Positions 1 through 64,000 of a stretch of 64,000 bases of DNA are shown piece by piece. Position 1 is the first letter of the stretch. Each line of letters starts with the position of its first letter. Source of the DNA: a methanogenic archaeon ISO4-H5 (GTDB taxonomy: Archaea; Thermoplasmatota; Thermoplasmata; Methanomassiliicoccales; Methanomethylophilaceae). Both the position numbers and the translations under genes were made by a program. The stretch is taken from NCBI GenBank assembly GCA_001560915.1, contig CP014214.1:434001-498000 (forward strand). The letters run 5' to 3'. The notes beneath the pieces were generated by a model that was not told where the DNA came from, made no database searches, and saw only the letters and a program-made list of their open reading frames with translations.

Positions 1-205
1 CCTTGGCGACAGCATAGGCAAGGTTCTTGTCATTGGTCTCCTGAACCAGCTCCTTCTGATAGTTCATGCCCTCGTTCTTGGCGGCATCGAACACAGTCAC
101 CGCGGTCAGTTTTGCCCCGTACCTCTTGGCGAGGTCGATCGCATAGTCCACGGCAACCTTGTTGTTGTCACTTCCGTCCACTGCAACCATGATGTTCTGT
201 ATCAT
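1..205 (-). CDS. Universal stress protein (UspA family), 3' end cut by window
   Basis: Reading leftward from an ATG at 205, the first 68 residues begin MIQNIMVAVDGSDNNKVAVD, the typical start of the UspA fold: a hydrophobic first strand, then the V-D-G-S nucleotide-binding turn, then a helix of type AVDYAIDLAKRYGAKLTAVTV. Usp proteins are small cytoplasmic dimers that bind ATP or other ligands and help cells survive stress. The gene continues beyond position 1, so the C-terminal G-2x-G-9x-G(S/T) motif cannot be checked. The AT-rich 206-337 interval upstream holds a plausible TATA box (TATAAAAA on the minus strand around 260). The family call is firm; the physiological role is unknown. Confidence 0.85.
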   Translation of the reverse strand, partial: MIQNIMVAVDGSDNNKVAVDYAIDLAKRYGAKLTAVTVFDAAKNEGMNYQKELVQETNDKNLAYAVAK

Positions 206-337
206 AATTAATAGACCGACATTCTGTTTTAATAAGGGTTGTCACGAACCGCATTTTTATACGTTTTTAAAAAGCCTATAAAAAGGCGGATTTCTCCGTA
301 AAACACGGATTTGGATACATATCGTGTCCAACCTAGG

Positions 338-880
338 TCAGTATTCGATGCCGGCACGCGCTTGGATCCCGCGGTCGTAGGGGTGCTTGACCAATCCCAT
401 TTCTGTCACATAATCCGCATATTCTTCCAAAGCGGGAGTGATGCCGCGGCCGGTCATGACTACCTCAATGTGTTCCGGTCTCGACTTCAAAGCTTCTATG
501 AGTTCGGTATCGGTGATCAGTTTCATGCGAACCGCGTTGACGGCCTCATCCATCACGACCACATCATACTTTCCGGTGGACATCAGGTCAAGAGTCCTGT
601 CAAGCGCTGAGTGTGCTGCATCGATATCCTCCTGTTTGGGATTCTTAGAAACGAAATGATCCAAACCGAGGCAGAGCAGTTCCACGTTGGGGAATTTGCC
701 GCAGGCCAGCTGTTCGCCGTAGCCGTCGGACGGTTTCAGGAATTGGACGATGAGGACGTTGAGTCCCCTGCCTGCTGCACGGAAAGCAAGTCCGAAGGCC
801 GCGGTGGTCTTCCCCTTGCCGTTACCCGTGTAGATATGAACCAAACCCAATTCGTTCCTGACTTCAGCGAGGCCGCTCAT
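338..880 (-). CDS. cobA: Cob(I)alamin adenosyltransferase (CobA/CobO type)
   Basis: The protein transfers the adenosyl group of ATP to cob(I)alamin or cobinamide, the step that makes adenosylcobamides. It has the P-loop GNGKGKTTAAFGLAFRAAGRG near the N-terminus, followed by LNVLIVQFLK, the conserved VVVMDEAVNA strand and a C-terminal EVVMTGRG motif, all diagnostic of the BtuR/CobO/CobP family. With the ATG at 880 it is 180 residues, close to family length. A TTG eight codons upstream keeps the frame open but is a poorer start. It lies 43 bp downstream of the LRR-AAA gene on the same strand. Corrinoid use fits the CobT gene at 25-26 kb. It ends in TGA. Confidence 0.93.
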   Translation of the reverse strand: MSGLAEVRNELGLVHIYTGNGKGKTTAAFGLAFRAAGRGLNVLIVQFLKPSDGYGEQLACGKFPNVELLCLGLDHFVSKNPKQEDIDAAHSALDRTLDLMSTGKYDVVVMDEAVNAVRMKLITDTELIEALKSRPEHIEVVMTGRGITPALEEYADYVTEMGLVKHPYDRGIQARAGIEY

Positions 881-922
881 GAGGGTAAACAGGAGGTGTA
901 ACAATAACTATCCTACGGCGAA

Positions 923-2338
923 TCACATCTTGCTGAAGGCATCGAGCTTAGCAAGGTCGAGCGGATTCACCGAAGATTTCATGGATGATGCGTTTTCCAT
1001 GTCCTTCATGCAGATGACCTCATCTCTGTCGCTGTCGATGGATCTCTTGATGGCGGACAGTTTGAGTCTGTTGCAGAACTCGGTGACATCGGCTGCGTTG
1101 AACCCGTCGGTGATCTCCGCAGCCTTTCCATAATCGAAGTCAGGTGCTACGGGCAGACCATCCAGGCAGTTCCTGACTATCTGTTCCCTCGCCTCCGTGT
1201 CGGGCAGGGAGACATAGATCCTCCTGTTGAAACGGCCCGGACGCAGCAGGGCGCTGTCGATGGTCCAGGGCATGTTGGTGGCCGCGAGGACCAGCAGCGT
1301 ACCCTCGTTTTTCTCGAATCCCTGCATCTGTGCCAGCAGTTCTGATAAGAGCTTGTCCGACCAGGGCTGGAGGTCGTTTCCCCTGGCACGGCCGATGACC
1401 TCGAACTCGTCGAAGAAGATGACCGATACCGGGAGCGAACGGGCGGCTTTGAACAGTTTCTTGACGTTCTGCTCACTCTCTCCCACATATTTGGAGATGA
1501 GATCGGACCCCTTCACCGAGAAGAAGGCGGCGTCGACTTCCGTAGCAATCGCTTGTGCCAGCATGGTCTTTCCTGTGCCTGGGGGGCCGTATAGCAGGAC
1601 ACCTCCGCCGGATTCCATTCCGAAGCGTCTGTACAGGTCCGCTCTCTTGAACGGTGTGATGATGAGTTCGCGGATGGCTTCCTTCACATCCTCCAGTCCG
1701 GCGATATCTGCAAAGGTGACGCCTGTGTCCATCACCGGACGGTATTTGCTGAAAACGGGATTCTTGGGATCGAATGTCTGGGTCATGCTGATGACAGGGA
1801 TCTCCGCCGGTTCGCCTTCCCTCCTGGCAACGGCGATGAGCTCGTTGCTTCCTTCCTCTTTCTCGTAGATCCCTCCGGGAACGTCGGCCAGTTTGAGCGG
1901 GTTGTTGTTCTCATCGAGGAAGGTGCAGGTGAAGCAGCTTACCCCGAGTTTGGTACTTGGCGCTATGGAAATGTGGCGAAGGGCGCGACAGTATCCGAAC
2001 GACCAGATCCCGGCACTTTTCAATGAATCGGGAAGCACCAGTTCCTCCAGAGAGGAACACATGAGGAAAGCATAGTTGGCAATTTCCCTCAGGCCTTCAG
2101 AGAAGGTTACGGATTGGAGCGAGGAACAGTATGCGAACGCGTTGTGGCAGACCGTCTCCACCGAAGCGGGGATGACCACCTTGCGCAGCTGGGTAAAACC
2201 TTTGAATGCTTCCTGACCGATAGATATGACCTTAAGTTCGCTTACAGATTCGGGTATATCCACAAAGTCACGGTCAGTACCCTTCACTAGAGAAAGTCCT
2301 CCCACAGTGTTCTCATATTGCATTCCGTCGTATTCCAT
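923..2338 (-). CDS. Fusion of BspA-type leucine-rich repeats with an AAA+ ATPase
   Basis: This 471-residue protein has two parts. Residues about 20-150 form LRR_5 (BspA-like) repeats with recurring units such as IGQEAFKGFTQLRKVVIP and FAYCSSLQSVTF. From about residue 205 there is a Cdc48/FtsH-type AAA+ module: FADIAGLEDVKEAI, Walker A GPPGTGKT, Walker B VIFFDEFEVIG, sensor 1 AATNMPW and arginine-finger segment LLRPGRFNRRIY. AAA+ proteins of this type remodel or unfold proteins; the LRR part could select a substrate. There is no signal peptide or membrane segment, so it is probably cytoplasmic. LRR_5 repeats usually occur on secreted or surface proteins, so the fusion is unusual. Function is not known; the domain calls are secure. 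Confidence 0.85.
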   Translation of the reverse strand: MEYDGMQYENTVGGLSLVKGTDRDFVDIPESVSELKVISIGQEAFKGFTQLRKVVIPASVETVCHNAFAYCSSLQSVTFSEGLREIANYAFLMCSSLEELVLPDSLKSAGIWSFGYCRALRHISIAPSTKLGVSCFTCTFLDENNNPLKLADVPGGIYEKEEGSNELIAVARREGEPAEIPVISMTQTFDPKNPVFSKYRPVMDTGVTFADIAGLEDVKEAIRELIITPFKRADLYRRFGMESGGGVLLYGPPGTGKTMLAQAIATEVDAAFFSVKGSDLISKYVGESEQNVKKLFKAARSLPVSVIFFDEFEVIGRARGNDLQPWSDKLLSELLAQMQGFEKNEGTLLVLAATNMPWTIDSALLRPGRFNRRIYVSLPDTEAREQIVRNCLDGLPVAPDFDYGKAAEITDGFNAADVTEFCNRLKLSAIKRSIDSDRDEVICMKDMENASSMKSSVNPLDLAKLDAFSKM

Positions 2339-2410
2339 GGTTCTCCCTGCAGAAGCTATCCGAAGACAGTATAAAAACTGGGCGAGATTTTTGTACCCTA
2401 TCTAGATACT

Positions 2411-2839
2411 GTGTCCGTGAAGAAGTGCATCCTCTACGACAGCAACACCGGCAACACGCGTGCCATGGCAGAGGCTATTTTCGACGGGGCAAAGGAATCC
2501 GGAGCGGAAGTATCCATCTCCAAGGTGACCGAAGCAGACATAGATGCTGCCCTGTCCTGTGACATTCTCTATCTCGGTTGTCCCGCCATGGGCGTCGAGA
2601 TGGTGGGGGACGGACAAACCGATTTCATGGCGGAGGTCAGGATGCGTTTCCAGGGCAAGAAGGTGGCAATCTTCGGTTCCTGTGCCCACGGGGAAGGTAT
2701 CTGGCTGAGGGGCTGGTCCTCGAAGCTGAAAGCATACGGGGCCACCGTCGTTAATTGGCCCGGACTGATGTGCAAAGGACACCCTGACGAAGAATCCCTT
2801 GAGAGATGCAGGGCCTTGGGTGCTGACGAGTTCCTGTGA
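2411..2839 (+). CDS. Flavodoxin-like protein
   Basis: The N-terminus MSVKKCILYDSNTGNTRAMAE contains the FMN phosphate-binding loop (S-N-T-G-N-T) of flavodoxins, followed by the second-strand region ILYLGCPAMGVEMV and the FGSCAHGEG loop in the place of the usual flavin-contacting Gly-rich turn. At 142 residues it matches short-chain flavodoxins, which carry one or two electrons between redox enzymes. It starts with GTG at 2411, 72 bp from the divergent LRR-AAA gene; TATAAAAA around 2372 lies at a suitable distance. The DsbA-like oxidoreductase follows 43 bp downstream, possibly in one transcript. Redox partners are unknown. Confidence 0.85.
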   Translation: MSVKKCILYDSNTGNTRAMAEAIFDGAKESGAEVSISKVTEADIDAALSCDILYLGCPAMGVEMVGDGQTDFMAEVRMRFQGKKVAIFGSCAHGEGIWLRGWSSKLKAYGATVVNWPGLMCKGHPDEESLERCRALGADEFL

Positions 2840-2882
2840 ATGTTAAATCGTAGCACCGTATCTACAATTCGAGAGTGCCCCA

Positions 2883-3590
2883 ATGATCGTCCAATACTGG
2901 TCCGACTTCCTATGCCCGTTCTGCTACATCGCCGCTACCCGGATGAAGAAGGCGCTGAAGGAACTTGAATTGGAAGAGGAGACCAAGGTCGTGTTCAGAG
3001 CATTCGAACTGTACCCAACCGCCAAGAAGGAGCCTCACCGCAATATCGTCGACGCCTTCGCCCGCCACTATGGAATGACCCCGGAACAGGCACAGCAGAG
3101 GGTCGATTACATCTGCGAGATGGGTCGTGGGGAGGGACTCGTTTTCAATTACGGCACCGCCTACAACACCAATTCGTTCGATGCCCTCAGATTGGCCAAG
3201 CTGGCACAGTCGAAAGGCAACGATTTCGGGAACGTCTTCATCGAGAGGATGTACAAGGCCTTCTTCGAGGAGAACATCATCGTCGCCGACCATGACGCAC
3301 TGACGAAAGTGGCCGTCGAAGTGGGAATGGATCCCGCCGAGGTGAAGGAGGTCCTGGAAGGAGACAGGTATGCCATGGAAGTCAGGCGCGACGAGTCCGA
3401 GGCACAGATGTACGGCATCTCCGCAGTCCCGTTCTTCGTGATCAACGACAAGTACGGCATCCCTGGTGCGGTCGACACCAAGGATTTCAAGAGGATCCTC
3501 ATGAAAGCGTATGCTGAGGAGGAGCAGGATTCCAATGTCTCGGGAATGGTGTGTGGGCCGGATGGCTGTCATCCTGCTGACAAAGAGTGA
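2883..3590 (+). CDS. DsbA-family thioredoxin-fold oxidoreductase (FrnE-like)
   Basis: The 235-residue protein begins MIVQYWSDFLCPFCYIAATR, with a C-P-F-C redox motif directly after the first strand, followed by a long helical insertion and a C-terminal ISAVPFFVINDKYGIPGA segment that contains the cis-proline (V-P) of the thioredoxin fold. This is the layout of the DsbA/FrnE/2-hydroxychromene-2-carboxylate isomerase group. FrnE members are cytoplasmic and lack a signal peptide, as here. It probably reduces, oxidises or isomerises disulfides. An extra Cys pair in the C-terminal tail (MVCGPDGCHP) may bind metal or act as a second redox pair. The stop abuts the end of the convergent ogt gene with no spacer. 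Confidence 0.85.
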   Translation: MIVQYWSDFLCPFCYIAATRMKKALKELELEEETKVVFRAFELYPTAKKEPHRNIVDAFARHYGMTPEQAQQRVDYICEMGRGEGLVFNYGTAYNTNSFDALRLAKLAQSKGNDFGNVFIERMYKAFFEENIIVADHDALTKVAVEVGMDPAEVKEVLEGDRYAMEVRRDESEAQMYGISAVPFFVINDKYGIPGAVDTKDFKRILMKAYAEEEQDSNVSGMVCGPDGCHPADKE

Positions 3591-4058
3591 TCATCTCTCA
3601 AGTTCCAGCAGACTCTTTTTGAGATCCTCTCCGAAGGCGTAACCGCCGATACTGCCGTCCGATCTGATGACTCTGTGGCAGGGGATTATGATTGCAATCG
3701 GGTTTCTGCCCACGGCATTCCCAACGGCCTGAGCGGACATCCTGCTGTTGTTTTCTGCGAGTTTCTTCGCGATATCGCCGTAGGAGCATGTGCTTCCGTA
3801 AGGTACCTTGGAAATCAGTTCCCAGACCCGTTTCTGGAACTCTGTGCCGTGGAGTTTCATCTTCGGCAGGAAATCCGGTTCGCTGCCGGAAAAATAGGTA
3901 TCCAGCCATCTCACGGTATCGGTTACTACCTCAGTATCGAGATCATCTGATGATTCTTCGTCCCGGAGGTCTGTGAACACCAGCTCCGTCAGGGCCCCGT
4001 TACGGCAGGTGAGCCTGATGAGGCCCAACGGGGAATCGTAGAAGTGTACCGACACCAT
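3591..4058 (-). CDS. ogt: Methylated-DNA--protein-cysteine methyltransferase
   Basis: This 155-residue repair protein takes the methyl group from O6-methylguanine (or O4-methylthymine) onto its own cysteine. The acceptor-site motif IIIPCHRVIRSDGSIGGYAFG is intact, preceded by the helix-turn-helix segment with VGNAVGRNPIAI, and KVPYGSTCSYGDIAKKL is the conserved DNA-binding wing. Length matches the single-domain archaeal MGMT. It is convergent with the DsbA-like gene, its stop codon lying immediately next to that gene's stop. It is divergent from pepD, with 71 bp between the two starts. Confidence 0.95.
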   Translation of the reverse strand: MVSVHFYDSPLGLIRLTCRNGALTELVFTDLRDEESSDDLDTEVVTDTVRWLDTYFSGSEPDFLPKMKLHGTEFQKRVWELISKVPYGSTCSYGDIAKKLAENNSRMSAQAVGNAVGRNPIAIIIPCHRVIRSDGSIGGYAFGEDLKKSLLELER

Positions 4059-4129
4059 GGAACCGAATCGGTGCGGGACTATATCATCCCCGCGAACCTA
4101 TTAAGAATCCGATATCAGTATCCCGCATC

Positions 4130-5518
4130 ATGTCATGGAGGACGGATTACAAGGACACGGACGAACTGAGATTTTTCACCGAACTCACACAGGTTCCTCG
4201 TCCTTCGGGTCATCTCGACCGTATCCGTGCTTTCCTGACGGATTTCGCTGAATCCAACGGCCTCGAGCATGAGGCAGACGATGCAGGCAACCTCCTCATT
4301 CGCAGGAAGGGTACCGGCAGGACCATAGTCCTTCAGGGTCATATGGACATCGTGGCGACCTGCAGTTCCGGGATGGAATTCGATTTCGAGAACGTCCCCT
4401 TGGACACCTACATCGAAGACGGATGGATGCACGCCCGCGGCACCACCCTCGGAGGCGATGACGGCGGAGGTCTGGCACTTATGATGTGTGCCCTTACTGA
4501 CCCTGCCTTGGAAGGTATCGATCTCGAATGTCTTTTCACCGCTGATGAGGAAGTGGGACTCATGGGTGCCCTCGGAATGAAGGAGGGTTGGCTGTCCGGC
4601 CGCGTGCTCATAAATCTCGACAGCGAGGACATCAGGGAGATCACCATCGGCAGTGCCGGTTCGGCGGATGTGGAAGCTGTCTTCCCCTTCACGTCCGAAG
4701 AGGACTCCAACAAAGCATACAGGGTGGAGATCAGCGGTCTCAGGGGAGGTCATTCCGCAGGGGAGATCGACCGCGACCGTGGAAACGCCATCCTGATCGT
4801 GGCCGAGTTCCTGAGGAGGATGAGAGGTGTCAGGATAGCTTCCTTTAAAGGAGGGTCGGCGTCCAATGTGATCCCCATGTCCGCTTCCGCTCTCTTCACA
4901 GCTCCCGACGGATGTTCCGTCGACAGGATTTTCGAGGAGTACAGCGCAGGCTGCGTGAACCTGCTGGAGGAACCGGATTATGTGTTCACCCTCAGGCCCT
5001 CCGAATGTACCGAATCCTGGAACCAGGAGGATTCCTCTGCATACCTCGATTGCATAGTATCGTGCCCCAACGGTGTCTTCGAGAGGGACGAGTACGGGGT
5101 GAAGACCTCTTCGAATCTGGGTATTGCGGATCAGGGCAGGATAGTAGCGAAACCCCGCAGTTCGGATTTCGCCGCCCTCAGGAAGCTGATCTCCAACCAG
5201 TCGGAGCTGTTCCGTTCCCGCGGAGCTACCGTGGAGGATCCCGTTGCATTCCCCGCATGGAAGGAGAGCGATGACAGCGAACTGGTGAAACTTGCCTCCG
5301 ACACCTACAGGGATTACTTCGGATGCGAGCCCCGTGTGGTAGTCACCCACGGAGGATTGGAATCGAGCACCATCAAGGACAAGCACCCCGGCATGGAGGC
5401 GATCTCCATCGGACCGACGGTTCTGGGTGCCCACACTCCTGACGAGAAGATCGACCTCAGAACGCTGACAGAGGCGAAAGGATACCTGTTCGAGCTGATA
5501 CACAGACTGTCCGAATGA
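4130..5518 (+). CDS. pepD: Aminoacyl-histidine dipeptidase (M20C metallopeptidase)
   Basis: The 462-residue protein belongs to the Xaa-His dipeptidase (carnosinase-like) branch of the M20 family. It shows PRPSGHLDRIRAFL near the N-terminus, the metal-binding H-M-D-I-V, then the D in GGDDGGGLALMM, TADEEVGLMGALGM with catalytic Glu, and a C-terminal VVTHGGLES segment carrying another zinc ligand. A lid/dimerisation domain with SGLRGGHSAGEID is intact. Such enzymes hydrolyse dipeptides in the cytoplasm for amino-acid supply. The start ATG at 4130 directly precedes MSWRTDYKDTDELRFF, as in relatives that start just before the substrate-binding helix. It stands between divergent ogt and the zinc-ribbon miniprotein. 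Confidence 0.93.
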   Translation: MSWRTDYKDTDELRFFTELTQVPRPSGHLDRIRAFLTDFAESNGLEHEADDAGNLLIRRKGTGRTIVLQGHMDIVATCSSGMEFDFENVPLDTYIEDGWMHARGTTLGGDDGGGLALMMCALTDPALEGIDLECLFTADEEVGLMGALGMKEGWLSGRVLINLDSEDIREITIGSAGSADVEAVFPFTSEEDSNKAYRVEISGLRGGHSAGEIDRDRGNAILIVAEFLRRMRGVRIASFKGGSASNVIPMSASALFTAPDGCSVDRIFEEYSAGCVNLLEEPDYVFTLRPSECTESWNQEDSSAYLDCIVSCPNGVFERDEYGVKTSSNLGIADQGRIVAKPRSSDFAALRKLISNQSELFRSRGATVEDPVAFPAWKESDDSELVKLASDTYRDYFGCEPRVVVTHGGLESSTIKDKHPGMEAISIGPTVLGAHTPDEKIDLRTLTEAKGYLFELIHRLSE

Positions 5519-5566
5519 GCGATGCTTTTATGTGTAGTCTGCTATTCTGAATCCAGAGGAATAAAA

Positions 5567-5731
5567 ATGGCAGCAACCGCCCTTTGTGAGAACTGCACCC
5601 TGAACATACACTATGTTGTATGCCGCACCTGCTACAAACAGTACGATATCGATGCCAAGAACTGTCCCAAATGCGGAGAGCCCAACTATCAGCTCTGCCC
5701 CCGCTGCTGGACCTCGTTCAAGCTCGCTTAA
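5567..5731 (+). CDS. Small double zinc-ribbon protein
   Basis: A 54-residue protein beginning MAATALCENC, with four CxxC pairs: C-E-N-C, C-R-T-C, C-P-K-C and C-P-R-C. They are spaced to bind two zinc ions. I chose the ATG at 5567 because it follows AGAGGA at a good ribosome-binding distance; an upstream ATG at 5522 would add a Cys-rich but unconvincing 15-residue leader. It follows pepD by 48 bp. A GGGGT-CAT-ACCCC hairpin and T-rich tract at 5740-5765 ends it. Such miniproteins are common in methanogens; the role is unknown, with nucleic-acid or protein contact the most plausible. Confidence 0.8.
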   Translation: MAATALCENCTLNIHYVVCRTCYKQYDIDAKNCPKCGEPNYQLCPRCWTSFKLA

Positions 5732-5739
5732 ACCCGGAC

Positions 5740-5765
5740 GGGGTCATACCCCTCCTTTTTCCTTT
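5740..5765 (+). terminator. Terminator of the pepD / zinc-ribbon unit
   Basis: GGGGT (5740-5744), a CAT loop and ACCCC (5748-5752) form a short GC hairpin followed by TCCTTTTTCCTTTCTTG. Confidence 0.55.
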
Positions 5766-5862
5766 CTTGTTCTTTTCGGGAAAAATCCCAATTTTTCACT
5801 TGTGAAAGATTGAATACACGACTGATTGAATCGAATCAGATTGAAATTAAAAGAAAAATAAA

Positions 5863-5880
5863 ACCCGGGTTGCCCCGGGT
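5863..5880 (-). terminator. Terminator of the tandem ferredoxin genes
   Basis: ACCCGGG (5863-5869), four-base loop and CCCGGGT (5874-5880) pair perfectly. On the minus strand the hairpin is followed by a run TTTATTTTTCTTTT. A second weaker inverted repeat, CTGATT / AATCAG, lies at 5822-5839. Confidence 0.7.
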
Positions 5881-5890
5881 AAGGATTGTT

Positions 5891-6055
5891 TCACTCCTCG
5901 ATTGCGTCGGAGTTGCACTCATCGATACAGGCTCCGCAGTCGACGCATTTGGATTCGTCGATGACTGCGATGTCGTCGATGGTGATTGCTTCCTGGGGGC
6001 ATGCGTCTGCGCATGCACCGCAAGCGACACAGTTCTCTGCGATGATCTTAGGCAT
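5891..6055 (-). CDS. Ferredoxin, 2[4Fe-4S]
   Basis: A 54-residue clostridial-type ferredoxin. It starts MPKIIAENCVACGACADACP and ends with CVDCGACIDECNSDAIEE, giving two complete CxxCxxCxxxC(P/N) cluster motifs for two [4Fe-4S] clusters. In the second motif the usual Pro after the last Cys is Asn. Very acidic, as typical for low-potential electron carriers that serve methanogenic oxidoreductases such as heterodisulfide reductase or hydrogenases. It lies 16 bp downstream of a near-identical ferredoxin gene and is followed by a terminator, so the two form a two-gene operon. Confidence 0.95.
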   Translation of the reverse strand: MPKIIAENCVACGACADACPQEAITIDDIAVIDESKCVDCGACIDECNSDAIEE

Positions 6056-6071
6056 GTTTTACACCTCGATT

Positions 6072-6236
6072 TCAGTTCTCGATTGCCTCGGAGGGGCACT
6101 CGTCCACACAGGCTCCGCAGTCGACGCATTTGGATTCGTCGATGACTGCGACGTCGTCTACAGTGATGGCGCTCTCAGGGCACGCATCGGCGCATGCACC
6201 GCATGCTACACAGTTGTCAGCAATGACTTTTGGCAT
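6072..6236 (-). CDS. Ferredoxin, 2[4Fe-4S] (tandem copy)
   Basis: A second 54-residue ferredoxin, starting MPKVIADNCVACGACADACP and ending CVDCGACVDECPSEAIEN. Both four-Cys cluster motifs are complete, with Pro after the last Cys of each. It differs from the downstream copy at only about ten positions, mostly conservative (I/V, E/D), and the DNA around the second cluster is nearly identical, which indicates a recent tandem duplication. It is the promoter-proximal copy; an AT-rich promoter (TTAAATACT on the minus strand near 6261) precedes it. The difference in the second cluster loop (P versus N) could tune reduction potential. Confidence 0.95.
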   Translation of the reverse strand: MPKVIADNCVACGACADACPESAITVDDVAVIDESKCVDCGACVDECPSEAIEN

Positions 6237-6405
6237 ATTTCAAATAAAATTGAATTGAGTATTTAACCCTTTTTTCATTTAGTGAACCCTAACCTTTTTA
6301 GCATCGCGGATTTGGTGATAATTCCGACCAAAATGTCAAAATATGTGTCATTTCCAGGAGCATATGGTGCGAAATCCCTTAATTACGGTTGTCGATGGGT
6401 CAGCT

Positions 6406-7584
6406 ATGTATTTGACCAAAGACGAGCAGGCGATCCTCGACGGAGAGCAGGGCGCCGGTGCTCAGAAGGCCATGGAACTCGTCACCGCACTAGGTAAGAT
6501 CTACGGTGCTGACAGTCTTGTAGACATAACTTCCGCACATCTTTCCGGCGCATCATATAAGACGATTGGCGAGGGCGGACTCAAGTATCTTTCCGATATG
6601 GTGGACGGAGGGGCCATGGTAGCCGTCCCCTCTACTCTGAATCCCGTCGGTATGGACCGCACTCGCTGGAAAGAGATGCACATCTCCCCTGAGTTCGCGG
6701 AGAAACAGCTGAAGATCATCGACCTTTACGGTAAGATGGGAATAAAGAAGACCTGTTCCTGCACCCCCTACATCGGCGACAACGTCCCTTCTCTCGGAGA
6801 CCATGTCGCATGGGCGGAATCATCCGCATTATCCTTTGTTAATTCCTATATAGGTGCGAGGACCAACCGCGAGGGCGGTCCCGGAGCCCTTGCGGCCGCT
6901 ATTCTTGGGAAGACCGCCAACTACGGTCTCCATCTCGACGAGAACAGGAAGCCCACCGTCGTCATCGATGTGGAGGACATGGGCGGTTCCGTCTTCGATT
7001 ACTCCCTGCTCGGTCAGGCCGTCGGTATGAAGATGGGAAAAGGTGTCCCGTACTTCAGAGGCATCGACCCCACCGTGGAGGATGCCAAGACCCTCAGTGC
7101 GGCCATGGCGGCGGCAGGTTCCGTTGCATTATGGCATGCGGAAGGCTGCACCCCCGAAGCGGGAGGATTCGATGTCTCCGGTCTCGAGCACATAACCATC
7201 GGCAAGAAAGAGAGGCAGGCCGCCTACGAGAAGCTGAACACCGTGGACGATGTGCAGCTGATCGCCATCGGATGCCCCCACCTAACTCCCAAGGAGATGC
7301 ACGATATCGCAGCCATGCTCAAAGGCAAGGAGAAGAGGAACAAGGACGTGGAGATATGGTTCTGCACCTCCGAGTCCGTCAGGGCGCAGTGTCCCGAGGA
7401 TGTCGCAGTGATGGAGAAGTTCGGACCCGTGCTCGCGGATACCTGCATGGTGGTCGCCCCCATCGAAGGCGTCTTCCAGAGGACCGCCACCAACTCCGCC
7501 AAGGCAGGCAACTACCTGCCCACCCTGTGCTCGCAGAAAGTGAAGTTCGCAGAGATCTCCGATCTCCTGAAGGTGATAGAATGA
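6406..7584 (+). CDS. Aconitase X large subunit (probable phosphomevalonate dehydratase)
   Basis: A 392-residue protein of the aconitase X catalytic (DUF521) family. Recognisable segments are MYLTKDEQAILDGEQGAGAQ, the ITSAHLSGASYKTIGEGGL stretch, KKTCSCTPYIGDNVP with likely cluster cysteine(s), the NSYIGARTNREGGPGALAAA motif and the C-terminal DTCMVVAPIE. In archaea this enzyme with its small subunit dehydrates mevalonate 5-phosphate to trans-anhydromevalonate 5-phosphate in the modified mevalonate pathway, using an Fe-S cluster. The small subunit overlaps by ATGA at 7581. I start at the ATG at 6406, which begins the conserved region; in-frame upstream ATGs add 21 atypical residues. Function in this organism is inferred from the family. 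Confidence 0.88.
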   Translation: MYLTKDEQAILDGEQGAGAQKAMELVTALGKIYGADSLVDITSAHLSGASYKTIGEGGLKYLSDMVDGGAMVAVPSTLNPVGMDRTRWKEMHISPEFAEKQLKIIDLYGKMGIKKTCSCTPYIGDNVPSLGDHVAWAESSALSFVNSYIGARTNREGGPGALAAAILGKTANYGLHLDENRKPTVVIDVEDMGGSVFDYSLLGQAVGMKMGKGVPYFRGIDPTVEDAKTLSAAMAAAGSVALWHAEGCTPEAGGFDVSGLEHITIGKKERQAAYEKLNTVDDVQLIAIGCPHLTPKEMHDIAAMLKGKEKRNKDVEIWFCTSESVRAQCPEDVAVMEKFGPVLADTCMVVAPIEGVFQRTATNSAKAGNYLPTLCSQKVKFAEISDLLKVIE

Positions 7585-8342
7585 TCATGAGAGGACGTGC
7601 CATCTCCCCCGGATATGCGGAGGGGGAGGCGATCACCTACGGAGAGGCATTCAGCTTCCTCGGAGGAGTCGACGGAAAGACCGGTAAGTTCAATGTCAGG
7701 GATGGTACCATCGACGGCAAGGTGTTCCTGTTCCCCAACGGTAAGGGTTCCACCGTCGGTTCCTATGTCGTATATGATCTGAAGGTCCAGGGACACTGTC
7801 CCGCAGCACTCGTGAACAAGAGTGCGGAGACCATCGTCACCACCGGTGCCGTGATCTCATCCGTGCCCATGGTGGACAACATCGACGTCTCCCTCGTGAG
7901 GGACGGAGACATCGTGGCTGTCGACGGCAGTAAGGGATACATCGAAATCAAGAACGTGAAGGAAGTGGACATCGTCTCCTCCATGATCGTGGTCGACGGG
8001 AAATTCCTGATGCTCCACCGCCCCGAGGATGCCCATTCCTACCCGGGCAAATGGTCCCTGGTATCCGGCCATGTCGAGTACGGGGAGTCAGCTTCCGAGA
8101 CCTCCAGGAGGGAGATCATGGAAGAGACCCAGATCCCTGTCGGTTATCCCGACGAGGAGCTTCCCGTGTTCCGCGTGAGGGAAGGCAGCACCGTCTACAA
8201 TGTGCATCCCTTCGTCTACAGGCTGAAGTCCGCCGAGGTGAAACTCAACGGAGAGAACACCGAGTTCAGGTGGCTCGCTCCCGAGGAGCTCGATACCTCC
8301 GTATGCGTGGACGGCGTCGACACCATCGTCAAAAACCTTTGA
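7581..8342 (+). CDS. Aconitase X small (swivel) subunit fused to a Nudix hydrolase
   Basis: One 253-residue reading frame with two domains. Residues about 1-130 match the aconitase X swivel subunit (DUF126): RGRAISPGYAEGEAI, LFPNGKGSTVGSYVVYDL and the GAVISSVPMVDNID active-site segment. Residues about 135-253 form a Nudix domain with a full Nudix box, G-x5-E-x7-R-E-x2-E-E (GHVEYGESASETSRREIMEE). The junction is continuous in frame. The start ATG overlaps the stop of the large subunit (ATGA), so the genes are co-translated. Swivel subunits are normally about 130-140 residues and stand alone. The Nudix partner presumably cleaves a diphosphate connected with isoprenoid precursors, or is only physically tethered; the substrate is unknown. 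Confidence 0.9.
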   Translation: MIMRGRAISPGYAEGEAITYGEAFSFLGGVDGKTGKFNVRDGTIDGKVFLFPNGKGSTVGSYVVYDLKVQGHCPAALVNKSAETIVTTGAVISSVPMVDNIDVSLVRDGDIVAVDGSKGYIEIKNVKEVDIVSSMIVVDGKFLMLHRPEDAHSYPGKWSLVSGHVEYGESASETSRREIMEETQIPVGYPDEELPVFRVREGSTVYNVHPFVYRLKSAEVKLNGENTEFRWLAPEELDTSVCVDGVDTIVKNL

Positions 8343-8350
8343 AACTCTTT

Positions 8351-8366
8351 GCCCCCAATAGGGGGC
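8351..8366 (+). terminator. Terminator of the aconitase X operon
   Basis: GCCCCC (8351-8356), loop AATA, GGGGGC (8361-8366), followed by a T-rich stretch toward 8380. Confidence 0.6.
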
Positions 8367-8407
8367 ACATTTACCATTTTCCAATTGCTGGGTATGTGAA
8401 AAAATGA

Positions 8408-8423
8408 GGGGGATTGCTCCCCC
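8408..8423 (-). terminator. Terminator of ileS
   Basis: GGGGG (8408-8412), ATTGCT loop, CCCCC (8419-8423). On the minus strand it is followed by TCATTTTTTC. Confidence 0.65.
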
Positions 8424-8434
8424 TGTGAAAGGTT

Positions 8435-11386
8435 TCAGATCTTGGAGGAGGACACCCCGACGGTGATGACCTTTCCGTTAATCTCGAGGTCCTCCACGCG
8501 CTCGCCGGCGGGGGCGTCGGTGTAGGTGATCTGCTTGGCGCGGACTTCTCCGCAGATGTGTTCCTGCCAGACCTTGAAGAGCTCGACCAGGTGGTCTTCG
8601 GCCTTCACGTCGCAGAAGATGAACTCCTCGACGTTGAGCTTCATGTTCTTCCTCATCTGCTGGATAGCCCTGATGAGGTCCCTGCCCCAGCCCTCTGCCT
8701 CGATCTCGGGGGTGACGGTGGGGTCGATGAACAGCTCTCCCTCACCGAAGTCGACGGGTTCGACGTCGATGGGGGCTTTCTCGCCTGCTCCGAGGTAACC
8801 GATCTTCTTGATGTTGACCTGCTGTGCCAGGATGTCGTTGAAGACCTTCACCGCATCGTTGACGGAGACATCGGTTCCGTGGATGTAGACGGCATTGAGG
8901 GGCCACCTCTTCTTGCTGCCCATCTTCTCCCTCTCGCTGGCGACGACGGCGTTGATCTTCTGGACCAGTGCCATGCTGTGCTCGATGTCCTCGTCGATGA
9001 GGCTTGCGTCTCCCTTCTGCCAGTCCTCCATGTGGACGGTGAGTTTGCTGCCACCCATGGCGGAGTAGACCCTGTCGGTGATGTGAGGGCAGACGGGTGC
9101 CATGGCGACAGCCACGGACATGATGGCCCTGTAAAGGGTGAAGTATGCCGCGGTCTTGGCGTCGGTGGACTCCTCGTCCCAGCTCCTGTCCCTTACCAGG
9201 TGCAGGTACCAGCGGGAGAGGTCTTCCATGATGTAGTCGGTGAGGGCGCGTGCCACCTTGTGGAGCTCCCTGGTCTCGAGGGCTTCGGTAACGGCCATCT
9301 TCATCTTCTCGGTCCTGGAGAGCATCCACCTGTCCTCGTTGCTGAGGCTGGCCTTCATGTTCTCGAGGGTGTGGGCGGCGGGGTCGAAGCTGTCGAGCAC
9401 CATGTACATGGAAGCGAAGTTGACTACGTTCCAATAGGTGTTGAGCACTTTCCACGCATCCTTGGGGCCGAGCTTCTGGAAGGAGGTGTCCTCCCAGGGT
9501 GCATTGGCCATGATCATGTAGTACCTGAGGGAATCGGCTCCGTACTGCTCGATGACCTCCTCGGGGGTCACGACGTTTCCGAGGGATTTGGACATCTTCC
9601 TTCCCTTGGAGTCGAGCATCCATCCGTGCATCATGACTTCGTCGTAAGGTGCCCTGTCGAAAGACACCACTCCGGCGGCGAGCTGGGTATAGAACCATCC
9701 GCGGGTCTGGTCGTGGGCTTCCACGATGAACCTCGGGGGCCACCATTTCTCGAACTCGTCCTTCTTGTGGGGGTAGCCGAGGTCGGCCCAGGAGGCGACT
9801 CCGGAGTCGAACCAGACATCGAGGACGTCGGGGACCCTGTGCATGGTCTTGCCGCACTTGGGGCACTTGAAGGTGACCTTGTCGATCCAGGGCCTGTGGG
9901 TGTCCATGCCCTCGGTGTAACCCTCTCCTTCCTTCAGCTCCTCGTACTGTCCGACGACCTTCTTGGTGCCGCAGGAGCACTCCCATACGGGAAGGGGGAT
10001 TCCCCAGAACCTCTGCCTGGAGATGCACCAGTCTCTGGCGCCGTCGACCCAGTTCTTCTCTCTGCCGGAGCCGGCCCAGTCAGGGACCCATTTGACACGG
10101 TCGATCTCGGAGAGCATCTTGTCCTTAACCCTGGGGACATCGATGAACCACTGGCGGGTGTTCCTGTAGATGATGGGGGTCTTGCACCTCCAGCAGTGTC
10201 CGTACCTGTGCTTGATCTTGGATGTGTTGTAGAGCAGACCCTTCTCCTTGAGGTAGGCGATGACATCATCGTTGGTGGTCCTGACCTTCTTACCCTCCAT
10301 CATGGGGAAGGCGTCGGTGAACCTTCCGGCCTCGTTAACAGGACAGAAGGGGATGAGGCCGTACCTCTTTCCGGTGTCGTAGTCGTCGGGTCCGAATCCG
10401 GGGGCGGTGTGGACGCATCCGGTGTTGTCCTTCTCGACGTATTCTGCATCGAGGACCCTGTAGGTGTACTCGGTCCTCTGGAGGGCGTCGCCGATCTCGA
10501 AGGGAGGCAGGTAGTGGGTGCCGACGAGGTCCTTTCCGTTCATCTCGGAGAGGATCTCGAAGGAGGTGTATCCTCCCGCTTTCATGACATACTCTGCCTG
10601 GGACTTCATGATGATGACGGTCTCGGAACCCGAGTCGCCGGACATCTTCACCTTGGCGTAGGTCTCGGCGGGGTGGACTGCCACGGCCATGTTGGACGGG
10701 AGGGTCCAGGGGGTGGTGGTCCAGATGAGGATGGAGACATCCTTCTCGTCCCTCAGGGGGAACCTGACCATGACGGAGGGGTCGGTCTCGTCGGAGTAGT
10801 CGATCTCCGCCTCGGCGAGTGCGGTCTCGCAGCGGGGACACCAGGTGACGACCCTGCTGGAATCCTTGAGGAGTCCCTTGTTGTAGGCCTGCTGAACGGC
10901 CCACCAGCCGGACTCCATGTAATCTAATTTGAGGGTCTGATAGGGCTTCTCCCAGTCCATCCATACACCGAGCTGTTTGAATGCCTCGGTCATGGTGCCG
11001 TGGAGGCCGTAAGCGAATTCCTGGCAGGTCTCGACGAACTTGTCGATTCCGATCTCCTCGATGATCTGTTTCTTGGAGTGCACCCCGATCTTCTTCTCGA
11101 CCTGGACCTCGATGGGGAGTCCGTGCATGTCGAAACCGGGCTGGTCGCGGACATTGTATCCGTTCATCCTCCAGTACCTGATGAGGATGTCCTTGACGGT
11201 CTTGTTCATGGCCGTTCCGAGGTGGATGGAACCGGTGGTGTAGGGCGGTCCGTCGACGAAGTAGAAGTTTTCTCCGTCCTTCCTCATCTCTTTGGTCTTT
11301 TCATAAGCGTGCTCGGATTTCCAGAATTCCTGGATCTCCTTCTCCAACTTTGGAGCGGAATAACTGCCTTGGATCTGCTTTATCAT
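8435..11386 (-). CDS. ileS: Isoleucyl-tRNA synthetase
   Basis: The 983-residue class Ia synthetase charges tRNA-Ile. It has the HIGH-type motif in PPYTTGSIHLGTAMNK, the KMSKSLGN loop, the IleRS-specific RDQPGFDMHGLPIEV segment, and the CP1 editing domain containing WTTTPWTLPSNMAVAV. Cys-rich zinc modules CWRCKTPII, CSCGTKK and CPKCGKTMH are visible, and FDSGVASWADLGYP marks the IleRS rather than ValRS or LeuRS core. Length and C-terminal extension fit the archaeal/eukaryotic type. It is separated by 85 bp from the upstream DMT transporter gene on the same strand, with its own leader, and ends before a good terminator. Confidence 0.97.
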   Translation of the reverse strand: MIKQIQGSYSAPKLEKEIQEFWKSEHAYEKTKEMRKDGENFYFVDGPPYTTGSIHLGTAMNKTVKDILIRYWRMNGYNVRDQPGFDMHGLPIEVQVEKKIGVHSKKQIIEEIGIDKFVETCQEFAYGLHGTMTEAFKQLGVWMDWEKPYQTLKLDYMESGWWAVQQAYNKGLLKDSSRVVTWCPRCETALAEAEIDYSDETDPSVMVRFPLRDEKDVSILIWTTTPWTLPSNMAVAVHPAETYAKVKMSGDSGSETVIIMKSQAEYVMKAGGYTSFEILSEMNGKDLVGTHYLPPFEIGDALQRTEYTYRVLDAEYVEKDNTGCVHTAPGFGPDDYDTGKRYGLIPFCPVNEAGRFTDAFPMMEGKKVRTTNDDVIAYLKEKGLLYNTSKIKHRYGHCWRCKTPIIYRNTRQWFIDVPRVKDKMLSEIDRVKWVPDWAGSGREKNWVDGARDWCISRQRFWGIPLPVWECSCGTKKVVGQYEELKEGEGYTEGMDTHRPWIDKVTFKCPKCGKTMHRVPDVLDVWFDSGVASWADLGYPHKKDEFEKWWPPRFIVEAHDQTRGWFYTQLAAGVVSFDRAPYDEVMMHGWMLDSKGRKMSKSLGNVVTPEEVIEQYGADSLRYYMIMANAPWEDTSFQKLGPKDAWKVLNTYWNVVNFASMYMVLDSFDPAAHTLENMKASLSNEDRWMLSRTEKMKMAVTEALETRELHKVARALTDYIMEDLSRWYLHLVRDRSWDEESTDAKTAAYFTLYRAIMSVAVAMAPVCPHITDRVYSAMGGSKLTVHMEDWQKGDASLIDEDIEHSMALVQKINAVVASEREKMGSKKRWPLNAVYIHGTDVSVNDAVKVFNDILAQQVNIKKIGYLGAGEKAPIDVEPVDFGEGELFIDPTVTPEIEAEGWGRDLIRAIQQMRKNMKLNVEEFIFCDVKAEDHLVELFKVWQEHICGEVRAKQITYTDAPAGERVEDLEINGKVITVGVSSSKI

Positions 11387-11471
11387 CGCAATTCCTCAAA
11401 TCCGGGGTTATCTTAACCGGATGTGAACCAGCGCATTGGGTCCGATTATATATAGACGCGCCCGCGGGAAC

Positions 11472-12365
11472 TCATCTCGGAGCGCCTGGGATATGCCTGC
11501 CGGTTCTGCTCTCGAAGAGCTCCATGCCTATCGCTCCTGTCAGTATCAGTAGGGCGCCGAGCCATTGTTCGGAGTACAGGGATTCTCCCAGGAGCACCAC
11601 TCCCGCCAGCAGGGCGGACAGCGGTTCCAGATATCCCCAGACCGAGATCGTCTGCGTGTGGAGCTTCGGTATGGTGGAGAAATACAGCAGGCATCCGAAG
11701 GCGGTATTGGCAAGACCCAGCACCAGTATCGGTAACCAATCATCCGACTGAACGGAAATTGTTGCACCGGATGTCGCCAGCGAATAGACGAGGACGGTGG
11801 CGAAGGCTGCCAGCAGCTGAATGGAGGAGTTCTCCAGACCGTCCACGCCGGTGACTTTCTTCCCGAACACCAGCATCGCGGCGTGCGCCAGTGCGGAACC
11901 GATACCGAGGAGATATCCCAGAGGGTCGACGTCTGAGCTTACGGATCTGATGCACATCAGGATGGCGCCGATTAGTACTGCGGCGAAACCTATGAGTCCG
12001 GGTGCGGTGAGCTTCTCCTTGAAGATTACGGGGGAGAGAATCAGCACCACGGCGGGTCCGCAGTAGTAGAGCATGGAGGAGATCCCTACACCTGCCAGGA
12101 TGTATGCCTCGTAGAGGAAGATCCAGCTTATCCCCAGGGTGATCCCGGAACCGAGGACGTACAGCATCTGCCTCCTGTCCTCGGGCATGGTGAATCTCCT
12201 CCCGAGGATCACTGCAGTAATGGTAAGGGCAGAACCTCCGATGAGTGTCCTCAGCAGCACTATCTGGTTGCTGGGGAGGTCGATCTGGTTCGCTACCGCT
12301 CCGTTCGTACCGAACAGGACGAGGGAGAATAGGAACAGTGTGAAGGTTCTGTCAGTGTTGTTCAC
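11472..12365 (-). CDS. EamA/DMT-superfamily transporter
   Basis: A 297-residue integral membrane protein with about ten hydrophobic helices in two EamA repeats. Examples are FTLFLFSLVLFGTNGAVAN at the N-terminus and GYLEPLSALLAGVVLLGE near the C-terminus, the latter being the conserved P-containing helix of the second repeat. DMT carriers export amino acids or other metabolites. It is transcribed divergently from the LysR gene at 12446, the classical arrangement for a LysR-regulated exporter, with an 80-bp AT-rich shared promoter region. The substrate cannot be told from sequence. Confidence 0.88.
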   Translation of the reverse strand: MNNTDRTFTLFLFSLVLFGTNGAVANQIDLPSNQIVLLRTLIGGSALTITAVILGRRFTMPEDRRQMLYVLGSGITLGISWIFLYEAYILAGVGISSMLYYCGPAVVLILSPVIFKEKLTAPGLIGFAAVLIGAILMCIRSVSSDVDPLGYLLGIGSALAHAAMLVFGKKVTGVDGLENSSIQLLAAFATVLVYSLATSGATISVQSDDWLPILVLGLANTAFGCLLYFSTIPKLHTQTISVWGYLEPLSALLAGVVLLGESLYSEQWLGALLILTGAIGMELFESRTGRHIPGAPR

Positions 12366-12445
12366 GATTTCGATGAATAAATCAGATGTATATGAATTAA
12401 TTTATATCAAAAACAGATATATGTATTCGATAAACGGATGATATC

Positions 12446-13312
12446 ATGGAAACAAACCTCCTGAAATACCTCGCATTCACCGAGATCGGGGAAGGGAAGA
12501 GTTTCACTGAAGCATCCGAGATTCTCGGTGTATCCCAATCCGGAATCAGCAGGATGATATCCGATCTGGAGACCGATTGGGGGTTCAGGCTTTTCGAGAG
12601 GGATCGCAACGGGGTCCAGCTCACTCGCGAGGGAAGCGCCCTCCTCCCTTATGCCAAGGCACTGTGTTCCGATTTCAAATCGCTGGAGAGTGCGGTCTCC
12701 GGTCTGAAGGACCCTTCCCGCGGACACCTGAGGATAGGGGTGTTCTCCAGTGTAGCCACATACTGGATTCCGAAGATAGTGTCCCGTTTCAAGGAGGATT
12801 ACCCGGATGTCACCTACGATCTTCTCCTGGGGGATTATGCCGAACTGGAGGAATGGGTAGCCGAAGGGTCGGCCGATTTCGCATTCTCGCACAAACCCGC
12901 CTCCCCGGATTTGGATTGGGAACTGCTCGATATGGACGAGTATCTCGCGGTAATGAGAGACGATGACCCAATGGCCATGGAGGATTACTGTCCCGCCCAT
13001 TGTCTGGAGGGGGTACCGTTCATGCTGCTGGAACGCGGAGGCAGGTCGGAGGTCGGGAACTATCTGGAGGAGAACCGCGTGCATCCCGATATCAGGTTCA
13101 GGACCTGGGACGATTATTCGGTAATGTCGATGGTCTCATCGGGTCTGGGTACCGGGGTGCTGCCCTCCCTGATTCTGAAGAACCTCCCTGACAGGGTGGT
13201 CACACGTCCCCTGAAACCCCCTCTTTTCAGAGAAATCGGTATCATAAGCAGAAAAGGACGTCCGCTCACGCCGGTGGCGGACAGATTCATGGATTATCTG
13301 AAGTACCGCTGA
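12446..13312 (+). CDS. LysR-family transcriptional regulator
   Basis: The 288-residue protein starts with a winged helix-turn-helix (METNLLKYLAFTEIGEGKSFTEASEILGVSQSGISRMISDL...) in which SQSGISRMISDLE is the recognition helix, followed by the LysR linker helix and a two-lobed effector domain from about residue 88 (RGHLRIGVFSSVATYWIP). LysR proteins bind upstream of a divergent target and respond to a small metabolite. The target here is probably the EamA exporter next door and its own gene. It ends directly against the convergent ThiF-fold gene (13312/13313). Confidence 0.93.
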   Translation: METNLLKYLAFTEIGEGKSFTEASEILGVSQSGISRMISDLETDWGFRLFERDRNGVQLTREGSALLPYAKALCSDFKSLESAVSGLKDPSRGHLRIGVFSSVATYWIPKIVSRFKEDYPDVTYDLLLGDYAELEEWVAEGSADFAFSHKPASPDLDWELLDMDEYLAVMRDDDPMAMEDYCPAHCLEGVPFMLLERGGRSEVGNYLEENRVHPDIRFRTWDDYSVMSMVSSGLGTGVLPSLILKNLPDRVVTRPLKPPLFREIGIISRKGRPLTPVADRFMDYLKYR

Positions 13313-14020
13313 TCAGCAGCCGGTTATGCGGCGGATGACGAGCGACGCCAACGTCATTCCGAAAATGGCAGGAACCGTCGGCAGGGATCCGAGGACACCC
13401 TTTCCGTGTTCGTCCCTCTTCTCCGTCTTCACCGTCACAGGCTCTGTGGAGTAGACGCAGGTCATATCGGAAGTGTCGACATCCCTCATCTGCTTCCTCA
13501 GCTGTGAAGCGAGGGGGCAGGTGTCGGTCTTCTTCAGGGTGGCGATGCGTACGGCCGAAGGATCGAAGTGCATGGCGGCACCCATCGAGGCGTAAACAGG
13601 GAGTCCCCTGTCCAATGCGGCCTTGTCGATCACCGCTTTGTTCCCGATGGTATCGATGGCATCCACGAGGATGTCCCAGTCGCCTTCGAGGATCATATCG
13701 ACGTTATCGGTGGAGATGTACTCATCGATGCCTTCGATGTCTATGTCGGGATTGATGAGACGGGCTCTTTCGCATGCAACTTCCGATTTTATCCTGCCGA
13801 CGGTTTCCGTGGTGCAGAGCACCTGACGGTTGAGATTGCTTTCAGAGAATACGTCCTTGTCTACTACGCGGAGTTTGCCGATACCTGCTCTCACGAGACC
13901 TTCAATCACGTATCCTCCGACGGCACCGCAGCCGCAAACGATAACTCTGGCTCTTCTGAGTTTTTCGATGCCGTCGTCTCCGACGAGGATGCGGGTGCGG
14001 TCATACATGGACTCCGTCAT
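13313..14020 (-). CDS. tcdA: ThiF/HesA-family E1-like protein, probable tRNA threonylcarbamoyladenosine dehydratase
   Basis: The 235-residue protein carries the E1-like nucleotide-binding loop VIVCGCGAVGGYVIEGLVRAG, the NLNRQ motif for ATP binding (SESNLNRQVLCT), DILVDAIDTIGNK, and ends with TVPAIFGMTLASLVI. The overall order and short length fit TcdA/CsdL, which cyclises N6-threonylcarbamoyladenosine at position 37 of tRNA. There is no ubiquitin-like partner or catalytic rhodanese domain nearby. It is the last gene of the rpe-fen-tatD-tcdA operon; its ATG overlaps the tatD stop (ATGA at 14017-14020). Alternative members (MoeB, ThiF) cannot be fully excluded. Confidence 0.82.
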   Translation of the reverse strand: MTESMYDRTRILVGDDGIEKLRRARVIVCGCGAVGGYVIEGLVRAGIGKLRVVDKDVFSESNLNRQVLCTTETVGRIKSEVACERARLINPDIDIEGIDEYISTDNVDMILEGDWDILVDAIDTIGNKAVIDKAALDRGLPVYASMGAAMHFDPSAVRIATLKKTDTCPLASQLRKQMRDVDTSDMTCVYSTEPVTVKTEKRDEHGKGVLGSLPTVPAIFGMTLASLVIRRITGC

Positions 14021-14718
14021 TGGATTGCTCTCCTTGCGTTCTCGAGCGTGATCCCGGCCAGTTCGTCGGGCTCGATCGACATGATATTTGTGAGCTCCGT
14101 GATAAATCCCTCCATTGTCGTGAACCCGCGGGGCGCGAACGGATAGTCAGTCTCCAGAAGCAATCTGTTACGGGGAATCTTTGCGACGAGTTCCTTCATA
14201 TGCTCCTTCGATTTGGTGAGTATGCGGGGATTGACGCTGAAATAGCAGTTCAGGCCCGAGAATGGCGATATATCGGACTTGAACGAGTGTAGGATGATGC
14301 TTCTGCAGCCCCTCCCGTGCTGTTTCAGGAGGCGCACGATCTCTCCGTCGCATCCGATGTTGTGGATGTTCACCGAACGCCCGAAATCCGAGGCGAGGTC
14401 AACCTGTTCTGCGAATGCTTCAATCTGTTTTTCCATGTCGGGATGTTTGCTGTCGAGACCTATCTCCCCCACCTGTATTCCGGTGTCCGATTCGAGCAGG
14501 GAAACCAGTTCCTGCCTTGACGAATCATTCCATTCGCCGATGTGCCAGGGGTGGACTCCGCAGAACCTCACGACTTCCCCTTTGAGTCCGGGCAGAGCAG
14601 ATTGCCATTCGGAAGGAACGGCGGAACAGGTGAAGAACAGATTGCCTTCGGAGATATCGGGATAACCCTGTCCGAACGCCCCATCCGCCAAATGGATGTG
14701 AGCGTCCGCGAACATCAT
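14017..14718 (-). CDS. TatD-family metal-dependent hydrolase
   Basis: The 233-residue protein begins MMFADAHIHLADGAFGQGYP, with the H-x-H metal ligands after the first strand, then FCGVHPWHIGEW, VGEIGLDSKHPD with the bridging Glu, SVNIHNIGCDGEI, the IILHSFKSDIS histidine and the C-terminal LLLETDYPFAPRGF containing the final Asp. This is the amidohydrolase-type TIM barrel of the TatD DNase group, somewhat shorter than bacterial TatD (about 260). The start is the ATG at 14716-14718, overlapping the last base of the FEN-1 stop. Coupling to a flap nuclease suggests a DNA-metabolism role, but the family has several activities. Confidence 0.85.
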   Translation of the reverse strand: MMFADAHIHLADGAFGQGYPDISEGNLFFTCSAVPSEWQSALPGLKGEVVRFCGVHPWHIGEWNDSSRQELVSLLESDTGIQVGEIGLDSKHPDMEKQIEAFAEQVDLASDFGRSVNIHNIGCDGEIVRLLKQHGRGCRSIILHSFKSDISPFSGLNCYFSVNPRILTKSKEHMKELVAKIPRNRLLLETDYPFAPRGFTTMEGFITELTNIMSIEPDELAGITLENARRAIQ

Positions 14719-15746
14719 CAGAACCACGAATCCAGGGATCTCTGGCGTCTCTTTGCTTCGGCTTCCTTGCGGGCCTTCTCGATTCTGTCGAGGGCGGAAT
14801 TGACCCTGCCTGCATCGAAATCGTAGGAGACCAGCATGTCGACCACGGCCTGTCTGTCCACGGGTTTGTACTTGGTGTCGTACTCGGTGGAACCCTCGTA
14901 GTTCAGGAAGATGTCCCTGATCTGCTCGTAATCCGGAATCCTCTCGCCGATCTTGGTCATCACGGTCTCGAGGTCTCCGTTGTCCTTGATGAGTTTCAGA
15001 GCCTTCTTGGGTCCGATGCCCTTGATTCCCTGGTTGAAGTCGGTGCCGATGAGCATGCACATGTCAACCAGCTGCTCGCGGGTGATGCCCAGGGATGAAA
15101 GGAACTCGGAGGAGTCGATGCATTCGGTCTTGATCTCCCTGTAGATGTCCTTGCCGGGGACCTTCCTCCTTCCGGTGAGGGTCAGGTTCCTCACGAGTAT
15201 GGGAGTCCCGAACAGCAGCGAGTCGAAATCCTGGGAGGCGGCCGCCCAGACGTCGTTGCGTCTGCACATAAATGCCGCTTCCTGCTCTCCGTCGGAAGGG
15301 GCCATTACCATGGGGAAGCCCATGTATCCGATGAGTTCCTTGGCGGATTCCCTGACCTCGGGGGTCATGCGGGAGGTCTGCTGTGCCTTGGTGAAAGCGG
15401 TCTTCATGTCCCCTCTCTCCACGGCCTTCTTCCATTCCTCCTCGGCCTTGTCCCTGCGCTGTTTCCTCTCTTCGAGAGTGGCCGCTTTCAGAGGATGCGG
15501 TTTCCCATCGAAGACGAAGATGGGTTCGATCCCGGACTCCACCAGGTTGGCCGTCCTGTACAGGAAACCTGAGAGGTGGGATGTGGTGCGGCCCTGTTTG
15601 TCGCACAGCGGGAATCCGTCGGGCTGACGGATGGCCGACATGAACTGATATGCTATGTTGTATGTGTCGACGGCGACCTTCTTTCCTCTGAGTTCCTCAA
15701 GTTCCAGGACCTTCGGTTCCACGATGTCTGAAAGGTTTACTCCCAT
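14718..15746 (-). CDS. fen: Flap endonuclease 1
   Basis: The 342-residue structure-specific nuclease removes 5' flaps during Okazaki-fragment maturation and repair. It starts MGVNLSDIV, matching the invariant Met-Gly start of FEN-1, where Gly2 sits near the active site; that is why I prefer ATG at 15746 over GTG at 15755. Active-site carboxylates appear in VAVDTYN, IFVFDGKPHPLK, APSDGEQEAAFM, AAASQDFDSLLFG and MCMLIGTDFNQGIKGIGPKKAL (the H2TH K+ site). The C-terminal RQRSLDSWF is a canonical PCNA-interacting peptide (QxxLxxWF). It lies 5 bp after the rpe stop and 1 bp into tatD. Confidence 0.97.
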   Translation of the reverse strand: MGVNLSDIVEPKVLELEELRGKKVAVDTYNIAYQFMSAIRQPDGFPLCDKQGRTTSHLSGFLYRTANLVESGIEPIFVFDGKPHPLKAATLEERKQRRDKAEEEWKKAVERGDMKTAFTKAQQTSRMTPEVRESAKELIGYMGFPMVMAPSDGEQEAAFMCRRNDVWAAASQDFDSLLFGTPILVRNLTLTGRRKVPGKDIYREIKTECIDSSEFLSSLGITREQLVDMCMLIGTDFNQGIKGIGPKKALKLIKDNGDLETVMTKIGERIPDYEQIRDIFLNYEGSTEYDTKYKPVDRQAVVDMLVSYDFDAGRVNSALDRIEKARKEAEAKRRQRSLDSWF

Positions 15747-15751
15747 GGGGA

Positions 15752-16414
15752 TCACTCCGTGTCGGGACCGTATTTCTTCCAGAGGGAGATCTCGTCGGTC
15801 ATGTCATCGAGTTTGAAGAGAGAACTTCCCGCCACCAAGACGGAGGCACCTGCATCAACGACCCTTTTGCCGGTCTCGCGGTTGATACCTCCGTCCACGG
15901 ATATCTCGAGGTGGGGGTTGTGGGCGTTGGCCCATTCCCTGACGAAGGAGATCTTGGGGATGCAGTTCTCGTTAAACTTCTGTCCGCCGAATCCTGCCTT
16001 TACTGACATGATGAGCACCAGGTCCACTCTGTCAAGGTAGGGTTCGATGGCGGATACCGGGGTGTCGGGGTTGATGGTGATGCCTGCCTTCACTCCCGCA
16101 TCTTTGATGAGCTTCAGTGCTTCGTCGGTGCTTCCGGAAGCCTCCTCGTGAACAGTGATGAGGTCCGCTCCGGCTTTGACGAAATCGCCGATGTACCTGG
16201 CCGGATCCTCGATCATCAGGTGGACGTCGAAGGGGAGTTCCGTACAGGGCCTCAGACATTTGATGACCGGTGCGCCGAAGGTAAGGTTGGGGACGAACAT
16301 CCCGTCCATGACATCGAGGTGCACCCAGTCGGCTCCGTACATCTCGATACGGGAGATCTCCTCCCCTACCTTCGAAAAGTCGCATGAGAGCATCGACGGA
16401 GCTATTTTGGTCAT
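15752..16414 (-). CDS. rpe: Ribulose-phosphate 3-epimerase
   Basis: A 220-residue TIM-barrel enzyme that interconverts ribulose 5-phosphate and xylulose 5-phosphate. Signature segments: KIAPSMLSCDFSKVGEEI, ADWVHLDVMDGMFVPNLTFG with the metal-binding His and Asp, PFDVHLMIEDP, VLIMSVKAGFGGQKFNE and SVDGGINRETG. It is the first gene of the operon with fen, tatD and tcdA and is divergent from the ArsR gene. The 93-bp shared region holds a 20-bp perfect palindrome. Pentose supply for nucleotide synthesis makes sense next to DNA-processing genes, though the linkage may be chance. Confidence 0.96.
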   Translation of the reverse strand: MTKIAPSMLSCDFSKVGEEISRIEMYGADWVHLDVMDGMFVPNLTFGAPVIKCLRPCTELPFDVHLMIEDPARYIGDFVKAGADLITVHEEASGSTDEALKLIKDAGVKAGITINPDTPVSAIEPYLDRVDLVLIMSVKAGFGGQKFNENCIPKISFVREWANAHNPHLEISVDGGINRETGKRVVDAGASVLVAGSSLFKLDDMTDEISLWKKYGPDTE

Positions 16415-16468
16415 GTGGGTGTATATGCGTACGTACGTTAAAATCTTTCACGGGACTAAGGATGATAC

Positions 16469-16488
16469 ATTTCAAATACTTTTGAAAT
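16469..16488. promoter_or_regulatory. Perfect 20-bp palindrome between rpe and the ArsR gene
   Basis: ATTTCAAA-TACT-TTTGAAAT: perfect 8-bp arms, 4-bp spacer, overlapping the TATA-like GAAATATA of the + strand gene. It is a likely operator of the ArsR-type regulator. Confidence 0.6.
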
Positions 16489-16494
16489 ATACCC

Positions 16495-16508
16495 TTTCAC
16501 AGGTGAAA
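16495..16508 (+). promoter_or_regulatory. Second palindrome at the ArsR start codon
   Basis: TTTCAC-AG-GTGAAA has perfect 6-bp arms and its last A is the first base of the ATG. A further TTTCAC half-site lies at 16447-16452. Consistent with autoregulation. Confidence 0.5.
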
Positions 16509-16933
16509 TGGACACCATGCAGACAGGAACCAAATCCGGGGAACTCTATTCGCTGAAGCCCACCGAGGGCGTTCTGAATCTTCCTCCCGAGATGCAGGCC
16601 ATCGTCAAGAGCAAAGGCGGCCTGAACATCCTTATCGAGCAGGTTCCTCCCGCAGAACTTTTCGAAGACGAAGCCGAGAGATTCAAGGCGCTGTCTTCTC
16701 CCGTCCGCATTCAGATCCTGCATGCCCTGGTGACCGCAGACCTCTGTCCCAGCATCCTGAAGAACATCACCGGGATGTCCGATTCGAAGCTGTCCTACCA
16801 CCTCGAGATCCTGGAGCGCGCAGGGTTCATCGCCCACGAGCAGCGTCAGAAGTGGCGCATATATGTCATAACGGTCGAGGGAAGGAAGACGATAGGTCAC
16901 GAAAGGCATCCTTCCGACATCCCGATTCTGTGA
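16508..16933 (+). CDS. ArsR-type winged-helix transcriptional regulator
   Basis: The 141-residue protein has an N-terminal segment of about 55 residues rich in Pro/Glu and then an ArsR winged helix: LFEDEAERFKALSSPVRIQIL, CPSILKNITGMSDSKLSYHL (recognition helix with SKLSYHLEILE) and a wing ending WRIYVITVEGRK. No metal-binding Cys pair typical of ArsR/SmtB metal sensors is seen in the DNA-binding helix, apart from one Cys before it. Two perfect palindromes in its own promoter region suggest autoregulation and possible control of divergent rpe. The ligand is unknown. Confidence 0.85.
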   Translation: MDTMQTGTKSGELYSLKPTEGVLNLPPEMQAIVKSKGGLNILIEQVPPAELFEDEAERFKALSSPVRIQILHALVTADLCPSILKNITGMSDSKLSYHLEILERAGFIAHEQRQKWRIYVITVEGRKTIGHERHPSDIPIL

Positions 16934-16993
16934 TTCTGGGTCATTTCTGGAATGCCCGACATTATTATATGTCCGCTTGCCCATCAAGGTGGT

Positions 16994-17209
16994 ATGTCCA
17001 GTACAGCAGGCCACGGTGCCAAAGTATCGATTTGCGACGTGAAGGGCTGCGAATGCGAGGCCGAGAGGTCCCTTAACCTCAAGCAGCTCCAGAAATGCAG
17101 TCTCGTTTTCAAGGGAGAGATCTCTCACAACGCTCACCTCTGCAAAGAGCACTACAAACAGTACAAGAAAGAGACGAAGACCTCCAGGGCCATCGACGCC
17201 GTTTACTGA
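16994..17209 (+). CDS. Small Cys/His protein of unknown function
   Basis: A 71-residue protein read from ATG 16994, which follows AAGGTGG at a short distance. It begins MSSTAGHGAKVSICDVKGCECEAERSL and contains Cys in C-x4-C-x-C, a later single Cys and a terminal HLCKEHYKQYKKE segment. This suggests a treble-clef-like zinc site, C-x4-C...H-x-C-x2-H. I do not recognise a named family. It sits 11 bp before rnz on the same strand and is probably co-transcribed with it, so a role in RNA processing is possible but only inferred. Confidence 0.7.
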   Translation: MSSTAGHGAKVSICDVKGCECEAERSLNLKQLQKCSLVFKGEISHNAHLCKEHYKQYKKETKTSRAIDAVY

Positions 17210-17219
17210 CGGTATCCAG

Positions 17220-18125
17220 ATGTTCGATTACCTCTTCCTCGGAACCGGCGCGAGTGTCCCCTCGAGGGACCGTGCCCTGCCGTGCGTGGCCGTGAGGAAG
17301 GGCGGCGACATCATCCTTTTCGACTGCGGGGAAGGATCTCAGCGTCAGCTGATGATCTCCCGCTTCTCTTTCATGAAGATCCGCGGGATCTTCATAACCC
17401 ATCTGCATGGGGACCATTTCTACGGGCTTCCCGGGCTTCTTCAGACCATGGGTATGTCCGGAAGGACCGATCCTCTGGTCGTCTGCGGTCCCGAGGGCTT
17501 CTCCGAGGCACTTTCGGTGTGCATGGATGTCTGCGAGGGAGAGATCGGATATCCTTTGGAGATGCACGATCTCCGTCCGGGGGATTCGATCTCGGTTGCA
17601 GGGATGACCGTGGAGGTGTTCGCCACCGAACATGGCATCAATTCCCAGGGATACGTTCTCAGGGACGGGCCCGCCAGGAAGATCGACACCGCCAAAGCTG
17701 AAGCGCTAGGTATCAAAGGCGAGGACTTCCGCAGGCTCGAGAACGGGGAGACGGTCAACGGAGTTCGTATGGCCGATATCTGCTTGCCTTCGGCCCCTGG
17801 CAATTCGGTCGCCTATACCGGCGATACCCGGAAGTGCCAGACAGTCATAGATGCGGTCAGAGGAGTGGATGTGCTCATCCATGAGAGCACCTATCTCAGC
17901 CCTGAGGAATCCAATGCGGAGGGGCATTTTCATTCCACCGCGAAGCAGGCTGCCGAGGTGGCCAAAGAGGCCGGCGTCGGGACCCTCATGCTCGTGCACG
18001 TGAGCAACCGCTACAAGGAACTGGGGCCTGTGATGGAAGAAGCTTCTGCCGTATTCCCCAACACCGTGGTGCCCAGGGACCTGGATTATTATATCTCCGT
18101 CAAGGACGGCGTCAGATTAGCTTGA
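17220..18125 (+). CDS. rnz: Ribonuclease Z (tRNA 3'-endonuclease)
   Basis: The 301-residue metallo-beta-lactamase-fold enzyme cuts the 3' trailer from pre-tRNA. The zinc motif is FITHLHGDHFYGLPGLLQTM (H-x-H-x-D-H), preceded by LFDCGEGSQRQL, and followed by the later ligands AYTGDTRKC, HESTY and the C-terminal LVHVSNRYK. Length fits the short RNase Z(S) form, which works as a dimer; the flexible exosite arm lies around residues 150-170. Its last 14 bp overlap the end of the convergent XRE-CBS gene. Confidence 0.96.
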   Translation: MFDYLFLGTGASVPSRDRALPCVAVRKGGDIILFDCGEGSQRQLMISRFSFMKIRGIFITHLHGDHFYGLPGLLQTMGMSGRTDPLVVCGPEGFSEALSVCMDVCEGEIGYPLEMHDLRPGDSISVAGMTVEVFATEHGINSQGYVLRDGPARKIDTAKAEALGIKGEDFRRLENGETVNGVRMADICLPSAPGNSVAYTGDTRKCQTVIDAVRGVDVLIHESTYLSPEESNAEGHFHSTAKQAAEVAKEAGVGTLMLVHVSNRYKELGPVMEEASAVFPNTVVPRDLDYYISVKDGVRLA

Positions 18126-18675
18126 GCAGGTCAGCCTTGGTGATTATACCGACAGGCTTACCTTTCCTCAGCACAAGGACGGCGCTGCAGTCGCTCATCA
18201 TGGCGGTGACCGACGACATGGGCGTGTTCTCGTTGACCGACGGGAAATTGTCATCCATGATGGTGTGGATGGGCATATCCTTCAGTTCGTCCATGGTCTT
18301 GCCACTGCGCATCTTGTCGAAGATGATCTTCTCGGAGATGCTGCCCACCGGGGTGTCTCCCTTGAGAACAGGTAATTGGGACACTCCGCTGCTCCTCATG
18401 ATCTCGGTAGCAGCACGGACCTTCTCGTTGCTTTGGATAGTGATAATCTCTTTAGTCGCCACTTCTGCCGCCGTGAGGTCGTGCTTGGAGTTCTTCGACA
18501 TCTCTTCCAGGGTCTCGAAGAGCTTCACCACGGTCTCGTAACTGGCGGAGATGCGGTCCTTTTCAATCTTGGCGATGGTGCTCTGGCTGACCCCTGATTC
18601 CTTGGCAAGTTCGGTCTGCGTGATGTCCAATGCCTTCCTCATTCTGCGTATGTCGCTGGCGGGAGGGAATTTCAT
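18112..18675 (-). CDS. XRE-family HTH regulator with two CBS domains
   Basis: Of 187 residues, the first about 65 are a helix-turn-helix of the Cro/CI type (MRKALDITQTELAKESGVSQSTIAKIEKDRISASYETVVKL), and the rest is a CBS pair: ATKEIITIQSNEKVRAATEIM ... VSQLPVLKGDTPVGSI and MPIHTIMDDNFPSVNENTPM ... VLVLRKGKPVGIITKADLL. CBS pairs bind adenosyl compounds such as AMP, ATP, SAM or MTA. This gene is divergent from the SAM synthetase gene, with 115 bp between. A natural inference is a regulator sensing SAM or adenylate that controls mat. It shares 14 bp with the 3' end of rnz. Confidence 0.9.
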   Translation of the reverse strand: MKFPPASDIRRMRKALDITQTELAKESGVSQSTIAKIEKDRISASYETVVKLFETLEEMSKNSKHDLTAAEVATKEIITIQSNEKVRAATEIMRSSGVSQLPVLKGDTPVGSISEKIIFDKMRSGKTMDELKDMPIHTIMDDNFPSVNENTPMSSVTAMMSDCSAVLVLRKGKPVGIITKADLLKLI

Positions 18676-18692
18676 GCTTTAGAAATATTAAA

Positions 18693-18706
18693 ATTCATAT
18701 TTGAAT
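18693..18706. promoter_or_regulatory. Inverted repeat in the XRE-CBS / mat intergenic region
   Basis: ATTCA-TATT-TGAAT, nested within an outer AAATATT / AATATTT pair, lies 18 bp upstream of the XRE-CBS start. Candidate operator for that regulator. TATTTATTAA at 18721-18730 could be the TATA box for mat, with GAGAAGGG as its ribosome-binding site near 18777. Confidence 0.4.
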
Positions 18707-18790
18707 ATTTTTAACAGTTGTATTTATTAACGAGTATGACTAACAGGATAGTATCAGTCTTATCTTTATAAAGACCGAGAAGGGAAAACA

Positions 18791-20029
18791 ATGGCAACAA
18801 AGAAGAAGAACATCTACGTGAACGGAATCAACCAGGTTCCCGTGCCCATGAGGCAGATCGAGATCGTCGAGAGGAAAGGAATCGGACACCCTGATTCCGT
18901 CGCCGACGGTGTCGCCGAGACTGTTTCCGAAGCGCTCTGTGCCATGTACAAGAGGGAGGTCGGACACGTCCTCCATCACAACACCGATCAGACCGAGGTC
19001 GTCGCAGGTATCTCCGCCCCCAAGTTCGGCGGAGGTAAGATCATCAAACCCGTCTACATCCTGATGGACGGACGTGCAACCACCTACATCGAGAACGGAA
19101 AGGAGAAGAAGTCCCTTCCTGTCGAGCCTACCGCACTCGAGGGCGTCAGGAAGTACCTGAAGAAGACCTATCCTAACCTCAACGTCGACACCGACGTCAT
19201 TCTCGACACCAAGCTCGGAATGGGATCCGACGATCTTACCGGAGTTTACAAAGCATCCAACTACCTCTCCAACGACACCTCCTTCGGTGTCGGATTCGCG
19301 CCTTTTTCCATCACCGATACCCTTACCAAGGAGACCGAGGAATACATCAACGGCGCTATGAAGAAGAAAATCCCCGCCGCCGGACAGGACGTCAAGGTCA
19401 TGTGCAGCCGTGTCGGAAAGAACATCACCATGACCGTCTGCTGTGCAATGGTCGACAAGTACATCGAGGACAAGGAAGCATACAAATCCATCATGGAGGA
19501 GATGAACAAGCTCGTCACCGAGAACGGCAACAAGATCATCGACAGGGCGAACGCAGACGTCAAGCTCAAGCTCGACCTCAACACCGGAGACGACTACAAG
19601 AGGGGAGTCTACTACCTCACCGTCACCGGACTGTCCCAGGAGATGGGAGACGACGGTTCCGTCGGCCGTGGAAACAGGTGCAACGGACTCATCACCCCCT
19701 TCAGGCCCATGTCCATGGAGGCTACCTCCGGTAAGAACCCCATCACCCACGTCGGAAAGATCTACAACGTCCTCTCCAACATCATCGCCCAGGACGTTGC
19801 CAAGAAGGTCAAAGCCGACGCCGAGATCCACGTGAGGCTCCTGTCCCAGATTGGACACACCATCTCCGATCCTCTGAACGCCAACATCGATATCATCACC
19901 CCCAACGCAGCCGACGACCCCAGGCTTCCCAAGTGGAAGGACGAGGCCTACTCCATCGCTGCCGACTGGCTCGACAACATCGACAAGGTGTCCGAGAAAA
20001 TCATCGCCGGAAAGATCAAGACCTTCTGA
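18791..20029 (+). CDS. mat: S-adenosylmethionine synthetase, archaeal type
   Basis: The 412-residue protein makes SAM from methionine and ATP. It is the archaeal MAT family, unrelated in most of its sequence to bacterial MetK. Features: [28 protein letters not shown] with the catalytic [32 protein letters not shown] and [29 protein letters not shown] is needed for methyl transfer, polyamines and radical enzymes. Codon use is very strongly biased, suggesting high expression. It is alone in its transcript; a TATA/hairpin leader of the next gene follows. Confidence 0.97.
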
Positions 20030-20088
20030 GTCTGTCCGTTTCGGCGAAAATATAAAAACATATTAACCCGATTAAAACTCATCCAACT

Positions 20089-20108
20089 GCGGCCGGGAAA
20101 CCGGCCGC
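20089..20108 (+). ncRNA. 5'-leader hairpin with GNRA tetraloop
   Basis: GCGGCCGG (20089-20096), GAAA, CCGGCCGC (20101-20108): a perfect 8-bp GC stem capped by a stable GAAA loop. It is placed after a TATA-like TATAAAAACATATTA (from 20051) and 19 bp before the ATG at 20128, so it should be in the mRNA leader of the next gene. It could also end mat transcripts, but no T-run follows. Confidence 0.5.
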
Positions 20109-20127
20109 AACCTTCCGAGGTACGATC

Positions 20128-20715
20128 ATGAAAATCATGGATATCCCCGCATTTGGCCCTATGTTCCGTTTCAGCGATGCTAATGTCTACTATGCTCTCT
20201 ACCTTCTTGCCGACGGCAAGAGATTGGGACGTAAGAGGCTCGCTGAACTCGTCGGCGTGGGCGAGGGAAGCATGCGCCGCATCCTCGAGAAGTTCCGCGA
20301 CTGGAACTTCATTACCATCAAACAGACCGGTATCTCCATCACCAAAGCGGGACTGGTATTCCTTGATCAGATCCCCGTCAGGCTCATCGAAATCAAACTC
20401 AGCGAGGGCTCCACCGTGGGCGAGTTCTCCCAGGGCGTCATCGTATACGGTGTCGGCAACAAGATCGTGAACGGAATGGAGCAGCGTGACGCAGGAATCA
20501 AAGCGGGAGCCTTCGGATGCACCACCGTGGTCCTCCGCGAAGGCAAACTCCTGATTCCCCCGGACTGGAACCTCGACGAGCAGAGTCCCGAACTGGCACT
20601 GAAAATCCGCAAGGAGAGCGGAATCACCTCCGACGATGCGATTATCGTGGGCAGCGGGGCCACCAAGGTCGTAGCCATCGAGGCCGCCCTCAACGCAGCC
20701 TTCGAACTGCTCTGA
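20128..20715 (+). CDS. Winged-helix protein with C-terminal DUF4443-like domain
   Basis: A 195-residue archaeal protein. Residues about 15-80 are a winged helix (RFSDANVYYALYLLADGKRLGRKRLAELVGVGEGSMRRILEKF, then FITIKQTGISITKAG). Residues about 85-195 form an alpha/beta domain with VIVYGVGNKIVNGMEQRDAG and a nucleotide-loop-like IIVGSGATKVVAIEAAL. This arrangement resembles uncharacterised archaeal proteins annotated DUF4443, which I recall only at family level. The C-terminal domain may sense a ligand. The mRNA leader carries a GAAA-capped hairpin. Function unknown. Confidence 0.75.
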   Translation: MKIMDIPAFGPMFRFSDANVYYALYLLADGKRLGRKRLAELVGVGEGSMRRILEKFRDWNFITIKQTGISITKAGLVFLDQIPVRLIEIKLSEGSTVGEFSQGVIVYGVGNKIVNGMEQRDAGIKAGAFGCTTVVLREGKLLIPPDWNLDEQSPELALKIRKESGITSDDAIIVGSGATKVVAIEAALNAAFELL

Positions 20716-20909
20716 ACCGGGCCGTAAGATTCTCGGAAATCCTCCGTCAGCGTGAGCTATGGAGCGGTCTCCGCCAGATGTTCCAGACATCCGATTCCGC
20801 AATAGCGGTAGAATCCAATCCGTCTCCAGCGGGATCTTCTTCTGGGGTCGTATTGTGCGACCTTAACCCTTTTATAATAGCGGCCTATTGTTCGGGCGAG
20901 GAATAAGAA

Positions 20910-21059
20910 ATGGCCCGTTTTAAAGAGGCTGAGCACAGGCTCCTTGAGAAGTCCGTCTGCATGAACTGCTATGCAACGAACCCCGCCAAGGCGTCCAAGT
21001 GCCGCAAATGCGGATACAGCAACCTTAGGCCCAAGGCAAAAGAGAGCAGGAAGCAGTAA
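20910..21059 (+). CDS. rpl40e: Ribosomal protein L40e
   Basis: A 49-residue zinc-finger protein of the large ribosomal subunit: [20 protein letters not shown] then C-R-K-C, with the C4 zinc site C-x2-C...C-x2-C and the typical ending [11 protein letters not shown]. In archaea it is a free gene rather than a ubiquitin fusion. TTTTATAATA near 20871 is a TATA box, about 30 bp before the ATG. It ends in TAA and is followed by a strong two-part terminator hairpin. Confidence 0.95.
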
Positions 21060-21093
21060 GCTTACCTGTGCAGCTCTGCTGCGCCGAGGTTGC

Positions 21094-21124
21094 GGCGGGT
21101 ATGTCCGATCATCGGACTCCCGCC
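21094..21124 (+). terminator. Terminator of rpl40e
   Basis: An outer GGCGGG / CCCGCC stem encloses GTCCGAT-C-ATCGGAC, followed by CTACTTTTTTC. A second GC hairpin (GCGCGA-GCTT-TCGCGC) and a T-run follow near 21188-21214. Confidence 0.7.
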
Positions 21125-21250
21125 CTACTTTTTTCAACACTTTTAGTTTGTACAGGATTTCTGTCTTTTCTTCCGAATGAAACGCGTGCGCGAGCTTTCG
21201 CGCGTACGTTTTTAGTAACAGAAATGAATGAACCCGACGAGTGATTCTCC

Positions 21251-22153
21251 GTGAAAGCACTAGTCATCGAGGACAGAACGGCAATGTCGCAGATGTTCTG
21301 CGGTATCATCGAGAGATTGGGTGTCGAGACCAAGGTGTCCCCCACCATCTCAGGAGCCCTCGAGGACCTGGAGCTATTCCAGCCTCAGATCGTAATTCTC
21401 GATACCTCTGTTCAGGAAGGTACCGGGATGTCCTTCCTTACTATGGTCACCCCTGTGGAAGAGGAGAAGGAAAGCAGGAAGGAGCGCAGGAAGAAGCTCG
21501 AGGGCGGACCCAGTATATTGGTCATCCGCACCGTTTACGAACTCGTCCCGACCGACTGTCCGTTCGTCAAGGCGAGTCTGGTCAGGCCGTTCACCGCCGA
21601 GCAGCTCACCGAGGCCATCAAACAGCTGATTCCCAAGGACCGTAAGAAGGACGTTCCCAAGCTGTTCGAAGAGGCGGAATCCACCAATCCCGAGGTCGAG
21701 CTGGCCCGCAGGGGCGTTTCCTACGGCGAATCATACATTTTCTTCGAGGAGAGACCCATCGTTATCCAGCAGACCGTGCAGGTGTTCGCCAACGCGGGAT
21801 ACGACATGATGCTGGTCACTTCGGTGAGGCCCAAGGTGGCCAGGGAGAGGTTCGGACTCGACAAGGGTGCCGAGGTATTCACCCTCACCGGTTACAACTT
21901 CCCGCTCGGCAAGATGATCCAAGCCGTGCAGGATTTCATCAATTCCAAGAAGGCTCCGCTGGTATCCATCGGCGATCTCGACAACATCATCGAGCACTGT
22001 GGAGTAGACATGACCCTCAGAGCGGTCCAACAGATCGTCTCCATGAGGAAGAAGAAGACTTTTACATTACTCATATCCGTGGACGGCGGTCTGCTGACGC
22101 AGAATGTCAGGGATCTGCTGACCGGGATGATGACCGAATACAAGATAGAATGA
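21251..22153 (+). CDS. Receiver-like domain protein with C-terminal DUF835 domain
   Basis: The 300-residue protein starts with GTG and has a response-regulator-like N-terminus (KALVIEDRTAMSQMFCGII, then PQIVILDTSV with the phospho-acceptor-type Asp). However, the conserved Lys before the last helix is Arg (LVRPFTAEQL) and a charged insertion EEEKESRKERRKK interrupts the fold, so phosphorylation may be lost. The C-terminal half from about residue 155 matches the archaeal DUF835 pattern: SYIFFEERP...VFANAGYDMMLVTSVRP...VSIGDLDNIIEHCGVDMTL. DUF835 is found in archaeal signalling proteins. It lies 9 bp before enolase; no histidine kinase is nearby. Role unknown. Confidence 0.75.
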   Translation: MKALVIEDRTAMSQMFCGIIERLGVETKVSPTISGALEDLELFQPQIVILDTSVQEGTGMSFLTMVTPVEEEKESRKERRKKLEGGPSILVIRTVYELVPTDCPFVKASLVRPFTAEQLTEAIKQLIPKDRKKDVPKLFEEAESTNPEVELARRGVSYGESYIFFEERPIVIQQTVQVFANAGYDMMLVTSVRPKVARERFGLDKGAEVFTLTGYNFPLGKMIQAVQDFINSKKAPLVSIGDLDNIIEHCGVDMTLRAVQQIVSMRKKKTFTLLISVDGGLLTQNVRDLLTGMMTEYKIE

Positions 22154-22162
22154 GGCATTGAT

Positions 22163-23437
22163 ATGGCAACAATCGAGAAAGTATGGGCAAGGGAAGTTCT
22201 GGACTCCAGGGGAAACCCCACCGTCGAGGCGGTCGTCACCGTGAACGGACATGAGATCTCCGCCATCGCACCCTCCGGCGCATCCACCGGAATGTGGGAG
22301 GCCCACGAGCTTCGCGACGGAGGCAAGAGGTACTCCGGCAAAGGCGTGCAGCAGGCAGTCGAGAACGTCCGCACCGAGATCGCCAAAGCCATCACCGGCA
22401 TGGACCCCACCGACCAGAAGGGCATCGACGGCCTTCTCAACAAGATCGACGGCACCGACAACAAGAAGAAGCTCGGCGGCAACGCCACCACCGCAGTATC
22501 CTTCGCAGTGGCCAGGGCCGGAGCCATGGTCAGCAACCAGCAGATCTACGAGTACGTAGGAAAGGACCACGTGACCCTCCCCGTACCCATGTTCAACATC
22601 ATCAACGGCGGAAAGCACGCTGGAGGCGACCTGAAGATCCAGGAATGCATGATCCTCCCCGTGGGAGCATCCAGTTTCTCCGAGTGCCTCAGGATGGCCA
22701 CCGAGACCTACGCGTCCCTCAAATCCATCCTAAAGAAGAAATACGGAGTCAACGCCATCAACGTCGGCGACGAAGGAGGATTCGCACCCCCTGTCAACAC
22801 CGTCGCAGAGGCATTCGACACCATCATGGCAGCCATTTCCGATGCGGGGTACGCACCCGGCAAGGACATCTACCTCGGAATGGACTGTGCTTCCTCCGAG
22901 TTCTATGACGACGAGAAGGGAACCTACGACGTGGACGGCATGACCCTCACCGGCGGAGAGCTCCTCGACCACTACAAGGGACTCATCAAGGATTATCCTC
23001 TCATCAGCATCGAGGATCCCTTCCAGGAGAACGACTTCAAGACCACCGCCGAATTCACCAAGGCCGTCGGAGCTCACTGCCAGATTGTGGGAGACGACCT
23101 TTTCGTCACCAACAGCAAGCGTCTCGCCATTGGAATCGAGGCGGGAGCCGCCAACGCCCTCCTCCTCAAGGTCAACCAGATCGGTACCCTCACCGAGGCT
23201 CAGGACGCACAGGAGATGAGCTACAAGAACGGCTACAAGGTCGTCGTCTCCCACAGGTCCGGAGAGTCCGAGGACACCACCATCGCCGATCTCTCCGTCG
23301 GATGGGGAACCGGACAGATCAAGACCGGTGCACCCTGCCGCGGCGAGAGGACCGCCAAGTACAACCGTCTCCTCAGGATCGAGGACAGGCTCGGCAGCAA
23401 GGCCGTCTTCCCCGGGAAGAAGGCACTCAGGTTCTGA
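22163..23437 (+). CDS. eno: Enolase
   Basis: The 424-residue glycolytic/gluconeogenic enzyme interconverts 2-phosphoglycerate and phosphoenolpyruvate. Motifs: [21 protein letters not shown], the loop [29 protein letters not shown], the catalytic Glu in [42 protein letters not shown] with the general base Lys, and [11 protein letters not shown]. Length is normal. It lies between the DUF835 protein and nicotinate phosphoribosyltransferase; the latter starts 5 bp after the enolase stop, implying a three-gene transcript. Confidence 0.98.
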
Positions 23438-23442
23438 TCCGG

Positions 23443-24639
23443 ATGTCAGAGAAGCTGTTCGTCGCGGATGAGAACGAGATCCGTCACGGGACCGTGATGG
23501 ACGTCTACTTCGACCGTACCAAGAAGATCCTCGAGGCCAAGGGACTGTCCAAGGTGCAGGCCGTGGCCGAGGTCACCTGCGGAAGCATCCCCAACAAATG
23601 GCCGTGGGCGGTGTTCTGTGGCCTGGAGGAAGTCGTCCGTCTCATGGAGGGACTCCCCATCGATCTCTACGCGGTGCCCGAGGGAACCATCTTCAAGGCC
23701 AGGGACAGCGCCAGCGTGCGTGTGCCTCTCATCAACATCTCCGGAGCATATTCCGATTACGGGGTATACGAGACCGCCATGCTCGGTATGATCTGTCAGC
23801 CATCCGGTGTGGCGACCTCTTCCGCAAGGGTAAAGTGCGCCGCCAAGGGCAAGACCGTGTACGCCTTCGGAAACCGCAGGATGCACCCGGGAATCGCCGG
23901 GGTCTTGGACAGGTCCTGCTTCATCGGCGGATGCGACGGAGTCTCCTCCGAGTTCGGGGCTGCCCTATGCGGTACCGAGGCAGTCGGAACCGTTCCCCAC
24001 GCCCTCATGCTCACCATGGGCAGCAACGAGGCTGCCTTCAAGGCCTTCGACGAGATTATCGACCCCAAGGTTGCACGTATCATGCTCATCGACACCTTCG
24101 AGGACGAGAGGGCTGCAGCCGTAGCCGCCTGCAAGGCGGTAAAGGACCTCAAAGGCGTCAGACTCGACACGCCCTCCTCCCGCAGGGGTAATTTCAAGGA
24201 ACTCATCAATGAGGTCCGCTGGGAACTCGATATCAACGGTTACAAGGACGTCAAGATCATCGCCTCCGGAGGACTCAATGAGGATTCCATCAAGGATATC
24301 GTGGATTCCGCCGTGGCGGGATTCGGTGTCGGTACCTCCATCGCTAATGCGCCCACCCTCGACTTCTCCATGGACTTGGTCGAGAAGGAGGGTAAGCCCA
24401 TCTCCAAGAGAGGTAAGTTCTCCGGCAGGAAATTCGCCTACAGGTGCCCCTGCTGCTTCGAGATGGGAGTCGCCCTCTCGCCCGATGCGGAGGTCAAATG
24501 CGAGAAGTGCGGATGCGCAATGGAGATGATCGAGAAGCCCGTCCTCAAAGCGGGAAAACGCGTCGACAAAGAGCGCACTCCGAAAGAGATCCGCGAGAGT
24601 GTTTTGGAGCAGCTCCGCACCCTCAAGGAACTGGCTTGA
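23443..24639 (+). CDS. Nicotinate phosphoribosyltransferase
   Basis: The 398-residue enzyme joins nicotinate and PRPP in NAD salvage. It belongs to the archaeal type known from Thermoplasma: [21 protein letters not shown], the AVPEGTIF segment, the catalytic-His-like [49 protein letters not shown] and the phosphate loop [14 protein letters not shown]-terminal zinc ribbon with CPCC and CEKCGC is attached, as in relatives. The start is ATG 23443 just after the enolase stop; the frame is open further upstream only by chance. A good terminator follows. Confidence 0.93.
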
Positions 24640-24648
24640 AACTCATTT

Positions 24649-24669
24649 TCCGGGCGGATTTCGCCCGGA
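24649..24669 (+). terminator. Terminator after nicotinate phosphoribosyltransferase
   Basis: TCCGGGCG (24649-24656), loop, CGCCCGGA (24662-24669), then TTTTCCC. Confidence 0.65.
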
Positions 24670-24915
24670 TTTTCCCTATCCAATAATATATAAAGATTTC
24701 TCCTAGAAAACCTTGATTAAGTATGCGTTATTCGCGGGTATTTATAGGGTTCCGATGTCGTTCTGCATAAGCCTTATATCCTATCTTCAGGATGGGGTGA
24801 ACTAGTCTCTGTGAGGGAATGGGGAATGGATGGATGCCTCTCGCAGACAAACAAGATTGGGGGAATCTCTAGGACATTTGCGTATCCAATTGATCCATTC
24901 ATTCCGCAGGAATCG

Positions 24916-25134
24916 ATGCAATATGCTATGCTTTTCGACGATAATGCGTCGAATTTCACTAAAATCTACTGTTCCTGTGGCAGAATCGTCAATATCGACC
25001 GTAAGTCCTGTTCTATCAAGAAGAAGCTCCACAAGACCATCGAATGTGCCGTCTGCAGGAACATCCGCATCGGCCGCGAACTCGATCTTCTCGACGAACA
25101 TTTTTGCGTTCCCGAGCAGTCCGTTTACGACTGA
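24916..25134 (+). CDS. Small Cys-rich protein of unknown function
   Basis: A 72-residue protein from ATG 24916, preceded by GCAGGAAT. It contains C-S-C, a single Cys, C-x2-C (IECAVCRN) and a final Cys, so it probably binds zinc. The frame stays open upstream to a GTG at 24811, which would give 107 residues; the TATA-like CTTATAT at 24773 would fit that longer start, so the N-terminus is uncertain. The 24670-24915 stretch otherwise holds only AT-rich promoter-like sequence (AATATATAAAG near 24685) and a small ATCCT/AGGAT hairpin. I do not recognise a family. Confidence 0.6.
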   Translation: MQYAMLFDDNASNFTKIYCSCGRIVNIDRKSCSIKKKLHKTIECAVCRNIRIGRELDLLDEHFCVPEQSVYD

Positions 25135-25280
25135 TTTTTAAACCATTTTTCCAATTGTAATTTTTTGATGATTTTGCTACGCAGAATAGTTTTCGTAATA
25201 CCAATATAAAGGGCTTAAAAAGCCCTTTCGAATGGCTTATAAAACCCTGAAAAACAAGCAGGAAAACAAAGGAAAAATAA

Positions 25281-25305
25281 GCCCGCGGTTCAGAGGTCCG
25301 CGGGC
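25281..25305 (-). terminator. Terminator of the apgM-like / cobT operon
   Basis: GCCCGCGG (25281-25288), 9-base loop, CCGCGGGC (25298-25305). On the minus strand it is followed by TTATTTTTCCTTTGTTTTCC. Confidence 0.75.
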
Positions 25306-25320
25306 AGGATTTCTGTGGTT

Positions 25321-26430
25321 TCAGTCGAAATGCATGACCTTTCTGTAGAGGTCGTGGACACGGTCGAGGAGCATGTCGCAGTCGATTGCACCCGCGCTCG
25401 TGAGGACGGCGGCGACCGAGGATCCTCCGCATCCCACACCCTCCTTGATGAATCCCCACTCGTAGGCCTGCAGGCCTTCGTAGGGGCTCTTGGAGTAGTC
25501 CATGTTGATGTACACCATGGGGATGTCCGCGGAGATGTTCTCCATGATCTTCACCATGTTGGAGTTGGGGTCGGCGAGGAGCCACCTGGTGGTTCCCTGC
25601 ATGATGTTGCCGATGATGGAAGGGTCCATCTTCACGGCGGCGGCCATGATGGGCGCCATCTGCGTTCCGCCTCCGAAGATCACGGGCACCCTTTTGGCGG
25701 CGCCGAGGGCTATTCCGAGGTTCACGGGCATCATGGGGTCTCCGAAGCACTCAATCGCTTTGAGGGGATCATCGGCGAGGTCGCCGATTTCAATACCTGC
25801 GGCTTTGAATCCTTCCATGACGAGGTCCCACTTGAGCTGCTTGGGGTTCTTGGGGGAACTGCTGCTGACGAGGTTCTCCTTGATGGTACCCATCGCCAGA
25901 AGGACGGCGAGGGCGGTGGTGGTGCCTCCGGCGCAGCTCTCGCTCACCACTACATAGTCGTAAGCGTCGGCGAGCTGGTTGCCGAGGATCTTCCCGTATT
26001 CGAAGGCCTGCTGCACGTTGGAGAGGGTGTGGCCGGTGTTGACGGGCTGTCCGCATTCTCCTCCTACTTCGATGCATGGGATGTTGGGGATGATCTTGGA
26101 ACCGCCGTTGATGATGAAGTACGGCATTTTCGAGAGCTCGAGGGCCGCCTTGGTGAGGGTGGCGGGAGTGGGGATTCCTCCGGGGTTGATGGGGATGCCC
26201 TTCATGCAGGTCACCTTTCCCATTACCAGGTACTCCGCATCAGCGGGTCCGGTGTAGAGGGTGAGTTCGGGGGTGTCCCCTGCCTCAGATACTCCGGGGA
26301 TGGTCGAGGTCAGTGTGTTGGCGATGGTACAGGTGAAAACACCTTTCTTTCCCCACATGCGGGACATCATGTCCACGGCGATCTTCTCGTTGCCGCGGAT
26401 GCCAAGGGAGGGAGGTATCTCGAATGTCAT
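25321..26430 (-). CDS. cobT: Archaeal CobT-type nicotinate-nucleotide:base phosphoribosyltransferase
   Basis: The 369-residue protein fits the archaeal CobT family (TIGR00303 type): PGVSEAGDTPELTLYTGPADAEYL, GIPTPATLTKAAL, VVSESCAGGTTTALAVLLAMG, VIFGGGTQMAPIMAAA and KEGVGCGGSSVAA near the end. CobT makes alpha-ribazole phosphate from the lower-ligand base and nicotinate mononucleotide for cobamide nucleotide-loop assembly. Its ATG overlaps the stop of the ApgM-like gene (ATGA at 26427-26430), so they are co-translated. Product assignment within this family rests on homology; some archaeal members are still annotated only as UPF0284. Confidence 0.88.
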   Translation of the reverse strand: MTFEIPPSLGIRGNEKIAVDMMSRMWGKKGVFTCTIANTLTSTIPGVSEAGDTPELTLYTGPADAEYLVMGKVTCMKGIPINPGGIPTPATLTKAALELSKMPYFIINGGSKIIPNIPCIEVGGECGQPVNTGHTLSNVQQAFEYGKILGNQLADAYDYVVVSESCAGGTTTALAVLLAMGTIKENLVSSSSPKNPKQLKWDLVMEGFKAAGIEIGDLADDPLKAIECFGDPMMPVNLGIALGAAKRVPVIFGGGTQMAPIMAAAVKMDPSIIGNIMQGTTRWLLADPNSNMVKIMENISADIPMVYINMDYSKSPYEGLQAYEWGFIKEGVGCGGSSVAAVLTSAGAIDCDMLLDRVHDLYRKVMHFD

Positions 26431-27434
26431 TTCATCTTCTCCATAACGGTGGGGACCAGACGGGACAGTTCCACGTGCTCCCCCTCTTCGAAAACGGGTT
26501 TGGTTGTTCTGAACGGGACGTCCATGAGGATATGGGTGCCGGTGACGCAGGAGGTTCCGTGGTCCACGAAAAACACGATGTTCTCGGTGTCGCTGAAGTA
26601 TTCCTCCATCAGGCTGTCGATATGTTCCAGGACGCGGATCTTCTTGTGCGGATCCATCTCGTGGCTGTACTCATCCACCTCATCCATGTGGAGGAACACG
26701 TTCCCAGTCTTCAGCGCCTCGCGGGCGATGGGGAACCTGTCGTCCAGGTTGGGGACCAGGTGGATCTTGTGGCCGAGGGTGGCGGCTATGCCAAGTGCGG
26801 TGGGGCTGTCCGAGATGGCGGTCATCTTACCGATTCTGGGGAACGGCGGGTGGATGGTTCCGACCTCGCCCACGCCCCACGGGTAGATGGTGAGGCCCTC
26901 GCATTCCGAGGCTACCCTCATAATAAGCTCTCCCAATGCACCGAGCATCGGCACGTAGGGGCCGTCTACGGGTGCCTGAGGCCCCTGGGGGACCTCCTGG
27001 TCGAACTCCATGGTGATCACGGACCTTCCGTGAACGAAGAATTTGATCTGCGGGTTGTGGTCGCTGAGCAGATACATGTTCTCCTCCACGCACTCTGTCA
27101 GCTCATCAGCCTGTTCGTCGGTGAGTCCGTAGGCCCAGTGGACGGTCTTGCCGTCTATGAAAGCGGGACTCATGCGGAATGTGGTCCTCCCTTTCGACAT
27201 GTCCATGCCGAGACCGTAGGCCTCGATGGAAGCGCGGGAGAGGTCGGGCGGGTGGCCTGTCCAGAATTCGTTAAGGAACAGCTGTGTGTAACCTCTGCCT
27301 GTGGTCCACCCGAGGTGGGGAGCCTTCTTTCTGATGAAGGGCATCTTTGCTACCTCGTAGGGTTTCTTTCCCTCGAGTTTGGGATTCGGATCGTCCTCCA
27401 TCCCGTCAAGCAGAACGAACAGCACGTTGCTCAT
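26427..27434 (-). CDS. Divergent ApgM-family phosphomutase/phosphatase linked to cobT
   Basis: A 335-residue member of the alkaline-phosphatase superfamily, close to archaeal 2,3-bisphosphoglycerate-independent phosphoglycerate mutases. Conserved features are the N-terminal metal Asp in VLFVLLDGM, SIEAYGLGMDMSKGRTTFR, the DEVDEYSHEMDPHKKI region and the metal site VDHGTS. The region where ApgM carries its nucleophile (usually V-P-G-S-D-x-A-H) reads TTGRGYTQLFLNEFW, so the Ser and His are missing or displaced; a Thr two residues later might serve. Overlap with cobT suggests a cobamide role, such as removing phosphate from alpha-ribazole phosphate. ATG 27434 is preferred over GTG 27443. Confidence 0.75.
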   Translation of the reverse strand: MSNVLFVLLDGMEDDPNPKLEGKKPYEVAKMPFIRKKAPHLGWTTGRGYTQLFLNEFWTGHPPDLSRASIEAYGLGMDMSKGRTTFRMSPAFIDGKTVHWAYGLTDEQADELTECVEENMYLLSDHNPQIKFFVHGRSVITMEFDQEVPQGPQAPVDGPYVPMLGALGELIMRVASECEGLTIYPWGVGEVGTIHPPFPRIGKMTAISDSPTALGIAATLGHKIHLVPNLDDRFPIAREALKTGNVFLHMDEVDEYSHEMDPHKKIRVLEHIDSLMEEYFSDTENIVFFVDHGTSCVTGTHILMDVPFRTTKPVFEEGEHVELSRLVPTVMEKMK

Positions 27435-27451
27435 TTCGAACACTCACATGA

Positions 27452-27468
27452 GGATGCACTATGCATCC
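27452..27468. promoter_or_regulatory. Palindrome in the apgM-like/cobT leader
   Basis: GGATGCA-CTA-TGCATCC, perfect 7-bp arms, about 18 bp upstream of the start. A related GGAT-ATAC-ATCC lies at 27518-27529, and a TATA-like TTTAATTA lies between them (27497-27505, read either way). The half-site GGATG recurs in the ABC-transporter operator at 30025. Confidence 0.5.
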
Positions 27469-27571
27469 ATCCTACCCGTGATATGCACTCGCACGATTTA
27501 ATTATGAGCGTATCTTGGGATATACATCCATAACATAAGTATACACATCGGGGCTGCTGGATATGCAGGAA

Positions 27572-29743
27572 TCAGAGGCGGTGCAGGGCGATGGCGGCCT
27601 GCCCGGTGGAGATGCCTCCGTCGCCGTTGGGGACGCGGTTGTGGCACAATACCTTCTTGCCGTATTTGGCGGCGATCTTCTCGGTCATGTAGACGATGGG
27701 GGTGTCGTAGGAAACGCCTCCCGTGATGCCGATGTAATCCTCCCCGTTGGTGTCGGCATCGGCGGCCGCCTGATCCACCATCTCGCAGAGGATGTTGTAC
27801 ACCACGGAATAGGCGGCATCTGCGGGATCGGGGCATTTCTTCAGGTTGCGGAAGAGATGTGCGGTCCTGATGACACCGTTCACGGTCTCCGTCTCGAATC
27901 CTTCGACGAGTCTTCCTCTGGCGAGGAGGGGTTCCAGTTTCATGGCAGGCTCCCCGTCGTAGGTCCTCACGTCGCAGATACCCAGATAGAACGAAAGCGC
28001 ATCGAGTATCCTGCCGAACGAGGAGGTCTGAACACTTTTCGGGATGAGTTTCCTGAGGATTTCTGCCTCGGACTCGGAGAATGAGGTCTTGTTGCCGTCG
28101 CCGTTCATCTCATCGATGGCGAAACGCAGTCTGCGAAGGTCCGTGAGGGCTTTCTGGCCTCCCAGCAGGGGGATATATTCCAGATGAGCCAGACGTTTGT
28201 ACGAATAGTAATCGCAGGATAGGACTTCACCTCCCCATGCCTTACCGTCATCCCCGTGGCCGGTACCGTCGAGGGCGAGTGCGGTCATACGGGAGAGACC
28301 GTCGCAGTCGGCCATGAGCGAAGCTACGTGGGCCCAGTGGTGCTGCACGTCGATGAGGTCCGCAGAGTATTCCTCCGCAAGCTCTGAGGCGAACCTCCTG
28401 TTGAGGTATGCGGGATGAAGGTCCTCGGCCACGACCTGCGGTTCGCAGCCTACGAGGGACATCTGGAAACGGATGGCCTGTTCGAGGTATTCCGGGACTC
28501 CGATTCCCTCCCCGTTCCCGATGTGCTGCGTGGGATAGATCCTGCCGTCGGAGGCCACTGCTCCTGCCAGGTTTTCCTGTGCTCCGACCGCCACTGCATT
28601 GCCATGCACCGGGAAGCTGATGTATGAGGGCACCGCACCTCTGGATTTCCTGATGAAGAAGGTCCTGTCTCCGTGGAGACGTATGACACTGTCATCGGCA
28701 CGGTTGATGATCTCCTGATTATGGAGAAGATACATGTCTGCGCCGAGGGTCATGATATCCTTGTCGTCGAGGATCATGGGCTCACCCGGAACGTTGGCTG
28801 AGGTCATGATGAGTGCATCCTCTCCCAGCTTGTCGAAGAGCATCACCTGCATGCCTGTGTAAGGCAGGAAAATACCGATGTTGTCGAGTCCGGGGGAGAT
28901 GATGTCGTTGAACGGGAGGTTCCTCTTCTCGGCCAGGACGATGGGACGGAAGGGAGAGGTCAGCTGTTCCTCCTCTTCGGGAGTAGGATCGCAGTATTTC
29001 CTTGCGGATTTCAGATCCTTTACCATGATGGCGAAGGGTTTCTGTTTCCTGCCGTACCATTCCCTCATGCGGGCGGTGTTGGCAAGAGTGCAGCAGATGT
29101 GCATCCCGCCCCAGCTTTTGGCGATACCGATATTCCCTTCGCGGAGCATCTTTGCAAATTCTGTTATGGGGTCTCCTTCGATGGTTTCTCCGTTCTTTCC
29201 CACCAGGCGGTACTGCGGACCGCAGGACGGGCAGCAGACTGTCTGGTGATGGAATCTTCTGTCGGAAGGGGTCGAATACTCCCTGCCGCAGGAGGGGCAT
29301 ACGGGGAATTCACCCATGGCCGTGCCGGCCCTGTCGTATGGCAGTGAGCGGAGGAGGGTGAACCTGGGGCCGCAGTCCGTGCAGCTGGTGAACGGATATC
29401 CTTTTCTTCTTCCCTCGTGCAGGTCCTCGAGACATCTGGCACATATGGCCGTGTCGGTAGGGATGGAGAATCCTTCCCCCTTCCCTGCCTCGGATTCCCT
29501 GATTGTGAATCCGTCCACTTCCGGAGGGATCTCATAGGGGATCTTTTCTATGGATTCGATCTTGGCGAGCGGAGGGAGATCCGCGAGGAATCTCGACATG
29601 AAAAGATCGCCGTCATCGACATCTATCGTTACATGGGATCCTTCGTTGCAGACGAAACCCCTAAGACCCAGCGCGACGGCTGTACGGTAGACCGCGGGAC
29701 GGAATCCCACACCTTGCACAGTTCCTTTCACGATGAGCCGCAT
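27572..29743 (-). CDS. hypF: Carbamoyltransferase HypF ([NiFe]-hydrogenase maturation)
   Basis: About 723 residues with all HypF modules in order: acylphosphatase-like domain (MRLIVKGTVQGVGFRPAVYR), two zinc motifs (CARCLEDLHE...CTDCGPRFTL; CPSCGREY...CCPSCGPQYRL), a YrdC-like domain (IGIAKSWGGMHICC, KQKPFAIMVKD, IMTSANVPGEP) and the C-terminal Kae1-like carbamoyltransferase domain (VQHHWAHVASLMAD, ALDGTGHGDDGKAWGGE, ISTGQAAIAL). HypF makes the thiocarboxamide on HypE that becomes the CN ligand of the NiFe site. The ATG at 29743 matches the usual start; an upstream ATG at 29782 would add 13 AT-rich codons. It lies 128 bp upstream of the ApgM-like gene's start with no sign of coupling. Confidence 0.95.
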   Translation of the reverse strand: MRLIVKGTVQGVGFRPAVYRTAVALGLRGFVCNEGSHVTIDVDDGDLFMSRFLADLPPLAKIESIEKIPYEIPPEVDGFTIRESEAGKGEGFSIPTDTAICARCLEDLHEGRRKGYPFTSCTDCGPRFTLLRSLPYDRAGTAMGEFPVCPSCGREYSTPSDRRFHHQTVCCPSCGPQYRLVGKNGETIEGDPITEFAKMLREGNIGIAKSWGGMHICCTLANTARMREWYGRKQKPFAIMVKDLKSARKYCDPTPEEEEQLTSPFRPIVLAEKRNLPFNDIISPGLDNIGIFLPYTGMQVMLFDKLGEDALIMTSANVPGEPMILDDKDIMTLGADMYLLHNQEIINRADDSVIRLHGDRTFFIRKSRGAVPSYISFPVHGNAVAVGAQENLAGAVASDGRIYPTQHIGNGEGIGVPEYLEQAIRFQMSLVGCEPQVVAEDLHPAYLNRRFASELAEEYSADLIDVQHHWAHVASLMADCDGLSRMTALALDGTGHGDDGKAWGGEVLSCDYYSYKRLAHLEYIPLLGGQKALTDLRRLRFAIDEMNGDGNKTSFSESEAEILRKLIPKSVQTSSFGRILDALSFYLGICDVRTYDGEPAMKLEPLLARGRLVEGFETETVNGVIRTAHLFRNLKKCPDPADAAYSVVYNILCEMVDQAAADADTNGEDYIGITGGVSYDTPIVYMTEKIAAKYGKKVLCHNRVPNGDGGISTGQAAIALHRL

Positions 29744-29950
29744 CGTTCCTGTATATTTTTTCGATGTTATGTATTTCTCCATTGACAGATATCTGATTTG
29801 TTGAGGAGTTTATTGACAGTTATAGTAAATAATCAGAGTCAATTGTAAAATTGTTTAATTATAACTATAGCCCTATTTTTGTATAAAAATTAAAAATATC
29901 AAGTGATACTATCAAAATCTCTCTTATTAACGGGAATTTAATTGGATTTT

Positions 29951-29971
29951 TTGTAGACAAATTGTAGACAA
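29951..29971. repeat. Tandem direct repeat TTGTAGACAA x2, 11-bp period
   Basis: TTGTAGACAA at 29951-29960 and again at 29962-29971, one helical turn apart. Each unit is itself a partial palindrome (TTGT..ACAA). It lies about 80 bp upstream of the binding-protein gene, a layout expected for cooperative binding of a dimeric regulator. Confidence 0.65.
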
Positions 29972-30024
29972 TATATGAATCCAAGTTGATTTACACATAA
30001 ATAGTTGTAAAAATTGTGTTGTAA

Positions 30025-30039
30025 TGGATGTAACATCCA
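30025..30039. promoter_or_regulatory. Perfect palindrome just upstream of the ABC binding-protein gene
   Basis: TGGATGT-A-ACATCCA, perfect 7-bp arms with a single central base, 9 bp before the ATG at 30049 and near the expected transcription start. Confidence 0.6.
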
Positions 30040-30048
30040 AGGTATAAC

Positions 30049-31449
30049 ATGAAGGTAGTTCAACTGATTATCATCCTCGTCGTGGCCGTAGTGGCCGTTG
30101 CCGGGGGTGCCTATGTCATAACCCATAATGGCAATTCCAACAGTAATTCCAACAGCACTGCTGAAATTACCGACATTGTAACTGACGATCCTTCCCGCGA
30201 GACTGCTCCTGCAGAGGGAAGACTTTGGATCCTCGGCAATGCCAACATGGATGACGCCCTTGACAACAAGGACATCGAATGGATTCAGAAGATTCTCAAC
30301 AAGAAAGCCAACGAGGTTGTCCTCGACACCAAGCTTTCCACCTGGGCAGTTAAAGCACGTATGGCCGATGCCAACAACGACGGAAAGATCAGCCAGGCTG
30401 ACATCGATAAGGTGAAGAGCATCCTCGAATCAGCCAATTCCGCTACCAAACAGGTGCTCTACTACGTCGATGTGGATGGTGCCGTTAACTCCATGCACTA
30501 TCCGGCCAAGACTATCGTCTCCACTTACGAGCAGAACACCAAGCAGCTCTGCACTCTCAACGCTATGAGCAAGTGTATCGGAGTTGACGAGGGATCCTCC
30601 AAGCTCGCTTACACCAACGAGCAGTTCAAGGACAACTTCCTCATTTCCAGCAGCACCCGTTTCGATCCCGAGGCCACCACCATCATCGGTGCTAACCCCG
30701 ACATCATCGTAACCGGAACCAGGCAGTACTACTGCAACGAACTCGAGAAGGCTCTTCCTAAGGAGCGTACCAACATGGATGTCGTAAGGATCTCCAGCTG
30801 GGAGGACGATAACGTTCTCGCAGGTACTCTTACCCTCGGATTTATGATCGGATCCTTTGAGAAGGCAAAGGAGTACGTCGCATGGTGCGACAATATCCTC
30901 AATACCATCGAGAGCAAGACCTCAACCCTTACCGACGACCAGAAGGTCAAGGTCCTGGTCCCCAGAGGACAGTACGACAACTGGAAAGTCATCTTCAACG
31001 GGCCCCGCAGCGGTAAGTTCGAGACTTCGGAGAGCGCAGGAGCTTACAACCTCATCAGGGATAATCTAACATCCACCAGCACCAACGTGGAAGTCCAGGA
31101 ATCCTGGGTCCTGGGTCTTGGGGACAAGCTCGATCAGATCGTATCCATTGTATACGGCGGATTCGATAATCTGTCCTTCAAGGGATACACTAACAAGGAG
31201 TACTACGACATGACTGTCGAGTACTACAAGGACCTGACCACCGCATACGGTACCCAGATCCACGCCCTCGACAACATCGTCGGACAGGGAACCAGCTACA
31301 TCGTCGGAGTCATCTACATGGCGAAGTGGTTCTACCCCACCCTGTTCGCCGAATTTGACGCAGATGCATTGTTCCAGGATTACATCAACAAGTTCATGCC
31401 CGGATTCACCTTCAATGTGTCCGCGCACAGCGATGTGATCGCCAACTGA
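30049..31449 (+). CDS. ABC transporter substrate-binding protein (iron/corrinoid type) with dockerin-like module
   Basis: A 466-residue secreted, membrane-anchored protein. It begins with a hydrophobic anchor (MKVVQLIIILVVAVVAVAGG) and an Asn/Ser linker. Residues about 60-125 contain two Ca-binding-type loops with following helices (NANMDDALDNKDIEWIQKIL and DANNDGKISQADIDKVKSIL), the pattern of a type I dockerin. From about residue 145 there is a class III (BtuF/FepB/TroA-like) binding fold: PAKTIVSTYEQNTKQLCTL, ATTIIGANPDIIVTGTRQYY and later YGGFDNLSF. It captures a metal chelate or corrinoid for the permease and ATPase genes downstream. The substrate is not shown by sequence. Confidence 0.9.
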   Translation: MKVVQLIIILVVAVVAVAGGAYVITHNGNSNSNSNSTAEITDIVTDDPSRETAPAEGRLWILGNANMDDALDNKDIEWIQKILNKKANEVVLDTKLSTWAVKARMADANNDGKISQADIDKVKSILESANSATKQVLYYVDVDGAVNSMHYPAKTIVSTYEQNTKQLCTLNAMSKCIGVDEGSSKLAYTNEQFKDNFLISSSTRFDPEATTIIGANPDIIVTGTRQYYCNELEKALPKERTNMDVVRISSWEDDNVLAGTLTLGFMIGSFEKAKEYVAWCDNILNTIESKTSTLTDDQKVKVLVPRGQYDNWKVIFNGPRSGKFETSESAGAYNLIRDNLTSTSTNVEVQESWVLGLGDKLDQIVSIVYGGFDNLSFKGYTNKEYYDMTVEYYKDLTTAYGTQIHALDNIVGQGTSYIVGVIYMAKWFYPTLFAEFDADALFQDYINKFMPGFTFNVSAHSDVIAN

Positions 31450-31457
31450 AACCCTAC

Positions 31458-31475
31458 GGCGGGGTCCGCCCCGCC
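31458..31475 (+). terminator. Intercistronic hairpin between binding protein and permease
   Basis: GGCGGGG (31458-31464), TCCG, CCCCGCC (31469-31475), followed by ACACCTTTTAGGG. It may end part of the transcripts or protect the 3' end, giving more binding protein than permease. Confidence 0.55.
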
Positions 31476-31495
31476 ACACCTTTTAGGGTATTCCA

Positions 31496-32698
31496 ATGTC
31501 TGGACTGAAAGATTGGCTCAATTCGGACGTGGGCTCCGCGAAGAATACTCCGCATCCTACGCTGGAAGCTATTGAACAGAACGAGGAACTCTACGCGGAA
31601 TGGGATGACGGAGAGGACGAGGGAGCGAAATCGCTCGATGTGCAGTACCGTGTCGGCATCCTGCGCAAGCTGATGTTCATCGCGGTATGCATCCTAATCA
31701 TGTTTTTCTCGGCAGGATTCATAATTACCCAGCAGGATGGATATTCCATAGAGTACTGGGAGGTATACCAGGTAATCTGGAATCATCTCCTGCACGGATC
31801 ACCGGATCCGTATGTGGACGGATGGAAGGCCTATTTCGACGATCATGTGGTCTGCAACCTCCGTCTGCCCAGGATCGCCGTTGGCCTGGTGGCAGGATTT
31901 GGTCTTGCCGTGGCCGGAGCGGTCATGCAGAGCACCATGAAGAATCCAATGGCCGATTCGTACACCACCGGAGTGTCCTCCGGAGCTGCCTTCGGTGCCG
32001 CTCTGGCTATAGTCCTCAACGTCACGATCATAGGCCATGACGGTGACCTCTTGCTGCTGGCATTCGTGTTCAGCCTGGTGCCCACCGCACTCATGATGAT
32101 CCTCTCCCGCTACAGGAAGATGTCGGCCACCACAATGATCCTCACTGGTATGGCCGTCATGTACATCTTCAGCGCCTGTACCACCGCCCTCAAGCTATGG
32201 GCGGAGCCGGATGCGTTGTCTTCATTGTACAGGTGGCAGGTGGGTTCACTCAACAACGTGCTGTGGTCCGATTTCCCCATGATGTTCGTTGTGACCCTTG
32301 CAGGTACGATAGTCATCATGCTGCTCTCCAACAGGATTAACATCCTTTCATCCGGGGATGAGAGCGCCAAGGCACTCGGTATCGATGCCAACCGCCTGCG
32401 TATAATCTGTCTGCTCACCGTGTCCTTGGTTACCGCCTCTATCGTGAGCTATGTTGGAACCATCGGATTCGTGGGACTGGTGGCACCGCACATCGCCAGG
32501 ATCTTCATCGGTTCCAACAACCGGTACCTAATCCCGGCATGCGCTGTATTCGGTGCTGCGCTGATGATTATTTCCGACTTCCTGGGACGTACGATTCTGA
32601 GCCCCGCCGTGCTTGAGGTGGGAGTGGTCACTGCATTCATCGGAGGACCGATGTTCCTGTGGCTCATCTTCAGGCAGCGCAAGGAGGCGTGGTCTTGA
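31496..32698 (+). CDS. FecCD-family ABC transporter permease
   Basis: The 400-residue inner-membrane subunit has about ten transmembrane helices of the BtuC/FecCD fold. Diagnostic segments are RLPRIAVGLVAGFGLAVAGAVMQ, NPMADSYTTGVSSGAAFGA, and the late ALGIDANRLRIICLLTVS and FVGLVAPHIARI(F) with the coupling-helix Gly. An unusual hydrophilic N-terminal extension of about 60 residues (rich in Glu/Asp, MSGLKDWLNSDVGSAKNTPH...) precedes the first helix and would be cytoplasmic. It follows the binding-protein gene by 46 bp and its stop overlaps the ATPase start. Confidence 0.93.
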   Translation: MSGLKDWLNSDVGSAKNTPHPTLEAIEQNEELYAEWDDGEDEGAKSLDVQYRVGILRKLMFIAVCILIMFFSAGFIITQQDGYSIEYWEVYQVIWNHLLHGSPDPYVDGWKAYFDDHVVCNLRLPRIAVGLVAGFGLAVAGAVMQSTMKNPMADSYTTGVSSGAAFGAALAIVLNVTIIGHDGDLLLLAFVFSLVPTALMMILSRYRKMSATTMILTGMAVMYIFSACTTALKLWAEPDALSSLYRWQVGSLNNVLWSDFPMMFVVTLAGTIVIMLLSNRINILSSGDESAKALGIDANRLRIICLLTVSLVTASIVSYVGTIGFVGLVAPHIARIFIGSNNRYLIPACAVFGAALMIISDFLGRTILSPAVLEVGVVTAFIGGPMFLWLIFRQRKEAWS

Positions 32699-33477
32699 AA
32701 ATCGAAGTCAAGGACCTATCCTTCAGCTACGGGAGCAAGAGGATCCTCGAAGGCGTTAACGTAGTCTTCGATGAGCCGGGCCTGTACTGCATAGTGGGGC
32801 CCAACGGTGTGGGCAAGTCGACCCTCGTCAAATGTATCCTCGGAATCTACAAGCCGGATTCCGGATGCATACTGATCGACGGTAATGATATCGCCGAATA
32901 CACTCCCAAGGAACTGGCGAAGGTCATGGGATTCGTACCTGTAACCTCTTCGGACATCTTCTCCATGAGCGTGCTCGATACGGTCATGATGGGTCGCTAT
33001 CCCCACCAGAAGATGGGTGTCCCATCAGCTCTTGACTGGAAGATTGTCAAGCGTTCGCTGAACATGATGAACGTCAGGCACCTTGCCTTGGATGACATGG
33101 ACGAGCTGTCCGCGGGTCAGCATCAGAAGGTGGCTGTGACCAAGGGGTTGGCACAGACTCCCCGCATACTGATTCTGGACGAGCCCACCTCCAATCTGGA
33201 TGCTAAGCATCAGCTGCAGGTGACCGAGACCCTCAGAGACATCGCCGTGAAGTCGGGGATGAGCGTCATAATGGTCAGCCACGATCTCAATCTCTCCGCC
33301 AGATATGCTGATAAGGTCATCGTCATGGAACCGCCGGGACGGATATACTGCATGGGATCTCCCGAAGAGGTGATGACTGCCGAAACCATCACGAAAATCT
33401 ACGGGGTGGAGTGCGAGGTCATCGAGCACAAGGGTCGCCCCCACATCATCCTGGAGAGAGCACTGAAAGAGTCCTGA
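32695..33477 (+). CDS. ABC transporter ATP-binding protein (FecE/BtuD type)
   Basis: The 260-residue nucleotide-binding subunit has Walker A GPNGVGKST, the Q-loop region, the signature LSAGQHQKVAVTKGLAQ (S-A-G-Q instead of S-G-G-Q), Walker B ILILDEPTSNLD and the switch His in VSHDLNLSARYADKV. I place the start at TTG 32695, because AAGGAGG ends 7 bp upstream and TTGA overlaps the permease stop; frame upstream is open but inside the permease gene. It energises import by the FecCD permease. The C-terminal region is typical of the iron-siderophore and cobalamin branch. Confidence 0.93.
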   Translation: MKIEVKDLSFSYGSKRILEGVNVVFDEPGLYCIVGPNGVGKSTLVKCILGIYKPDSGCILIDGNDIAEYTPKELAKVMGFVPVTSSDIFSMSVLDTVMMGRYPHQKMGVPSALDWKIVKRSLNMMNVRHLALDDMDELSAGQHQKVAVTKGLAQTPRILILDEPTSNLDAKHQLQVTETLRDIAVKSGMSVIMVSHDLNLSARYADKVIVMEPPGRIYCMGSPEEVMTAETITKIYGVECEVIEHKGRPHIILERALKES

Positions 33478-33630
33478 GGGGTGCAGTCCCGCATCCCTCT
33501 AAAACTCCTTACTCCCTCATGGTGTTCACTGTCATTTTTAGGTCTTTTAAAACAGGTTCAGCCGATACTTGGAGATATATTCCGTTTGTCAGCAATTGCG
33601 TTTATAAATCTGTAATGGTGTGCTATACAC

Positions 33631-33864
33631 ATGAAGGAAATTACCGAGGACGAGGTTCTTTCCGCAATCAGGGAGAACCCCATGATATGCACCCGTGCAT
33701 TGGTGAAGAAGCTCCGTCCCGAGGAGTTCAGGGATCAGGAAGCGTACAAGGAGTACCTGTGTGCCCTGTAGCCTTTGCTGACCAAGCTCTGGAAGGACGG
33801 AACGATAATCTCCTCGAAGGTCCAGTGCTGCACTTTTAATTTGAAGCAGTGGCAGATCGCATAA
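33631..33864 (+). CDS. Small winged-helix-like protein with in-frame TAG (candidate pyrrolysine codon 47)
   Basis: From ATG 33631 (TATA-like TTTATAAA 30 bp upstream) the frame runs 46 codons (MKEITEDEVLSAIRENP ... YKEYLCAL), meets TAG at 33769-33771, and continues in the same frame for 30 more codons (PLLTKLWKDGTIISSKVQ...WQIA) to TAA at 33862. The part after TAG looks like the rest of the same fold: an amphipathic helix followed by the wing-like strand of a winged helix. With TAG read as pyrrolysine the product is 77 residues; with TAG as stop it is 46. No other gene here ends in TAG, which favours read-through. The function is unknown. Confidence 0.65.
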
Positions 33865-33918
33865 TCCGAACAAACTAAATCGGATACCGATTATACATGC
33901 TCAGAAGGTGTGCATCTT

Positions 33919-34425
33919 ATGGAAGACGCAAGACAAGCACTCAAGAAACTGAACATGTTGATGTACGTCATGTTCGCCCTCATCGCTGTGGGCGCAATCA
34001 TGATCGTCATCGGAGTCATGAAAGGCATCCTGGCACTTTGGATCATCGGTATCGTAGTTATGTTCCTGTTCCTCGTTTTCGGAGTCCCTCTCGTATGGGT
34101 CAGGAATTCCGAGAGGAGGACCAATCTCAGGATTGCCGTGTTCATCCTCGGCTATGACGACTGTACCATCGAAATGATCTCCGGAAGCTGCGGAATCTCC
34201 GTCGAGGAAGCATGGGGAAAGGTAAAGTGGGCCCTCAACGCCGGCTACCTGCCCGGATACGTCATCAACGGAACCCACGTCTGTCTCGCCAAGCTGCTCG
34301 ACCCCAACCTCCAGGAGCACGCTGTGGAGTGCCCCAACTGCGGTGCGAGCTTCACTTACGTCGGCAAGATCGGACAGTGTCCCTACTGCGGCGACTACTA
34401 CCCGCCTCAGAACAGGAAGAACTGA
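33919..34425 (+). CDS. Membrane protein with two TM helices and C-terminal zinc ribbon
   Basis: A 168-residue protein of unknown function. ATG 33919 follows AGAAGGTG at a good distance; a GTG at 33910 is the alternative. Residues about 15-65 form two hydrophobic helices (LMYVMFALIAVGAIMIVIGV and LALWIIGIVVMFLFLVFGV). A cytoplasmic stretch with a helical DDCTIEMISGSCGISVEEAW segment follows, resembling a small winged helix, and a zinc ribbon C-P-N-C...C-P-Y-C ends the protein. Similar small membrane zinc-ribbon proteins are common in Thermoplasmata. A strong hairpin terminator follows. Confidence 0.8.
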   Translation: MEDARQALKKLNMLMYVMFALIAVGAIMIVIGVMKGILALWIIGIVVMFLFLVFGVPLVWVRNSERRTNLRIAVFILGYDDCTIEMISGSCGISVEEAWGKVKWALNAGYLPGYVINGTHVCLAKLLDPNLQEHAVECPNCGASFTYVGKIGQCPYCGDYYPPQNRKN

Positions 34426-34433
34426 TCAAACCC

Positions 34434-34456
34434 CGAGGGCGGGTCTCCCGCCCTCG
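34434..34456 (+). terminator. Terminator after the membrane zinc-ribbon gene
   Basis: CGAGGGCGGG (34434-34443), TCT, CCCGCCCTCG (34447-34456): perfect 10-bp stem. Confidence 0.7.
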
Positions 34457-34543
34457 ATTACTTCAAACTGTGTTTTCAAGGGATTTAAACCCTGATTTTG
34501 TGATATTATCACAAAAATCGAATATTAATTATTAAAAAAGGGA

Positions 34544-34565
34544 GGATTCCCGTTGCCGGGAATCC
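34544..34565 (-). terminator. Terminator of the MTA phosphorylase gene
   Basis: GGATTCCCG (34544-34552), TTGC, CGGGAATCC (34557-34565). On the minus strand it is followed by TCCCTTTTTTAATAATT. Confidence 0.7.
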
Positions 34566-34574
34566 GTGAATAGT

Positions 34575-35366
34575 TTACTGGATGGCGTCCAGGGATCCGC
34601 ATCCCTTGGCGCCTTCGATGCAGGAACATCCGGAATCTTCGGAAATCTTGGGGAGTCCGAGCTCCAGGAGCCTGAGGACCTTGTCGAGGCACTCCGCCAT
34701 GGTCTTCATGACCATGTCGATGGTAACATCCTCATCCTTCCAGCAGTCGTAGTCGGTGACGGTGGCGAGGGAGCAGTAGCACATTCCCAGTTCCCTTGCG
34801 AGCTGACACTCGGGGACCATGGTCATGCCGATGATGTCTCCGAACTGCCTGAACATGTTGGACTCGGCCCTGGTGGAGAACCTGGGTCCCTCGATGCACA
34901 CGTAGGTTCCCTTGGTGTGGTAGGCGATGCCCATCTGTTTGGCTGTGTCTGCGAAGACCCCGTTGAGGAAGGGGCAGCAGGGGTCGGGCATGGAGATGTG
35001 GACGGTCTTGTCCATGAAGAAGGTGTAGTCCCTCTTCTTGGTCATGTCGATGAACTGGTTAGCGATGACCAGGTCTCCGGGTTTGAATTCCTCCCTGAGG
35101 GATCCGACCGCGCAGGCGGAGATGACGTATTTCACTCCGAGTTTCCAGAGGGCGTACATGTTGGCCCTGTAGGGGACGGAGGACGGGGGGAACTCGTGGG
35201 ACTTGCCGTGCCTGAACAGGAATGCGACTTCGACTCCATTGATCTTTCCGATCATGATGGGTGCGGAGGGCTTTCCGTATGGGGTGTCAGGGAACTCTTC
35301 CCTGATGGTCTCGAAGGTGTCCGGGTTGTAGATGCCGGTTCCACCAATGATTGCAATCATAGGCAT
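34575..35366 (-). CDS. mtnP: S-methyl-5'-thioadenosine phosphorylase family protein
   Basis: The 263-residue purine phosphorylase splits methylthioadenosine with phosphate, releasing adenine for salvage. Motifs: MIAIIGGTGIYNPDTF phosphate loop, FLFRHGKSHEFPPSSVPYRAN, ISACAVGSLREEFKPGDL, the CIEGPRFSTRAESNMFR nucleoside site, and VPECQLARELGMCY followed by VTDYDCW with the Asp/Cys region typical of MTAP. A C-terminal tail with CSC and KGCGS is extra. The start is ATG 35366 (or 35360, two codons later); the frame is open upstream only by chance over the divergent small gene. Hexameric archaeal MTAPs often also accept guanosine or inosine. Confidence 0.92.
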   Translation of the reverse strand: MPMIAIIGGTGIYNPDTFETIREEFPDTPYGKPSAPIMIGKINGVEVAFLFRHGKSHEFPPSSVPYRANMYALWKLGVKYVISACAVGSLREEFKPGDLVIANQFIDMTKKRDYTFFMDKTVHISMPDPCCPFLNGVFADTAKQMGIAYHTKGTYVCIEGPRFSTRAESNMFRQFGDIIGMTMVPECQLARELGMCYCSLATVTDYDCWKDEDVTIDMVMKTMAECLDKVLRLLELGLPKISEDSGCSCIEGAKGCGSLDAIQ

Positions 35367-35417
35367 GCCTGCGGTATCCCAACGATTCTTTATGTATTGT
35401 TTGGTCGATGACCACCC

Positions 35418-35600
35418 ATGGCAGAGCCCGTTAAGAAAAAGGATACCGACATGCTCTCGGAGGATGAGCTCATGAGGCTCCTTCTTTACGAGGATGAGGA
35501 GTTCAAGGACGAGGGCCACGATTTATACATGGACGAGGTCCTGAAGAAGATGAGGAAGGACCTGGGCACCGAAGAAGACAAAGACCCAGATACTCAGTGA
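35418..35600 (+). CDS. Small acidic/basic protein of unknown function
   Basis: A 60-residue protein, MAEPVKKKDTDMLSEDELMR..., rich in Glu, Asp and Lys and mostly predicted helical. It is divergent from mtnP with 51 bp between and lies 9 bp before the alcohol dehydrogenase gene, so it is probably co-transcribed with it. Codon choice (GAG, AAG, CTC, CTG) matches the real genes here. No motif or family recognised. Confidence 0.6.
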   Translation: MAEPVKKKDTDMLSEDELMRLLLYEDEEFKDEGHDLYMDEVLKKMRKDLGTEEDKDPDTQ

Positions 35601-35609
35601 GGGATTGTT

Positions 35610-36740
35610 TTGGATTTCAGTTTCTATGTTCCCGCCAATATTAAATTCGGGAGGGGAAAGGCAGATCTCATAGGATCGGAGGTCGCCAGGTATGGGAAGA
35701 AGGCTTTCATTGTTACCGGCAAGAGTTCGGCCAAGACCGGCCTTCTTGAAAGGGCTCTGAAGCAGCTGGAGAACGAGGGTGTGGAGTACGAGGTCTTCGA
35801 TAAGGTCGCCGAGAACCCCCTGACAACCACAGTGGAGGAGGGTGCCGCACTCATCAAGGAGACAGGCTGCGACTGCATCCTGTCCATGGGAGGCGGAAGC
35901 CCGTTGGATGCCGCCAAAGGGATGTCGCTGCTGGCGAAGAACGGCGGGGACATCGACGATTACATCTTCAAGAGAGCCAAAGGGGAGTTCACCTCCTACC
36001 CAATCGTGGCCGTTCCGACCACCTGCGGTACAGGCAGCGAGAGCAACGGCACTGCCGTTCTTACCAATCCCGCGACCAAGGCCAAGAAGGGCCTTGCCTA
36101 TCCGTGTCTCATCGCGAAGAGTTCTATCGTAGACCCAGAACTCATGGAGACTATGCCCAAATCCGTTCTGGGCCCGGTGACCTTCGATGCCTTGTGCCAT
36201 TCGATGGAATCCTACCTCAGTCCTCAGGCCAATCCGTTCACCGAGCCTTATTCCGTGGATGCCATGCTCTATCTTGCGAAGTATATGGTCAGGGCCAACG
36301 ACGACATCCATGATCAGGAAGCCATCGACGGAGTGACCCTCGCCTCCACCATGGTGGGGGCAGCCTTCTTCGTGGCAGGACTCATCGCACCCCACGGCAT
36401 GGAGCACCCTCTCTCCGGACTGAGGAACATCAAGCACGGAAGGGGGCTCGCAGCCCTCACCCCGGCAATCTACGAGCACTCGATCTCCGGGAACCCGGAG
36501 AAGTATGCGTTCGTCTCCCGCATCCTCGGCGGGAAGGACGAGAACGACTGCGGCATGACCATCAGGAGGCTGCTCTCACGCATCGACCTCGAGGTGTACC
36601 TCTCGGACGAGGGATTCACTGAGGACGATGTGGAGTGGCTGACAGACAGCTGCATGACGTTGTCCAAAGCGAGGCTCGAACTCAACCCCAAGCCCCTTGG
36701 CAGGGAAGAGGTCGCTGAGATCTATATGGAATCAATGTGA
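35610..36740 (+). CDS. Iron-containing alcohol dehydrogenase
   Basis: The 376-residue group III (Fe-type) alcohol dehydrogenase reduces aldehydes or oxidises alcohols with NAD(P)H. It has the NAD-loop ILSMGGGSPLDAAKGMSL, PTTCGTGSESNGTAVLT, and the metal-ligand motifs SHxxE-like FDALCHSMESYLS and GLIAPHGMEHPLSG; the expected Asp, three His pattern is present. It starts with TTG at 35610 after GAGGGA; no ATG fits. Such enzymes may produce or consume ethanol or 1,2-propanediol in gut archaea. The true substrate is unknown. Confidence 0.9.
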   Translation: MDFSFYVPANIKFGRGKADLIGSEVARYGKKAFIVTGKSSAKTGLLERALKQLENEGVEYEVFDKVAENPLTTTVEEGAALIKETGCDCILSMGGGSPLDAAKGMSLLAKNGGDIDDYIFKRAKGEFTSYPIVAVPTTCGTGSESNGTAVLTNPATKAKKGLAYPCLIAKSSIVDPELMETMPKSVLGPVTFDALCHSMESYLSPQANPFTEPYSVDAMLYLAKYMVRANDDIHDQEAIDGVTLASTMVGAAFFVAGLIAPHGMEHPLSGLRNIKHGRGLAALTPAIYEHSISGNPEKYAFVSRILGGKDENDCGMTIRRLLSRIDLEVYLSDEGFTEDDVEWLTDSCMTLSKARLELNPKPLGREEVAEIYMESM

Positions 36741-36764
36741 ATTTCATGTATCTCCAATGATAAC

Positions 36765-36772
36765 TATATAAA
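36765..36772 (+). promoter_or_regulatory. TATA box of the small gene at 36795
   Basis: TATATAAA lies about 22-30 bp before the ATG, suggesting a nearly leaderless transcript. Confidence 0.55.
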
Positions 36773-36794
36773 ACTGAAGAGAACTGAATTTAGT

Positions 36795-36932
36795 ATGGCT
36801 GGGAAACCTAAGGAGAGTTCCGCCCCGAAGGAGATTTCCTCATATGGGGGGTTGGAAGACCTCACCGATGAACAGATCGAGAAGAATATCAGAGATTACC
36901 CTTACGTGATGGGTAGACTCAAAGAATGCTGA
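36795..36932 (+). CDS. 45-residue protein of unknown function
   Basis: MAGKPKESSAPKEISSYGGL then EDLTDEQIEKNIRDYPYV and a GRLKEC ending. It is hydrophilic with one predicted helix and a C-terminal Cys. It has its own TATA box, codon use like the neighbours and a TGA stop. No family is recognised. The following interval 36933-37108 holds no gene that I can support. Confidence 0.6.
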   Translation: MAGKPKESSAPKEISSYGGLEDLTDEQIEKNIRDYPYVMGRLKEC

Positions 36933-37108
36933 GAGGAGTGTTACACTTCAGCCAGTCCTTTATCTTCGAGACCTTTCTCTCTTTCTTCTCCCGATCTAAC
37001 AACCGCTAAGTGATGTATGCGGAGAATGCGCTGAACGCACCCGTTGTGAGCATCCTGAAAGTCGTGCTTCGAACCCGGTTTTTCTTGCATTTCAGCGGTT
37101 TTCCGATT

Positions 37109-37762
37109 TCAGAGTTTCTTGGTGAGCTCGAAGGGAGTCACGTGGAGCGCCTTGTCGGCCTCCTTCTCGGTGAGTCCCGCTCCCAGCGCGACCACCTTGG
37201 CGGCAGCATCGTCCATGAGGTTCTCGGGCTGGTGGGTGTCGGAATCGACGACCATCATGGCCCCGACCTCGTGCGCCATCTGATAGACGAGGCCGTTGGT
37301 GATATTGTGTCCCGCACGGCCGGTGATCTCCAATGCGACACCGTTGTCCTTGGCGATTTGTGCTTCTTCCAAGGTGATGAATCCGGGATGTGCCAGCACA
37401 TCGATGTCAGGGTTCTCGACGGAAGCCCTGTTGGTGCCGGGAGCCACCGGTTCGGTAACGGTCTCGCCGTGCACTACGATCCATTTGGCACCGTACTGAC
37501 GAGCTTTCTTGGCCACTTCCGCGATCTTCCTCGGAGGCACGTGGGTGATCTCCACGCCGGGGATGACCTTGCAGTAGTCCTCGCTGAGCTCGCATGCCTT
37601 GACGACGTTGGTCACCACCCACTCGACGTTGCTCATGTCGACGTGGTCGGTGATAGCGATCACTTCATGTCCGAGGACCTGGGCCCTCCTGACGAGTTCT
37701 GCGGGGATGAGTTCCCCGTCGCTGTAGATGGAGTGTGTGTGAAGGTCTGCTCTGGGGATCAT
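37109..37762 (-). CDS. PHP-domain phosphoesterase, candidate histidinol-phosphatase
   Basis: The 217-residue PHP protein begins MIPRADLHTHSIYSDGEL (D-x-H-x-H metal motif) and contains VIAITDHVDMSNVEWV, IPGVEITHVPP, WIVVHGETVTEPV, VLAHPGFITLEEA, and the final VVDSDTHQPENL metal residues. It starts 1 bp after the hisIE stop in the hisB-hisF-hisIE cluster. No other histidinol phosphatase is visible in the two his clusters, so it is the natural candidate for that step (histidinol phosphate to histidinol). PHP-family histidinol phosphatases are known (HisK), but this subfamily has other members with different substrates. Confidence 0.82.
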   Translation of the reverse strand: MIPRADLHTHSIYSDGELIPAELVRRAQVLGHEVIAITDHVDMSNVEWVVTNVVKACELSEDYCKVIPGVEITHVPPRKIAEVAKKARQYGAKWIVVHGETVTEPVAPGTNRASVENPDIDVLAHPGFITLEEAQIAKDNGVALEITGRAGHNITNGLVYQMAHEVGAMMVVDSDTHQPENLMDDAAAKVVALGAGLTEKEADKALHVTPFELTKKL

Positions 37763-37763
37763 G

Positions 37764-38387
37764 TCAGTGCCTCTCGCTGAGTTCCGAATACACTTTTCCG
37801 AGGTCCAGGTCCTCTTTCACAATCGCTACGAGGGTGTGATAGAGGAGGTCGGCGACCTCTCCGGCAAGGTCGGTCTGGTCGGGATCGTTCTCGCGGTCTT
37901 TGATTGCGAGCACCACTTCCGCGGCTTCCTCGACGATCTTCTTGCACATTTTGGTCTCGTTGTTGAAGAGTTTGCAGGTGTAGCTCTCGTCGCAGGGGTT
38001 CTCCTTCCTGTCCTTGATGGTCCTGATCAGTTCGGGGATGATGGCGGCGGTGTCGTCGGTGCTTCCGTAGACCAGTTTGTTGAAGCAGGAGGGAGTGCCG
38101 GTGTGGCAGGCGATGCCTCCCGCCTGGTCGACGCGGACCAGCAGGGTGTCGCTGTCGCAGTCGGCCTGGATGGATTTGATCTTCTGGACGTGGCCGGATT
38201 CTTCCCCTTTCTTCCACATCTTCTGCCTGCTGCGGCTCCAGAAGTGGGTGTAGCCGGTCTCGTACATGAGTCTCACGGCCTCCTCGTTGGAGTAGGCCAT
38301 CATGAGGACCTCGTTGGTCCTGTAATCCTGGACGATGACTGGGATGAGTCCGTCCTTGTTGTAGGTTAGTTCCGGGATATCGGTCAT
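37764..38387 (-). CDS. hisIE: HisIE: phosphoribosyl-AMP cyclohydrolase / phosphoribosyl-ATP pyrophosphatase
   Basis: The 207-residue bifunctional enzyme does steps 2 and 3 of histidine synthesis. Residues about 1-110 are the cyclohydrolase ([34 protein letters not shown], then [22 protein letters not shown] with its zinc Cys and Asp residues). Residues about 118-207 are the pyrophosphatase ([16 protein letters not shown] and [14 protein letters not shown]). The order HisI then HisE is typical of fused forms. ATG 38387 overlaps the hisF stop (ATGA). Confidence 0.95.
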
Positions 38388-39139
38388 CTTACTTCGATCC
38401 CCCTTTCTCTGAGGTAATCGTGCACCTGCTGTACGGTGCACTCGTTGTAATGGAAAATGGATGCCGCGAGGGCGGCGGAGCAGTCTGTCTTCTCGAACAC
38501 CTGGTAGATGTCCTCCATGTTTCCGCAGCCGCCGGAGGCGACCACTGGGATGTTGGTGGCATCCACGACCGCTTTGGTGAGCGGGATATCGTATCCTTTC
38601 TTGGTACCGTCCGCATCGATGGAAGTGAGCAGGATCTCTCCCGCACCCAGGTCCTCAGCCTTGCCGGCCCATTCGAGGGCGTCGATGCCGGTGGGTTCCT
38701 TGCCTCCTTTGACGTAGACCTCCCAGCCTTTCTCGGTGCGTTTGGCGTCGATGGCGACCACTACGCACTGCCTTCCGTATCTTCTGGCGGATTCGGAGAT
38801 GAGCTCGGGGTGGTAGACCGCGGCGGAGTTCATGGAGACCTTGTCCGCTCCCGCAAGCAGAGCGGCGTGCACGTCGTCGGCGGTCCTGATACCTCCTCCG
38901 ACGGTGAGGGGTACGAAGACCCTCTCGGCAGTCTCCTTGACCAAATCAAGGGTGGTGCCTCTGGATTCCTGCGAGGCCGCGATGTCCAGGAAGGTGACCT
39001 CGTCGGCCCCTTCCATGCTGTATTTCTCGGCCAGGGCGGGGGGATAGCCCACATCTCTCAGATTGACGAATTCGGTTCCCTTGACGACCTTCCCGTCCTT
39101 GACGTCGAGGCAGGGGATGACCCTCTTGGCTAGTACCAA
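38384..39139 (-). CDS. hisF: Imidazole glycerol phosphate synthase cyclase subunit HisF
   Basis: The 251-residue TIM barrel makes imidazole glycerol phosphate and AICAR from PRFAR and ammonia delivered by HisH. The catalytic Asp is in [15 protein letters not shown], and the second in [14 protein letters not shown]; phosphate sites [11 protein letters not shown] and [12 protein letters not shown] are complete. hisB ends 1 bp upstream and hisIE overlaps downstream. Its partner HisH is in the other cluster (45584-46183), about 6 kb away. Confidence 0.97.
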
Positions 39140-39140
39140 C

Positions 39141-39689
39141 TCAGTTCACCTTGACCGCGTCTTTGGTGCTGAGGAGTGCCTTCCTGGGTCTGGTGGCCAC
39201 ATTGAGCGCCTTGCCGAGTGCCTTGAAGGATGCCTCGATGATGTGGTGGTCATCGAATCCGCGGATCTCCACGATGTGGAGGGTGATGCCGGCGGACATG
39301 GCGAAGCTCCTGAAGAAGTGAGCGTAGTTGGGGTCGGGACAGTCAGCCTCGCAGTAGGGGCGGTCCACCAGGTCGATGGCGACCATGACGAGTGCGTCGT
39401 CCATGGGGAGGATGCAGGATGCGGTCCTCTCCACGGGGGCATCGCCGAGGGCCTGCTTGAGCGCAGTCCCGATCGCGATGGCGGCATCCTCGATGATGTG
39501 GTGGTCGTTGTCTCCGCTGGCCTCCAGCTTCAGGTCGAAGTCCGCGTATCTGGCCAGGGTCTCGCACATGTGTTTGAGGAACTGGAGATCGCTCTTGACC
39601 TCGAACTTTCCGCTGCCGTCGATGTTCAGGTCGACCTTGATCTTGGTCTCGCGGGTGCTGCGTTCGAGTTTAGCTTTTCTTGCGGTCAT
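39141..39689 (-). CDS. hisB: Imidazoleglycerol-phosphate dehydratase
   Basis: The 182-residue enzyme makes imidazole acetol phosphate. It has two metal-binding His-rich repeats, [17 protein letters not shown] and [17 protein letters not shown], plus [16 protein letters not shown]. It is the monofunctional archaeal form without the phosphatase domain. The start is ATG 39689 ([19 protein letters not shown]); upstream in-frame codons are not conserved. It is the first gene of the hisB-hisF-hisIE-PHP unit; there are 72 bp to the end of the ACT-domain regulator gene. Confidence 0.96.
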
Positions 39690-39761
39690 GGTAATGCCCC
39701 TTAATGGGCGCACGAATAGTTATACTAATCGCAGGAACCCTCGCGCGGGAAGGTCGGCGGA

Positions 39762-40259
39762 TCATCTTATGATGACGCTTGCGACACCGGGACATCCGCG
39801 TATCTGGGTCATTATGTCCCCGGGGATGGAACCGTCCGCTACGATGATGAGATGGGAGTCGGACAGGTCCTGCGGATCGCTTACCACTGCCTGTCTCACG
39901 TTGATCCCGGCATCGGAAAGGACGACCAGGATCCTGGCCATGAGTCCTGGCACCTGGGCGTCGACAGGGACAATCTCGATAGCCGAGCACCCGATTTCGC
40001 TGGCTGCGTTGGCGAGCAGGAGCATGGACTCCACTCTGGAGAAAAGGTTCAGGAGTTCGGGTATTTCCATGATGTGGTTGATGGTGGAGCGCACCACACG
40101 TCTGTCCACACCGATGGCACGTGCGACAGCGGTATCGCTCTGAAGCACGGGGCCGCAGTACGCACCGCCGTCATGGACACTAAGACCCAGTTTCAGCATG
40201 AGGGTGGCGACCTGTTCCTGGGAGGGCAGGTTTTTGAAATGACGTTTTATGCGGTCCAT
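39762..40259 (-). CDS. Predicted regulator with HTH and ACT domain
   Basis: The 165-residue protein resembles the archaeal group of predicted regulators of amino-acid metabolism with an ACT domain (COG2150). Residues about 10-75 are helix-turn-helix-like (NLPSQEQVATLMLKLGLSV..., TAVARAIGVDRRVVRSTI), and residues about 85-165 an ACT domain (IEIVPVDAQVPGLMARILVVLSDAGINVRQAVV). ACT domains bind amino acids. It sits between the hisB operon and divergent chorismate mutase/asd, so it may control one or both. ATG 40259 is used because MDRIKRHFKNLPSQEQ begins the conserved part. Confidence 0.8.
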   Translation of the reverse strand: MDRIKRHFKNLPSQEQVATLMLKLGLSVHDGGAYCGPVLQSDTAVARAIGVDRRVVRSTINHIMEIPELLNLFSRVESMLLLANAASEIGCSAIEIVPVDAQVPGLMARILVVLSDAGINVRQAVVSDPQDLSDSHLIIVADGSIPGDIMTQIRGCPGVASVIIR

Positions 40260-40369
40260 AGTATAAAAATGTACATTGAGTATAAATAACATACTCTCCG
40301 TCGGCACGGATTACCAATCCTTCAATCGCTACGGATAAATATGAACGCGGATATGGGCGCGCGACTATT

Positions 40370-40651
40370 ATGGAATCTGCATCCACCAAGGAACTCAGGG
40401 ATGAAATCGCCGAGATCGATGCTCGGATCATCGATCTCCTCGCGACCCGCATGGATATCACCGACGAGCTCGCCAGGGCCAAGAAGGCATCCGGACAGAG
40501 CGCATGGGATGACGATGTAGAGAAACGTATCGTCAGCCGTTATCACGAGCTGTGCCAGGAGGTCAGTCTCACCAAGGACGAGGCCGACCAGATCGCCAAG
40601 CTCATCCTCTCCATCTCCAAGGAGAGGCAGATGAAGATATACAATGAATGA
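40370..40651 (+). CDS. Chorismate mutase (AroQ type)
   Basis: The 93-residue all-helical AroQ domain converts chorismate to prephenate. ELRDEIAEIDARIIDLLATRMDI gives the N-terminal helix with the catalytic Arg, AKKASGQSAWDDDVEKRIVSR the middle helix, and LILSISKERQMKI the last helix. It is a stand-alone domain as in many archaea. It is divergent from the ACT regulator (110 bp between) and its stop overlaps an ATG in frame with asd, so the two are probably one transcript. Confidence 0.92.
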   Translation: MESASTKELRDEIAEIDARIIDLLATRMDITDELARAKKASGQSAWDDDVEKRIVSRYHELCQEVSLTKDEADQIAKLILSISKERQMKIYNE

Positions 40652-40692
40652 ACCCGCAGGTTCTCAATATTCACGCTGACAGAGGAATTCAC

Positions 40693-41757
40693 ATGAGTGG
40701 AAAGATTAACGTAGCCGTTCTTGGTGCGACCGGGATGATCGGCCAGAGGTTCGTCCAGATGCTGGAGGACCACCCTTACTTCAATATCGAGGGGCTGTAT
40801 GCCTCAGAGAGATCCGATGGAAAGAAGTTCGGAGACACATTAAAGGTCAGGGACTACCCCTACAAGCAGGAGACCCTCAACATGAAGATCTCCAAGATGG
40901 ATCTCGATCACATCGCCAAGAACTGCAGGATCGCTTTTTCCGGAATACCTTCCGACCTGGCAGGTCCCACCGAGACCGAACTTGCTCAGAAGGGAGTCGC
41001 CGTGTTCACCAATGCCGGTTCCCACAGGATGGACAAGCACGTCCCCATCATCGTACCCGAGGTCAATGTCGCACAGTTCGACGCAGTCAAGGACCAGGAC
41101 ACCTACGCCAACGGAGGATACATCGTCACCAACGCTAACTGTTCCTCCACCGGAATCGTCGTCCCCCTGAAGCCCATCATGGACACCTTCGGACTCAAGC
41201 AGGTGTTCGTATCCACCTACCAGGCCATCTCCGGTGCAGGATATCCCGGAGTGCCCTCGCTCGATATTCTCGGCAACGTCATCCCCTACATCTCCCACGA
41301 GGAGGAGAAGATGGAGACCGAGATCTGTAAGATGCTCGGAACCTACGGAAACGGTGACTTCAAGTATGCCGACTTCAAGGTCATGGCCAACTGTGCCAGG
41401 GTACCTGTCGTCGACGGTCACACCGAGTCCCTGGTGCTCGATCTCGAGCAGCAGCCCACCGTAGAGGAACTGGCAAAGTGCCTTGCAGGATTCCGTGCGG
41501 AGCCCCAGAAGATGGGTCTTCCCTCGGCACCCGAGCAGCCTGTCATCGTCAGAGAGGAGGCCAACCGTCCCCAGCCCATCTACGACGTATTCGCCGGAAG
41601 CCCCGCCAGGGCCAGGGGAATGGCGTCCACTGTGGGAAGGATCGGACAGTCCAACGGATACTACAAGATGTGGGTCGTTTCCCATAACACTCTCCGCGGC
41701 GGTGCCGGCGGTTCCATGCTGAACGCTGAGTACGCTTACAAGAAGGGCATTCTCTGA
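40693..41757 (+). CDS. asd: Aspartate-semialdehyde dehydrogenase
   Basis: The 354-residue enzyme reduces aspartyl phosphate to the semialdehyde, feeding threonine, methionine and lysine synthesis. Motifs: NVAVLGATGMIGQRFVQML (NADP loop), NAGSHRMDKHVPIIVPEVN, catalytic Cys in VTNANCSSTGIV, QAISGAGYPGVPSLDI, the ARVPVVDGHTESLVL region and the terminal HNTLRGGAGGSM. It belongs to the archaeal/fungal Asd group. ATG 40693 follows AGAGGA; an ATG at 40648 overlapping the chorismate mutase stop is possible. A GCAA-loop terminator follows. Confidence 0.97.
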   Translation: MSGKINVAVLGATGMIGQRFVQMLEDHPYFNIEGLYASERSDGKKFGDTLKVRDYPYKQETLNMKISKMDLDHIAKNCRIAFSGIPSDLAGPTETELAQKGVAVFTNAGSHRMDKHVPIIVPEVNVAQFDAVKDQDTYANGGYIVTNANCSSTGIVVPLKPIMDTFGLKQVFVSTYQAISGAGYPGVPSLDILGNVIPYISHEEEKMETEICKMLGTYGNGDFKYADFKVMANCARVPVVDGHTESLVLDLEQQPTVEELAKCLAGFRAEPQKMGLPSAPEQPVIVREEANRPQPIYDVFAGSPARARGMASTVGRIGQSNGYYKMWVVSHNTLRGGAGGSMLNAEYAYKKGIL

Positions 41758-41766
41758 AACTCCAAA

Positions 41767-41786
41767 CTGCAGGCGCAAGCCTGCAG
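41767..41786. terminator. Terminator between asd and the convergent HipS-HTH gene
   Basis: CTGCAGGC (41767-41774), GCAA, GCCTGCAG (41779-41786): perfect stem with a GNRA-type loop, usable from both sides. Confidence 0.65.
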
Positions 41787-41792
41787 TACTCT

Positions 41793-42539
41793 TCATTCCA
41801 ACTTTCTGAGTTTTCTGAATAAGGTGGCTCTGCTGATTCCCAGCGCGTCGGCCGCCTGCTGAGACGTCATGAGTCCGTTCTCCATGCGTCTTCTTATCTC
41901 ACGTAGGTCCTTATCGGGGATTTCCTTCTCCTTTCTTCCCAATCTGGGAAGCTCGCCCGCATCCCTCATCGTCTTCAGTGCCTTGCGGTTTCCCAGGTAC
42001 AGTTCCTTCAGCAGGAAGTAAGTCTGGGTCCTGCTGTTCTCATCGATTCTCAGGTCCTTCAGAATCACCGTGTTTCCGGCACAGATGTTCTTCATGATCC
42101 TCATCGCGACATCGGGGAATTTGAGGGACAGACCGCTCATGTCGACGGTCTCCGGTTCCGTGTATCTGATGGCATAGAACGAATCCCCGAAGTATTGCAT
42201 GTCCGTGCGTATCAGCCATTCCAATCTGTTCAGATGGTCCATTCCCGCGCTTTCCAGCAACTCGGATACATCAATGCGGTTCTCTCCCGGGGTCCTCTCG
42301 GATATGAAACAGGGGACCATGTCCTTCCGGACATATTCCTCCTTGCGGAGGTCCAAATCCAATCCGGGGATACCCTGAAAGAGCGGAGGGGAGAGCATAT
42401 CGATAACGGAGTAATCGGGCCTGAATATGTAGGTGTAATGGCCGTCATCCGACGAGATGTAGTCGAGTCTGCAGAGTCTGTACTCTATACCCAGATCATC
42501 TTTCAGGCATATGTATGCAGACGTGGTGTTCTCCTTCAT
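41793..42539 (-). CDS. HipA N-terminal-like (HipS-like) protein with C-terminal HTH
   Basis: A 248-residue protein with two parts. Residues about 35-135 resemble the N-terminal subdomain of HipA, as found alone in HipS: FRPDYSVIDMLSPPLFQGIP, then MVPCFISERTPGENRIDVSELLE and RTDMQYFGDSFYAIRY (the usual positions of phi-x-pp-F-x2-L-L-P-E...G-x-D-x-x-G-A). Residues about 200-248 contain a Fis/resolvase-type helix-turn-helix, MTSQQAADALGISRATLFRKL. Its ATG overlaps the stop of the upstream kinase gene. It probably combines antitoxin (HipS) and DNA-binding (HipB) roles. Assignment is by pattern and context, so moderate. Confidence 0.65.
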   Translation of the reverse strand: MKENTTSAYICLKDDLGIEYRLCRLDYISSDDGHYTYIFRPDYSVIDMLSPPLFQGIPGLDLDLRKEEYVRKDMVPCFISERTPGENRIDVSELLESAGMDHLNRLEWLIRTDMQYFGDSFYAIRYTEPETVDMSGLSLKFPDVAMRIMKNICAGNTVILKDLRIDENSRTQTYFLLKELYLGNRKALKTMRDAGELPRLGRKEKEIPDKDLREIRRRMENGLMTSQQAADALGISRATLFRKLRKLE

Positions 42540-43399
42540 GAACCCTCCTCCAGTCTGTTAAAGGAATCCAAGAGTATCTTCTCGAACCTGTTCCTGATCA
42601 TGTGCTTGTAGAACCGCCTGTGGGCGTCTGTGATGAAGCAGGTGTCATCGATCAGTTCCGAGATCCTGTCAAGGTCGACCCGGGGGACGATTCTTCTCAA
42701 AGCTTCATTGCATTCCGGGAACCGCAGGCTGCCTATGACCTCGTGGTACGAGCTCTTCTTCCCACCCATCTTGATTTGTGAGGTGGGGAAGCGGTATACC
42801 CGGTCATCAGTCATTTCAGGGGATTCGATGATCCCGGACATTTCTTCATCGGAGTTCATCTGCGGGAATAGACACGATCCGTTATCGAACACAGGCGAAA
42901 GACGGTATTGGTTGTCCGTCTTGATGAATCCCCAGTTCCCTCCGTGGCGGTCGAAGTTTCCGAGCAGGGCATCGACCACGAAGATGTCCCAGAATCTCTC
43001 TCTGGTACCTTCTACATCGGTGAGTTTCTTGTTGATCTCGATCAGGTGAACTATCTCTTCATAGGTGTATGAATGATGTTCGGAATCGGTGTCGAGCGAA
43101 CTCTCCTCCACATCGTTGAATGGGACGAACAGCTCGTTCTTCCCCAGAAAGTTCTTGCAAAGGACGACCTCTTCTCCTCTGTACGTGCCGAGCTCTGTCT
43201 GCTGCGATGTTATCCCCAGCAGAGAGAATATCTCGGAGCCTAGGTGTTCGGAAACGTGATTGAATCTGGGCCCGAATTCGGATTTCGTTTGGTATTTCAT
43301 GATGAATCTCTGACCGTCTATGACGACACCGGTCTTTCTTTCAGACCCTCCGTAGAAAACCGGATCGATTGAAGCAGAGGTGAAATCCATCGGGACCAT
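42536..43399 (-). CDS. HipA-type Ser/Thr kinase lacking the N-terminal subdomain (HipT/CtkA-like)
   Basis: The 287-residue protein has the HipA kinase core: GGSERKTGVVIDGQRFIMKY (ATP-site Lys), a Ser-rich insertion VEESSLDTDSEHHSYTY, the catalytic LLGNFDRHGGNWGFI (N-x-D-R-H-x-x-N) and SPVFDNGSCLFP with the metal-binding Asp. It lacks the usual HipA N-terminal region, which instead lies in the overlapping downstream gene. HipA/HipT kinases phosphorylate aminoacyl-tRNA synthetases and stop growth. The start could also be the ATG three codons in (43390). Its promoter region carries a TGATAC/GTATCA palindrome, as expected for an autoregulated toxin-antitoxin pair. Confidence 0.78.
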   Translation of the reverse strand: MVPMDFTSASIDPVFYGGSERKTGVVIDGQRFIMKYQTKSEFGPRFNHVSEHLGSEIFSLLGITSQQTELGTYRGEEVVLCKNFLGKNELFVPFNDVEESSLDTDSEHHSYTYEEIVHLIEINKKLTDVEGTRERFWDIFVVDALLGNFDRHGGNWGFIKTDNQYRLSPVFDNGSCLFPQMNSDEEMSGIIESPEMTDDRVYRFPTSQIKMGGKKSSYHEVIGSLRFPECNEALRRIVPRVDLDRISELIDDTCFITDAHRRFYKHMIRNRFEKILLDSFNRLEEGS

Positions 43400-43430
43400 G
43401 CTATTGGATTGTGTTGATATTATTTAATTA

Positions 43431-43454
43431 TGATACAGTATCAAAATAGTATCA
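43431..43454. promoter_or_regulatory. Putative operator of the HipS/HipT-like pair
   Basis: TGATAC-A-GTATCA (43431-43443) is perfect with one central base; another GTATCA follows at 43449-43454. It lies 32 bp upstream of the kinase start in an AT-rich promoter (TATTTAATTA). Confidence 0.6.
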
Positions 43455-43588
43455 TATTACGATGCTCAAAGCGTTTCCAATCAGTACTGCTATTTCAAAA
43501 TGAGTTGTCTGGGTATTTTATAGCGGGTGGTTTCAGATGGTCTGTGATAATCTTCGCGGAACACCAAATGCCGAGCCGACAACCTATG

Positions 43589-43614
43589 CGCGTGCGCCCC
43601 AGCCCGCGCACGCG
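43589..43614. promoter_or_regulatory. GC-rich palindrome upstream of the hisG operon
   Basis: CGCGTGCGC (43589-43597), 8-bp spacer CCCAGCCC, GCGCACGCG (43606-43614): perfect 9-bp arms. It ends 5 bp before the TATA-like TATTTAATAAGG (43619-43630), with hisG ATG at 43655. The position fits an activator or repressor site. Confidence 0.6.
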
Positions 43615-43654
43615 AACCTATTTAATAAGGTCGCACATAGGCGCATACGATAAA

Positions 43655-44524
43655 ATGACGGTAAAAATGGCCATTCCCAACAAGGGCAGGCTCAACGAAA
43701 GGGCAATCGAACTCCTCACCAAGGCAGGCATCAGTCTCGGTCCCGCCTGGGGCAGGAGTCTCAACATCAAGATTCCCGACCTTGACCTGGAAGTCGTGTT
43801 CGTACGTGCGCAGGACATCCCCGTGTTCATTGACTCCGGAGCAGTCGACTTCGGAATCACCGGACAGGATGTAGCAGCCGAGGCAGGTTCCGACCTGGTC
43901 CTCGTGCAGAACCTGCACTTCGGACACTGCCGTTTCAGCGTCATCGTCCCCGAGGAGAGCAGCATCAAGGATGTCTCCGACCTCAAAGACGGTGTCCGCG
44001 TGGCCACCACCTTCACAAACATCACCGGGAAGTACTTCGAGCAGCAGGGCATCAAAGCCAGGATCGTCCCCGTACAGGGGGCTGCAGAGATCATGCCCTA
44101 CCTGGGAGTAGCCGACATCATCACCGATCTCGTCGAGACCGGAGGTACCCTGAGGACCAACCACCTTCGCGAAATCGCCACCGTCATGGTTTCCGATGCG
44201 TGCCTGTTCTCCTCCGAGAAGGCCCTCGCAAATCCCGTCAAGAAGTCCAAGATCGAGGAGATCAGCGACGCAATCAGGTCCGTCCTCGACGCCGACCAGA
44301 AGAAGTACGTCATGGCAGACGTTCCCAAGGACCGCCTTTCCGAGGTCGAGTCCATCATCCCTGGCATCGGAGGACCCACCGTCCTCAACATCGCCGGAAA
44401 CGACAAGATCGTCGCGGTACACGCCGTGGTCTCCGCCAAGGATACCTATCAGGTCGTAAGGGACCTGAAGAAGATCGGGGCCACCGGCATCCTCACCATG
44501 CCCATCGAGAGGATGGTGGAGTAA
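43655..44524 (+). CDS. hisG: ATP phosphoribosyltransferase (long form)
   Basis: The 289-residue enzyme commits ATP and PRPP to histidine synthesis. It starts MTVKMAIPNKGRLNERAIELL, with FVRAQDIPVFIDSGAVDFGITGQDV and ITDLVETGGTLRTNHL in the catalytic core (PRPP loop E-T-G-G-T-L). The C-terminal about 75 residues form the ACT-like regulatory domain typical of hexameric HisG(L), the site of histidine feedback. No HisZ is needed. It is the first gene of hisG-hisC-hisH-hisA and ends in TAA one base before hisC. Confidence 0.96.
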   Translation: MTVKMAIPNKGRLNERAIELLTKAGISLGPAWGRSLNIKIPDLDLEVVFVRAQDIPVFIDSGAVDFGITGQDVAAEAGSDLVLVQNLHFGHCRFSVIVPEESSIKDVSDLKDGVRVATTFTNITGKYFEQQGIKARIVPVQGAAEIMPYLGVADIITDLVETGGTLRTNHLREIATVMVSDACLFSSEKALANPVKKSKIEEISDAIRSVLDADQKKYVMADVPKDRLSEVESIIPGIGGPTVLNIAGNDKIVAVHAVVSAKDTYQVVRDLKKIGATGILTMPIERMVE

Positions 44525-44525
44525 G

Positions 44526-45587
44526 ATGGACCGCAGCTCGATGAGGAAGAGCGTACAGAAACTCACCATGTACTACAACCCCAAGGTGGGGGACGCTCTC
44601 AGGATGGACACCAACACCAACGTCCTGGGCTCCAACCCCGCCGCGGCGGAATACCTGAAACACCTGAACCTCGACCTGAACGGATATCCCAACACCTACT
44701 CCGACGGTCTGAGGACCGAACTCGCCAATCTCTACGGACTGAAGATGGAGAACTTCGTCGCAGGTAACGGATCCGACGAGATCCTCAACACCATCTACAC
44801 CACATTCACCGAGCCCGGACAGGTGTGCACCATTCCCGTGCCCTCCTACAGCCTGTACTCCTACTTCGTGGATCTCGCCTCGGGAACCCTGAGGGAGGTC
44901 GAGTTGGACGAGGAGTTCCAGTTGGATGTCGACGAGATGGCTGGTAAAGGTGCCGCCAACAAGGGAATTCTGATCATGCCTTCCCCCAACAACCCCACCG
45001 GTAACTGCTTCAGGCAGAAGGACATCGAATCCATCCTTGCCAAGCACGAGGGAATCGTCATTCTCGACGAGGCCTACTCCGAGTACGCCAGGCAGACCAT
45101 GGTGGACAAGGTCGACGAGTTCGACAACCTGATTGTGTGCAAGACCTTCTCCAAGGCCTACGCCATGGCCAACCTCAGAGTGGGCTACTGCGCCACCAAC
45201 CTCAAGGTCGCCGATATGCTCAACTCCGTGAAGGTCCCCTATTCACTGAATTCTGTCTCCGAGGGAGCGGCCATCGCCGCCCTGAAGGACCAGGACTTCG
45301 TGAAGAGGAGCGTCGACATGGTCGCCGAGCAGAGGCCCAAGCTCTTCGCCAAGCTGAAGGAGCTCGGCTTCGAGCCCTATCCCTCGGATTCCAACTTCAT
45401 CCTCGCCAAATCCCCCATCGACCACGTGAAGATGATCGAGGGCCTGAAGAAGAGGAACGTCCTCATCCGCGACTTCGGAAGCAAGAGGAGGACCGAGAAC
45501 TGCGTCAGGATGACGATCGGCACCGAGGAACTCAACAAGATAATGACAGACGCCATCGAGGACGTCCTGAGGGAGGAGAGGAGATGA
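44526..45587 (+). CDS. hisC: Histidinol-phosphate aminotransferase
   Basis: The 353-residue class I PLP enzyme converts imidazole acetol phosphate to histidinol phosphate. Features: LDLNGYPNTYSDGLRTELAN, FVAGNGSDEILNTIYTTF, MPSPNNPTGNCF, ILDEAYSEYARQTM and the PLP-lysine site CKTFSKAYAMANLRVGYC; ENCVRMTIGTEEL binds the substrate phosphate. It starts 1 bp after hisG and its stop overlaps hisH (ATGA). Confidence 0.96.
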   Translation: MDRSSMRKSVQKLTMYYNPKVGDALRMDTNTNVLGSNPAAAEYLKHLNLDLNGYPNTYSDGLRTELANLYGLKMENFVAGNGSDEILNTIYTTFTEPGQVCTIPVPSYSLYSYFVDLASGTLREVELDEEFQLDVDEMAGKGAANKGILIMPSPNNPTGNCFRQKDIESILAKHEGIVILDEAYSEYARQTMVDKVDEFDNLIVCKTFSKAYAMANLRVGYCATNLKVADMLNSVKVPYSLNSVSEGAAIAALKDQDFVKRSVDMVAEQRPKLFAKLKELGFEPYPSDSNFILAKSPIDHVKMIEGLKKRNVLIRDFGSKRRTENCVRMTIGTEELNKIMTDAIEDVLREERR

Positions 45588-46183
45588 AGATGCTCATGGC
45601 CGACTACCAGGTCGGCAACCTGCACTCGATCAAGAAGGCCCTGGAGCTCGCAGGGGCCGAGGTGGAGATCGTCACCGATATGAGCAGGCTCCTCGATGCC
45701 AAGTGCATCGTCTTCCCCGGAGTGGGTGCCTTCGACTGCACCGTGGCCCCCATCGACCCCCTGTCCAAGAAGATCAACGAGCGCCTGGAGGCCGGAGTGC
45801 CCTGTCTGGGCGTGTGCATCGGGACCCACATCCTGTTCCCCTGCAGCGACGAGGGGCAGCTCACCGGCGTCAGTTTCTTCGACGGCAAGGTCCGCATGCT
45901 GAAATCCCGCACCGTCCCCCACATGGGATGGAACACCGTCGAGGGAAAGGATCCCCTGATGGAGGATGTGCCAGACAACCACTTCTACTTCGCGCACTCC
46001 TACTACTGCGACCCCGCCGACAGGGATGTCGTCAAGGGAACCACCGAATACGAGGGATTCGAGTTCGCCACCCTCATGAGGAGAAAGAACGTCGTCGCGA
46101 CCCAGTTCCACCCCGAGAAGAGTGCCGAGTCCGGACTGAAATTCCTGAAGAACTTCGTCTCTTTCGCGGAGGACAAAGCATGA
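45584..46183 (+). CDS. hisH: Imidazole glycerol phosphate synthase glutaminase subunit HisH
   Basis: The 199-residue class I amidotransferase supplies ammonia to HisF. The triad is intact: Cys in PCLGVCIGTHILF, His and Glu in ATQFHPEKSAES; DYQVGNLHSIKKALE and FPGVGAFDCTV are typical. The HisH oxyanion strand residue pattern is normal. Start and stop overlap hisC and hisA by ATGA, giving tight translational coupling. Its partner hisF is in the minus-strand cluster. Confidence 0.96.
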   Translation: MKMLMADYQVGNLHSIKKALELAGAEVEIVTDMSRLLDAKCIVFPGVGAFDCTVAPIDPLSKKINERLEAGVPCLGVCIGTHILFPCSDEGQLTGVSFFDGKVRMLKSRTVPHMGWNTVEGKDPLMEDVPDNHFYFAHSYYCDPADRDVVKGTTEYEGFEFATLMRRKNVVATQFHPEKSAESGLKFLKNFVSFAEDKA

Positions 46184-46896
46184 TAGTCATCCCCGCTGTA
46201 GACGTGCTCGACCACAAGGTGGTGCAGCTGGTGGGCGGCATGCCCGGCAGCCAGCAGGTGGTCCTCGAGGATCCCTTCGAGGTGGCCATGGACTGGGTCG
46301 CCAAGGGCGCACCCTACCTCCACCTGGTGGATCTGGATGCCGCTTTCGGCAAGGAGGACAACTCCGACGTATTCTGCAGAATCATCCGCGAGGCCGGAGT
46401 GCCCGTGGAGGTCGGAGGAGGAATCCGCACCGAGGAGCAGATCGCCAAGTACGTCAAGGCGGGAGCCGAGAGGATCGTCGTCGGCACCAAGGCCGTCACC
46501 GACACCGAATGGCTGAAGGAGATGGCCAACAAGTTCCCCAACAAGCTGATGCTGGGACTTGACATGAAGGACGGGAAGATCGCCATCAAGGGATGGCAGG
46601 AGTCCGCCCCCATCGCGCTCGAGCAGATGTTCAGGATCCTCGAGACTGTCCCCGTGGTCGCCGTGCTCCACACCGACATCAACGTGGAGGGACAGCAGGG
46701 CGGCATCAACAGGGAGCGGGTCGACAGGTTCTGCAAGGACTGCCCCGTGACCGTCATCATCTCCGGAGGGGTCACCACCGAGGAAGATGCGAAGGCGGCC
46801 GCCAAATCCGGAGCCGGAGGCGTCGTCGTGGGAATGGCCCTCTACAAGGGTACCATGAAGCCCTGGACCTTCGGACGCCCCTGGGTTGCCGAGTGA
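46180..46896 (+). CDS. hisA: ProFAR isomerase HisA
   Basis: The 238-residue TIM-barrel enzyme isomerises ProFAR to PRFAR. MIVIPAVDVLDHKVVQLVGG contains the catalytic Asp, with HLVDLDAAFG, VEVGGGIRTEEQI, VLHTDINVEGQQGG (second catalytic Asp) and IISGGVTTEEDAKAAA. The arrangement distinguishes it from HisF. It is the last gene of the hisGCHA operon; after 71 bp the TnpB element begins. Confidence 0.96.
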   Translation: MIVIPAVDVLDHKVVQLVGGMPGSQQVVLEDPFEVAMDWVAKGAPYLHLVDLDAAFGKEDNSDVFCRIIREAGVPVEVGGGIRTEEQIAKYVKAGAERIVVGTKAVTDTEWLKEMANKFPNKLMLGLDMKDGKIAIKGWQESAPIALEQMFRILETVPVVAVLHTDINVEGQQGGINRERVDRFCKDCPVTVIISGGVTTEEDAKAAAKSGAGGVVVGMALYKGTMKPWTFGRPWVAE

Positions 46897-46956
46897 AGCG
46901 TCCTTCTTTTAGGCTCATGCCGGGGTTAACGTAAACCCGAGTATGACAGATAATCC

Positions 46957-48270
46957 TTGATTATCAATCAAACTGCAGTGCCGGCACACCCTTCTTCGGG
47001 TGCCCGGCTATTCTGCTCCCTGTACAGGAGCACGGATAGCGGGTCTATCCATTCGACACCCATGAGTCCCGCACGCTCAAGCATGTTCTCGCAGGAATTC
47101 ACATCCCTGTCCTCGACATACCTGCAATAGGGGCACACATGCGTCCTGACGCTCAGGTCCTTCGGTACCTTCATGCCGCAGGACGAGCACAGCTGGGACG
47201 TATCCCTGGGATCCACCAGGATCACATCGTGACCGGCGCTCGAAGCCTTGTCCGTGATCCTTCTTCTAAGCAGTCCGAGGGATGCGTCGTTGTAACCGTT
47301 GGTCATTTTGCGATTCTTAGAGATTCTACGAAGTGCCCTGACCGACAGGTCCTCCATCACGATGACGGAGAAGTTCTTCGCTATTTCCGAAGATATGAGT
47401 TCGATGTTGTTCTTTCTGTGGTTGTTTATCTTCTCGTATAGGTGGTTAATCCTGTTTTGAATCTTGCGATACCCGGGAGAACCGTACAGGCCTCTGCTGA
47501 GCTGTCTCTGGAGTTTGGCCAGTTTCTTCCCGTATTTCACGAAGATGTGGTCGTTAGGGTACTTCTTTTTTGTAGACAGCGCGGCGATGTTACTGACTCC
47601 GACATCCACCGCTACGGGCGGGAGGGGAGTTGTATCCTTCACCGGAGGTTCGGTCTCATAGGTGATACAGGCGTAGTACTGACAGTACGAGCCCATGTCC
47701 TTCCTCTTGACGGTGCAGGTCTTCACTCTTCCCTCTATCTTCGTGGATTGGTTGTAGCACCTTACGAGACCGGGCACCTTACCCAATCTGAGGAAACGTC
47801 TCTTCTTTCCGTTCCTCTTCTCCGTCACGACGGAGAAATCGATGGGATGGGGGTAGGTGTACGAGGAGAACGAACCCTTGGGACGGTACCTGGGGAAACG
47901 GCCGCTGCCGTTGGATTCTTGCGGATCCACTTCGGCGGTCGATTCAGCCTTGTGTTCACCCTTGTGCCTCTTGCTGCTGAGTGTCTTCTCGCAGGCCTCG
48001 ATCACACGCTTCGACGTGGCATTGAGTGTGGCGGAATATGCATCGCGTATGTACCTGTGATTGTGCCTCATCTGAGTTCCGAGCTTGTTCAGATCGAATA
48101 CGGTCGGAAGGCGGCCTGTCTTGCGATGCACGTTCTTACAGGCGGTGATCATCGAATTGTAGACGAGACGGTTCGCATCGATATTGTGGTCCACGACCTT
48201 CCTCTGCTCCGAGGTGAGTTCGATGTGCATCCTGATCGTCTTCATCGGGAATCACCACGATTCCCGGAGT
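46957..48270 (-). mobile_element. IS200/IS605-group element with TnpB only (boundaries uncertain)
   Basis: The element is a lone tnpB without tnpA. On its right side, TTGAT-T-ATCAA at 46957-46967 is a perfect short palindrome that touches the tnpB stop. On its left, CGGGAATC / GATTCCCG (48246-48266) abuts the start codon. The left end may lie further out, as the 48271-48650 interval is noncoding and hairpin-rich. ATCAA at 48736-48740 (TTGAT on the minus strand) could be the flanking target motif of TnpB-type elements. A guide (omega) RNA is expected near the 3' end of tnpB. Confidence 0.5.
46968..48245 (-). CDS. tnpB: TnpB, RNA-guided nuclease of IS605-type element
   Basis: The 425-residue protein has the OrfB/TnpB layout: N-terminal helix-turn-helix-like part (ELTSEQRKVVDHNIDANRLVYNSM), a RuvC-like nuclease split into three motifs (VAVDVGVSNIAAL with first Asp; VIVMEDLSVRAL with Glu; YVEDRDVNSCENM with last Asp) and the C4 zinc finger C-S-S-C...C-P-Y-C between the second and third. 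All three catalytic acids are present, so it should be active. TnpB uses a guide RNA from the element end to cut DNA next to a short target motif. A TATA box (TTATATA on the minus strand, near 48271) precedes it. Confidence 0.93.
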   Translation of the reverse strand: MKTIRMHIELTSEQRKVVDHNIDANRLVYNSMITACKNVHRKTGRLPTVFDLNKLGTQMRHNHRYIRDAYSATLNATSKRVIEACEKTLSSKRHKGEHKAESTAEVDPQESNGSGRFPRYRPKGSFSSYTYPHPIDFSVVTEKRNGKKRRFLRLGKVPGLVRCYNQSTKIEGRVKTCTVKRKDMGSYCQYYACITYETEPPVKDTTPLPPVAVDVGVSNIAALSTKKKYPNDHIFVKYGKKLAKLQRQLSRGLYGSPGYRKIQNRINHLYEKINNHRKNNIELISSEIAKNFSVIVMEDLSVRALRRISKNRKMTNGYNDASLGLLRRRITDKASSAGHDVILVDPRDTSQLCSSCGMKVPKDLSVRTHVCPYCRYVEDRDVNSCENMLERAGLMGVEWIDPLSVLLYREQNSRAPEEGCAGTAV

Positions 48271-48652
48271 ATATAAGCTTAAGAGGGGGAGGTCGCCGAA
48301 AGTGACCGAAACTGACGTTTTACGACAATTATGAGAGAAATCCTTATCGAAACCATAATCCGGCACACTCCCTGATAGCATCCCCGACTGAACCGATGCC
48401 CCAACATCTCTTTTCACGGACGTGCTTCCGTGTTCTCAGGACATTGTTATTGCTATTGTTCCCGACCTCGTTCCCACTTACGGTTTACACATACCCAGAC
48501 AAAGGAAAATCTGCCTTGACCGATAGCTGATTCCCTGATTATCGGTCCTTTTGAACATCACCTCGTTCCCGGATACGGTGTATTCCCGGGTATCAGGTAC
48601 GAACTGTCATAAGTTCAGAAGAGAAACCTGCTGACTGAGAACAGGAAACGGT
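48271..48652. other. Noncoding, hairpin-rich interval between tnpB and the citrate synthase end
   Basis: I see no gene in these 380 bp. Perfect stems lie at CACGGA/TCCGTG (48415-48432), GACCGATA/TATCGGTC (48518-48547) and GAACT/AGTTC (48601-48616), and GGGAACGAGGT occurs twice on the minus strand. It may be the left end of the TnpB element, a decayed tnpA, or a structured RNA. Confidence 0.45.
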
Positions 48653-48862
48653 ATGGCAAATGACCAGCAAATGAAAACGTGTACTAACTGTCATACTCAA
48701 GTAAATAAATACAATTTAACGGGAACAGTTTCACGATCAATCATGATAAACGGTGATGTGCCAGACACACTTTTGAAAAGAAAAATTGGGGGGAGTGGCC
48801 CCCTGAGTTTTCAACGCTTCTCGAGAGGGACGTATTCCCTCTCCTTGGCGATGCTCACGTAG
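48653..48862 (+). pseudogene. Possible 5' remnant of a zinc-ribbon protein gene
   Basis: The frame starts MANDQQMKTCTNCHTQVNKY, like the N-terminal zinc ribbon of many archaeal membrane proteins (K-x-C-x2-C-x3-V), but has only one Cys pair, AT-rich codons unlike the neighbours, and runs through the citrate synthase terminator into its antisense strand. It could be a gene fragment truncated near the TnpB insertion, or chance. Confidence 0.2.
48789..48803 (-). terminator. Terminator of citrate synthase
   Basis: GGGGG (48789-48793) and CCCCC (48799-48803) with a 5-base loop. On the minus strand it is followed by CAATTTTTCTTTT. Confidence 0.7.
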
Positions 48863-50154
48863 GCGGGACGGATGATCTTGCCGGAGCTGACCAGTTCCTC
48901 GATCCTGTGGGCGCTCCATCCGCTCGCCCTCGCGATGGCGAAGAGCGGGGTGTAGAGCTCCTCGGGGATGCCGAGCATCCTGTAGAGGAATCCGCTGTAG
49001 TAATCCACGTTGACGCAGACCTTGATGGGAGACTTCCTCTTGGTGGCGATCACGTCGGGAGCGAGCCTGGCGACCCTCTCGTAGAGGTCGAGCTCCGCGT
49101 CGCATCCCTTCTCCTTGGCCATCTTGTAGACGAACTGCTTGAGCTGCTGGGCCCTGGGGTCGGAGATGGAGTAGACCGCGTGGCCCATTCCGTAGATGAG
49201 TCCCTGGCGGTCGAAGGCCTCCTTGTTGAGGATCTTGGAGAGGTAGTTGCTGAGCTCCCCGTCGTCGGTGGGGTCGATGACGTTGGCCTTGATGTCGTCC
49301 ATCATCTGCACCACCTTGATGTTCGCGCCTCCGTGCTTGGGGCCCTTCAGCGAGAGCAGTGCGCCGGCGATGACGGAGTAGGTGTCTGAACCGGCGGAGG
49401 TGATGACGCGGGTGGTGAAGGCAGAGTTGTTGCCTCCTCCGTGCTCCATGTGGATGATGAGGGCGTTGTCGAGGGCCTCGGCCTCGGTGGCGGTGTACTT
49501 CCCGTCGGGACGGAGCATCATGAGGATGTTCTCCGCCATGGAGAGGGTGGGGTCGGGCCTGTGGATGATGAGGCTCCTGTTGCAGTCGTAGTGGCTGTAG
49601 GCGTGGTAACCGTATACCGCGAAGAGCGGGAGCGTGGCGATGAGCTTCATGCACTGCTTGAGGACGTGAGGGGTGGAGACATCCGTGGGGTCCTCGTCGT
49701 AGGCGGCCATCTCGAGGACGCTGCGGGCCATGGTGTTCATGATGTCCTTGCAGTTCTGCCTGAGGATGACGTTCTTCACGAAGTTGTTGGGAAGCTCCAT
49801 GTTGGAGCGCAGGGCCTGCTAGTACTGGGGCAGGTCGGCGCAGTCGGGGAGCTCTCCGAACAGGAGGAGATAGGAGGACTCTTCGAAACCGCACCTGGGG
49901 GTGTGCTTCCCGACCAGGTCCTCGATGGCGTATCCGCGATAGGCGAGGACTCCCTCCATGGGGACCCTCTGTCCGTCGACGGTCTTGTAGCCGTCGAGCC
50001 TGGAGATCCTGGTAATCCCGGTGATGACTCCCTTGCCGTTCTTGTCGCGCAGCCCCTTCTTCACGTCGTACTCGGTGTAGAGTTCGGCGGGGATCTGCCC
50101 GTTCTCCTCACAGATTTTCGCCTTATCGATGTAGTATTGGTCATGATCGGCCAT
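48811..50154 (-). CDS. gltA: Citrate synthase with in-frame TAG (candidate pyrrolysine at residue 112)
   Basis: Read through one TAG at 49819-49821, this is a full 447-residue citrate synthase, condensing acetyl-CoA and oxaloacetate. Residues 1-111 (MADHDQYYIDKAKICEENG ... LPDCADLPQY) carry the N-terminal domain; after TAG the same frame continues QALRSNMELPNNFVKNVIL to the end. Conserved sites are IHMEHGGGNNSAFTTRV and GMGHAVYSISDPRA (catalytic His residues) and NVDYYSGFLYRML (catalytic Asp). The TAG falls at a variable, usually charged surface position, not the active site. ATG 50154 has AAGGAGGAGG 6 bp upstream. Alternatives are a point nonsense mutation or a sequencing error. Confidence 0.85.
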
Positions 50155-50170
50155 GACGAGCCTCCTCCTT

Positions 50171-50191
50171 GCAGACCAGCACAAGGTCTGC
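50171..50191 (-). promoter_or_regulatory. Leader hairpin next to the citrate synthase ribosome-binding site
   Basis: GCAGACC (50171-50177) and GGTCTGC (50185-50191) pair perfectly across a 7-base loop, directly 5' of the AAGGAGGAGG site. The TATA-like CTTTATAG lies about 15 bp upstream of the hairpin. Confidence 0.5.
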
Positions 50192-50229
50192 TTAAATGCG
50201 CGCTATAAAGAACAAAGTAAAAAAGTGTT

Positions 50230-50253
50230 GCCCGCGGACCCATGCCCGCGGGC
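50230..50253 (-). terminator. Terminator of carB (first copy)
   Basis: GCCCGCGG (50230-50237), 8-base loop, CCGCGGGC (50246-50253). On the minus strand it is followed by AACACTTTTTTAC. Confidence 0.7.
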
Positions 50254-50273
50254 CAGTTGTCAAACCCCGACGT

Positions 50274-53200
50274 TCAGACGAGGCCGTGGAAGTCCTGCAT
50301 GGATTTCACGCCGATCTCGTGCTCCTTGGCGACCCTGATGGCCCCCGCCGCGATCCTGGCGCCGTTGATGGTGGTGACGTAGGGGATCTCCAGCTCGACG
50401 GCGAGCCTCCTCATCCTGTGTCCGTCCCTCACGGCACCGGAGTGGTTGGTGGGGGTGTTGATGACCAGGTTGATGGCTCTGTCCCTCATCAGGGAGGTGG
50501 CGTTGGGCTTGAGCTGCTCGTCATGCTTGAAGACGGCCATGCATCCCACCCCATGCTCCTTGAAGTAGGTCGCGGTACCCTTGGTCGCATAGATGTTGAA
50601 GCCCATGTCGCGGAGGGCCTTGGCGATCTTGCAGGCCTCCTCCTTGTCCTGGTCGTTGACGGTGAAGTACACCCCGCCCTCCAGGGGGAGCTGGGAACCG
50701 GCGGCCTCGAACGCCTTGTAGCAGGCGGTATCGAAGTCGGCATCGATTCCCATGACCTCTCCGGTGGACTTCATCTCGGGGGTGAGGATGGAGTCTACTC
50801 CGGGGAGCTTCAGGAAGGGGAACACTGATTCCTTCACGGCGAAGTGGTCGATGGCCCTGTATCCCTTGAGTCCGAACTCCTTCAGCTTCTTGCCGAGCAT
50901 GACCTTGACGCCGATCTTGGCGAGGGGGATGCCGGTGGCCTTGGAGATGAAGGGGACGGTCCTCGATGCCCTGGGGTTGGCCTCGATCATCCAGATCTCT
51001 CCGTCCTTGTAGGCGAGCTGCAGGTTCATCAGTCCGATGGTCTTGAGCGCTAGTGCCAGACGTGTGTTGAGGTCGACGATTTCATCAATCGTTTTCTGAG
51101 GGAGCGAGAAGGGCGGGAGAACCATGGTGGCGTCCCCGGAGTGGCATCCTGCGTACTCCACATGTTCCATGATTCCGCCGATGTATACATCTTCTCCGTC
51201 GCAAATCGAATCGACATCGATCTCGATTGCATTGGTGAGATATTTGTCAATCAGGACAGGGTGGTTCCGGGAGACTTTCACGGCGGTCTCCATGTAGGTC
51301 TTGAGTTCCTCTTCGGAATAGACGATTTCCATTCCTCTTCCTCCGAGGACGTAGGAGGGCCTGACAAGTACTGGGTATTCGATCTCCGCTGCGATGGAAC
51401 GGGCTTCCTCGTAGGAGTATGCGGTACCGGACGGGGGCTGCTTGATTCCGAGCTGCCTCATGAGGTCGGTGAACCTTCTTCTGTCCTCTGCGACATCCAT
51501 CTGATCGGGAGTGGTTCCGAGTATCTGGGTCTTCGTTCCTTTGAGACCTTTTTCGAGGTCTATCGCCAGGTTGACCGAGGTCTGTCCGCCGTATTGGCAG
51601 ATGACCCCGTCGGCATCTTCCGCTTTGATTACGTTCAATACGTCTTCCAAATCGAGGGGCTCGAAGTACAGTCTGTCGGAGATGTCGTAGTCGGTGGACA
51701 CTGTCTCCGGGTTATTGTTGATCATGATGGCTTCGCAGCCCTCCTCCTGGAGAGCCATGACTCCGTGGACGCAGCAGTAATCGAACTCGATTCCCTGTCC
51801 GATCCTGATGGGTCCGCCTCCGATGATGACCACGCGTTTCTTCTTCTTGGGGTAGGTAGCTTCGGAGGACACACCCTTGTATGTCGAATAGAAATAAGGG
51901 GTCTCGGCCGCGAACTCGGCGGCGCAGGTGTCGACCATCTTGTAGCGGGGGACGATTCCCGCTTTCTCCCTTCTGTCGAGGATCTCCCACTGGTTGGTGT
52001 TGGTGAGCCTGGAGATGGTCTCGTCGCCGAATCCCATGCATTTGGCTTCCTTGAGGAGCTCGTCGGTGAGCTTCTCGAGTCTGAGCCTCTTCTCCATCTC
52101 GACAATGTTCCTGAGTTTCCTGACGAAGAAGACGTCCCACTGGGTCTCCTTGGCGATGTCCTCGGGGGTCCAGCCCATCCTGAGGGCCTGTCCGATGGCG
52201 AAGATACGCCTGTCGGTGGCGTGCTTGAATTCCTCATGGATTTCGGCTTCCGTCATCTCGACGGGGTCGAGTCCGTCCACACCGATTTCCAGGGACCTGA
52301 GTCCTTTGAGGAGGGCCTCTTCGAACGACCTGCCTATGGACATCATCTCTCCGGTGGATTTCATTTGGGTTCCGAGGTGTCTGTCGACTGTTCTGAACTT
52401 GTCAAATGGCCATCTGGGTATTTTGACGACGACATAATCCAAGGTGGGTTCGAAGGCAGCATAGGTGTTGCCGGTAATCTTGTTGGGGATCTCGTCGAGG
52501 GAGTATCCCACGGCGATCTTGGTGGCCACCCTCGCGATGGGGTATCCGGTGGCCTTGGAGGCCAATGCGGAGGACCTGGAGACACGGGGGTTGACCTCGA
52601 TGACGCGGTACTCCTTGGTGACAGGGTTCAATGCGAACTGTACGTTGCATCCTCCCTCTATTCCGAGGGCGCGGATGATCTTCAGAGAAGCGGTCCTGAA
52701 CATCTGATGCTCCCTGTCGGATAATGTGAGGCAGGGTGCACACACGATGGATTCTCCGGTATGGATTCCCATTGCATCAAGATTCTCCATGTTGCAGACG
52801 ATGATGCAGTTGTCCTTGCCGTCCCTCATAACTTCGTATTCGAATTCCTTCCATCCGAGGATGGACTCCTCGATCAAGACCTGGTGGATACGGCTGTATG
52901 CGAGACCTCTGGCACATATCTCGCGGAGTTCATTCTCATCGTAGGCGATACCTCCTCCGGTACCACCGAGGGTGAAGGCGGGTCTTACGAGTACGGGATA
53001 TTTCCCGATGTATTCCACGGCCTTGAAAGCCTCCTCGAGGGAGTTGGCGGGCATTGACTTGGGGCAGGGTTCGCCGATGGCCTCCATGGCCTCTTTGAAC
53101 AGCTCCCTGTCCTCGGATTTCTCGATGGCTTCGGGCTGAGTACCGACCAGAACTGCACCGAGTTTCTCGAGGTATCCTTTCTCTGCGAGTTCAGAGCAGA

Positions 53201-53486
53201 TGTTGAGTGCGGTCTGACCTCCCATTCCGGAGATGATGCCGTCCACGCCTTCCCTCTCGATGATCTTGGCGACGATGTCGGCGGTCATGGGTTCGATGTA
53301 AACCTTGTCCGCAGTGTCAGGGTCGGTCTGGATGGTGGCGGGATTGGAGTTCACCAGGACGGTCTTGTAACCTTCTTCACGAAGCGATCTGCATGCCTGC
53401 GAACCGGAGAAATCGAATTCGGCTGCCTGTCCGATCACAATCGGGCCGGAACCGATGACCATGAGCTTCTTGTAATCCTTTCTCAC
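50274..53486 (-). CDS. carB: Carbamoyl-phosphate synthase large subunit, copy 1
   Basis: The 1070-residue subunit makes carbamoyl phosphate from bicarbonate, 2 ATP and ammonia for pyrimidines and arginine. It has two ATP-grasp halves (PVLVRPAFTLGGTGGGIAYD; PVLVRPSYVLGGRGMEIVY), the P-loop-like VIGSGPIVIGQAAEFD and IGGGPIRIGQGIEFDYCCVH, oligomerisation domain, and a C-terminal MGS-like allosteric domain (FNIYATKGTATYFKEHG). It starts with GTG at 53486, overlapping the carA stop (GTGA). Length and motifs match copy 2. The codon use shows patches that differ from copy 2 but encode the same protein segments, suggesting an older duplication. Confidence 0.96.
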   Translation of the reverse strand: MRKDYKKLMVIGSGPIVIGQAAEFDFSGSQACRSLREEGYKTVLVNSNPATIQTDPDTADKVYIEPMTADIVAKIIEREGVDGIISGMGGQTALNICSELAEKGYLEKLGAVLVGTQPEAIEKSEDRELFKEAMEAIGEPCPKSMPANSLEEAFKAVEYIGKYPVLVRPAFTLGGTGGGIAYDENELREICARGLAYSRIHQVLIEESILGWKEFEYEVMRDGKDNCIIVCNMENLDAMGIHTGESIVCAPCLTLSDREHQMFRTASLKIIRALGIEGGCNVQFALNPVTKEYRVIEVNPRVSRSSALASKATGYPIARVATKIAVGYSLDEIPNKITGNTYAAFEPTLDYVVVKIPRWPFDKFRTVDRHLGTQMKSTGEMMSIGRSFEEALLKGLRSLEIGVDGLDPVEMTEAEIHEEFKHATDRRIFAIGQALRMGWTPEDIAKETQWDVFFVRKLRNIVEMEKRLRLEKLTDELLKEAKCMGFGDETISRLTNTNQWEILDRREKAGIVPRYKMVDTCAAEFAAETPYFYSTYKGVSSEATYPKKKKRVVIIGGGPIRIGQGIEFDYCCVHGVMALQEEGCEAIMINNNPETVSTDYDISDRLYFEPLDLEDVLNVIKAEDADGVICQYGGQTSVNLAIDLEKGLKGTKTQILGTTPDQMDVAEDRRRFTDLMRQLGIKQPPSGTAYSYEEARSIAAEIEYPVLVRPSYVLGGRGMEIVYSEEELKTYMETAVKVSRNHPVLIDKYLTNAIEIDVDSICDGEDVYIGGIMEHVEYAGCHSGDATMVLPPFSLPQKTIDEIVDLNTRLALALKTIGLMNLQLAYKDGEIWMIEANPRASRTVPFISKATGIPLAKIGVKVMLGKKLKEFGLKGYRAIDHFAVKESVFPFLKLPGVDSILTPEMKSTGEVMGIDADFDTACYKAFEAAGSQLPLEGGVYFTVNDQDKEEACKIAKALRDMGFNIYATKGTATYFKEHGVGCMAVFKHDEQLKPNATSLMRDRAINLVINTPTNHSGAVRDGHRMRRLAVELEIPYVTTINGARIAAGAIRVAKEHEIGVKSMQDFHGLV

Positions 53487-54583
53487 AGGCGTCCCTCCCT
53501 GATGACCTTGCCGAATTTGTCGAACAGGAACGTGGTGTCCTGCGGGCCCGGTGAGGCCTCCGGATGATATTGTGCGGTGTAGATCGGAAGGTCCTTGTGC
53601 CTCATGCCCTCCACGGTGCCGTCGTTGACATTGAATTGATCTGCGATGAGTCCGGTTCCTGCGAGGGAGTCCTCGTCCACGGCGAACCCGTGGTTCTGAG
53701 AGGTGAGGTACACTCTTCCCTCGTACATCACGGGCTGGTTGCATCCGCGGTGTCCGAATTTCATCTTGTATGTCTTTCCGCCCATGGCGATGGCGGTGAG
53801 CTGGTTCCCGAAGCAGATTCCGAACAGGGGGAGCTGCTGGGCGAGATTCTTGATAGTGACCACGGTGGTCTTCTGGATGACGGGATGGGAAGGGTCTCCG
53901 GGCCCGTTCGATAACTGGACGCCCTGGATCTTCTTTCCGTTGAGCCTGTACTCGGTGACGACATCGGCCGGGGTGTCGTAGGGGAACATGACGACGTTGT
54001 ATCTGTTGCGGAGCTCCTTCAGGATGCCGTCCTTCTCTCCGCAGTCGAGGAGTCCTACGGTTATCTCCTTGTTGGAATCGAATTCCAATATCTCCTTGCA
54101 GCTGACCTCTCCGACCAGATTGCCCTCGGACGGTGCGGGGCTTGCTTTGATCTTCTCTATGAGGTCGGGGATGGAATTTCTGTCCTCGGTGATGGCTCCT
54201 TTGAGGGTTCCTCCGTTCCTTATCTTGATGACTAAGTCCCTGGTGTCGACACCGGAGATCCCGGGCACCTTATGGTCCTTCAGGAACTCGTCGATGGTCT
54301 TGCCGGCGTACATGTCGGAGGGTTCCCTGCAGTATTCACTGCAGACGAGGGCCCTTGCGTGGACGCTTGCTGATTGATGGAAATCGTCGATGGTTCCGTA
54401 GTTTCCTATCAGCGGGAAAGTCATGACAAGAATCTGACCTTTGTACGAAGGGTCGGTGAGACTCTCCTGATAACCGCACATGCCGGTTGCGAAAACGACT
54501 TCTCCGAAAGCTTCCGAGTGATATCCGAAAGGTTCTCCTTCGTAGACCGTCCCGTCCTCGAGGACCAAGTAACTTTTTGCCAT
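53483..54583 (-). CDS. carA: Carbamoyl-phosphate synthase small subunit, copy 1 (intact glutaminase)
   Basis: The 366-residue glutaminase subunit hydrolyses glutamine and passes ammonia to CarB. The N-terminal domain has AKSYLVLEDGTVYEGEPFGY and DPSYKGQILVMTFPLIGNYG; the class I amidotransferase triad is complete: nucleophile Cys in LFGICFGNQL, His and Glu in AQYHPEASPGPQD. ATG 54583 (MAKSYLV) is preferred over an ATG 18 bp upstream. It is the first gene of carAB copy 1, behind a TATA box and a 16-bp palindrome shared with copy 2. Confidence 0.96.
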   Translation of the reverse strand: MAKSYLVLEDGTVYEGEPFGYHSEAFGEVVFATGMCGYQESLTDPSYKGQILVMTFPLIGNYGTIDDFHQSASVHARALVCSEYCREPSDMYAGKTIDEFLKDHKVPGISGVDTRDLVIKIRNGGTLKGAITEDRNSIPDLIEKIKASPAPSEGNLVGEVSCKEILEFDSNKEITVGLLDCGEKDGILKELRNRYNVVMFPYDTPADVVTEYRLNGKKIQGVQLSNGPGDPSHPVIQKTTVVTIKNLAQQLPLFGICFGNQLTAIAMGGKTYKMKFGHRGCNQPVMYEGRVYLTSQNHGFAVDEDSLAGTGLIADQFNVNDGTVEGMRHKDLPIYTAQYHPEASPGPQDTTFLFDKFGKVIREGRL

Positions 54584-54652
54584 CGGGGAATTAACCATCA
54601 AAAAACAGTATTTAATAGGTGACCGTCCCGAAAAACAGTGTTAGATATAGGT

Positions 54653-54668
54653 TGTCAGAAATCCGACA
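54653..54668. promoter_or_regulatory. Shared palindromic operator of carAB copy 1
   Basis: TGTCAGAAATCCGACA, within a longer GTTGTC...GACAAC. The minus-strand TATA box CTATATCTAA (54641-54650) follows directly. It is the same as the copy 2 site except for one base. Confidence 0.65.
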
Positions 54669-54728
54669 ACGGTTGTTTTTTACTGTACAAATGTTCACAA
54701 TGGTGATTAGGGCGGTCACTAAGTCAGG

Positions 54729-54875
54729 TCAGAGGAGTTCCTCGTAAATGTCGTCCTCAGGATTGTCCCACTCCCTGGGGAGAACGTACAAACCGGTCTT
54801 GGGATTGATATGTCCCGCCTCCGGAAGTGCGGAGACAATGCGGGCAAGTTCATCTTCCTTATTCGTCTCTGTCAT
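54729..54875 (-). CDS. 48-residue acidic protein of unknown function
   Basis: The protein MTETNKEDELARIVSALPEA then GHINPKTGLYVLPREWDNPE and DDIYEELL lies between the two carAB operons on the same strand. It has 9 Glu and 4 Asp, with a predicted helix and a Pro-rich middle, and ends in TGA. Codon use matches neighbours. The pattern LPEAGHINPKTGLYVLPREWDNPEDDIYE, though not recognised as a family, looks like a real folded miniprotein. Confidence 0.55.
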   Translation of the reverse strand: MTETNKEDELARIVSALPEAGHINPKTGLYVLPREWDNPEDDIYEELL

Positions 54876-54959
54876 AATTGAATATGGCCCCGCAGATATT
54901 TGGCTGTTGGTTCGATTTCAGATACTGAAAGGGTATCCAACAATATGGTGAAAAGGGAA

Positions 54960-54981
54960 CCCTCCGGCATGTGCCAGAGGG
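54960..54981 (-). terminator. Terminator of carB (second copy)
   Basis: CCCTCCGGCA (54960-54969), TG, TGCCAGAGGG (54972-54981), nine of ten pairs. On the minus strand it is followed by TTCCCTTTTC. Confidence 0.65.
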
Positions 54982-54992
54982 CAGGAATTTGT

Positions 54993-57900
54993 TTAGCGGA
55001 CCAGGGTGTGGAAGTCCTGCATGGACTTGACACCCATCTGGTTCTTCCTGGCGACGCCGATCGCTCCGACGGCGATCTTGGCGCCGTTGATGGTGGTCAG
55101 GAAGGGGATCTCCAGTTCGACTGCAAGCCTCCTCATCCTGTGTCCGTCCCTCACGGCTCCGGAGTGGTTGGTGGGGGTGTTGATGACCAGGTTGATGGCA
55201 CCGTCCCTCATCAGAGAGGTGGCGTTGGGCTTGAGCTGCTCGTCGTTCTTGAAGACCGCAGTGGTGTCGACCCCGTGCTCCTTGAAGTAGGTCGCGGTTC
55301 CCTTGGTGGCGTAGATGGTGAATCCCATGTCCTTCAGGGATTTTGCGATCTTCACTGCCTCGGGCTTGTCGTGGTCGTTCACCGTGAAGTAGACTCCGCC
55401 CATGGTGGGGAGGATCTGACCTGCTGCGGTGAATGCTTTGTAGCAGGCGGTGTCGAAGTCGGCATCGATCCCCATGACTTCTCCGGTGGATTTCATCTCA
55501 GGAGTGAGGATGGAGTCGACTCCGGGCAGTTTGAGGAAGGGGAAGACAGACGCTTTGATGGCGTAGTGGTCGATGGACCTGTAGCCCTTGAGTCCGAAGT
55601 CCTTCAGCTTCTTGCCGAGCATGACCTTGACACCGATCTTGGCGAGGGGGATGCCGGTTGCCTTGGAGATGAAGGGAACGGTCCTGGAAGCCCTGGGGTT
55701 CGCCTCGATCATCCAGATCTCTCCGTCCTTGTATGCGAGCTGCAGGTTCATGAGACCGATGGTCTTGAGCGCTAGTGCCAGACGGGTGTTGAGATCAACA
55801 ATCTCGTCGATGGTCTTCTGGGGCAGGGAGAAGGGAGGCAGCACCATGGTGGCGTCTCCGGAGTGGCATCCTGCGTACTCCACGTGCTCCATGATTCCGC
55901 CGATGTAGACGTCTTCACCATCGCAGATGGAGTCGACATCGATCTCTATGGCCTCGGTGAGGTATTTGTCAATCAGGACAGGGTGGTTCCTGGAGACCTT
56001 GACTGCGGTCTCCATGTAGGTCTTGAGTTCCTCCTCGGAATAGACGATTTCCATTCCGCGTCCGCCGAGAACGTAGGAAGGCCTGACGAGGACGGGGTAT
56101 CCGATGTCGCCGGCGATCTTGGCCGCCTCATTGAAGGAGTAGGCGGTTCCGGACGGGGGCTGCTTGATTCCGAGCTGCCTCATGAGGTCGGTGAATCTCT
56201 TCCTGTCCTCTGCCACGTCCATCTGGTCGGGGGTGGTTCCGAGGATCTTGGTCTTGGTTCCCTTGAGTCCCTTCTCCACATCGATGGCGAGGTTGACCGA
56301 GGTTTGTCCTCCGTACTGGCAGATGACACCGTCGGCATCCTCTGCCTTGATGACGTTCAATACATCCTCCAAGTCAAGAGGCTCGAAGTACAGCCTGTCG
56401 GAGATGTCGAAGTCGGTGGAGACGGTCTCGGGGTTGTTGTTGATCATGATTGCCTCATATCCCTCTTCCTTCAGGGACATGACACCGTGGACGCAGCAGT
56501 AGTCGAACTCGATTCCCTGTCCGATCCTGATGGGTCCACCTCCGATGATGACCACGCGTTTCTTCTTCTTGGGGGCGTTGGCCTCGGTGGTCTTTCCGTT
56601 GTAAGTGGAATAGTAATAGGGGACCTGTGCCTCGTACTCTCCGGCGCAGGTGTCGACCTTGTTGTAGATGGGGACGATGCCTGCCTTGTCCCTCTGGTCG
56701 AATATGTCCCAGAGGTCCTTGTTGGTGAGCCTGGAGATGGTCTCGTCGCCGAAGCCCATGTACTTGGCCTCCTTCAGGAGGTCGTCGGTGAGCTTCTCGG
56801 TCTGGAGCCTCTTCTCCATGTCGACGATGTTCTTGAGCTTCTGCACGAAGAATGCATCCCAGGAGGTCTCCTTGGCGATCTGCTCCACGGACCAGCCCTG
56901 CCTGAGGGCCTGTCCCATGGCGAAGATACGTCTGTCGGTGGCGTGCTTGAACTCGTTGTGGAGCTCGTCGTCGGTCATCTCGACGGGGTCGAGTCCGTCG
57001 ACTCCGATTTCGAGGGACCTGAGTCCCTTCAGGATGGTCTCCTCGAAGGTCCTGCCGATGGCCATGACCTCTCCGGTGGATTTCATCTGGGTTCCGAGGT
57101 GCCTGTCGACGGTCCTGAACTTATCGAAGGGCCACCTGGGTATTTTGACTACGACATAGTCGATGACAGGCTCGAAGGCGGCGAAGGTGTTGCCGGTAAT
57201 CTTGTTGGGAATCTCGTCGAGGGTGTATCCGACGGAGATCTTGGTGGTGACCCTGGCGATGGGGTATCCGGTGGCTTTGGAGGCCAATGCGGAAGACCTG
57301 GAGACACGGGGGTTGACCTCGATGACACGGTAGTCATGGGAGACGGGGTCGAGTGCGAACTGCACGTTGCATCCTCCCTCGATTCCGAGGGCGCGGATGA
57401 TCTTGATGGAGGCCATCTTGAACCTCTGGAGATCCTCCTCGGGGAGGGTCATGCAGGGTGCGCAGACGATGGACTCTCCGGTGTGGATACCCATGGCGTC
57501 GAGGTTCTCCATGTTGCAGATCACGATGCAGTTGTCCTTGCTGTCCCTCATAACCTCGTACTCAATCTCCTTCCATCCGAGGATGGACTCCTCGATGAGG
57601 ACCTGGTGGATACGGCTGTAGGCGAGACCTCTGGCACATATGTCCTTGAGCTCTTCCTCGTTGTATGCGATACCTCCTCCGGTACCTCCGAGGGTGAAGG
57701 CAGGCCTGATGAGGACAGGGTACCTTCCGATGTATTCGACAGCTTCGAGTGCCTCCTCCACGGAGTTGGCGGGCTTGGACTTGGGGCAGGGTTCGCCGAT
57801 GGCTTCCATGGCTTCTTTGAACAGCTCCCTGTCCTCGGATTTCTCGATCGCATCGGGCTGGGTACCGACGAGCTCGCAGTGGAGCTTCTCGAGGTAGCCC

Positions 57901-58208
57901 TTCTCGGCGAGTTCGGAGCAGATGTTGAGTCCGGTCTGACCACCCATTCCGGAGAGGACTCCGTCGACTCCCTCCTTCTCGATGATCTTGGCGACGGTCT
58001 CCGCGTTCATGGGCTCGATGTACACCTTGTCCGCGGTCTCGGAGTCGGTCTGAATGGTGGCGGGGTTGGAGTTCACCAGGACGGTCTTGTAGCCTTCCTC
58101 GCGGAGGGACCTGCATGCCTGGGAACCAGAGAAGTCGAATTCGGCGGCCTGTCCGATGACGATCGGACCGGAACCGATGACCATGAGTTTCTTGTAATCT
58201 TTCCTCAT
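54993..58208 (-). CDS. carB: Carbamoyl-phosphate synthase large subunit, copy 2
   Basis: The 1071-residue CarB is collinear with copy 1 over its full length and largely identical, with both ATP-grasp halves (PVLIRPAFTLGGTGGGIAYN; PVLVRPSYVLGGRGMEIVY), the paired VIGSGPIVIGQAAEFD and IGGGPIRIGQGIEFDYCCVH loops, and the MGS-like domain (FTIYATKGTATYFKEHG). Its ATG overlaps the carA2 stop (ATGA). It ends in TAA. Since its partner CarA2 lacks the glutaminase residues, this CarB probably uses free ammonia directly. No catalytic residue loss is visible in CarB2 itself. Confidence 0.96.
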   Translation of the reverse strand: MRKDYKKLMVIGSGPIVIGQAAEFDFSGSQACRSLREEGYKTVLVNSNPATIQTDSETADKVYIEPMNAETVAKIIEKEGVDGVLSGMGGQTGLNICSELAEKGYLEKLHCELVGTQPDAIEKSEDRELFKEAMEAIGEPCPKSKPANSVEEALEAVEYIGRYPVLIRPAFTLGGTGGGIAYNEEELKDICARGLAYSRIHQVLIEESILGWKEIEYEVMRDSKDNCIVICNMENLDAMGIHTGESIVCAPCMTLPEEDLQRFKMASIKIIRALGIEGGCNVQFALDPVSHDYRVIEVNPRVSRSSALASKATGYPIARVTTKISVGYTLDEIPNKITGNTFAAFEPVIDYVVVKIPRWPFDKFRTVDRHLGTQMKSTGEVMAIGRTFEETILKGLRSLEIGVDGLDPVEMTDDELHNEFKHATDRRIFAMGQALRQGWSVEQIAKETSWDAFFVQKLKNIVDMEKRLQTEKLTDDLLKEAKYMGFGDETISRLTNKDLWDIFDQRDKAGIVPIYNKVDTCAGEYEAQVPYYYSTYNGKTTEANAPKKKKRVVIIGGGPIRIGQGIEFDYCCVHGVMSLKEEGYEAIMINNNPETVSTDFDISDRLYFEPLDLEDVLNVIKAEDADGVICQYGGQTSVNLAIDVEKGLKGTKTKILGTTPDQMDVAEDRKRFTDLMRQLGIKQPPSGTAYSFNEAAKIAGDIGYPVLVRPSYVLGGRGMEIVYSEEELKTYMETAVKVSRNHPVLIDKYLTEAIEIDVDSICDGEDVYIGGIMEHVEYAGCHSGDATMVLPPFSLPQKTIDEIVDLNTRLALALKTIGLMNLQLAYKDGEIWMIEANPRASRTVPFISKATGIPLAKIGVKVMLGKKLKDFGLKGYRSIDHYAIKASVFPFLKLPGVDSILTPEMKSTGEVMGIDADFDTACYKAFTAAGQILPTMGGVYFTVNDHDKPEAVKIAKSLKDMGFTIYATKGTATYFKEHGVDTTAVFKNDEQLKPNATSLMRDGAINLVINTPTNHSGAVRDGHRMRRLAVELEIPFLTTINGAKIAVGAIGVARKNQMGVKSMQDFHTLVR

Positions 58209-59305
58209 ATGCGTCCCTCCTTCACTGCTTTGGCGAACCTGTCGAAGAGTATCGAGGTCTCCCAGGTCTCGGCGGTGGTCTCGGGCTGGTACTGGGCGGC
58301 GAAGACGGGCAGTTTGGTGTGCCTCACGCCCTCGACGCTCTTGTCGTTGACATTGAACTGGTCGGCGACGAGTCCGGTTCCTTCGAGAGACTTCTCGTCG
58401 ACGGCATAGTTGTGGTTCTGCCAGGTGATGTAGGTCCTGTTCTCGTACAGCACGGGTTCGTTGGCACCGTGGTGTCCGAATTTCATCTTGTAGGTCTTAC
58501 CGCCGAATGCGAGGGCGATGAGTTGGCAGCCGAGTCCGATTCCGAACACGGGGAGTTTCTCGGCAAGCTTCCTGACGTTGGGGATGACCTTCTCCGTGAT
58601 GGCAGGGTGGGCGGGGTTTCCGGGCCCGTTGGAGAGGTGCACGCCCTTGATGTTCTTGCCGTTGAGCTTGTAATTGATGATGGTGTCCGCATCGGTGTCG
58701 TAGGGGAATGCCACGACGTTGAACCTCATGCGGAGCGCCCTGACGGTGGCCTCGGTCTCTCCGAAGTCGAGCAGGGCGACAGTGTCTTCCTTGCCCTCGT
58801 CGAATTCTTTGACGGATTTGCGGCTGACCTCCGCTACGAGGTTGCTCTCGTCGGGACGGGGCATCTTCTTGAGCTTCTTGACTATCTCCGGGATAGCCTT
58901 CTCGTCCTGGGTGACGGCACCCATCATGACTCCGTTGTCCCTGATCTTCAGGGTGATGTCCCTGGTGTCCACGCCGGTGATGCCGGGGATCTTGTGGTCC
59001 TTCAGGAACTGGTCGAAGGTCTTGCCGGGGTACATGGTGGAAGGTGAGGTGCAGTATTCCTTGCAGATAACTGCGGATGCTTGCACTTTGTCGGATTGGA
59101 ACCATTCGTCGTGGATGAGGTAGTTCCCGATAAGGGGGAAGGTCATGACCACGATGTTCCCTTTGTATGAAGGGTCGGTGAGACTCTTCTGATAACCGCA
59201 TTCTTCAGTCGTGAAAACGACCTCGCCGAAAGCTTCGGTCTCGTATCCGAAGGAGGTACCTTCGTATACGGTCCCGTCGTCAAGGACTAAGTAATTTTTT
59301 GCCAT
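58205..59305 (-). CDS. carA: Carbamoyl-phosphate synthase small subunit, copy 2 (glutaminase residues lost)
   Basis: The 366-residue protein is collinear with CarA1 (same length) and keeps the N-terminal domain (AKNYLVLDDGTVYEGTSFGY, DPSYKGNIVVMTFPLIGNY). But the nucleophile elbow reads FGIGLGCQL: the catalytic Cys position of G-I-C-x-G-x-Q is Gly. The catalytic His-x-Glu reads QYQPETTAETWE: His is Gln, Glu stays, and the S-P-G-P tail is gone. So glutamine hydrolysis by the usual mechanism should be impossible. It is still co-translated with carB2 and well preserved elsewhere, so it probably keeps a structural role. ATG 59305 is preferred to TTG 59308. Confidence 0.93.
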   Translation of the reverse strand: MAKNYLVLDDGTVYEGTSFGYETEAFGEVVFTTEECGYQKSLTDPSYKGNIVVMTFPLIGNYLIHDEWFQSDKVQASAVICKEYCTSPSTMYPGKTFDQFLKDHKIPGITGVDTRDITLKIRDNGVMMGAVTQDEKAIPEIVKKLKKMPRPDESNLVAEVSRKSVKEFDEGKEDTVALLDFGETEATVRALRMRFNVVAFPYDTDADTIINYKLNGKNIKGVHLSNGPGNPAHPAITEKVIPNVRKLAEKLPVFGIGLGCQLIALAFGGKTYKMKFGHHGANEPVLYENRTYITWQNHNYAVDEKSLEGTGLVADQFNVNDKSVEGVRHTKLPVFAAQYQPETTAETWETSILFDRFAKAVKEGRI

Positions 59306-59374
59306 CAAAGTTCAAACGATTCTTAGAACCTATTTAATGCGCGCGGACGGCAAAAAACACCCCTAAATATACGG

Positions 59375-59390
59375 TGTCTGAAATCCGACA
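59375..59390. promoter_or_regulatory. Shared palindromic operator of carAB copy 2
   Basis: TGTCTGAAATCCGACA differs at one base from the site before copy 1. The minus-strand TATA box GTATATTTAG (59363-59372) follows directly. Confidence 0.65.
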
Positions 59391-59482
59391 AGAGCTCCTT
59401 AAGTGTGGTTGATTTTTCCGATTGCTCCCGGGCAATCCTGCTTGACGCCGATGCGGACTGCGGGTTAGAAACCGAATCGCAA

Positions 59483-60829
59483 TCACAGGAGCGAGGCCAT
59501 GTAGATTGGGAGATAAGTGATTCTTCCGTCCGTTTGGATATCATTAGAGTGGATCACATAGACTTTTCCCAGTCTGGCACTGTACTTTTCCATGAATCTG
59601 TCAAGGGATTTGTGCTTAGTGGATCTGGCAGATTTCACTTCCACAGGTATAATCCTTTTCTTCTTTACGAGGATGAAGTCGACTTCACATAGATTCTTGT
59701 GATCATGCTCGAGATAGAATTCATGAAAGTACAGGCGATGTCCTGCGGATACGAGTTCCTGTGCTACCATATTCTCGAACAGCATGCCTTCGTTGATGGA
59801 GAGATCGGACTTCGCTAGACTTATGAACACGGATTCGTCCACGATGCCTGTATCGAATGCCAATGTGATCAGGAGCCCGGTGTCAAGGAGATAAGTCTTG
59901 AATCTTCTGAAATCATTATTCAGGTTCATGGCGGGGTTGGGGTCCGTATTAGATAGGCACAGGTTGATAATCTTGGCCTCGTTCAGCCAGTCGAATTGAT
60001 ACCGTAGATTCTCTGTGAGTTCACCTTTTTCCGCGTCCCCCGGCCTGAACACTTTCGTGCGTGCAGATAGTCTGCTGGGTATGCTCTCGAAGATTCTTTC
60101 TGTCAGGATTCCGTTTTCGAGGTTTTTGTGCATATCCGCCTTGTAAAGCGAAATGATCTGCCGTTTTATTTTTTCGCAATCTCTGATATCGTGCCTTTCA
60201 ATATACGCCGCAACGGATGCAGGCATCCCTCCTGTTATCATATACAGTCTGTATTTCTCCAGAATGATGCTGTGAATAACATCATTGAACGGTTCGAGAG
60301 CCTGGAAGTGTTCGCGTATCAGATCCATGGTATTCTCATTCCCGTTGGCCCAGAGCCATTCTTCGAAATCCATGGGGTACATTTGTACCGGTTCTTCCTC
60401 AGAAGGGATAGATATGTCCTTCACATTCTCCTTGAGGGAGATGAGGGAACCTGTCTCGATGTAATCATATCTCCCGTCCGCTACAAGGTATTTGATAAGT
60501 GCTCTGGCTTTCGGATAGTTCTGGATTTCATCGAAGATAACTAATGATTTACGTTGTTTGAGTTCCACATCATAAAGGATGGACAGATTGGACGTCAGTA
60601 ATCCGATATCATGGCTGTATCTTTCGAAGAGTTCGATGGTGCCCTGCCTGGGCTGGTTGAAGTCGATGAGTAGGTATGAATCATATTCGTTCTTTGCAAA
60701 TTCTTCGACTATGGTGGATTTACCTACACGTCTAGCACCCTCGATTAGCAGGGCACTTTTACCATCGTTTTCAGTTTTCCATTGGAGAAGCCTTTGGTAG
60801 ATCTTGCGTTTGAATATCCTGGCACTCAT
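59483..60829 (-). CDS. AAA ATPase with DUF4143 domain
   Basis: The 448-residue protein has an N-terminal P-loop (ALLIEGARRVGKSTIVEEF), Walker B KSLVIFDEIQNYPKAR, sensor region YIETGSLISL, and a C-terminal DUF4143 half ending with VDFILVKKKRIIPVEVKSA, which carries the D-(x)n-E-V-K signature of a PD-(D/E)xK nuclease-like fold. This family is abundant in gut archaea and bacteria and its role is not established. It is divergent from pelota. Three 33-bp-spaced repeats lie in front of its start. Its codon use is more AT-rich than the flanking genes, which suggests transfer. Confidence 0.88.
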   Translation of the reverse strand: MSARIFKRKIYQRLLQWKTENDGKSALLIEGARRVGKSTIVEEFAKNEYDSYLLIDFNQPRQGTIELFERYSHDIGLLTSNLSILYDVELKQRKSLVIFDEIQNYPKARALIKYLVADGRYDYIETGSLISLKENVKDISIPSEEEPVQMYPMDFEEWLWANGNENTMDLIREHFQALEPFNDVIHSIILEKYRLYMITGGMPASVAAYIERHDIRDCEKIKRQIISLYKADMHKNLENGILTERIFESIPSRLSARTKVFRPGDAEKGELTENLRYQFDWLNEAKIINLCLSNTDPNPAMNLNNDFRRFKTYLLDTGLLITLAFDTGIVDESVFISLAKSDLSINEGMLFENMVAQELVSAGHRLYFHEFYLEHDHKNLCEVDFILVKKKRIIPVEVKSARSTKHKSLDRFMEKYSARLGKVYVIHSNDIQTDGRITYLPIYMASLL

Positions 60830-60860
60830 AACAAATCAATAATCAGATTGCACCATAAAA

Positions 60861-60940
60861 AAGTTTCCTGTATTAGAAATTAGGCAAAAATAGAAGTTTC
60901 CTGTATTAGATAATCGTCAATATTTGGACTTTCCTGTATT
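60861..60940. repeat. Three direct repeats with 33-bp period between the DUF4143 gene and pelota
   Basis: AAGTTTCCTGTATTAGA at 60861-60877 and 60894-60910 are identical over 17 bp. A third, ACTTTCCTGTATT, starts near 60928. The period is 33 bp, about three helical turns, so all three face the same side of DNA. Confidence 0.75.
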
Positions 60941-60988
60941 TCAATTTCCGTAGGAACCGTCATAAACCTGCACCAGATACGCAGTATT

Positions 60989-62029
60989 ATGCGCATTCTC
61001 GGAAAAGATGCGGGACGCGGGGAGATCAAGGTTCTCCCCGAGACCGACGACGATATCTGGCACCTCTACAACGTTATCTGTGTAGGGGACCTGGTCACGG
61101 CCTCCACCACCCGCAGGGACGAGAAGGCGGACGATAAGCTCCGTGCCGAGCGGGCGGAGAAGAAGCGCATGACCCTTGGGATCCGCATCGAGAAGATCGA
61201 GTTCGAGCAGGACAGCATGCGCATGCGCCTGCTGGGCACTATCGAGGAAGGTCCCCAGGACATCGGGCAGCATCATACTCTGATTATCGAGGTCGGGGAG
61301 CAGCTCCGCATCGGTAAGACCCACTGGAAGAGCACCCAGGTCGAGAGATTGGAGTCTGCTGTCAAGGACACGGTAAAACCGAGGATTGTCTTCGTGTCAT
61401 TGGATCAGGACGAGGCCACGGTTGCCGTACTGAGGGCATACGGGCTCAAGGAGATTGTTACAGTCAGGTCCATGCGCTCCGGCAAGCAGTATGACGAGAA
61501 GGGCAAACCCTTCGATTATCGCGGAGAGATCATCTCCAAACTGAAATCCGTCGCCACCCCTGAGATGCCCCTGGTCCTGCTGGGTCCCGGTTTCGAGAAG
61601 GAGGAGCTGGCGGAGGACATCGCACATCTGCCGAAAGGAACCTTCGGACAGGTCTTCGTACAGCAGACCGGTCAGTCTGGCATGGCGGGAGTGAACGAGC
61701 TCATCAAGAGCGGTCTCGGCTCCAGGATCCTCAGGGAATCCACCGTCGGGGCGGAGATGGAACTGGTCAACAGGCTCATGGAGGAGATCGGCAAGAACGG
61801 TCTCGCCACTTACGGTCCCGCCGAGGTGGAATCCGCGGCGGATTCCGGTGCGGTGGAGAACCTCATGATCCTCGATACCCTGCTGAGGGAGAAGGACCTC
61901 GACAGGATCGTGCATTCGGTGGAGCAGCAGAACGGTTCCTTCACGGTAATCTCCAGCGAGCACGATGCAGGGAAACAGCTGGCGGCATTGGGCGGAATAG
62001 CTGCCATACTGAGATACAAACTGGCCTGA
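60989..62029 (+). CDS. pelA: Pelota (Dom34), mRNA surveillance and ribosome rescue factor
   Basis: The 346-residue archaeal Pelota resolves stalled ribosomes with aEF1A or ABCE1. It begins MRILGKDAGRGEIKVLPETDDDIWHLYNVICVGD (Sm-like domain A), contains TLGIRIEKIEFEQDSMRMRLLG, then the central eRF1-like domain lacking the GGQ motif (IVFVSLDQDEATVAVLRAYG, LLGPGFEKEELAEDI) and a C-terminal domain ending LGGIAAILRYKLA. In an organism with TAG read-through it would also help clear stalled decoding. It is convergent with the antiporter gene (15 bp between stops). Confidence 0.97.
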   Translation: MRILGKDAGRGEIKVLPETDDDIWHLYNVICVGDLVTASTTRRDEKADDKLRAERAEKKRMTLGIRIEKIEFEQDSMRMRLLGTIEEGPQDIGQHHTLIIEVGEQLRIGKTHWKSTQVERLESAVKDTVKPRIVFVSLDQDEATVAVLRAYGLKEIVTVRSMRSGKQYDEKGKPFDYRGEIISKLKSVATPEMPLVLLGPGFEKEELAEDIAHLPKGTFGQVFVQQTGQSGMAGVNELIKSGLGSRILRESTVGAEMELVNRLMEEIGKNGLATYGPAEVESAADSGAVENLMILDTLLREKDLDRIVHSVEQQNGSFTVISSEHDAGKQLAALGGIAAILRYKLA

Positions 62030-62044
62030 TTTTTTTAGAAAGGC

Positions 62045-63748
62045 TCAGCTTCTCCTGAGGTATGCCCATATCTCCATGAAGGCGATGATGGCGATTCCCG
62101 CCACCGCTACGAGGATATGACCCAGGATGTCGATCTTGTTGGGTGTGAAGAACAGGATTGCGAAGTCGAACAGGACGATGAAGAACCAGTTGTTCACCGT
62201 CATGATGAAGCGCAGGAACCTGTCGAGGGTGGGGCGGGGTTTGCCGGTTCCCGCCGCTATGGCCTTCCTCTCGGAATCGAGGAAGACACGCAGCAGATAC
62301 ATCAGGTTGAGGACGGTCAGGCGCAGGATGGGCACCAGCACCATGAAGTTGATCAGCAGTACCAGCGAGGTGGTGACGTAGAGACTGATGCTCTCCGGGG
62401 TATGGGCGTTGATGAAGTCCGCGAAACCGGGCGTAATCAGCACGAATACGATCTGTATGATGACGACCAGCACCAAGGTGACGTACAGAGATGCAAGTCT
62501 GGACCTGAAGTTCGCCATGGTCTCTTTGGTTGCCAGAGCCAGCTTGGAGTAGAAGTTGGACCTTGTCTGGGCGATCTTCATGAAGCCGTTGACGATAGGC
62601 TGGGGGGTGTGCACCTGGAAGGCGTCCGCTATTGCCTCTACCTTCCTGTTGAACAGGGGCAGGGCAATCATGGAGACCAGAGCGGCTCCGATGACGGCCG
62701 CGTAGAAGTTCGCGTCGATGATATTGTGTACGAAGGCTTCCTTGGAGATGATGAAGGCGAACTCTCCCATCGCGATCAGGGAAATGGAGCAGTAGAACGA
62801 GAGACGTAGCGGTTTGTTGCCCACGAAGTAGGCGATGAGGACAGACCCGCCCTTCAGTACGAAGTAGATGGCGTAGATGATGAGGATGAGTCCGATGTTG
62901 TTGATGATGTCGGAGGGTTTGATGAGCAGACCGATGGAGACGAAGAACATCATCATGAAGACATCCTTCATCGGTTCGATATCGTGCTCTATGCGTTTGT
63001 GCTGTTTGGACTGGGATACGATGACTCCCATGAGGAAGGCACCGATTGCCATGGACATGCCGATGTAAACGGAGATGTAGGCCAATCCGAAACAGAGTCC
63101 CAGGGAGAGGATCAGCAGAGCCTCGGTGGAGAATCTGTCGCTGATGTAGTCCAGGAAACGGGGGATGAACATGAGTCCCAGACCGATTGCCATCACCATG
63201 AATATGATAACGGTGATGAGCATCCAGATGATCCCGGTGATATCCATGTCGGTACCGGTCATCAGAGGAGATACAGCGGACATGATGAGGACCTGCGCAA
63301 CATCCTCGATGACGGTGATGAAGATCAGGGTCTCCACGTCTGCGTGGCTGATACGCTCCTGTTCGGCCAGGACGATGGTGACGACCGCGGTGGAAGAACC
63401 GGAGATGATGGCACCGAAGATGATTGACTGAAGGGCATCGAGACCCAGCAGCGAACCGCCTATGAATCCGCCTGTCAGCATGATAGGCACCTGGATCATG
63501 ACGACCATCATGGCGAAGGTACCCATCTTACGGAGTTTCTTCAGGTTGAGTTCCATTCCGATGCAGAACATCATGAGAACCAGACCGAGATCGGCCAGGA
63601 ACCCGACGATCATCTCTGTGTCGGCGCTCTCGCCGGACCAGTAGTTGCTGAGGATGATACCGCTTACGATGTAGCCGATGGCGGCAGGCATCTTCAATCT
63701 CTTGAAGACTACCGCACATGCCCCCCCGATCAGGAGGAGCATCGCCAT
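62045..63748 (-). CDS. Kef-type cation/proton antiporter (CPA2 family)
   Basis: The 567-residue membrane protein has about 12 N-terminal helices of the Na+/H+ or K+/H+ exchanger fold (MPAAIGYIVSGIILSNYW, GSSTAVVTIVLAEQERISHADVETLIFITVIEDVAQVLIM with the conserved Asp, MAIGAFLMGVIVSQSK) and an additional C-terminal membrane part (SLYVTTSLVLLINFMVLVPIL) instead of a TrkA-N domain. It probably exchanges Na+ or K+ for H+. The start is uncertain: ATG 63748 lies inside the first helix, and the frame upstream (ITEESILLIN) looks like the natural N-terminus but lacks a usual start codon. Confidence 0.88.
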   Translation of the reverse strand: MAMLLLIGGACAVVFKRLKMPAAIGYIVSGIILSNYWSGESADTEMIVGFLADLGLVLMMFCIGMELNLKKLRKMGTFAMMVVMIQVPIMLTGGFIGGSLLGLDALQSIIFGAIISGSSTAVVTIVLAEQERISHADVETLIFITVIEDVAQVLIMSAVSPLMTGTDMDITGIIWMLITVIIFMVMAIGLGLMFIPRFLDYISDRFSTEALLILSLGLCFGLAYISVYIGMSMAIGAFLMGVIVSQSKQHKRIEHDIEPMKDVFMMMFFVSIGLLIKPSDIINNIGLILIIYAIYFVLKGGSVLIAYFVGNKPLRLSFYCSISLIAMGEFAFIISKEAFVHNIIDANFYAAVIGAALVSMIALPLFNRKVEAIADAFQVHTPQPIVNGFMKIAQTRSNFYSKLALATKETMANFRSRLASLYVTLVLVVIIQIVFVLITPGFADFINAHTPESISLYVTTSLVLLINFMVLVPILRLTVLNLMYLLRVFLDSERKAIAAGTGKPRPTLDRFLRFIMTVNNWFFIVLFDFAILFFTPNKIDILGHILVAVAGIAIIAFMEIWAYLRRS

Positions 63749-63789
63749 GTTGATAAGAAGAATCGACTCCTCCGTAATGCATCCCCAAT

Positions 63790-64000
63790 TTTCGTTATAG
63801 TGACCTCCTTAAAATAGATATTGTAGTTTTTTGTAGGTCATTTATCCTCCGGGATTCGGAAGATTCAGAAGTCAGCGGACGGTTCGGACGTCAATACATG
63901 TTAACGTCTGGGTCATGTATCTATCTGTACACCGAGCAACGAATAATTTTTTATCCCTCCTAAAATTTAAAGGAATGTTTTGTGTCCGACTGGGACACAG
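63790..64000. other. Intergenic region at window end with terminal hairpin
   Basis: I see no gene. AAGGAGGT on the minus strand lies at 63804-63811. TTTAAAATTTAA-like AT-rich sequence near 63960 and a perfect TGTGTCC-GACTG-GGACACA hairpin (63981-63999) may belong to the leader of a gene starting beyond the window. Confidence 0.4.

Follow-up and report, generated by a model that had tools for sequence, protein, structure and literature searches.

The insertion of pyrrolysine (Pyl), the rare 22nd amino acid, at the single TAG of methylamine methyltransferases is established in Methanosarcina, and in MtmB, MtbB and MttB the residue is catalytic. Pyrrolysine has also reportedly been encountered in the Methanosarcina tRNA-His guanylyltransferase by Heinemann et al. 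in 2009, whose title attributes its presence in a non-methylamine protein to neutral evolution. For the archaea considered here, the main texts of two genome accounts (PMC4153887; PMC5011839) indicate that decoding of an in-frame TAG as Pyl in ordinary genes is an already known event. Ca. M. alvus is credited with 16 predicted non-methyltransferase pyrrolysine proteins, with TAG accounting for 1.6% of terminations (PMC4153887), and the rumen methanogen ISO4-H5 with 46 genes that contain in-frame amber codons, 17 hypothetical proteins among them (PMC5011839).

Here we describe a small gene in a 64,000-nucleotide stretch of the ISO4-H5 genome (the window), in which a TAG at codon 47 is, with a probability of about 0.93, read by tRNA-Pyl as pyrrolysine within one 77-residue winged-helix protein, where it would replace a conserved lysine. 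It shares with MtmB, MtbB and MttB the genome, the decoding machinery and, most probably, a TAG read as Pyl, but its site is mostly lysine in homologues and no PYLIS element is predicted. Like the tRNA-His guanylyltransferase, it would place Pyl outside the methylamine proteins; however, it is a different protein, and its site is occupied by Lys or Arg in every TAG-less homologue and by TAG in two genera. In common with the Pyl proteins described from the Methanomassiliicoccales, it combines a TAG in an ordinary gene and a sense codon in homologues with a complete pyl set and rare TAG terminators, whereas it differs from them in being small, in lacking a family name and in having its site traced over 21 copies. 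The main-text accounts (PMC4153887; PMC5011839) do not name the gene, which may be one of the 17 hypothetical proteins on the ISO4-H5 amber list (PMC5011839). The new elements are that a protein of no recognised class, restricted to one family, carries a conserved, probable Pyl site, and that the site recurs at this codon in a second genus.

Translation of the window revealed a single forward-strand frame running from ATG 33631 to TAA 33862-33864 and containing one internal TAG at 33769-33771 (codon 47), exactly as claimed in the first-pass annotation. The translation of 33631-33864 (+) comprises MKEITEDEVLSAIRENPMICTRALVKKLRPEEFRDQEAYKEYLCAL up to the TAG and PLLTKLWKDGTIISSKVQCCTFNLKQWQIA from there to the TAA; the continuation quoted in that annotation, LLTKLWKDGTIISSKVQ, is found after the TAG with one proline between. 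The features of the locus are as follows.

33600..33609, forward strand: GTTTATAAAT, a TATA-box-like element about 30 bases 5' of the ATG, recognised by eye
33631..33864, forward strand: gene for a 77-residue winged-helix-like protein with one in-frame TAG and its own stop, TAA 33862-33864
33769..33771, forward strand: in-frame TAG, codon 47, most probably pyrrolysine (homologues: Lys 15/20, Arg 1/20, TAG 4/20)
33772..33774, forward strand: CCT proline codon, kept in homologues, which accounts for the C after the TAG
33772..33861, forward strand: predicted second half of helix 3 and two-stranded wing, the best-conserved part of the protein, under purifying selection

TTTATA or TATATA elements were seen by eye at a similar distance from the ATG in most homologues, and their position suggests that the gene has a leaderless transcript of its own. 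Inspection by eye of the 21 promoter regions brought out no operator, these TATA-like elements being the only recurrent feature. In the source genome the gene comes after a FecCD-type ABC transporter gene set, a link that most relatives lack; a conserved neighbourhood that might name its function was sought among the homologue loci without success, the neighbours varying by species. Given its lone position behind a TATA-like element and these changing neighbours, the gene probably forms a transcription unit by itself.

When 102 genomes of the family were searched, 20 further copies came up at e-values below 1e-29; each aligns collinearly along the full 77 residues, and they are confined to two genera of this one family. 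Extending the search by profile to 400 genomes of the class yielded, beyond these genera, no homologue other than one chance-level match. The gene reads on past the TAG: the collinearity of 20 further copies across the site settles the continued reading frame. Two outcomes contrary to the proposal of a sense TAG, homologues ending at this codon and a lack of conservation beyond it, were sought among the 20 homologues and neither was found (0/20 end at site 47). Of all 21 copies, 5 have TAG at the site, 15 a lysine codon (AAG or AAA) and 1 an arginine codon. The TAG bearers comprise the window genome, three other species of its genus and, from the second genus, one species, G065. An artefact of sequencing or assembly that put T in place of A at 33769 would need to alter only one base to turn AAG into TAG; the same TAG in four independently assembled genomes besides that of the window leaves this explanation a practically negligible chance.

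The lysine at site 47 and proline 48 sit inside a conserved stretch, and both this proline and the residue preceding the site (L/I/V) are kept in TAG and Lys copies alike. Conservation within the protein is highest past the TAG, with residues 61-75 nearly invariant and SSKVQCCTFNLKQWQ almost invariant throughout the homologue alignment. Among the 5 TAG-bearing copies, the 30 codons past the TAG differ by 9–16 synonymous and 2–6 amino-acid-changing codons, and fourfold-site differences between the four same-genus TAG copies amount to 0.38–0.81 per site, some pairs being saturated. This pattern of codon differences indicates that the segment is under purifying selection. We also scored the 30 codons 3' of the TAG with a codon-usage model trained on the source genome, in which coding stretches average +12.8 and wrong-frame stretches -17.0. 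The score of +5.4 bits, reached by 2.7% of wrong-frame stretches, is weak and only suggestive taken alone, because one antisense frame scores 8.6 in the same model. The C-terminal half is nearly invariant, in support of the first-pass interpretation.

These observations bear on the alternative that the TAG is a true stop, so that the gene yields only a truncated product of 46 residues or is a pseudogene in decay. TAG is indeed a stop under translation table 11, and the gene appears dispensable, since no copy was detected in 9 of 14 genomes of the source genus. Against this, the part beyond the TAG is the best conserved and its changes between TAG-bearing species are mostly synonymous; the TAG is common to four species without other lesions, and in a pseudogene the frame and final stop would not survive in all four. 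We therefore consider truncation or decay highly improbable.

Searches with single proteins (Pfam and NCBIfam) and with the alignment of all 16 members (Pfam and PHROGs) recognised no convincing family, and comparison with PDB sequences likewise gave no convincing match. The AlphaFold2 model computed from the family alignment (mean pLDDT 82.8) is a winged helix with an H1-H2-H3-wing layout, the helices spanning residues 6–15, 21–28 and 36–56 and the hairpin strands residues 59–66 and 69–76. This agrees with the fold that the first-pass annotation had guessed and for which it had proposed a structure prediction. Codon 47 is predicted to lie in the middle of helix 3, usually the recognition helix of winged-helix domains, and truncation at residue 46 would thus remove half of this helix and the whole wing, in keeping with the earlier remark that the shorter product would be half a domain. 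In Foldseek searches the top matches of the model were MecI/BlaI, LmrR/PadR and MarR regulators (probability 0.9–1.0, all E > 0.01), with a TM-score of about 0.65 over the query. While the predicted fold is the same, no sequence relation to these regulators was found (Pfam, NCBIfam and PDB searches being empty or at chance level), and unlike them the 77-residue protein has no dimerisation or ligand domain. Judging from the fold only, it is probably a small DNA-binding regulator.

The source genome encodes the machinery needed to read TAG as Pyl. Its PylS scores 275 bits against a profile cut-off of 178, and PylS exceeds the curated cut-off in 5 of 5 TAG-bearing genomes. It does so in nearly all Lys-bearing genomes too, and we accordingly dropped the idea that the TAG at site 47 is tied to whether a genome has the Pyl system. 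The gene order is pylT-pylS-pylB-pylC-pylD, with pylT 5' of pylS. The tRNA gene (GGGGGGCGATCC...CTCTAAAACC...CGCCA), with a CTA anticodon, was recognised by eye from sequence and position and was not reported by an ARAGORN scan. The profile test was applied to PylS, whereas PylB, PylC and PylD were named from their order, their sequence and PMC5011839. Three methyltransferase genes sit beside the pyl genes, each containing a single in-frame TAG: a methylamine methyltransferase gene in two copies (mtmB) and one mtbB gene. One could propose that another near-cognate or suppressor tRNA decodes the TAG as an ordinary amino acid, for example Lys or Gln, and the uniform Lys or Arg at site 47 in TAG-less homologues would suit this. 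But a dedicated CTA-anticodon tRNA and its synthetase are encoded, and the same genome has single-site TAGs in methylamine methyltransferase genes, the site of established Pyl in Methanosarcina; decoding by such a tRNA is in our estimate very unlikely. Insertion of Pyl thus remains the preferred reading, and the lysine or arginine of the homologues and the encoded machinery both support the original interpretation of the TAG as a sense codon.

We rejected the candidate context signals for read-through. The first-pass annotation had observed that both TAGs it noted in the window are followed by C; this is true (TAG-CCT and TAG-CAG), but it does not hold up as a signal, because in the winged-helix gene the C begins a proline codon that is also conserved in the Lys-bearing homologues. 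No Rfam PYLIS element matched after the winged-helix TAG at E <= 1, and the RNA there folds no better than shuffles (z-score +0.26). PYLIS_2 matches mtbB above its gathering score. Two PYLIS_1 matches below threshold (42.1 and 31.4 bits; gathering score 70), at 11681-11783 and 13231-13333 (-) of the stretch L077, lie in the source genome's pair of methylamine methyltransferase genes that contain a TAG. A passage in PMC9499178 reports the PYLIS element as not required.

TAG usage was sampled over 423 kb, made up of the window and eighteen stretches of about 20 kb, with genes called with TAG read through. Of 393 called genes, 346 end in TGA and 47 in TAA. A TAG lies inside 16 of them: about 10 continue as coding sequence beyond it and at most about 5 look like terminators, from which TAG would terminate roughly 1% of genes in this genome. 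The TAG-containing genes of the sample include those for a corrinoid protein and a geranylgeranyl reductase, in agreement with the genes listed in the main text of PMC5011839. A glycosyltransferase (L094, 4535-5665) has a strong coding score on both sides of its TAG, and small unknown genes with TAG read through occur at L085 13913-14314 (TAG at codon 2), L081 9309-9842 and L081 10508-11020. Within the window, the frame 923-2689 (-), read through a TAG at codon 96, corresponds to an AAA ATPase that bears BspA-type leucine-rich repeats. It is unlikely to be a Pyl gene, as the part before the TAG is likely noncoding and the start is more likely ATG 2338.

The other TAG gene referred to in the first-pass annotation most likely corresponds to the citrate synthase gene at 48811-50154 (-), with a TAG at codon 112, a PF00285 match at E 9e-111 and a strong coding score on both sides. 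Its site 112 is Lys, Arg, His, Val, Ile or Met in homologues and TAG in only one other genome (G022), and of the two sites in the window that of the winged-helix gene is the better conserved. The citrate synthase and its G022 counterpart share 99.8% protein identity and 98.2% DNA identity over 1.8 kb, whereas the winged-helix genes of the same two genomes share 94% protein identity and differ at 52% of fourfold sites. This far greater closeness of the citrate synthases suggests recent transfer or mixed ancestry. Other citrate synthases (L117, L121 and L130) have TAG at query positions 57, 289 and 12, though the last of these may lie 5' of the true start. Given these differing sites, TAG seems to have entered the citrate synthase family several times.

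When the winged-helix gene tree is computed with codon 47 left out, TAG requires two changes: the same-genus copies, four in all, form a supported clade, and G065 falls elsewhere. A single TAG clade is nonetheless not rejected (p-AU 0.09), and the tree would fit either two gains of TAG or a single gain with later transfer or reversal. On its contig in G065 the gene has neighbours typical of that species' own genus, in favour of either a separate change in that species or an ancient TAG lost again elsewhere by reversal. Each gene copy has 15–26 codons one step from TAG, 2–9 of them AAG. Recurrence at the same codon in two genera is thus mildly suggestive, but no proof, of a tolerant or favoured site.

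That Pyl in this regulator has been selected, the intact protein needing a supply of Pyl, the gene passing Pyl or methylamine status on to transcription, and the arrangement arising twice at the same codon, seems to us quite unlikely. So, and distinctly, does a selected switch in which available Pyl gives the full regulator and its absence a dead 46-residue fragment, so that the targets follow methylamine or Pyl status. The regulator-like predicted fold, the destruction of the domain by a cut at residue 46, the retention of TAG in four species over large synonymous divergence and the same codon in a second genus would all suit such a switch. Yet Lys-bearing relatives also carry PylS, the neighbours, which vary by species, showed no link to methylamine genes or to pyl genes, retention in four species also fits near-neutral exchange of Lys and Pyl, and two origins of the TAG are not established on the gene tree.

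Returning to plain incorporation of Pyl, we infer that an ancestral lysine codon AAG became TAG by one base. The change would have been tolerated because TAG is hardly a stop in this lineage and a Pyl system was on hand. At least four species of the genus would have retained the TAG since then, and in another genus one relative carries it at this codon too. The product would be a small regulator transcribed alone, whose basic function would not depend on pyrrolysine, since most relatives have lysine at site 47; some ribosomes may stop at the TAG.

Standard gene calling would halve such genes, and in this case the 46-residue remnant would probably be filtered out, leaving the annotation without the regulator. 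Each conserved exchange between TAG and Lys offers a gauge of the shift of TAG from stop to sense in these archaea. A Pyl site in a putative regulator, present in several species and a second genus, would provide a clean small system for distinguishing neutral from useful exchange of lysine and pyrrolysine.
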